From a virus, in IMG/VR virus record IMGVR_UViG_3300047469_000007, positions 1-22,855 of that record: a stretch of 22,855 bases of DNA; one strand, 5' to 3'. The notes under the pieces were generated by a model, which was not told where the DNA came from, searched no databases, and saw only the letters and a program-made list of their open reading frames with translations. The position numbers and the translations under genes were made by a program. Positions 1-22,855 of the stretch are shown here, piece by piece (position 1 is the stretch's first letter; each line of letters opens with the position of its first letter).

Positions 1-706
1 CGTAGATTCCCTCACCGATGAAATCCCTCACACCCTTATCAACTATCACTAAATCCTTGTCGTTGATGGTGCCCTCCATGCTCTGACCCCATCCGTTGAT
101 CATGGCCAAAGACGCGGCAGCAGTGTAGGTCACGCCTTTCTCGCGCAGGAGCTCCTCGCGCACTACCAGATTCCGCACCACCTCTGTGTAATCAGGTGGT
201 AGCTGGCCATCACCCATTGCCGCCCGGATGTCGTATTGGGGGATAAGGATCTCGTCGTTCTTGGGCTTAAGGCTGGAATAGTTGGATGGCACGTAACTCT
301 GATTCGTGCCGAGGCCGCTCTCTGCTTGAGCAGCAGCTGCCAACACCATTTCGCGAACCTTTTCCGACAGGTTCTTACCGGCTTTAGATGAAAGCATCTG
401 ATTCATCAGCTCGGCAGTTGATGAGGCTGAAGAAGACTTTTCGTCGTCGGACGCAGGCTCAAAACCATCTAGGTTCGTAACTGGAGCCGCCTCACTAAAC
501 GGTATTGAATCAAACCACGCCCAGGGTAGGCCCTCGACCTCTTCGATACGCCTTGCCACGTCGTCGCCGAGGTTCTTTGCGGTCTTGTTGGAAAGTATCT
601 GGCTCAGATGCGCAGGACTCATCCCCCAACGCTCGGCGCACGACGCTTTCTTCTGTTTGCCGATCAGCTTGATGAGGTTGAGCTTTCGTATTTCGTAGAT
701 ATCCAT
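1..706 (-). CDS. cI: CI-type phage repressor (XRE HTH + S24 peptidase), C-terminus beyond window
   Basis: Lysogeny repressor that binds the adjacent operators and is expected to self-cleave when RecA filaments form after DNA damage. The frame is open from the ATG at 706 to the window edge, giving 235 visible residues. Residues 20-55 form a helix-turn-helix (AERWGMSPAHLSQILSNK). A Ser-rich linker lies around 86-98. From about residue 150 the LexA/S24 domain begins, with the catalytic-serine region at 205-214 (GWGQSMEGTI, nucleophile S209). The catalytic lysine would lie outside the window. The usual Ala-Gly cleavage dipeptide appears as Met164-Gly165 (RAAMGDG). There is no Shine-Dalgarno before the ATG, and the candidate promoter would give a leader of only about 10 nt, like near-leaderless lambda cI. 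It is divergent from cro, as expected. The family call is secure; the cleavage details are inferred. Confidence 0.92.
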   Translation of the reverse strand, partial: MDIYEIRKLNLIKLIGKQKKASCAERWGMSPAHLSQILSNKTAKNLGDDVARRIEEVEGLPWAWFDSIPFSEAAPVTNLDGFEPASDDEKSSSASSTAELMNQMLSSKAGKNLSEKVREMVLAAAAQAESGLGTNQSYVPSNYSSLKPKNDEILIPQYDIRAAMGDGQLPPDYTEVVRNLVVREELLREKGVTYTAAASLAMINGWGQSMEGTINDKDLVIVDKGVRDFIGEGIY

Positions 707-723
707 GATGCGCAGAATGCCAG

Positions 724-751
724 TGTTTAGCTGGCTGCTAAATATGCTCAA
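724..751 (-). promoter_or_regulatory. candidate PRM (repressor maintenance promoter)
   Basis: Leftward candidate with -35 TTGAGC (746-751), a 16-bp spacer and -10 TAAACA (724-729). The hexamers are weak, which fits a promoter needing activation by bound repressor. The operator at 727-741 covers the -10 and spacer, the geometry of lambda OR3 over PRM. Inferred from position and sequence only. Confidence 0.45.
726..742. promoter_or_regulatory. CI/Cro operator, site nearest cI (OR3-like)
   Basis: Perfect inverted repeat TTTAGC-TGGCT-GCTAAA: 6-bp arms and a 5-nt centre. It overlaps the candidate repressor promoter, so occupancy should shut off cI, as Cro does at OR3 in lambda. The same half-site and spacing recur at 776-790, which is the main support for operator function. 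Confidence 0.7.
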
Positions 752-757
752 AGCTAA
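743..757. promoter_or_regulatory. CI/Cro operator, degenerate middle site (OR2-like)
   Basis: TATGC-TCAAA-GCTAA has the same 15-bp architecture, with a perfect right half-site and a left half-site matching TTAGC at three of five positions. Its centre is 16 bp from the centre of the 727-741 site, suitable for cooperative binding. It is weaker evidence than the two flanking sites because one arm is degenerate. Confidence 0.5.
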
Positions 758-764
758 ATTTTCC

Positions 765-793
765 TTGCTCTGAAATTAGCCATGAGCTAAATT
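765..793 (+). promoter_or_regulatory. candidate PR (early rightward promoter)
   Basis: -35 TTGCTC (765-770), a 17-bp spacer and -10 TAAATT (788-793). Transcription would begin near position 800 and give a leader of about 20 nt containing the Shine-Dalgarno AAGGAG (806-811) for cro. The operator at 776-790 overlaps the spacer and -10. The hexamers only moderately match sigma-70 consensus, so placement is inferred from geometry. Confidence 0.55.
776..790. promoter_or_regulatory. CI/Cro operator, site nearest cro (OR1-like)
   Basis: Inverted repeat TTAGC-CATGA-GCTAA, with the same arms and spacer as 727-741. It lies between the -35 and -10 of the candidate PR promoter, so bound repressor would block early rightward transcription. 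Confidence 0.68.
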
Positions 794-818
794 TCTGACA
801 TGTGTAAGGAGAATCCTA

Positions 819-1055
819 ATGAATGACCATCTGCGTCACTGGCTAGCCAGCGCTACAAATGATCGGCGCCAGGGTGTTGCTGCCGCCGCCAAGACCACTG
901 TTGGTCACCTGTGGCAGCTCGCAGGTGGTCACCGAAAAGCCTCCGCAGAGCTTGCGGAGCGCCTTCAAGACGCCTCCGACAGTGAAATCACGATTGCAGG
1001 CCTTCGGCCCGACCTTGTCGACCTTGCCCATAAGGTTCTTCGCGGCGCCGCCTAA
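819..1055 (+). CDS. cro: Cro-like repressor
   Basis: Small 78-residue DNA-binding protein and first gene of the rightward early transcript, divergent from cI. Residues 18-42 (QGVAAAAKTTVGHLWQLAGG and following) form a helix-turn-helix of the Cro/YdaS type, in which the first helix is Ala-rich and the recognition helix follows TTVGHLWQLA. The start is fixed by AAGGAG 7 nt upstream of the ATG. By position and size it should compete with CI at the three TTAGC-N5-GCTAA sites and favour lytic growth. The role is inferred from the family and the lambda-type layout. YdaS-like proteins are also called toxins or antitoxins in some annotations, but the location next to cI favours Cro. Confidence 0.82.
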   Translation: MNDHLRHWLASATNDRRQGVAAAAKTTVGHLWQLAGGHRKASAELAERLQDASDSEITIAGLRPDLVDLAHKVLRGAA

Positions 1056-1264
1056 CCCATCACCGGCCGTCTCGCACTCAGCGAAACCGCAGTCCGTTCA
1101 AACCCTACCAGCGCCTCATCTGAGAGCTGGAACTTGGCCAGGTCTGCAAACGCTTCAAACGAAGGCCAAAGCCTGAGTTGAGAGGCGAGTGGAAGGGTAT
1201 AGGCCAAAGCAGCAACAAAGCATCGAAGGGCGGCTATCTCGCCCTGAAGTTCTGAGTCGGTCAT
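1052..1264 (-). CDS. small antisense protein between cro and cII, function unknown
   Basis: A 70-residue leftward ORF starting MTDSELQGEIAALRCFVAAL. AAGGA lies 8 nt upstream of this ATG on the minus strand, a well-placed ribosome binding site. The protein is Leu/Ala-rich, probably helical and non-membrane, and contains a single Cys. A longer in-frame extension exists upstream but reads back through cII and has no ribosome binding site, so the internal ATG is preferred. It overlaps the 3' end of cro by 4 bp and fills the cro-cII interval. A leftward CII-dependent transcript into cI would pass through it, so it could be made during establishment of lysogeny. That link is inference. No function is recognised. 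Confidence 0.55.
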   Translation of the reverse strand: MTDSELQGEIAALRCFVAALAYTLPLASQLRLWPSFEAFADLAKFQLSDEALVGFERTAVSLSARRPVMG

Positions 1265-1349
1265 GGATGCGTCCTTGATCAGTTTGAGTTGACCAATTTT
1301 CGGCGTGTTGGCACCAGGCCACCACAGAAACACAGCAGAGGTTTTACGA

Positions 1350-1772
1350 ATGGAAAATTTCTTGCGGGCATGCCAGGCAGCAGTGCTGGACAACGAAGCC
1401 AAGAGCCTCGCGGCAAAGATGGGTGTGCCACATGTGAGCCTGCTCCAGCGCGCCAACCCTGATAACGATGCTCACCGGCTGACCGCTGAACATCTGTTCG
1501 GGATCTTGCTGCACACGGGAGATATGAGGCCGCTTGCGGTGTTGGCTGAAGAGTTCGGCTTTGAGCTGGTCGCCAAAGTGGCACCGAAGCCTCAGGCGCT
1601 TACCTCATCCCTGATCAACGTCGGCAAGGAAGTGGCTGATCTGACCATCGCAGTCCATGAGGCTCTCAAGGACAGCCATGTCAGCACATTCGAGAAGAGC
1701 TTGATCCGACAGGAGATCAACCACGTTCGCCAGAGCCTGGACGTGATGGATTCCTCGGTGAAGGCAGCCTGA
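1350..1772 (+). CDS. cII: CII-type phage regulator (CP76 family)
   Basis: Regulator expected to activate repressor synthesis during establishment of lysogeny. The 140-residue form starts at MENFLRACQAAVLDNEAKSL with AGAGG upstream. A GTG-initiated version 15 residues longer exists at 1305 but lacks a convincing ribosome binding site. The N-terminal part (about residues 5-50, SLAAKMGVPHVSLLQRANPD) is a helix-turn-helix-like segment. The centre (LFGILLHTGDMRPLAVLAEE) matches the Phage_CP76/regulatory-CII family seen in non-enteric phages, not the lambda CII fold. The C-terminus is helical. Its position after cro and before the O/P replication genes is the standard CII slot. DNA targets were not identified; no clear TTGC-N6-TTGC site was seen. 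Confidence 0.72.
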   Translation: MENFLRACQAAVLDNEAKSLAAKMGVPHVSLLQRANPDNDAHRLTAEHLFGILLHTGDMRPLAVLAEEFGFELVAKVAPKPQALTSSLINVGKEVADLTIAVHEALKDSHVSTFEKSLIRQEINHVRQSLDVMDSSVKAA

Positions 1773-1773
1773 T

Positions 1774-1791
1774 GTTCACGCATGCGTGAAC
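1774..1791. promoter_or_regulatory. perfect 18-bp palindrome downstream of cII
   Basis: GTTCACGCATGCGTGAAC begins two bases after the cII stop codon and is a perfect palindrome with no spacer. It has no T-run, so it is not a standard terminator. It looks like a dimeric protein-binding site, but neither the CI operator consensus nor any other repeat in the window matches it. Confidence 0.5.
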
Positions 1792-1854
1792 TTCGATATG
1801 CCGATTTTGGTGCAGTCCCTACCCACTATTAGGTGTAACCGAGTAGACGGGCAC

Positions 1855-1884
1855 AAAAAAGCCGACGGTCGAGGTCGGCTCTTT
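1855..1884 (-). terminator. intrinsic terminator, best oriented leftward
   Basis: A 7-bp stem AGCCGAC/GTCGGCT (1860-1866 and 1874-1880) with a 7-nt loop. Read leftward it is followed by six T (complement of A at 1855-1860), a good intrinsic terminator. Read rightward the tract is only CTTT. It would stop leftward transcripts before they reach cII and weakly attenuate rightward transcription before O, much like a lambda tR1 position. Confidence 0.6.
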
Positions 1885-1909
1885 CAACAGCAATTCAGCG
1901 AGACGAACT

Positions 1910-2749
1910 ATGACAAACATCATCCAAATTGACAAGTCCCGAGGGTTCACCCGAATGGACAATACCCTGATGGAGTCCTTGGCCACGGTGGATCTTCCAG
2001 CCAGGGAGCTGCGCGTGGTCATGGCTATTGCCCGGCAGACCATTGGCTACCAGCAAGATACCCGCCGCCTCACCGCTGACGACCTGGGCAAGCTGACCAA
2101 CATGCGCCGGGACGTTACCTCGAAGGCTATCAGTCATCTGCTTGAGCGCCGGATCATTTACCGGGTAGGTGGAAGCCGTGGCGATATCGGTATTTCCCCG
2201 GTCTCAGAATGGTCGTTCTACGAAGAAAAACCAACCCGTCTCACTGAGACCAAAACGTCTCACTCAGACAATATCGTCTCACTGAGACATTCCTCGAGTG
2301 AGACCAAAACGGCAACTTGCCTTCTTTATACAAAGAAAGAAACCCCTATACCTCTTCCTACGGAAGAAGGTATGCCCCCCCTGGCTGAATCGGCACCTGC
2401 AAAGGCTGAGCGAAAGGCTCCGTTCGGCAAGACCCAGATGCTGGCCGACAATCCGAATCATATCCCTGATCAACTACTTGTCGATTGGCTGGCCCTGCGC
2501 AAGACCAAGCGCGCCGCGACTACCCAGACCGTGTGGGACGCCCTGAACGCCGAGCTGGCCAAGTGCGCCGAGCTTGGCATCGCCGCTGATGTCGCGATGA
2601 CCGAGGCGTTGTCCGCTGGCTGGCAGGGCTTCAAGGCCGCCTGGATCGCTAATCGCCTGACCCAGAATGCCCGCTCCCAGTCAGCAGCGTCCTCCGGTCC
2701 TGACTTCGACAGCATCGCATGGGCTGAAAACCTCATGGTGCCTCAGTGA
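1910..2749 (+). CDS. O: replication initiator, O-like
   Basis: Origin-binding replication protein of 279 residues. The N-terminal 100 residues are a winged-helix domain typical of phage replication protein O (GFTRMDNTLMESLATVDLPA, then RELRVVMAIARQTIGY and a Lys/Arg-rich helix near 60-85). A Ser/Thr-rich linker (about 105-165) is encoded by the iteron origin. The C-terminal part (about 180-250, VDWLALRKTKRA and GWQGFKAAWI) is a helical segment seen in O/DnaT-like proteins and probably contacts the helicase loader. It overlaps the next gene, a P-like loader, confirming the lambda O-P arrangement. The ribosome binding site is weak (GCGAGA). The start is chosen because conserved O sequence begins at this Met. 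Confidence 0.85.
   Translation: MTNIIQIDKSRGFTRMDNTLMESLATVDLPARELRVVMAIARQTIGYQQDTRRLTADDLGKLTNMRRDVTSKAISHLLERRIIYRVGGSRGDIGISPVSEWSFYEEKPTRLTETKTSHSDNIVSLRHSSSETKTATCLLYTKKETPIPLPTEEGMPPLAESAPAKAERKAPFGKTQMLADNPNHIPDQLLVDWLALRKTKRAATTQTVWDALNAELAKCAELGIAADVAMTEALSAGWQGFKAAWIANRLTQNARSQSAASSGPDFDSIAWAENLMVPQ
2238..2340. other. iteron replication origin inside the O gene
   Basis: Three copies of GTCTCACTSAGAC start at 2238, 2257 and 2276, exactly 19 bp apart. Copies 1 and 3 are identical 13-bp palindromes (GTCTCACTGAGAC). Copy 2 has C for G at one position. A fourth, inverted half-copy (GAGTGAGAC) lies at 2296-2304. An A+T-richer stretch (about 2315-2345, CTTCTTTATACAAAGAAAGA) follows and is a likely unwinding region. 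Iterons in the middle of O followed by an A+T-rich tract are the layout of lambda ori. The function is inferred from this match. Confidence 0.75.
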
Positions 2750-3450
2750 AACCCGCCTCGCAGCTCATGGCGACCATGAGCAATCTGCCTCCGGTGAAGG
2801 TGTCGGCGCCTGTCGTCGTTTCGCTGGAGACTGCCGAGGTGGTGAACGACCTTTTCCGCCGGTTGCGCGGGATCTTCCCAGCATGGCGCCAAGCGTGGCC
2901 GTCGACTGAGGCCCTGGATGCCGCCAAGTCTGAGTGGATCAAGGAGTTTGCCGACGAAGGCATTCGCACCCTGGAGCAGATCGAATTCGGCATCCAGAAG
3001 TGCCGCAAGCTCAAGAAACCCTTCGCCCCCAGCGTCGGCGAGTTCATCGCCATGTGCCAGCCAAGCGCCGAGGACTTCGGTATGCCCAGCTCTGCGGATG
3101 CGTGGATGGAGGCGTTGATGGGCACCTACGGGCATGAGGCCGTGAAGATCGCGGCGGTAGCTACTGGCCTGTTCGACCTGCGTTCAGCCAAGCAGACCGA
3201 CAAGGGCCTTCGAGAGCGCTTCGACCGTAACTACGAAATCGTTCTTCGCCGCGCCCAGGCTGGGCAGCCGCTCGACGGCAAGATCCTTACCGGCATAGGT
3301 CACGACAGCCAGAAGTCGGTGCTGGAGCTGGCCGATGAACTGGCCGAGCGACAGGCGCAAGAGCGAATCATCAAACAAGGAATCCCGGCAGACGGCGCAT
3401 CGGCGCGTGAGCTGCTGATGGCCAAATTCGGGAAGAGGGCTGCGCAATGA
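2746..3450 (+). CDS. P: helicase loader, P-like replication protein
   Basis: Protein of 234 residues, nearly the length of lambda P (233). It is expected to recruit host DnaB helicase to the O-origin complex. The central region (VVNDLFRRLRGIFPAWRQAW, then WIKEFADEGIRTLEQIEFGI and KPFAPSVGEFIAMC) is characteristic of the replication-P family. The C-terminus is a charged helix (LADELAERQAQERI). The start is taken as the GTG overlapping the O stop (GTGA), which suggests translational coupling. An in-frame ATG lies 7 codons downstream and neither start has a clear ribosome binding site, so the exact start is uncertain. It is followed directly by overlapping early genes. Confidence 0.82.
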   Translation: MKPASQLMATMSNLPPVKVSAPVVVSLETAEVVNDLFRRLRGIFPAWRQAWPSTEALDAAKSEWIKEFADEGIRTLEQIEFGIQKCRKLKKPFAPSVGEFIAMCQPSAEDFGMPSSADAWMEALMGTYGHEAVKIAAVATGLFDLRSAKQTDKGLRERFDRNYEIVLRRAQAGQPLDGKILTGIGHDSQKSVLELADELAERQAQERIIKQGIPADGASARELLMAKFGKRAAQ

Positions 3451-3668
3451 CGTCACCAGTGAAAAAACTCACCCCGGCATCCGAGGACCTTGTCCGCCTG
3501 CGCGATGAGATCGCCATGCAGGCTCTGAATGGTTTGGTCATCAACGGCGGCTGGTCTCGGACCATGTCTGATGGATCAAAAAAACGTTACGTGAATATGC
3601 GCGACTACTCCGAAGCCGCCTATGAGTTTGCCGATCAGATGCTGGCTGCACGGGAGCGCAAGCAATGA
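3447..3668 (+). CDS. small early protein, function unknown
   Basis: A 73-residue hydrophilic protein (MTSPVKKLTPASEDLVRLRD at the N-terminus, ending EFADQMLAARERKQ). Its ATG overlaps the P stop as ATGA, and GAGGG sits upstream. No signal peptide, membrane segment or cysteine motif is visible. The centre contains GWSRTMSDGSKKRYVNMRDY, a short basic/aromatic stretch. Its place in the coupled O-P-to-NinG operon supports a real gene with an early accessory role, but no function can be assigned. Confidence 0.65.
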   Translation: MTSPVKKLTPASEDLVRLRDEIAMQALNGLVINGGWSRTMSDGSKKRYVNMRDYSEAAYEFADQMLAARERKQ

Positions 3669-3799
3669 CTAAGACCCAACTCCATCCTGCTGATCGTGCA
3701 GGCGCACCGTGGCGTCGTGAATGCTTCTACTCAATGCCTTCCAGCATTACGCTCAAGCGCAAGAAGAGTGCGCGGAAGGAGGTGAGTCATGGCCGATAA
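3665..3799 (+). CDS. 44-residue early ORF, function unknown
   Basis: Starts with an ATGA overlap on the previous stop, with GGAG upstream, and encodes MTKTQLHPADRAGAPWRREC followed by FYSMPSSITLKRKKSARKEV and a short tail. It is basic at the C-terminus (KRKKSARK). Its last codons contain the strong ribosome binding site (AAGGAGGTGA) of the next gene, which it overlaps by 11 bp. That arrangement and the unbroken overlap chain argue for real translation. Confidence 0.6.
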   Translation: MTKTQLHPADRAGAPWRRECFYSMPSSITLKRKKSARKEVSHGR

Positions 3800-4247
3800 A
3801 ATCCGCCTGAACTCCCTGGCTGAGCTCTCCGCCGTCAGCGCCGCGATCCGCATCAAGGGCTTCCCCTGCAATGTGACGATCACCGGCGCGGGCCGCAGCC
3901 TTCCGCAGAACGCGCTGTTCCACAAGTGGTGTGAGTGCGCCGCCCAGTTCTTCGTGAGCATGGGAAAGACGACGTTCGCCACCGGCTCCCCAATGAACAT
4001 GGAGAACATGAAGCGCAACCTGAAGCTGACGTTCCTGGGTGAAGAGGTGATCCGGGATATCAACCTCAAGACTGGCGAGGTCACAGAGCGCCTCGATCTG
4101 CGCCACACCAGCGGGCTGGACAAGGGCGACATGCACGCCTTCATGACCTGCATCGACGTCTGGGCGGCCGAGCATGGGATCTACCTGCCGCATCCCGAAG
4201 ACAGCGAGTACATGAAGATGCGCTGCAACATGGGGGAGGCCGCATGA
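3789..4247 (+). CDS. ninB: NinB/Orf-like recombination mediator
   Basis: A 152-residue protein probably related to lambda NinB (Orf), which binds single-stranded DNA and SSB to help load recombinase. Visible features: an N-terminal beta-rich segment, then GRSLPQNALFHKWCECAAQF (about 35-54), which matches the RS-x-x-QN-x-x-x-H/W signature of the family. The C-terminal helix (GDMHAFMTCIDVWAAEHGIY) ends in LPHPEDSEY, common in the phage YbcN/NinB group. It sits between P and NinG, the usual nin-region place. Assignment to NinB rather than a related DUF is a judgement from these motifs. The ribosome binding site AAGGAGGTGA is strong. Confidence 0.55.
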   Translation: MADKIRLNSLAELSAVSAAIRIKGFPCNVTITGAGRSLPQNALFHKWCECAAQFFVSMGKTTFATGSPMNMENMKRNLKLTFLGEEVIRDINLKTGEVTERLDLRHTSGLDKGDMHAFMTCIDVWAAEHGIYLPHPEDSEYMKMRCNMGEAA

Positions 4248-4555
4248 ACAATCAATTCAAGGCTGGAGACTTGGCGATCATCACCAACTGCTGGTTCCCT
4301 GAAAATATAGGAAGAGTTGTGGAGCTTAGTTTCATTGCTCCGGCGGGCTGTCGATATGTCAGCCCGGAAGGTTTTGTGAACTACAACACATCCGGCGTAG
4401 ACGTATGGGTTGTAACGGCACAAGGGATTTACACCTCTGACCACCAGCGGGGGAAGACAAATGCTGGCTGGACGCAGAAAGCCGAGCGAAATCTCATGCC
4501 CCTGCGCGGCAACTTCGCCCCGGACCTTCAGAAGTCCCATGAGGTGTCGGCATGA
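4244..4555 (+). CDS. small nin-region protein, possible SH3-like barrel
   Basis: A 103-residue protein beginning MNNQFKAGDLAIITNCWFPE and ending in LMPLRGNFAPDLQK. The start (FKAGDLAIIT...NIGRVVEL) has the alternating pattern of a KOW/SH3-like beta barrel. It may bind nucleic acid or protein, but this is a fold guess. It overlaps both neighbours by ATGA and has GGGAGG upstream. Related short proteins occur beside NinB/NinG in lambdoid phages. No catalytic motif is visible. Confidence 0.6.
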   Translation: MNNQFKAGDLAIITNCWFPENIGRVVELSFIAPAGCRYVSPEGFVNYNTSGVDVWVVTAQGIYTSDHQRGKTNAGWTQKAERNLMPLRGNFAPDLQKSHEVSA

Positions 4556-5184
4556 GGCGCACGGAATTGAAGCGAACCGTCCCCCTCAAGGCCAGCGGCA
4601 TAACCCCACGCACACCCCGCAAGAAGAAGTGCAAAGCCTGTGGGAGCGAATTCACTCCAATTAAAGACCTTCAGGTCGTTTGCAGCCCAGCCTGCGGGCT
4701 TTCTCTGGCTAAAACTCTGCGGGAGCGGAAACGTAAATCGCTGGACCTGATCGAGCGCCGGGAGATCAAGGCCAGGAAGGAGAAGCTGAAGAGTCGGGGC
4801 GAGCACATGAAAGAGGCCCAGCAAGCATTCAATGAGTTCATCCGGTGGCGCGATCAACTGGCCGGTCATCTCTGCATCTCCAGCGGAAAGCCCCTGGACT
4901 GGAGCGGCAACGCGGTAGATGCAGGGCATTACAGGTCAGTCGGCGCCGCGCCGCATCTCCGGTTCGATGAGCGCAACTGCCACGCTCAATCGAAGCAGGA
5001 CAACCGATTCCTATCCGGCAACGCCGTTGACTACCGGATAGGTCTCATCGCCAGGATAGGCCAGGCCGCTGTGGACTCACTTGAAGCGGATCAGTCGGTG
5101 CGCAAGTACACCATCGAAGATTTGAAGGCCATCAAAGCCAAATACAGGGCAATGACCCGTGAACTGAAAAAGGGGGTGGCATGA
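4552..5184 (+). CDS. ninG: NinG/Rap-type recombination nuclease, variant zinc site
   Basis: A 210-residue homologue of lambda NinG (Rap), a structure-specific endonuclease acting on recombination branch points. The N-terminal zinc finger is intact (C27-x2-C30 and C44-x3-C48). A basic coiled-coil-like helix spans about 53-90. The nuclease core is recognisable from AGHYRSVGAAPHLRFDERN and SGNAVDYRIGLIARIG (about 124-170). The paired cysteines expected around this core are mostly gone: CISSG at 108-112 where lambda-type proteins have CxxCG, and HAQSKQDN at 144-151 where they have CxxCN. It is coupled to neighbours by ATGA overlaps, with GAGGT upstream. The family call is secure; activity of this variant is unknown. 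Confidence 0.88.
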   Translation: MRRTELKRTVPLKASGITPRTPRKKKCKACGSEFTPIKDLQVVCSPACGLSLAKTLRERKRKSLDLIERREIKARKEKLKSRGEHMKEAQQAFNEFIRWRDQLAGHLCISSGKPLDWSGNAVDAGHYRSVGAAPHLRFDERNCHAQSKQDNRFLSGNAVDYRIGLIARIGQAAVDSLEADQSVRKYTIEDLKAIKAKYRAMTRELKKGVA

Positions 5185-5447
5185 ATCAGGTTGCGCAGAT
5201 CACTGGCCCAGCCAGCCAAGCAGACAGCGGATGGCTGAAACCAACGTTCCCGATCAGGGGCAAGGTGCATTACTTCGCGAAGCTGAAGGGATTCGATGCC
5301 ATCACCAGCAACGGACGGGACTATTACTGGGAGTCGCTCTGCGGCATCGACGCCGTAAGCACCGAGCGCACACCGATGTTTGAGGCGGGCAACTGGAGCC
5401 GCTGCAAGAAGTGCGAACAACAAATGGCTCGGAGGAGTGCAGCATGA
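5181..5447 (+). CDS. small early protein with C-terminal CxxC, function unknown
   Basis: An 88-residue protein with AGGGGG upstream and ATGA overlaps at both ends. The second half contains YYWESLCGIDAV and ends NWSRCKKCEQQMARRSAA, so three cysteines (one single, one CxxC pair) could bind metal. This resembles small phage proteins adjacent to NinG but no named family is recognised. Its place late in the early operon suggests a regulatory or nucleic-acid role. Confidence 0.6.
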   Translation: MNQVAQITGPASQADSGWLKPTFPIRGKVHYFAKLKGFDAITSNGRDYYWESLCGIDAVSTERTPMFEAGNWSRCKKCEQQMARRSAA

Positions 5448-6037
5448 TCAACCTGAACTCGGCGCGGCTTGCCTGGCACGACAGCTTGTACACCCCATGG
5501 GATAGCCAGGGCGCGCACATCGAACAGATCGGCCTGCTGGGCTGCACCGTCCAGGCCACTGCCAAGTCCGTGAACAGCCGGCACGCAATGCATCAATCAA
5601 TATCGGCCCGCATTCAGCACGCTATTGCCACGCTGCCCGGCCACCTCCAGGCGTTCGGCAATCACATGTACAGCCCCATCGCCACGGCAAACGACAAGGA
5701 AGAGGCTGGGGAGGTTGTTTTCCTGCGCGCCTACAACGCCGGGTCGAAGATGTACGCGAAGAAGTTCGAGAAGGCTAGGCTGGTCGCGGCGGGAGTGCTC
5801 CATCGGTACCGCCGAATGCATCAGGGCGGGCAGAGCGAAGGAATGGACCCTTGCTCGACGCCTGAATCCTTCCGGTACTGGCTGGAAATGGAGCTTGGAC
5901 TGGAGCTTTCATCTGAGCAGTGGGGCAGGGAGTGGGGCGGCTTCATCGACCTATGCTTCGAGGCGTGCAATGATCTTGATAAGGCGGCACTTGTGCCGGT
6001 ATCAAGATGTATCAACATGATGAAGGAAGCAGCATGA
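5444..6037 (+). CDS. unknown protein in the antiterminator Q position
   Basis: A 197-residue soluble protein starting MINLNSARLAWHDSLYTPWD with GGAGG 7 nt upstream and ending MMKEAA. An 11-codon longer in-frame version would overlap the previous gene more and is not preferred. Residues around 45-75 (NSRHAMHQSISARIQHAIAT) and 90-125 (VVFLRAYNAGSKMYAKKFEK, then RYRRMHQGG) are helical and basic, a pattern compatible with nucleic-acid binding. It resembles conserved hypothetical proteins that follow NinG in Pseudomonas prophages. Because it lies just before a promoter with tandem terminators, it is one of two candidates for a Q-type late antiterminator. No sequence match to lambda, 82 or P22 Q is seen. 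Confidence 0.6.
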   Translation: MINLNSARLAWHDSLYTPWDSQGAHIEQIGLLGCTVQATAKSVNSRHAMHQSISARIQHAIATLPGHLQAFGNHMYSPIATANDKEEAGEVVFLRAYNAGSKMYAKKFEKARLVAAGVLHRYRRMHQGGQSEGMDPCSTPESFRYWLEMELGLELSSEQWGREWGGFIDLCFEACNDLDKAALVPVSRCINMMKEAA

Positions 6038-6267
6038 GCAATGTCAGCGCTCTTATGGATGCACGTCAAACCTACTATTTCACGTCCAATGGAGCTCCTG
6101 TCAAAGAGATCCACGTTCACGATCAGGCAACTTGGGACATCCTTACTGACCCTAAGGAATTCGTCATAAAGCACGATCCATCAGAGGATTTATGGACGCT
6201 CGATGATATTCCGCTTCTGCTACGGCTTGATCCGAAGAAGGCAGGCGACTTCACTTTTGTGTCTTGA
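6034..6267 (+). CDS. last early-operon protein, function unknown
   Basis: A 77-residue acidic protein (MSNVSALMDARQTYYFTSNG, with acidic KHDPSEDLWTLDDIPLLLRL in the C-terminal half). The start is the ATGA overlap with the preceding gene, with AAGGA upstream. A 9-codon longer frame exists but sits inside the previous gene. No motif is recognised. Being last before the late promoter, it could be a late-switch accessory protein, but nothing in its sequence shows this. Its codon use is somewhat A+T-richer than its neighbours. Confidence 0.55.
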   Translation: MSNVSALMDARQTYYFTSNGAPVKEIHVHDQATWDILTDPKEFVIKHDPSEDLWTLDDIPLLLRLDPKKAGDFTFVS

Positions 6268-6281
6268 TTGATATCGGGCGA

Positions 6282-6298
6282 GCATACTTTCACTATGC
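6282..6298. promoter_or_regulatory. inverted repeat abutting the late promoter
   Basis: GCATA-N7-TATGC ends two bases before the -35 hexamer of the candidate late promoter. Its centre is about 46 bp upstream of the expected transcription start, a typical position for an activator or Q-type engagement site. The arms are only 5 bp, so chance is possible. Confidence 0.35.
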
Positions 6299-6300
6299 AG

Positions 6301-6329
6301 TTGACGAAATGTCCGGCTGACAGTATCGT
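6301..6329 (+). promoter_or_regulatory. candidate late promoter (pR'-like)
   Basis: -35 TTGACG (6301-6306), an exact 17-bp spacer and -10 TATCGT (6324-6329), the best sigma-70-like promoter noticed in the window. It lies between the last early gene and two tandem terminators, the arrangement of lambda pR'/tR'. Without antitermination the transcript would be a short leader RNA of roughly 60-100 nt. Role inferred from layout. Confidence 0.62.
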
Positions 6330-6372
6330 TTCACCACATTGAGTACTTTGCCTACGGCAACTTGCTCCACGA

Positions 6373-6397
6373 AGCCCGCCAATGAGCGGGCTTTTTT
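6373..6397 (+). terminator. intrinsic terminator 1 of tandem pair (tR'-like)
   Basis: Stem AGCCCGC/GCGGGCT with loop CAATGA, followed by T6. It is strong and rightward, about 40 nt downstream of the predicted start from the 6301-6329 promoter. Confidence 0.85.
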
Positions 6398-6415
6398 GTG
6401 CCCTTCAGAAACGAG

Positions 6416-6441
6416 AAAGCCCCGCCAAGTGCGGGGCTTTT
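6416..6441 (+). terminator. intrinsic terminator 2 of tandem pair
   Basis: 10-bp stem AAAGCCCCGC/GCGGGGCTTT with loop CAAGT and a T4 tract. The A-run on the left arm makes it usable in both directions. With the terminator 43 bp upstream it forms a double block to transcription entering the late genes. Confidence 0.82.
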
Positions 6442-6593
6442 GCGTTGCGGCGAAAAAAGAGAGGGCGACCCCAGAGGGTGCTGTAACACCCAAAGGAGCC
6501 GCCAGATCGCAGAACGCGCCTGCAAGCCAGCCAAGGCCCCCTCACTCTCGCGAGAGCGGGGCGGAGCCTAGCAGAAATCAAAAGGCTTTGCAG
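6442..6593 (+). other. untranslated leader upstream of com with hairpins
   Basis: This gap after the tandem terminators holds no convincing gene. The frame of com stays open through it but no start with a ribosome binding site exists there. It can form two hairpins: GGGTG-CTGTAA-CACCC (6476-6491), followed by AAAGGAG with no ATG nearby, and a longer one at 6536-6562 with arms GCCCC/GGGGC around the 12-bp palindrome CTCTCGCGAGAG (6545-6556). These may control com translation or late mRNA stability; no direct evidence. Confidence 0.45.
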
Positions 6594-6779
6594 ATGTTGA
6601 AAGATTGCAGATGTGGAAAATGCAAAAGACTTCTCGCCCGCGTGGGTGGAGTAGCAGAGCTCCAGATCAAATGTTCCCGGTGCGGGACGTTGAATCATGT
6701 GAAGGCCTCGAGCCTCGAGCTATCGCCTTTGAGCGACATGAAAGCGGAATCCTCCGCGACAAATCATTCGACTCAATAG
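6594..6779 (+). CDS. com: Com-like zinc-finger translational regulator
   Basis: A 61-residue protein starting MLKDCRCGKCKRLLARVGGV. Two CxxC pairs (C7/C10 and C27/C30, the latter in QIKCSRCGTLNHVK) match the Mu Com zinc finger, a small RNA-binding protein that opens the ribosome binding site of the mom DNA-modification gene. AAGG lies 9 nt upstream of the chosen ATG. The frame is open for 85 further codons upstream, but that part reads through two terminators and is not credible. In Mu, mom follows com. Here the next gene is an unrelated beta-rich protein and no mom-like acetyltransferase-type gene is seen in the window. The target is therefore unknown. Confidence 0.8.
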   Translation: MLKDCRCGKCKRLLARVGGVAELQIKCSRCGTLNHVKASSLELSPLSDMKAESSATNHSTQ

Positions 6780-6788
6780 GTGAAGAAA

Positions 6789-7094
6789 ATGGCAGAACCA
6801 ATCGGTATCAACTTCAAAAATGGCCAGGTAACTGGCGCGCTTCAACTGGTGGCTCCTAGCGCGAACGTCAATGGTGTGGTGCTTCGAACCTTCGCCACGC
6901 AATCGTCTAACGCTGCTGTAGTTGTCTCTTCGGGCATTAAAGCCCTGACCGGTTATTTTGACGTGACCTCTCCGATCATCTTTTATGCGCAGAACGGCAC
7001 CCTTCCTTACCCTGTAACGATTCCAGCAGGACAAGGGTTGTGGCTGTACGGCTCTGGTAACGTGACTGTCAACGCAACATGGGATGTCCTGTAA
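6789..7094 (+). CDS. small beta-rich phage protein, function unknown
   Basis: A 101-residue protein beginning MAEPIGINFKNGQVTGALQL and ending GLWLYGSGNVTVNATWDVL. The start is the ATG preceded by AGGTGAAG (6779-6786). A GTG three codons earlier overlaps that ribosome binding site and is rejected. The composition (many Val, Thr, Ser, Gly; alternating hydrophobic residues; IPAGQGLWLY near the end) suggests an all-beta jelly-roll or Ig-like small virion or host-attachment protein. It has no signal peptide or cysteines. A terminator follows directly, so com and this gene form a short unit. It could be the mRNA controlled by Com, which is speculation from adjacency. Confidence 0.6.
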   Translation: MAEPIGINFKNGQVTGALQLVAPSANVNGVVLRTFATQSSNAAVVVSSGIKALTGYFDVTSPIIFYAQNGTLPYPVTIPAGQGLWLYGSGNVTVNATWDVL

Positions 7095-7113
7095 TACGGA
7101 AACTCCGCAGTTT

Positions 7114-7139
7114 AGCCCCTCCTGAGCGAGGGGCTTCTT
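7114..7139 (+). terminator. intrinsic terminator after the beta-rich gene
   Basis: 8-bp stem AGCCCCTC/GAGGGGCT (7114-7121 and 7128-7135) with loop CTGAGC and tail TTCTT. It would stop or attenuate transcription ahead of the lysis genes unless polymerase is antiterminated. Confidence 0.75.
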
Positions 7140-7224
7140 GTTCCACCAGCCCACTCCAGGGCGCTCCTTTGACCACCTCCCCGTGGTCCTTTTATTCCAC
7201 ATGCCCAGTCACGGAGTTGAGCGC

Positions 7225-7551
7225 ATGGATTTCTTTCATCGCCTCTCTGAGAGGGCTGATTGGATGATGGCCGGGCTATTTGGCGTCATCGCTGCAAGCT
7301 GGTGGCACAAGGATGACCTGAACGATTGGAAGGCCTGGGTGGTCTTCTTGATCACAGGGGTGGCGTGCGCTCTGTACCTGACCGGTATCGTCAGCACCTA
7401 CCTCTCAATCACCGAGCCGGGTAACGTGGCCGGTATCGGATTTCTCCTTGGTGCATTCGGTGGGTCATTGATGACCGCAATCAACCGCGCCATCAAAGCC
7501 GCCGATCTCTGGTCGCTCATCCGCCAGAAGTTCGGGGGAGGCAACCCATGA
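7225..7551 (+). CDS. holin-like membrane protein
   Basis: A 108-residue protein with three hydrophobic segments (about 13-27 WMMAGLFGVIAASWW, 38-57 WVVFLITGVACALYLTGIVS, 67-85 NVAGIGFLLGAFGGSLMTA) and a charged C-terminus, the layout of a class I or holin-superfamily III (LydA-type) protein. Holins form inner-membrane lesions that time lysis. The start is the ATG with GGAG 8 nt upstream. In-frame longer starts run back towards the terminator and lack ribosome binding sites. It overlaps a second small membrane protein by ATGA, forming a likely holin/antiholin or holin/accessory pair. The exact holin family is not certain. Confidence 0.7.
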   Translation: MDFFHRLSERADWMMAGLFGVIAASWWHKDDLNDWKAWVVFLITGVACALYLTGIVSTYLSITEPGNVAGIGFLLGAFGGSLMTAINRAIKAADLWSLIRQKFGGGNP

Positions 7552-7892
7552 GCCTACAGACGCTGAGCAATCTCTTCGTATCGATCATCGCCCTATGGGC
7601 TGTCTGGGCCATCCTGAGCAATCAGGTGCGTGACGGTATCGCCGGGAAGCTGATCTACGCCGCCATTGCACTGTCTGGGTATGCGATTGCCACCCGGGCG
7701 GAATCGATCTACCTCACCCCCACGGTTGCAGGCGTGACATTCCACGCCTCCCTGGCCCTTGCCGGTCTCCGTCACTTCGTCATGGTGACCTGGTGGGAGC
7801 GCATAAAAGTGTGGCTCTGCCGCTACCTGCACTGCGAGCACTGCCTGTACCGGGATACTCGTCGGGTGAAGGTCGAGCGCCGCAGGTCGTAG
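7548..7892 (+). CDS. second small membrane protein of the lysis region
   Basis: A 114-residue protein with three predicted membrane segments (about 6-24, 32-48 and 60-80) and a basic cytoplasmic-type tail containing CRYLHCEHC, four residues short of a metal site consensus but with three cysteines and two histidines close together. Its ATGA overlap with the holin-like gene suggests translational coupling. Such pairs are annotated as holin/antiholin or as holin plus uncharacterised membrane protein in Pseudomonas phages. Which of the two makes the hole cannot be told from sequence. Confidence 0.62.
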   Translation: MSLQTLSNLFVSIIALWAVWAILSNQVRDGIAGKLIYAAIALSGYAIATRAESIYLTPTVAGVTFHASLALAGLRHFVMVTWWERIKVWLCRYLHCEHCLYRDTRRVKVERRRS

Positions 7893-7937
7893 AGCGCCAC
7901 AAAATCAAAGATCGCCATTTCGTGGTGCGAGGTGACC

Positions 7938-8072
7938 ATGACCAAGAAGAATTGGTACGTCACGGCGCCCGGCTACAAGCCATTCCCGATGATCCTTCTG
8001 GACGAAGCGCTTGATCATGCCGGGGCATTGGCGTTTGCTCGCTGCATCTGGCCTGAATGCACCATCACCTGA
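7938..8072 (+). CDS. 44-residue conserved-type ORF, function unknown
   Basis: Small ORF with a good ribosome binding site (GAGGTGA at 7929-7935). It encodes MTKKNWYVTAPGYKPFPMIL, then LDEALDHAGALAFARCIWPE and a short tail. The length, the ribosome binding site and the fit between flanking genes support translation. No domain is recognised. It is soluble and contains two cysteines. Confidence 0.58.
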   Translation: MTKKNWYVTAPGYKPFPMILLDEALDHAGALAFARCIWPECTIT

Positions 8073-8084
8073 TCGAGAGTCGAT

Positions 8085-8531
8085 ATGACGACCATTGCCT
8101 ACAAGAACGGCGTGATCGCCTATGACTCCCAAATCACCAGCGGCAGCACCATCACCTATGACGACTATGAAAAGTGCCATGAGGTGAAGGGCGTTAAGTT
8201 CGTGTTGTCCGGGTACATGTGCGATTACCCCAAGCTTATCGCTGCCTGGTTCGGTGAGCCGGTGACCGGCACCGTAGAAGCTTCGGCCCTGGTGTTCGAC
8301 GGGGAGGCGCTTTGCTATGCCGCATATAGCGAGAAGGACGGGCTCTGCAAGACGCCCATCTGGCTTGAGAGGCCGTATGCGATTGGTAGCGGTCAGGACT
8401 TCGCGCTTGTCGCCATGGATATGGGCGCAACTGCAGCAGAGGCTGTCCATGCTGCCAAGAAGCGAGACACCGCTACTGGCGGGACAGTCAGGCGCCTAGT
8501 CATTCGTCAGTTGGATGTGCCGCAGGGTTAG
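8085..8531 (+). CDS. HslV/proteasome-like Ntn hydrolase
   Basis: A 148-residue protein that looks like a single-domain N-terminal-nucleophile hydrolase of the HslV/proteasome-beta type. After Met removal it would begin with Thr (MTTIAYKNGVIAYDSQIT, like HslV TTI), with D14 and K30 in the places of the HslV catalytic Asp and Lys. A C-terminal segment AIGSGQDFALVAMDMGATAA (99-118) matches the conserved GSG-x-x-A-x-A turn, and RDTATGGTVRRL follows. There is no ATPase partner (HslU) in the window, so it may act on its own, use the host unfoldase, or act in a role other than proteolysis. Phages of Proteobacteria often carry such a gene among late functions. Family call good; substrate unknown. Confidence 0.75.
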   Translation: MTTIAYKNGVIAYDSQITSGSTITYDDYEKCHEVKGVKFVLSGYMCDYPKLIAAWFGEPVTGTVEASALVFDGEALCYAAYSEKDGLCKTPIWLERPYAIGSGQDFALVAMDMGATAAEAVHAAKKRDTATGGTVRRLVIRQLDVPQG

Positions 8532-8539
8532 TGCGGCAC
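8517..8539. terminator. hairpin at the convergent gene junction
   Basis: Perfect 8-bp arms GTGCCGCA/TGCGGCAC around GGGTTAG, overlapping the stop codon of the HslV-like gene and 8 bp from the stop of the leftward ORF. There is no T-run on either strand, so it is a weak or factor-assisted terminator, or an mRNA 3' end stabiliser. Confidence 0.4.
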
Positions 8540-8546
8540 CAATGGA

Positions 8547-8753
8547 TCACTCTTCGGTATTGAGTTTCTCGGCAGCATCCTCGGCTGAGGCTTGGGTTTC
8601 GTAGAATTCAGGAAGCTCTCTAACTTCGAGAGTATCGAACACGCTGAAGCCAGGCGGCGATGATGTTGAAGTCCTCATCCCGCCGCTCACGCTGCCTACT
8701 GCTACTGAAATTCGGCGTCTCGCCTTATATCTGGGTTCCATTGCGTCTTCCAT
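8547..8753 (-). CDS. small leftward ORF, possible moron
   Basis: A 68-residue ORF oriented against the late operon. The C-terminal half (VFDTLEVRELPEFYETQASA, then EDAAEKLNTEE) has the look of a small conserved alpha/beta protein. The first 30 residues are basic (EPRYKARRRISVAV). A second in-frame ATG at 8741 has GGAAG 5 nt upstream and may be the true start (64 residues). A candidate promoter, TTGAAA-17 bp-TATTGG, lies at 8775-8803 on the same strand. No function is recognised. The gene could be expressed independently of phage induction. Confidence 0.48.
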   Translation of the reverse strand: MEDAMEPRYKARRRISVAVGSVSGGMRTSTSSPPGFSVFDTLEVRELPEFYETQASAEDAAEKLNTEE

Positions 8754-8774
8754 GTGCTGGTGAGTTGATCCTCA

Positions 8775-8803
8775 CCAATACCGGCAACCAGCCACTATTT
8801 CAA
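8775..8803 (-). promoter_or_regulatory. candidate promoter for the leftward 68-aa ORF
   Basis: Minus-strand -35 TTGAAA (complement of 8798-8803), a 17-bp spacer and -10 TATTGG (complement of 8775-8780), ending about 22 bp before the ORF start. The -10 is poor. It lies in the intergenic gap ahead of the metallopeptidase gene. Confidence 0.35.
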
Positions 8804-8819
8804 GCTCAAAGGTAAAGCC

Positions 8820-9443
8820 ATGGACAGACCGATGCCCTCGGCGTCACTCCTTGAGCTTTCCGAGCTGAACGATTTCGGCATCCGGCTGACTCCTGCGCCT
8901 GAAGTGTGGGAGTGGATACAGACCGAGATCCTTTCCGACACCAGCAGCATTCACAACCCTGACCATGCCCATCTGATTGACGCCGATGTCGCAGTCATGT
9001 GGGCGTCGTCCAGCTTCGAGAAGCAGGGTCGCCGCGTCCTCGGTCAGGCTGAGCAGGTCGCATTCCGTGCAGGAGGTTGGCAGAAAGCCCGGATGGAACA
9101 GCAGATGCTCGATTGGTTCGGCGATGTGCCGGCGTTCATCATCACACTGGCCGCCGATTACTGCGCCACCTGTAGCGATGCCGACTTCTGCGCACTGGTC
9201 GAGCATGAGCTGTATCACCTGGCTCAGGCCACTGATCAGTACGGAGCACCTGCATTCACCAAGACAGGCGCACCCAAGCTGAAGATGCAGGGCCATGACG
9301 TCGAAGAGTTCGTCGGTGTGGTTCGCCGCTATGGTGCGAGCGCTGACGTTCAGGCGCTGGTGGATGCTGCAAACAAGCCTGCCGAGGTAGGTAAATTGAA
9401 TATTTCGAGGGCCTGCGGAACCTGTCTACTCAAGTCGGCCTGA
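8820..9443 (+). CDS. phage HExxH putative metallopeptidase
   Basis: A 207-residue protein with a zinc-metallopeptidase signature, HELYH at 129-133 in CALVEHELYHLAQA, and a downstream GHDVEEFVGVVRRYG (158-172) that can supply the third ligand and structural helix. This matches the putative phage metallopeptidase family found next to small terminase genes. The N-terminal 120 residues form a domain with an aromatic-rich core (PEVWEWIQTEI). A lone CGTC near the C-terminus may be structural. There is no signal peptide, so it should act in the cytoplasm. AAAGG precedes the start. Its substrate is unknown; a role in virion protein processing or host takeover is possible. Confidence 0.75.
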   Translation: MDRPMPSASLLELSELNDFGIRLTPAPEVWEWIQTEILSDTSSIHNPDHAHLIDADVAVMWASSSFEKQGRRVLGQAEQVAFRAGGWQKARMEQQMLDWFGDVPAFIITLAADYCATCSDADFCALVEHELYHLAQATDQYGAPAFTKTGAPKLKMQGHDVEEFVGVVRRYGASADVQALVDAANKPAEVGKLNISRACGTCLLKSA

Positions 9444-9475
9444 AACCAGACAGGCCCTAGACGGATAGAAATCAT

Positions 9476-9937
9476 ATGGCAGCCCTGAAAAATGAGGTGA
9501 AGAGCTTCATCGTTCAGGCTCTAGCGTGCTTTGACACGCCGTCTCAGGTAGTGGAATCCGTCAAGAATGAATTCGGCCAGGTCCTGACCCGACAACAGGT
9601 TGAGAGTCACGACCCGACGAAGGCAAGCAGCAAGGGTCTTGCGCTGAAGTGGCAGACCTTGTTCCACGACACACGTAAGCGTTTTCGAGAAGAGACGGCT
9701 GAGATCCCGATCGCCAATCGAGCCTACAGGTTGCGTGCGTTGGGCAGGATCATCGAGAAAGCCGAGACAATGCGTAACCTGCCGCTTGCACTTCAAGTAC
9801 TGGAGCAGGCAGCCAAAGAATCAGGCGACATGTACGTCAATCGCCAGCGCAAGGCTGACGTAGACGAAGAGGTGATCGTCCCGACTCGCATTCAAGTCGA
9901 TGTGGTGGATGCGAGGAAGCCTAATGCCGAGCCTTAA
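9476..9937 (+). CDS. terS: terminase small subunit (DUF2280 type)
   Basis: A 153-residue DNA-recognition subunit of the packaging motor. The N-terminal third (about 1-45) is a helix-turn-helix (EVKSFIVQALACFDTPSQVV, then VKNEFGQVLTRQQVESHDPT). The middle (SSKGLALKWQTLFHDTRKRF) and a helical oligomerisation region (ANRAYRLRALGRIIEKAETM, about 80-120) are typical of DUF2280 small terminases. The gene directly precedes, and overlaps by 14 bp, the large subunit. The packaging start site (cos or pac) is usually near this gene but was not recognised. The ribosome binding site is weak. Confidence 0.82.
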   Translation: MAALKNEVKSFIVQALACFDTPSQVVESVKNEFGQVLTRQQVESHDPTKASSKGLALKWQTLFHDTRKRFREETAEIPIANRAYRLRALGRIIEKAETMRNLPLALQVLEQAAKESGDMYVNRQRKADVDEEVIVPTRIQVDVVDARKPNAEP

Positions 9938-11225
9938 CATTCCCCAGGCTCAGTTCCTCACGCTGCCGCACAAGTTTCGCGCATTCGTGGCCGGGTTTGG
10001 CTCAGGGAAGACCTGGGTCGGCTGCTCGGCGCTCAGCAAGCATTTCATGGAGTGGCCAGGCGTCAATGCTGGCTACTTTGCACCGACTTACCCGCAGATC
10101 CGGGACATCTTCTACCCGACCATTGATGAAGTGGCCTACGACTGGGGACTGAAGACCAAAATCAATCAGGCGAACCACGAGGTTCACATCTACAGCGGCC
10201 CGCAGTACCGCGGCACAGTGATTTGCCGGTCGATGGAGAAACCGCAGACGATTGTCGGTTTCAAGATTGGCCATGCTTTGGTGGATGAGCTGGACGTCCT
10301 CACGTCGATTAAAGCTCAGCAGGCCTGGCGCAAGATCATTGCCCGGATGCGGTACAACTTGCCCGGGCTGAAGAATGGGGTAGACGTCACAACGACACCG
10401 GAAGGCTTCAAGTTCGTTTTCCTTCAGTTCGTAAAGCAGCTGCGCGACAAGCCTGCACTGAAGGAAATGTACGGGCTTGTCCAGGCCAGCACGTTCGACA
10501 ACGAACTTAACCTGCCTGACGACTACATTCCGTCCCTAATGGAGTCGTACCCGGAACAACTGATCAGGGCTTACCTGAACGGCCAGTTCGTCAACCTGAC
10601 GTCCGGCTCGATCTACCACGCATACGACCGCAAGCTGAATGGGTGCTTTGACACGATCCAGCCCAGCGAACCGCTGTTCATCGGCATGGACTTCAACGTC
10701 GGCAAGATGGCGGCAGTTGTTCACGTCAAGCGCGACCAAGGACTACCCCGCGCCGTAGATGAGCTGATGGATGGGTACGACACGCCAGACATGATAAGGC
10801 GCATCAAGGAGCGCTACTGGCAGCACGACGGCAACGACTTCAAGAAGACCTGCGAGATCCGAATCTATCCGGACGCCTCAGGCGATTCGCGAAAGTCAGT
10901 CAATGCCAGTGTTACTGACCTGGCCATGCTCAAGCAGGCGGGCTTCACGGTTATCGCTCCGGCGGCCAACCCGCCAGTCAAAGACCGAATCAACGCCATG
11001 AACGCGATGTTCTGCAATGCCCAGGGCGAACGGCGGTATCTGGTCAATCCATTTACATGCCCGACCTATGCAGACGGGCTAGAACAGCAGGTTTGGGCCG
11101 CGAACGGTGAGCCAGACAAGACGCAGGGCAATGACCACGCCAATGACGGCGGCGGCTACTTCATTCACCGCGAGTACCCGATCATCAAGCCGGTCACCTC
11201 AATAGACATAGGATTTGCACGCTGA
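9924..11225 (+). CDS. terL: terminase large subunit
   Basis: A 433-residue ATP-driven packaging motor and DNA-cutting nuclease. Walker A is GFGSGKT at 24-30 and Walker B is HALVDE at 117-122 with the catalytic Glu122. The C-terminal RNase-H-like nuclease has three acidic positions: D256 (IGMDFNVGKM), D317 (YPDASGDSRK) and D408 (NDHANDGGGY). The start is the ATG with GAGGA upstream. A GTG 8 codons earlier is rejected because it lies deeper in terS. It docks on the portal encoded next, which starts within its stop codon (TGATG). Confidence 0.93.
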   Translation: MPSLNIPQAQFLTLPHKFRAFVAGFGSGKTWVGCSALSKHFMEWPGVNAGYFAPTYPQIRDIFYPTIDEVAYDWGLKTKINQANHEVHIYSGPQYRGTVICRSMEKPQTIVGFKIGHALVDELDVLTSIKAQQAWRKIIARMRYNLPGLKNGVDVTTTPEGFKFVFLQFVKQLRDKPALKEMYGLVQASTFDNELNLPDDYIPSLMESYPEQLIRAYLNGQFVNLTSGSIYHAYDRKLNGCFDTIQPSEPLFIGMDFNVGKMAAVVHVKRDQGLPRAVDELMDGYDTPDMIRRIKERYWQHDGNDFKKTCEIRIYPDASGDSRKSVNASVTDLAMLKQAGFTVIAPAANPPVKDRINAMNAMFCNAQGERRYLVNPFTCPTYADGLEQQVWAANGEPDKTQGNDHANDGGGYFIHREYPIIKPVTSIDIGFAR

Positions 11226-12694
11226 TGGCTGCTAACGACGTCACCTTCACCCGCCCTGAGTACAAGGCGGCGCTAAACCGCTGGCGCCTGGTGCGTGACG
11301 TCTGCAAGGGTTCCGAGACAATTAAGGCGGCCGGTGAGGTCTATCTGCCAAAGCCGAACGCTCACGACCATAGCGAACAGAACAAAGAGCGATACAAGGC
11401 CTACATCGAGCGCGCCGTATTCTTCAACGCCACCGGCCGGACGAAAAACAGCCTTGTAGGTGCGGTATTCCGCATATGGCCAACGCTGGTCGTACCCGGT
11501 GCGCTCAGCTATGTGTCGAAGGACATAGACGGCCAGGGTGTCAGCATCTATCAGCAGTCTCAATCAGTGATCGGACACCTGCTTGAGGTTGGGCGTCATG
11601 GCCTGCTGGTGGACTATGTGTCCGTTAAAGCTGGCACTGTTAGCAAGGCCGACGAGATCGCCGGCCGCGCCCGGGCCAGCGTCAACAGCTACCCGGCTGA
11701 GTCAATCATCAACTGGAAGACCCGACAGGTCGGCGGTCAGCATCTGCTGAGCCTCGTCGTGCTGCGCGAATGCGTTGATGTCGACACCGAGGATGGTTTC
11801 GGCAGTGAGCAGGTGGTGCAATACCGCGTGCTGCGCCTCGACGTGACGGGTATCTATACCCAGGAGCTGTGGCAGGAGGGCAAAAGTAAGAGCGAGATGA
11901 TCACGCCGCCGTTTACCCCGCTGGATGGGGCCGGCCTGCCATGGCGGGTGATCCCGTTCCAGTTCTTGGGTAGCGAGAACAATGATTCAAGCATCGATGA
12001 CTCGCCGCTGTATGACATGGCAGAGGTCAATAGAGGTCACTACCGTAACAGCGCAGACTATGAAGATGCGGCCTTCCTTATGGGTCAGCCCCAGGTGTTC
12101 ATGTCCGGGCTCGATGAGCACTGGCTTGGCATCCTGAAGAAGGAAGGCATCTATTTCGGATCGCGGGCGATCTTGCCGCTGCCGGTGAATGGCTCGGCCG
12201 GCATCATTCAGGCCCAGGCCAACACCATGATCAAGGAGGCCATGGACGCCAAGGAAAACCAATTGGTTGCCCTCGGCGCCAGGCTGATCGAGCGAGGCAG
12301 CGCGGTGAAGACCGCCACCCAAGCTGATAACGACAGCGCGGCGGAGCACAGCGTTCTGTCTTTGATCGTGAGCAACGTCAGCGAGGCTTACGATCAATGC
12401 CTGGTCTGGATGGCGAAGTTCGTTGGCGCTACTGGCCAGACGCTCTACAAGCTGAACCAAGACTTCACTCAGATCAGCCTCGACGCGAACATTCTCGGCC
12501 AGCTATTCGCCGCGGTACAGGGCGGCAAGCTGCCCGAGTCGGACTTCTGGCAATACCTGCGCGATCGCGGGGTCATTGACCCGGAAAAGACGAACGATGA
12601 TGTCCGCGACGAACTGGCCGCGCAAAGCCCTGGCCCTCAGCTGGATGATGACAACGAGGTAATCCCAAATGGCGGCCAATCAAGCAATCCTTGA
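11225..12694 (+). CDS. portal protein (DUF4055 type)
   Basis: A 489-residue portal, the dodecameric ring at the capsid vertex through which DNA enters and leaves. It follows terL directly and matches the DUF4055 portal-like group: an N-terminal stretch (RPEYKAALNRWRLVRDVCKG, then YLPKPNAHDH), a central AVFFNATGRTKNSLVGAVFR segment, and a wing/stem region around GRHGLLVDYV and YNSADYED-like motifs (NSADYEDAAFLMGQPQVFMS). The C-terminus is acidic and overlaps the next gene by 26 bp. No frameshift or truncation is seen. Confidence 0.88.
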   Translation: MAANDVTFTRPEYKAALNRWRLVRDVCKGSETIKAAGEVYLPKPNAHDHSEQNKERYKAYIERAVFFNATGRTKNSLVGAVFRIWPTLVVPGALSYVSKDIDGQGVSIYQQSQSVIGHLLEVGRHGLLVDYVSVKAGTVSKADEIAGRARASVNSYPAESIINWKTRQVGGQHLLSLVVLRECVDVDTEDGFGSEQVVQYRVLRLDVTGIYTQELWQEGKSKSEMITPPFTPLDGAGLPWRVIPFQFLGSENNDSSIDDSPLYDMAEVNRGHYRNSADYEDAAFLMGQPQVFMSGLDEHWLGILKKEGIYFGSRAILPLPVNGSAGIIQAQANTMIKEAMDAKENQLVALGARLIERGSAVKTATQADNDSAAEHSVLSLIVSNVSEAYDQCLVWMAKFVGATGQTLYKLNQDFTQISLDANILGQLFAAVQGGKLPESDFWQYLRDRGVIDPEKTNDDVRDELAAQSPGPQLDDDNEVIPNGGQSSNP

Positions 12695-13757
12695 CGCCAC
12701 CATTCGGAACGCTGTCTTCCTCGAACAACTGAAGTCCGGTGAGGTGGAGAAGTTCGCGCCCTTCCTGAAGGAGATTGACCGGTCGATTCGTGATCAGCTC
12801 GGTCGTGCGGATCTGACCGATTACACCACCGCCAGGCTGGAGAAGCTGCTCACCGAGGTCGATAGCCTGCTTCTGGGGATATTCGATCGGTATAGCGATC
12901 AGTTGAACCTTGATCTGGTCGACATCGCCAACTACGAGGCCCAGTTCGAAGCCGCCAGCCTGACCCGCGCCGCGCCGGTTGGCGTTGTGTTCGATGCGGT
13001 GCTGCCTGGGGTTGCTGCAATTCGTGCGGCCATCCTGACCAACCCGCTCAGCGTACGCGGTGCCGACGGCGGCAAGCTGCTCAAGGCGTTCATTGATGGC
13101 TTCACCACGAACGAGCGGCAACGCCTCACTGGCGCAATCCGGCAGGGATTCTTCGAAGGTCAGACGAACTTCCAGATCATCAAGGCCGTTCGCGGCACGA
13201 AGGCTCTCAACTATAACGACGGCATACTGGCCACGACCAACCGAAACGCCGAGGCGATCGTCCGCACAGCAGTCCAGCACGTAGCCACCCAGGCGCGAAT
13301 GGAGACGCTGAAGGAAAACAGCGATGTCGTTCAGTCGGTGGAGTGGGTCAGCACCCTGGATACGCGCACAACTGCGCAGTGTCGGACACTGGATGGGCGG
13401 CGGTTCAAGCTGACTGAAGGTCCCAGGCCGCCGCTGCACATCCGGTGCCGGTCGACCGTGGTTGCGGTCACCAGATTCAGCGCACTGTTCAGCCAGGGCG
13501 CTACACGGGCATCAGTCGGCGAGGGAGGGCCTCAACAAGTCCGCGCCGATCAGACCTATTACGAGTGGCTGCAACAACAGCCGGCGGCCTTCCAAGACAA
13601 GGCCATTGGCCCGGTCCGTGGAAAGCTGTTTCGCGATGGTGGGCTGAGTGTTGAGCGGTTTTCTGAGCTTCAGCTAGATCGGAACTTCAAGCCTCTGACC
13701 CTGGAGCAGATGAAGACGCTTGAACCACTGGCGTTTGCAAGCGCAGGCATCAGTTGA
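12669..13757 (+). CDS. head morphogenesis protein (Mu gpF / SPP1 gp7-like)
   Basis: A 362-residue minor head protein. The conserved part lies at about 195-265: NRNAEAIVRTAVQHVATQAR, then VEWVSTLDTRTTAQCRTLDG and PPLHIRCRSTVVAV. It includes the C-x-x-LDG and PPLHxxCRS motifs of the gpF/gp7 family. These proteins are injected or assist early capsid assembly. The N-terminal 190 residues are helical. GAGGT precedes the start, which lies inside the portal gene. Just after its stop the strand changes to the inserted leftward gene. Confidence 0.86.
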   Translation: MAANQAILDATIRNAVFLEQLKSGEVEKFAPFLKEIDRSIRDQLGRADLTDYTTARLEKLLTEVDSLLLGIFDRYSDQLNLDLVDIANYEAQFEAASLTRAAPVGVVFDAVLPGVAAIRAAILTNPLSVRGADGGKLLKAFIDGFTTNERQRLTGAIRQGFFEGQTNFQIIKAVRGTKALNYNDGILATTNRNAEAIVRTAVQHVATQARMETLKENSDVVQSVEWVSTLDTRTTAQCRTLDGRRFKLTEGPRPPLHIRCRSTVVAVTRFSALFSQGATRASVGEGGPQQVRADQTYYEWLQQQPAAFQDKAIGPVRGKLFRDGGLSVERFSELQLDRNFKPLTLEQMKTLEPLAFASAGIS

Positions 13758-13769
13758 GTTAATCGACGC

Positions 13770-14375
13770 TTAATCTGTAATCCGCTTGTACCAAAAATAA
13801 GGCCTAATTTTATTAGTTACTTCTGGTTTGCCAATAAGGAATGACTTGGCAGCATCGATATTAAAATCGAGTGCGTTAACCGGGCGATAAAAGTCATACT
13901 TGCGCTTTGTCGAAATAAACATGCCGGTTTCGATAAGTGCATTAACTACTGCGGTGGTTGCCTGCATTGTATTGCGATATGGGGAAGCCTTGCTCAAGAA
14001 CTCAGAACGGATCAGCGGATCCAATGACCCACGATGACGAGCTTCAAAGTTATCCAGTGCTTGGGCTCTCATGCTTACCGGGAAGCTGTTGCCGTACTCG
14101 GCCTTAACGTCATCACGGTCGTTGTCAGCAGCCATGGCGATCAGGTTGGTGTCGACACAATACTGAGCCAAGCGGACGAGATCTATGTATTCACCTGGCG
14201 CGTTTGGAAGAGACACGCGCAGGCCGTCTTCTGACAAGAGACTTTTCTCATTGCTGGCAGACAGGGCATCGGCATACGGAACAGCTGTATTAAGCATTAA
14301 GTATTCCTCGTAGGGGAGAAGGGCAAACATAGGCTTTCCTTCTCGGTCGTTTATTATTTGTACTGGGGGTTTCAT
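13770..14375 (-). CDS. leftward A+T-rich accessory gene with antitoxin-like N-terminus
   Basis: A 201-residue protein inserted, in reverse, between the gpF-like and scaffold genes. Residues 5-28 (VQIINDREGKPMFALLPYEE and YLML) match the segment found at the start of several type II antitoxins and XRE-type regulators (I-x-D-x-x-GKP-x-F-x-x-LP-x-x-x-Y). The remaining 170 residues match nothing I recognise and are mixed alpha/beta (IDLVRLAQYCVDTNLIAMAA, then SPYRNTMQATTAVVNALIET). AGAGGA lies 8 nt upstream of the ATG and an inverted repeat (14394-14414) lies just beyond. Base composition is visibly more A+T-rich than its neighbours, a sign of separate origin. It is probably a moron expressed in the lysogen, with a possible defence, exclusion or regulatory role. 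Function unproven. Confidence 0.72.
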   Translation of the reverse strand: MKPPVQIINDREGKPMFALLPYEEYLMLNTAVPYADALSASNEKSLLSEDGLRVSLPNAPGEYIDLVRLAQYCVDTNLIAMAADNDRDDVKAEYGNSFPVSMRAQALDNFEARHRGSLDPLIRSEFLSKASPYRNTMQATTAVVNALIETGMFISTKRKYDFYRPVNALDFNIDAAKSFLIGKPEVTNKIRPYFWYKRITD

Positions 14376-14393
14376 ATTAAAATCCTCTGGCTG

Positions 14394-14414
14394 TTTCGTT
14401 TAGCTTAAACGAAA
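14394..14414. promoter_or_regulatory. inverted-repeat operator upstream of the leftward accessory gene
   Basis: 9-bp arms TTTCGTTTA and TAAACGAAA separated by GCT, lying 19 bp upstream of the start codon of the leftward gene. A weak minus-strand promoter (-35 TTGCTT, 16 bp, -10 TAAGCT) overlaps it. Perfect arms of this size are typical of autoregulated antitoxin or regulator operators. It is not a CI site: its arms and spacing differ, although both contain TTTAGC. Confidence 0.55.
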
Positions 14415-14507
14415 TAAATGAAAAAGCAAGAAATTATTAAGCCCTCTCAAGGCAGGGCATTAAATTCTGCAGGCAGGGCCTGCGCCACGTCTCCGGGAGA
14501 CAAGCAA

Positions 14508-15218
14508 ATGGGTTTGAAATATCAGCTGGACACTCTTGATGGAGTGGATGACGGCGTGCGCGCTCTTTACACCGAGAAGGACGGCAAGTATGTCCTGGGT
14601 ATCGAAGGCTTGCCGCCACAAGAAGACGTTTCGGGCCTTAAGTCGAAGGTCGAAGAGCTGCTTAGCGAGAAGAAGCTGGCTGAAAAGAAAGCGCGCGAAG
14701 CAGAAGAGGTGGCCCGCACCGAGCGTGAAGAAGCCGCTCGCAAGTCTGGCAACGTCGAAGAACTCGAAAAGTCCTGGTCCGAGAAGTACAACCGCCTGCA
14801 AAGCGAGTTGACCGGCCAGCTTGATCAGGAGCGCGGCGCGCTGAGCAACCAGATCCGGGATCTGACCGTCGGCCGTACCGCTACTGACATCGCGTCTGCC
14901 CTGGCAATTCCAGGCAGCGCCAAAGCCCTGTTGCCGCACATCGAACGCCGTTTGAGCGTCGAGCAGCGCGACGGGAAGCCTGTTGTGGTCGTCCTCGACC
15001 AGCAGGGCAAGCTCTCGGCTTCAACGCTGGATGAGCTGAAAGCAGAATTCGCAAACGACACGGCCTTCGCGCCGTTGATCGCGGGCAGCAAAGCATCAGG
15101 TGGCGGGGCCTCTGGTGCTGGGAATGGCGGCGGGGCCGCGAAAGGAAACATCGGCGGCACCAAGGCCGAGCGCACTCAAGCGCTTGCCAGCAAATACCCA
15201 GACCTCCCCTTAAAGTAA
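14508..15218 (+). CDS. capsid scaffolding protein
   Basis: A 236-residue acidic, coiled-coil protein (about 45-125, with SGLKSKVEELLSEKKLAEKK and AREAEEVARTEREEAARKSG) followed by a folded part (GRTATDIASALAIPGSAKAL, about 125-180). A flexible Gly/Ala-rich stretch (GGGASGAGNGGGAAKG) precedes a basic C-terminal tail that would bind capsid protein. Its size, coiled coil and place immediately before the major capsid gene define a scaffold. The start is the ATG with GGGAGA upstream. A 30-codon longer frame starts in the A+T-rich inserted segment without a ribosome binding site and is rejected. Confidence 0.78.
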   Translation: MGLKYQLDTLDGVDDGVRALYTEKDGKYVLGIEGLPPQEDVSGLKSKVEELLSEKKLAEKKAREAEEVARTEREEAARKSGNVEELEKSWSEKYNRLQSELTGQLDQERGALSNQIRDLTVGRTATDIASALAIPGSAKALLPHIERRLSVEQRDGKPVVVVLDQQGKLSASTLDELKAEFANDTAFAPLIAGSKASGGGASGAGNGGGAAKGNIGGTKAERTQALASKYPDLPLK

Positions 15219-15229
15219 GGAATTGATCC

Positions 15230-16198
15230 ATGTCCCTGTCGCAAATGCAGGTTTTCAACGAATTCATCATGCCAGAAACCCTGGAGACGCTGGACCAGAT
15301 GCTGGAGGCTTTCAACGCCGCGAGCAATGGCGCCATCGTGCTGTCTCCGGACGGCTTCACTGGCGACTTCCTCCAACAGTCGTTCTTCCAGAACCTCGGC
15401 GCAGCTCAGCGCCGCGTCAACCGGTACGCAGCCCAGGCCGCTGTAACTCCTGTCGATCTGACTGAACTGCAGAACACCACCGTCAAGGTGGCTGGCGGCT
15501 TCGGTCCCGTTCGTTACGAGCCATCGCAAATGACCTGGCTGCAGCGTCCGACTGTTCAGGGTATCGAAGTGGCGTCGAAGGCCTTCGCCGAGATCCTGCT
15601 GAAGGACCAGCTGAACACTGCTATTGCCGCCCTGGTGGCCGCGATCACTGGCCAGGCGGCGGCAACCAACGACGTGTCGGCCACCCTCGGCATCAGTCAG
15701 GCCGCCCTGAACAATTCGCACGCCAAGTTCGGTGACGCAAGCCAAAGCTTGGTTGCCCAGGTAATGCAGGGAAGCACCTGGCACAAACTGGTCGGTCAAG
15801 GTCTGGCCAACGCCAGCAACTTGTTCGAAGCTGGCAACGTTCGCGTTGTCGATATCCTGGGCAAGATTTCGGTTGTGACCGATGCTCCTGCGTTGATGCA
15901 GACCGGCACGCCGAACAAGGAAATTATCCTGGCGCTCGCATCCGGCGCTGCGCTGGTGCATGACAGCCGCGATATCATCTCGAACGTGCAGACCACCAAC
16001 GGTCAGACCCGCATCGAGACGACCATTCAGGTTGACTACACCTTCGGCCTGGGCTTGAAGGGTTACACCTGGGATACCGCGAACGGCGGCAAGTCGCCTA
16101 CCAGCGCGGCGCTGGCCACCGGCACCAACTGGGACAAGACCGCGACCAGCATCAAGGACACCGCTGGTGTTGCCTTGATCGGTGACGCTGCCAAGTAA
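15230..16198 (+). CDS. major capsid protein
   Basis: A 322-residue structural protein forming the icosahedral shell. It follows the scaffold and has AAGGA upstream. The N-terminus (MSLSQMQVFNEFIMPETLET) and the sections QQSFFQNLGAAQRRVNRYAA and TWHKLVGQGLANASNLFEAG match the HK97-fold capsid group of Gp13-like phages. The C-terminal part has the beta-rich pattern RIETTIQVDYTFGLGLKGYT, characteristic of an A-domain strand set. Codon bias is strong, as usual for the most abundant virion protein. A hairpin follows the stop codon. Confidence 0.85.
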   Translation: MSLSQMQVFNEFIMPETLETLDQMLEAFNAASNGAIVLSPDGFTGDFLQQSFFQNLGAAQRRVNRYAAQAAVTPVDLTELQNTTVKVAGGFGPVRYEPSQMTWLQRPTVQGIEVASKAFAEILLKDQLNTAIAALVAAITGQAAATNDVSATLGISQAALNNSHAKFGDASQSLVAQVMQGSTWHKLVGQGLANASNLFEAGNVRVVDILGKISVVTDAPALMQTGTPNKEIILALASGAALVHDSRDIISNVQTTNGQTRIETTIQVDYTFGLGLKGYTWDTANGGKSPTSAALATGTNWDKTATSIKDTAGVALIGDAAK

Positions 16199-16209
16199 CC
16201 CCTGATGTC

Positions 16210-16231
16210 TGCGCCGGGGCAGCCTGGCGCA
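16210..16231 (+). other. intercistronic hairpin after the capsid gene
   Basis: TGCGCC/GGCGCA arms (16210-16215 and 16226-16231) with a 10-nt loop and no T-run, just upstream of the next ribosome binding site. It could protect the capsid mRNA 3' end or reduce expression of the next gene. Confidence 0.35.
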
Positions 16232-16245
16232 GCGGAGAATTTCCC

Positions 16246-16560
16246 ATGAGCGACAAAAACGTTTGGTATCTTCCGGGTCCATTCCATCGTTACGAAGACG
16301 ATGTGAAAGCCATTGCCAAGAAAGCAGGCTTGATCATCATCGACGCAAACGTGACGGATGACCGTGACGATGAGGTCGAAAAGGCGCCCAAAGCGAAGCT
16401 GAAGGCCGAGTATCGCGACAAGCCATCCAAGCAGGAGGCTGACCCGCGCGACAAGCTGAATATCGACGAAGTGAAGGCGGCGCTGACTGAAAAGTCTGTG
16501 GCCTTCGACGAAACAGCTGATCTTCCGACCCTGCTGCAACTGCTCAAAGCCCAGGACTGA
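16246..16560 (+). CDS. HeH/LEM-domain head protein
   Basis: A 104-residue protein, highly charged, with a C-terminal segment at about 72-104 (LNIDEVKAALTEKSVAFDET, then LPTLLQLLKAQ) that fits the HeH/LEM helix-extended loop-helix motif found in small phage head and tail proteins, including FI-like ones. The N-terminal half is a separate small domain (NVWYLPGPFHRYEDDVKAIA). It lies between the capsid and the connector genes, so it is likely a head-completion or DNA-contacting virion protein. The domain call rests on the helical pattern and is moderately secure. Confidence 0.6.
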   Translation: MSDKNVWYLPGPFHRYEDDVKAIAKKAGLIIIDANVTDDRDDEVEKAPKAKLKAEYRDKPSKQEADPRDKLNIDEVKAALTEKSVAFDETADLPTLLQLLKAQD

Positions 16561-16563
16561 CAC

Positions 16564-17064
16564 ATGCTAATCATCGAGGACGGCACCGGGTTGCCAGATG
16601 CCGAAAGCTACGCGAGCGCTGACGATTTGACTCGTTATGCGGTCAAGTTCGGCTCTGTCATCCCCTCGGAAGAGGTCCAGCAAGAGGCACTGCTGCGCCG
16701 GGCCGCTCTCGCAATGGATGGCATGATCTGGAAAGGGCGCAAGACGTCGAGTGATCAGGCTCTGGCCTGGCCTCGGCGCGACGTTGAGCTGGATTGCGAG
16801 ATCAAGCCTGACAACTATCTGCCCGGGCGAATCCCGTACGGGCAGATGGCACTGGCGGTCGAACTGTACGCCGATGATATCGATCCGCCGGAGAAGCGCA
16901 AAGGCGCGGTTACGCTGGAGCGAGTGGAAGGCGCGGTCACGCGCGAATACGCGACGATACCGAACACCAGCGGCCGACTGTTACCAGCGGCGCCGGATCG
17001 ACCGAGCGCTACGCAGTTCGCCGACTATTTGCAAAAGCGAGGACTGTTCGCAATTCGCTCATAG
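16564..17064 (+). CDS. head-tail connector, DnaT-like domain protein
   Basis: A 166-residue protein with the N-terminal pattern MLIIEDGTGLPDAESYASAD and ALAWPRRDVELDCEIKPDNY, typical of phage head-completion proteins annotated as putative DnaT-like, gp6-type adaptors that join portal to tail. Helices around 30-70 and 95-120 (PYGQMALAVELYADDIDPPE) match the adaptor fold. AGGA lies upstream. The last codons overlap the tail end of the leftward ORF. Confidence 0.68.
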   Translation: MLIIEDGTGLPDAESYASADDLTRYAVKFGSVIPSEEVQQEALLRRAALAMDGMIWKGRKTSSDQALAWPRRDVELDCEIKPDNYLPGRIPYGQMALAVELYADDIDPPEKRKGAVTLERVEGAVTREYATIPNTSGRLLPAAPDRPSATQFADYLQKRGLFAIRS

Positions 17065-17370
17065 CTCGCTCCACACTCCCTGCGCTACGAGGCGTACAAG
17101 TTTGTCGATGGCCTCCGGATCTTCGCTAACCATTGCGCCCGCAATCGCAGTCATCCTAATTAACCCGACGATGGAAAAGCTTCTGCAAAGCGGAACAATA
17201 CAATCTTGCACCAACCGCACATGATCAGGAGGCGCGGCGCCTTCTAGCGCCAGCTTGATAGCATCGCGAGCATCTAATTTGCGCATAAGACTCGGCGATC
17301 CCGAATCACAAGTTGCGAACAATTCGTAGCCCGTATCAATCAGAAGTTGATTCTTCTGTTCCTTTGTCAT
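17059..17370 (-). CDS. leftward accessory ORF between neck genes
   Basis: A 103-residue ORF (MTKEQKNQLLIDTGYELFAT at the start, RSFSIVGLIRMTAIAGAMVS and EDPEAIDKLVRLVAQGVWSE near the end) oriented against the operon. A longer in-frame version reads through the next structural gene and is rejected. GAG-ATGAAGAA upstream gives a plausible ribosome binding site. The centre is hydrophobic enough for a short membrane-associated helix but the whole is better read as a small helical soluble protein. Its start is 21 bp from the divergent start at 17392, so its promoter would lie within that gene. It overlaps the previous stop by 6 bp. Unknown function; probable moron. Confidence 0.55.
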   Translation of the reverse strand: MTKEQKNQLLIDTGYELFATCDSGSPSLMRKLDARDAIKLALEGAAPPDHVRLVQDCIVPLCRSFSIVGLIRMTAIAGAMVSEDPEAIDKLVRLVAQGVWSEL

Positions 17371-17391
17371 TTCTTCATCTCGGTGGCGTTC

Positions 17392-17760
17392 ATGAGTTTC
17401 TACGACGAAATGGCTGCGCTGGCGTTGGAGATGATCACAGAATTCGGTCAGGCCGTAACGATTCAGGCTACTGCGCCGGGTGAGTACGATCCAGAAACCG
17501 GCACTGCTGCCCCAGGCGTTGTGACAGAGCAAGCCGCTCAAGGCCTGCTGATCGACTTCACCGGCCAAGAGTTCCTGACCAATACCCTGATTAAGCAGGG
17601 CGACAAGAAGCTGAAGATTGCCGCGCAGGGCCTTCTATGGGTGCCTGATCTGCTGAACACAGTCGTCGCCCAGGGCCGCACATGGTCCATCGTGCCGCCG
17701 CTTAAAGAGATCAACCCGGCCGGGACGCCAATTCTCTATGAACTGCAGGTGAGGGCGTGA
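17392..17760 (+). CDS. head closure / neck protein
   Basis: A 122-residue beta-rich protein (MSFYDEMAALALEMITEFGQ, then TIQATAPGEYDPETGTAAPG, and a terminal PPLKEINPAGTPILYELQVR). The size, beta-rich pattern and order (connector, this protein, gp10-like, tail terminator) match head-closure proteins. The first 15 codons of a longer frame lie in the region opposite the leftward ORF and include no ribosome binding site, so the ATG at 17392 is taken. The ribosome binding site is weak (GGTGG). The name is inferred from gene order. Confidence 0.62.
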   Translation: MSFYDEMAALALEMITEFGQAVTIQATAPGEYDPETGTAAPGVVTEQAAQGLLIDFTGQEFLTNTLIKQGDKKLKIAAQGLLWVPDLLNTVVAQGRTWSIVPPLKEINPAGTPILYELQVRA

Positions 17761-18182
17761 GCAGGAAAGGTGCCGGGCAGTCCGGCAGTTTCGCTTTGAG
17801 CCTCGCCCAATTTGCCGAGACAGCTAAAGAAGCGGTTGACGCAAGCCTTCGGGAGATCGTGATTGAGCTGGGCAACTCGCTTATTCGAATGTCTCCGGTC
17901 GACACAGGCCGCTTCCGTGGCAACTGGCAGTTCAGCATAAGCACTCCGGCCAGCGGCACGATTGCCCAGGTAGACCCTAATGGCGCCGCGACGTCTGCGC
18001 AGATCGCTGACGGATCGATCGCCTTTAAGGCTGGTGAAACTGCTTTCATCGTCAACAACCTGCCGTACTCAATCCCGCTGGAGTTTGGTCATTCCGATCA
18101 GGCGCCCGCCGGTATGGTCCGCGTCACCGTGGCCCGCTTCCAGCAAATCGTGCTGGAGGCCATCAGGAACAATCAGGTATGA
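17757..18182 (+). CDS. HK97 gp10-like tail completion protein
   Basis: A 141-residue protein with the family signature LGNSLIRMSPVDTGRFRGNW (about 39-58) and a C-terminal NNLPYSIPLEFGHSDQAPAG (100-119), followed by MVRVTVARFQQIV. This is the HK97 gp10/PF04883 arrangement, a protein at the head-tail junction. It starts at GTG overlapping the upstream stop (GTGA), with AGGTGAGGG upstream, and is coupled to the tail terminator by an ATGA overlap. Confidence 0.84.
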   Translation: MSRKGAGQSGSFALSLAQFAETAKEAVDASLREIVIELGNSLIRMSPVDTGRFRGNWQFSISTPASGTIAQVDPNGAATSAQIADGSIAFKAGETAFIVNNLPYSIPLEFGHSDQAPAGMVRVTVARFQQIVLEAIRNNQV

Positions 18183-18595
18183 GCCATAACGTTATCGCTT
18201 CGATATTCGAGGCTCGTCTGCTCACGTGGGCGAAGGCCCTGGCCAAGCCATTGAAGGTCGTCGTCGAGAATGAGGCCTATAAGCCTGCGAATGGCGAGAT
18301 CTACCTGCAAGCCTTCACTCTGCCAGCGGACACCTCAAGCGAGACGCTGGCGGGCGATCACAGGCTGTACCTCGGAGTCTTTCAGGTCAGCATCGTGACG
18401 CCATCCGGAAAATACCGAGGACCGGCCGACGCTATCGCCGATCAGGTGACTGCGCTGTTCCCGCTTTACGAGCGCAATACGAAGAGCCTGCTCACAGTCG
18501 TGACAATGACGCCGCCGGGCCAAGGCCCAGGCATCACCGATGACAGCACCTACACCGTGCCAGTCTCTTTCGAATACCGCTCTGACACTAACTAA
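18179..18595 (+). CDS. tail terminator protein (DUF4128 type)
   Basis: A 138-residue protein like lambda gpU, which caps the tail tube and sets its end. Features: MSHNVIASIFEARLLTWAKA at the N-terminus, LYLGVFQVSIVTPSGKYRGP (about 62-81), ALFPLYERN and a terminal YTVPVSFEYR. These match DUF4128 tail terminators. The gene is coupled to gp10-like by ATGA, and its place before the tail tube fits exactly. Confidence 0.8.
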   Translation: MSHNVIASIFEARLLTWAKALAKPLKVVVENEAYKPANGEIYLQAFTLPADTSSETLAGDHRLYLGVFQVSIVTPSGKYRGPADAIADQVTALFPLYERNTKSLLTVVTMTPPGQGPGITDDSTYTVPVSFEYRSDTN

Positions 18596-18606
18596 CGGGA
18601 GACGAA

Positions 18607-18810
18607 ATGGAACTGCACGAACTTAAGTCTAGAAAGCAAGCTCTTGAAACGGACCTTGCCTCAAAAATACAGGAAGCAGTCACCCGCTTCATGGAAGAGA
18701 CCGGAGTTGGCGTTCTTGGGGTCGATGTGAGAATGCACAACCACCAATCGATGGAAGAGCCAACAAATACAGCCGTCGTCGGCTCGGTCACGATCGAGAT
18801 AAATTTGTAA
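18607..18810 (+). CDS. small tail-region protein, function unknown
   Basis: A 67-residue protein with a strong ribosome binding site (GGGAGA). The N-terminal half is a heptad-like helix (MELHELKSRKQALETDLASK) and the C-terminal half a beta hairpin (GVDVRMHNHQSMEEPTNTAV). It could be a small chaperone-like or DNA-contacting protein. No family is recognised. It is followed by a terminator. Confidence 0.58.
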   Translation: MELHELKSRKQALETDLASKIQEAVTRFMEETGVGVLGVDVRMHNHQSMEEPTNTAVVGSVTIEINL

Positions 18811-18840
18811 TAACTGAACACGCCCGTTGGGCAACCACTG

Positions 18841-18863
18841 AACCCGCCATTGAGCGGGTTTTG
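18841..18863 (+). terminator. intrinsic terminator before the tail tube gene
   Basis: 7-bp stem AACCCGC/GCGGGTT with loop CATTGA and tract TTTT. A second small hairpin (GCCC-GTT-GGGC, 18822-18832) lies just upstream. It sits inside the late operon, so late polymerase must read through it. Confidence 0.65.
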
Positions 18864-18888
18864 TCATTTCTGCAAAGAGGAAAACCCC

Positions 18889-19539
18889 ATGGGCTTCAAA
18901 CTCCCCAACGGCGCTACGTTCGAAATCGCATCCACCTACGGCGCTGACATTCCTGTCACAGCCATTTCCAATGCCAATCCCGCTGTGGCGTCGGCAGCGG
19001 CAGCTGGGTTGGTGTTGGGCGACGTCATCGCGATCACTTCCGGCTGGACCAAGTTGAATCAGCGCGCGGTCCGCGTTGGTGCGATCACAAGCGGCTCATT
19101 CGTGCTGGACGGCATCGACACCACCAAGGTGCAGACCTACCCGGCAGGCTCCGGCGTTGGCTCGGTGCGTGAGGTCACTGCGTTTGAAGCGATCTCCCAG
19201 ATCACGGACGTAGCGGCCAGCGGCGGCGAACAGCAATTCTTCACGTTCGGCTTTTTGGAAGATGACGACGACCGCCAGATTCCCACCACCAAGAACCCCA
19301 GCACCCTGGCGCTGACCGTCGCCGACGATCCGACCCTCGGCTATGTCGCCATCTGCGAAGAGGCGGATGCCGATAAAGAACCGCGCGTCCTTCGCCTGAA
19401 CCTGCCAAACGGCGACATCATCCTCTACAACGGTTACGTGTCGATCACCACGACTCCGGCCCTGGCACGTAACAATCTGATGACCCGTGTCATCAACGTT
19501 TCGCTGACTGGCCGCCCAACCCGTTACTCGGCAGCGTAA
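18889..19539 (+). CDS. tail tube protein
   Basis: A 216-residue major tail protein. It starts at MGFKLPNGATFEIASTYGAD with GAGGA upstream. An upstream in-frame TTG gives a 13-residue extension reading out of the terminator and is rejected. The beta-rich repeating pattern and the middle SEC-like ITDVAASGGEQQFFTFGFLE (98-117), with ILYNGYVSITTTPALARNNL near the C-terminus, match the phage tail-tube family of lambda-like siphophages. The following genes are the assembly-chaperone pair and the tape measure, the expected order. Confidence 0.8.
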   Translation: MGFKLPNGATFEIASTYGADIPVTAISNANPAVASAAAAGLVLGDVIAITSGWTKLNQRAVRVGAITSGSFVLDGIDTTKVQTYPAGSGVGSVREVTAFEAISQITDVAASGGEQQFFTFGFLEDDDDRQIPTTKNPSTLALTVADDPTLGYVAICEEADADKEPRVLRLNLPNGDIILYNGYVSITTTPALARNNLMTRVINVSLTGRPTRYSAA

Positions 19540-19548
19540 GGAGCCCCA

Positions 19549-19938
19549 ATGGCCAAGTTCAAGATTGCCCAAAACCCGACGTTCAAGGTCGACGTGGATA
19601 TTCCTCGCGTCGGCGGCACCACAATCAAGGTGCCTTTCGAGTTCAAGTACCGCGATCGCAAAGATTTGGCGGAACTCTTCGTGGCTTGGCAGGAAGCGGC
19701 CAGGCAGGAAGATGAACGCTTCAGGGCAATGGGGGCCGATGTCGACCTGGTAGAGCTCACCAAGTCAAACATCAATCGCCAGGTTGATCAGGTCACCCAG
19801 CTCGTAGCCAGCTGGGGGTTCGACGACAAGCTCAACGAAGAGTCCATCCGGGCGCTGGTTGAAACGTCGGCTGGTGCTGGCGAAGCCATCGCAGATGCCT
19901 ATCGAAAAGCCTTCACAGTGGTCCGCCTGGGAAACTAA
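19549..19938 (+). CDS. tail assembly chaperone, first frame (G-like)
   Basis: A 129-residue protein (MAKFKIAQNPTFKVDVDIPR; basic and helical RKDLAELFVAWQEAARQEDE; C-terminal AYRKAFTVVRLGN). It matches the phage TAC_4 group and corresponds to lambda gpG, which binds the tape measure during tail assembly. Its last sense codons, GGA AAC, lie in a GGGAAAC slippery site directly before the TAA stop, so a fraction of ribosomes should shift by -1 and continue into the next frame. AAGGAG precedes the start. The predicted fusion is about 233 residues. Confidence 0.85.
   Translation: MAKFKIAQNPTFKVDVDIPRVGGTTIKVPFEFKYRDRKDLAELFVAWQEAARQEDERFRAMGADVDLVELTKSNINRQVDQVTQLVASWGFDDKLNEESIRALVETSAGAGEAIADAYRKAFTVVRLGN
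19929..19935 (+). promoter_or_regulatory. -1 ribosomal frameshift site (GGGAAAC)
   Basis: Heptamer G-GGA-AAC is in register with the first chaperone frame (codons GGA 19930, AAC 19933) and is followed at once by TAA. After a -1 slip, reading continues CTA ACC AAG GTC GCC CGC CTG ATG into the second frame with no stop. It is the same type of heptamer as lambda GGGAAAG at the G-T junction. Confidence 0.85.
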
Positions 19939-19955
19939 CCAAGGTCGCCCGCCTG

Positions 19956-20249
19956 ATGTACGAATCTGGGCCGTCAGAGGAAGAGCTGTCGGCATTCGGC
20001 ATGTCGAAGGCGGATATACCGGTCGAAGAGTGCGAGGTGCTGGCTGACAACTGGCCAGCGTTTCGCCTGTTCAACGCCATGTCTACTCAATGGCGCACCA
20101 ACGAGTACGGGGCCACCGGCCTGGACTACGCAGCCATCCGCGACGTGGCGAGCTACGTCGGCATAAAGAAAAAGCAAATCACTGAGATTTTCCCCGACCT
20201 CCAATGCCTGGAGGCCGAGGCGTTGCTCGCTATGAGCGAATCGAAATAA
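19956..20249 (+). CDS. tail assembly chaperone, second frame (T-like, DUF1799)
   Basis: A 97-residue ORF starting MYESGPSEEELSAFGMSKAD, which matches DUF1799, the T-part of G-T chaperones. Its own ATG has no ribosome binding site, and the frame is open back to the GGGAAAC site at 19929, 7 codons upstream of this ATG. It is therefore most likely made only as the C-terminal part of a fusion with the first frame (GT). The fusion recruits tail tube protein in lambda-like phages. Confidence 0.8.
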   Translation: MYESGPSEEELSAFGMSKADIPVEECEVLADNWPAFRLFNAMSTQWRTNEYGATGLDYAAIRDVASYVGIKKKQITEIFPDLQCLEAEALLAMSESK

Positions 20250-20259
20250 TGGAGCGCTC

Positions 20260-22855
20260 ATGTCCGGCACAATCGCACAGCTTGGTATTGAGGTAGATTC
20301 CGGTGATGCCGTTCAGGCTGCCACGGATCTCGATCGCCTGGCAGAGTCTGGCGCCAAGGCTGAGAAAGCCGCTGAGGGCGTTGCTGCTGGGTTCGACAAG
20401 GCTTCCACGTCTACCGCCGGCCTGGCGTCGGCTGAGGGGAAGCTGGCTGAGTCCACTGATGAGGCATTGAAACGCCTCACCGCGATGGCGAAAGCCTCTC
20501 TGGATTCAAGCGAGTACTACCAGAGCCTCACCACCAGCGTCAAAAGCACCGCCGTGGCCATGGATACGTCAGGCTCGTCGGCTGCCAGTCTTGCCGCACT
20601 GCAAAAGCGTCTGCAAGAGCAGTCCGACGCCCTTGTCGGCACCACTGACCGGCAGTCAGAGTCGGCCAAGAAGGCGGCGGCGGCATTGGTTGCCCAGGGC
20701 GAGGGCCTTCAGGATCTGCTGGGCAAGATCAACCCGACTGTTGCGGCCCTCGACAAGCTGGACCAGCAAGAAGCTGAACTGGGCAAGTACAAGTCGGCTG
20801 GCCTGATCGACACCGAGACATTTCGTGATTACTCGTCGCGCATTGATGCTGCTCGCAAGAAGCTTGGTGATTTTGATGACGGCCTGGCCAAGTCTGGCAC
20901 CTCTGCCAAGCAAACCCAGCAGGCGCTGCGCCAACTGCCTGCCCAGTTCACTGACATTTTCACCAGCATTGCTGGCGGCCAAAACCCGTTCACGGTTCTG
21001 ATCCAGCAGGGCGGCCAGATCAAGGATTCCTTCGGCGGCATCGGCAATACTTTCGACGCGCTGAAGGAGAAATTCAAATCCCTGTTCTCCGGCGGCCAGA
21101 ATGCCGCGGCTCTTGGCGACGCGCTCGGCGACGTCTCCGGCAAGGCCAAGGAAGCTGGCGACACCGCCGACAAAGCCAGCGATGGCATGGGCGATTTGGC
21201 GGACAGCACCAACAAGGCCGCTGAAGCCGCTGAGAACGCCAAGAAGGCGGCCGGCGCTCTCGGTCCAACGCTGTCCGGCACTTCGATTGTCATCCTGAGT
21301 GTCGCAGCTGCAGCTGTTGCCGCCGCCGCAGCCCTGGCCGTTCTCGGTTATGGCTACGTCAAGGGTCACAAGGAAACCACTGAATACAACAACGCGCTGA
21401 TCTTGACCGGCAACTACGCTGGCCAATCGGCCGGGAGTCTTGCCGAGCTGGCCCAGCAGGTAAGCGCGGTCAACGGGACTACCGGCGAAGCTGCGGCCTC
21501 GCTGACCAAGTTGGCCGCCAGTGGCGTCATTGCAGGCGACAGCTTCAAGACCATTGCCCTGGCCGCCGCCGACATGGAGGACGCCACCGGCAAGTCGGTT
21601 GAGTCCACGATCGCCGAGTTCGTCAAGATCGCAAAAGACCCGGTGTCTGCCGCGAAAGAGCTGAATGACCAGTATCACTTCCTGACCGCTTCGGTTTATG
21701 CCCAGATCGTTGCTCTGAACGAGCAAGGCGACACTATCGGCGCAGCCAAGATCCTGACGGACTCCTATGCAGAGACAGTGCAGGGTCGCTCCAAAGAGAT
21801 TACTGACAACCTCGGCACGATCCAGAAAGCCTGGAAGGGCATCACGGACGAAGCCAAGAAGTCGATTGATGCTATCAACAATATCGGTCGCGAGGCGTCC
21901 ACGGCTCAGCGTGTCTCTGAACTTAATCAGAAGATTGCCTATGCGCAGAGCGCAGTCAACGCTGATCCGGATGACCTCGACAACGTCAAGAAGCTCAAGG
22001 ACTCGAAGGACGAACTCTACAACCTGCAACTGTCGGTTTTCGTGCAGAACGAAAAGACCAAGAGCCAGGAAGAGCAGGGCCGCATCCAGAAGGAGGGTAT
22101 TGCTGCCGAGATCCGCCTAAAGCAGATCAGCGACCAGAACCTGACAAACGCCGAGAAGCGCGACAAATACTCGAAGGCCTACCTGCGCGACGTCGAAACG
22201 CTGAAAAAGGCGAATCCAGACGATCCGAAGGTCCAGGCCGACTATGTCGCGAAGACGCTCAAGAACATCCAGGATAAGTACAAAGACCCGAAGGCAGGGT
22301 CCGCTGGCCCGGTTGATCTCACCGACTACGAGAACGCTAAAAACGTCCTCGCCGCGACTCTGGATTACTACAAGAATCTGGAAAAGGAGCTGGACGCATC
22401 GCAGAAAGCTGGCCTGATCACTCAGGAAAGCTACACCAGTCAACGCGTTGCCATCGTCGAGCAAGAGCGGGATGAGGTCACCAACGGCTACCAGCAGGAA
22501 ATCAATGCGCTTGAATCTGCCAAGGCCAGGAAGACCACCACCGCTCAACAGTCGATCGAACTCGATCAGAAGATCGCTGATGCTCGGACCAGCCAGGTCA
22601 AGGCGCAGAGAGACGCGGAGAGCGAACTTGCAGTAATCGCGACCAACGAAGAAGGCCGGATAAAGAAACAGACGCTGGCCGTCAACACCTACACCAGTGC
22701 GCTGCAGTTGCAGGTCGCAACGTTGCGTCAGCAGGGGCTGCAGGCAGCGGCGGGCGTCGGTCAGAGCGACCGGGAGCGCTCACTCAATAGTGATCTGATC
22801 GGCATCGACAAAACGTCCAACGCCGAGCAGAAGAATCTCGCGGATCAGTACGGTG
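20260..22855 (+). CDS. tail tape measure protein, C-terminus beyond window
   Basis: Open to the window edge, with 865 visible residues. It starts MSGTIAQLGIEVDSGDAVQA with GGAG upstream. The signature FTDIFTSIAGGQNPFTVLIQ followed by QGGQIKDSFGG (about 228-260) identifies the PF06791 tape-measure family. An Ala-rich hydrophobic helix (VILSVAAAAVAAAAALAVLG, about 345-365) is the membrane segment used during DNA entry. The rest is long helical, charged coiled coil. It sets tail length and is released at infection. A large ORF on the opposite strand inside it is a shadow of its regular codon pattern. Confidence 0.9.
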   Translation, partial: MSGTIAQLGIEVDSGDAVQAATDLDRLAESGAKAEKAAEGVAAGFDKASTSTAGLASAEGKLAESTDEALKRLTAMAKASLDSSEYYQSLTTSVKSTAVAMDTSGSSAASLAALQKRLQEQSDALVGTTDRQSESAKKAAAALVAQGEGLQDLLGKINPTVAALDKLDQQEAELGKYKSAGLIDTETFRDYSSRIDAARKKLGDFDDGLAKSGTSAKQTQQALRQLPAQFTDIFTSIAGGQNPFTVLIQQGGQIKDSFGGIGNTFDALKEKFKSLFSGGQNAAALGDALGDVSGKAKEAGDTADKASDGMGDLADSTNKAAEAAENAKKAAGALGPTLSGTSIVILSVAAAAVAAAAALAVLGYGYVKGHKETTEYNNALILTGNYAGQSAGSLAELAQQVSAVNGTTGEAAASLTKLAASGVIAGDSFKTIALAAADMEDATGKSVESTIAEFVKIAKDPVSAAKELNDQYHFLTASVYAQIVALNEQGDTIGAAKILTDSYAETVQGRSKEITDNLGTIQKAWKGITDEAKKSIDAINNIGREASTAQRVSELNQKIAYAQSAVNADPDDLDNVKKLKDSKDELYNLQLSVFVQNEKTKSQEEQGRIQKEGIAAEIRLKQISDQNLTNAEKRDKYSKAYLRDVETLKKANPDDPKVQADYVAKTLKNIQDKYKDPKAGSAGPVDLTDYENAKNVLAATLDYYKNLEKELDASQKAGLITQESYTSQRVAIVEQERDEVTNGYQQEINALESAKARKTTTAQQSIELDQKIADARTSQVKAQRDAESELAVIATNEEGRIKKQTLAVNTYTSALQLQVATLRQQGLQAAAGVGQSDRERSLNSDLIGIDKTSNAEQKNLADQYG

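Follow-up and report, generated by a model that had tools for sequence, protein, structure and literature searches.

An antitoxin-like cargo gene with a putative operator between the head genes of a lambda-like temperate phage

Why should a single leftward gene that begins like an antitoxin, with no adjoining toxin, stand between two rightward head genes of a phage? We analyzed a stretch of 22,855 nucleotides of viral DNA (IMG/VR record IMGVR_UViG_3300047469_000007, positions 1 to 22,855; hereafter the window), in which such a gene occupies a slot between the gpF-like and scaffold genes of a Pseudomonas prophage. The gene and its setting comprise the following features.

2..751, minus strand: CI-like repressor gene, truncated by the window edge and on the strand of the cargo gene
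1305..1772, plus strand: CII-like activator gene
12669..13757, plus strand: gpF-like head morphogenesis gene, left neighbour (phrog_241, E 1e-147; PF04233)
13755..13757, plus strand: stop codon of the gpF-like gene, left edge of the slot
13770..14375, minus strand: cargo gene, 201 aa, with ATG at 14375 and stop at 13770; antitoxin-like N-terminal hairpin and C-terminal domain (phrog_20342)
14469..14483, no strand: GCAGGCAGGGCCTGC, right edge of the slot, found directly after the gpF stop in empty slots
14508..15218, plus strand: scaffold gene, right neighbour (phrog_206, E 2.4e-57), with its start re-assigned from 14418

Upstream of the cargo gene lie the genes for the CI-like repressor, CII, O- and P-like replication proteins, NinB and NinG, as in a lambda-like temperate phage; the temperate lifestyle follows from the presence of the CI-like and CII-like genes. 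A perfect 9-bp palindrome, GTTCACGCATGCGTGAAC, is located at 1774-1791, just past the CII-like gene and upstream of the O-like gene. The initial annotation had described a leftward, A+T-rich gene that splits the gpF-like and scaffold genes, and the reading frame, both neighbours and the drop in GC content (∼0.44-0.53 in the insert versus 0.58-0.65 in the flanks) all bear this out. The scaffold reading frame probably starts at 14508, not at 14418, since the same start is used in relatives with an empty slot: it is preceded by a Shine-Dalgarno-like GGGAG, and in these relatives the identical start and ribosome-binding site directly follow. Judging from its orientation, it is plausible that the cargo gene is expressed in the lysogen.

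Two neighbour-gene searches and the phage records gave 116 distinct sequences that span the region from gpF to the major capsid gene. Among them, the distance from gpF to the scaffold match varies between 6 and 1300 bp, and 10 slots are strictly empty. Whether the gene is variably present in related phages had been raised as a check on the initial annotation, and these 116 slots, which range from empty to ∼1.3 kb, answer it in the affirmative. The GCAGGCAGGGCCTGC palindrome at the right edge is kept in most relatives, a loosened form of the motif being found in 103 of the 116 slots; it may act in recombination, RNA structure or regulation. The slot contents fall into many unrelated clusters, and the window gene thus represents one alternative among many. 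Among the clusters are nine proteins of the window protein's own family, all leftward, 11 rightward Tad2-like proteins (for example L155:1612-2100; PF11195 E 2.3e-24 for one of them), and 14 leftward proteins that contain a hydrophobic segment. This distribution, in which two conserved neighbours enclose a variable gene, makes the window gene a phage cargo (moron) gene.

The other occupants of the slot deserve a brief description. The Tad2-like cluster places a gene of the Thoeris anti-defence type in the cargo position. Two leftward families other than that of the window protein (14 and 3 members, for example L130:4618-5259 and L062:7100-7795) possess an N-terminal hydrophobic segment, have no Pfam match, and are candidates for exclusion proteins.

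Searched by itself, the window protein had no usable match among annotated phages and plasmids, and viral and genome contigs gave no match at all; its relatives were reached only via neighbouring genes and then via alignment. Using the alignment of the slot relatives as query, we identified 61 loci encoding 38 distinct proteins. Most of the relatives lie antisense behind gpF in temperate Pseudomonas phages, including cases in which gpF identity drops to 31-57%. Five loci (L164-L167 and L170, from Azonexus, two Duganella, Pseudomonas sp. H9 and Methylovulum) do not have the gpF-like and scaffold genes nearby and look chromosomal. Matches to phrog_20342, distant ones counted, were found in 15 of 299 Pseudomonas genomes, and a search of 398 genomes of the phylum with the A3 profile returned the starting genome only. 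NCBIfam contained no match to the window protein, the sequence search of solved structures returned nothing useful, and we found no paper in the open literature consulted that describes the family. In close pairs of relatives, whole-gene omega is mostly 0.03-0.10 where computable, and ranges from 0 to 0.18 in the N-terminal segment. These ratios indicate strong purifying selection on both parts of the protein, and the low omega in the N-terminal segment indicates that the hairpin is kept despite the lack of an accompanying toxin.

The two parts of the protein correspond to the following segments.

14286..14375, minus strand: residues 1-30, strand-turn-strand-helix, like the N-terminus of RelE/ParE-type antitoxins
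13851..14228, minus strand: residues 50-175, conserved domain with L-D-P-x-I-R ... Y-[RK]-N-T-M-Q-A ... T-G-x-F and the order H-S-H-H-S-S

The N-terminal segment is characterized by the pattern VQFIxDxxGxPxFAVLPYxxY, and the antitoxin likeness first noticed in its 28 initial residues was reproduced by profile comparisons. The phrog_7241 profile ('transcriptional regulator') matches 31 of the 38 family members (best E 3.8e-4). Among annotated proteins, the nearest is a 'transcriptional regulator' that adjoins a RelE-like toxin in Pseudomonas phage LESphi2, and hhalign aligned the family with this antitoxin at a probability of 96% over columns 1-35. The same probability, 96%, was obtained with a second antitoxin, which adjoins a ParE-family toxin (PF05016). 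The window protein and the phrog_7241 antitoxins (in LESphi2, P21_29 with its toxin P21_30) are thus homologous over their first ∼35 residues, and for both, DNA binding is presumed to be a property of the C-terminal part. They differ in what follows: both reference antitoxins continue into an XRE helix-turn-helix (HTH_3), for which the window protein has no match, and the phrog_7241 antitoxins adjoin a toxin, whereas the window protein carries the phrog_20342 C-terminal part instead and has no adjoining toxin.

The C-terminal part is recognized by phrog_20342 in the window protein (E 3.3e-38) and in all 37 relatives (best E 3.6e-88), all of which belong to this family. Structure models (pLDDT 77 and 80) give the order helix-strand-helix-helix-strand-strand, which is that of a winged helix, and the fold lists consist mostly of MarR, PadR, SarA-type and other winged helices, with a best Z of 5.5 and a best Foldseek E of 0.16, which is not significant; the fold search of BFVD also gave nothing significant. 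The proposed structure prediction of the remainder of the protein thus returned a winged-helix-like order and no significant Foldseek match. On these models, a winged helix is the probable, though weakly predicted, fold of the C-terminal domain. The remainder had also been described as unfamiliar. This stands as far as function is concerned, since phrog_20342 is a sequence cluster with no function assigned, and does not stand for the domain itself, which recurs after HicB antitoxins.

The recurrence was found in other Pseudomonas loci, where the same domain follows HicB and a helix-turn-helix (E 1e-9 to 4e-14; hhalign 97.9%, residues 48-171). The HicB part of these proteins matches E. coli HicB (6hpb) at E 4e-11, and LDxxIR, then NTMQA, then TGxF is the hallmark of the wider domain set. 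The HicB-type proteins (L230:7276-8004, L231:7261-7980, L232:6888-7607, L233:7035-7757 and L243:1492-2217) share the C-terminal domain with the window protein, and several of them are in prophage-like settings; by eye they have no obvious toxin neighbour, HicA included. They differ in that their N-terminus, HicB with a helix-turn-helix, is unrelated to the window hairpin, and in that they lie outside the gpF-scaffold slot. Since the HicB-type proteins already have a helix-turn-helix before the added domain, the domain need not be a DNA reader everywhere.

The domain also occurs in other contexts. Two stand-alone copies of 99 and 109 aa (L245:1504-1803 and L244:1495-1824) were observed, one after an ADP-ribosylglycohydrolase-like gene and one beside a WYL-like gene, both neighbours being named by eye. 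In a 382-aa protein (L237:4246-5394) the domain is at the start, and this protein has a WYL regulator on one side and, on the other, a 474-aa ORF that matches the C-terminal end of DruE (PADLOC E 7.6e-97). It can be speculated, with low confidence, that the domain is an undescribed module that phages and defence loci put on different antitoxin N-termini (RelE-type hairpin, HicB) or use alone, and that it couples antitoxin-like proteins to counter-defence or defence, in which case the prophage gene would be a one-gene, self-limiting antidote or sensor.

An antitoxin-like N-terminus raises the question of a toxin. By inspection, the 500 bp flanking each of the 38 homologs contain no toxin-like ORF, and the same-strand ORFs within this distance in the phage loci look like shadows of flanking genes; tblastn of the family loci with two RelE-type toxin queries gave no match. 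The toxin could instead be the C-terminal part of the same protein, as implied by the single-gene toxin-antitoxin-like system that the initial annotation had considered. Fused systems of this kind have been described, namely CapRel-SJ46 and EzeT (PMC10865869), and the antitoxin-like N-terminus would suit such an arrangement. However, the Pfam, NCBIfam and PADLOC searches tied the C-terminal domain to no toxin family, its models resemble a winged helix, and elsewhere it is joined to HicB, which is itself an antitoxin. We regard a fused toxin as very improbable, and the reading was dropped for want of a toxin match of any kind.

Alternatively, the protein could be expressed from the prophage as a single-gene defence or superinfection exclusion system that blocks or aborts other phages, with autoregulation keeping it harmless. 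This would fit a hotspot shared with other cargo, some of it leftward and membrane-like and some of it anti-defence, and one domain-bearing protein adjoins the partial DruE match and a WYL regulator. In addition, the C-terminal domain of three relatives gives matches to the PADLOC candidate PDC-S57, although weak ones (E 0.0025-0.013). The likeness to PDC-S57, itself only a candidate, is confined to these matches; it lies below the family level and is absent for the window protein, which has no PADLOC match and in which no enzymatic or membrane domain was recognized. Matches at chance level in some members (DpdJ, 0.033; KwaB, 0.025) were set aside. A defence or exclusion activity of the window protein is therefore unsupported by these searches, and we consider this alternative doubtful.

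A different line of evidence comes from the DNA upstream of the cargo gene, which contains a repeat.

14394..14423, no strand: putative operator of three half-sites, TTTCGTTTA / TAAACGAAA / TAAATGAAA, an inverted pair plus one direct copy; the half-site is common to relatives

The 9-bp arms that had been reported at 14394-14414 match exactly in the palindrome TTTCGTTTA-GCT-TAAACGAAA, and a third half-site, TTTCATTTA, directly adjoins it at 14415-14423. When the 132-bp intergenic region was shuffled 500 times with dinucleotides preserved, a perfect repeat with arms of at least 9 bp arose in only 4 cases. In the 22.9-kb window as a whole, four such repeats were listed, two of which overlap at one place, versus a shuffle mean of 1.7, and no further copies of the operator were found inside the window. 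As such repeats are only mildly unusual window-wide, the strong evidence for an operator is comparative. The weak promoter that was said to overlap the repeat did not reappear: a sigma-70 scan, in which the total of candidates was at chance level, placed no site over the repeat, and the nearest leftward candidate (9 of 12, 14380-14353) is downstream of it. The lack of a good predicted promoter over the operator counts against the explanation that we favour below.

For 20 non-redundant relatives, the best upstream palindromes surpass those of shuffled sequences with a combined p of 8e-9, versus 0.61, 0.63 and 0.08 (the third only marginal) in the same test of three other cargo families of the slot; these tests were designed after the upstream sequences had been seen, and the p values are descriptive. 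The half-site TTTCGTTT has 28 sites in 21 upstream regions, where shuffles give ∼4 and gene bodies 2, and the best k-mer across 15 shuffled sets reached 16. The upstream inverted repeats are clade-specific, and in one clade GAGYGA-type sites replace the TTTCGTTT half-site. At least two GAGYGA sites are present in all six members that have an E(V/I)RF wing and in no other member, a correlation that amounts to one event, since these members form essentially one clade. Searches with stringent patterns found the strong operator pattern at one site in each of five bacterial genomes (5.6-6.8 Mb) and of the phage records searched, in each case before the gene itself. The earlier suggestion of an autoregulated gene is thus well supported at the sequence level by the enriched clade-specific repeats and the single strong operator per genome. 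Such a pattern would be expected of an autorepressor, and autorepression taken alone is likely.

The same observations bear on whether the protein regulates other genes. A phage-borne regulator that represses or activates the transcription of phage, competing-phage or host genes, and in which the hairpin is a dimerization relic of its ancestry, would account for the winged-helix-like model, the conserved operator, the missing toxin partner and the chromosomal relatives outside the slot. Against it, the strong-pattern site occurs only at the protein's own gene in the five bacterial genomes and the phage records. We consider such a regulator rather unlikely.

As the most likely reading of the locus, we tentatively favour an orphan antitoxin-like autorepressor that the prophage carries as lysogenic cargo and that would act as an antidote. 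The C-terminal domain, probably a winged helix, would read TTTCRTTTA-type half-sites, with the protein probably acting as a dimer, and operator binding would keep leftward transcription in the prophage down to a low set level. Since a site fitting the strong pattern turned up nowhere else in the genomes searched, gene regulation is probably not what makes the protein useful; its benefit would probably come from the binding of another protein via the antitoxin-derived N-terminal hairpin. The likeliest partner would be a host toxin of the RelE/ParE family, so that the prophage would counter toxin-based abortive infection or addiction with an antidote provided in trans. We infer neutralization of a host toxin from the ancestry of the hairpin, the unique operator and the missing partner; this step is a guess, possible rather than probable. 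The hairpin may serve for dimerization only, which is a point against the antidote step.

Among known systems, T4 Dmd is a phage antidote and is not known to be autoregulated cargo of the kind represented by the window gene. The likeness of the window protein to Dmd and to solitary antitoxins would lie in the proposed mode, that of an antitoxin-type protein without a toxin of its own. Solitary or cross-acting antitoxins have been reviewed as anti-addiction agents (PMC4803016).

Orphan antitoxin-like genes of prophages usually remain hypothetical; here, the comparison yields an operator, a swappable architecture and an exact slot. Two questions are thereby made directly testable, namely whether relatives of antitoxins that lack a toxin of their own act in trans on toxins of the host, and what role the recurring C-terminal domain has. 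The slot, which also harbours Tad2-like anti-defence genes, is a compact place for finding new lysogenic and counter-defence functions.
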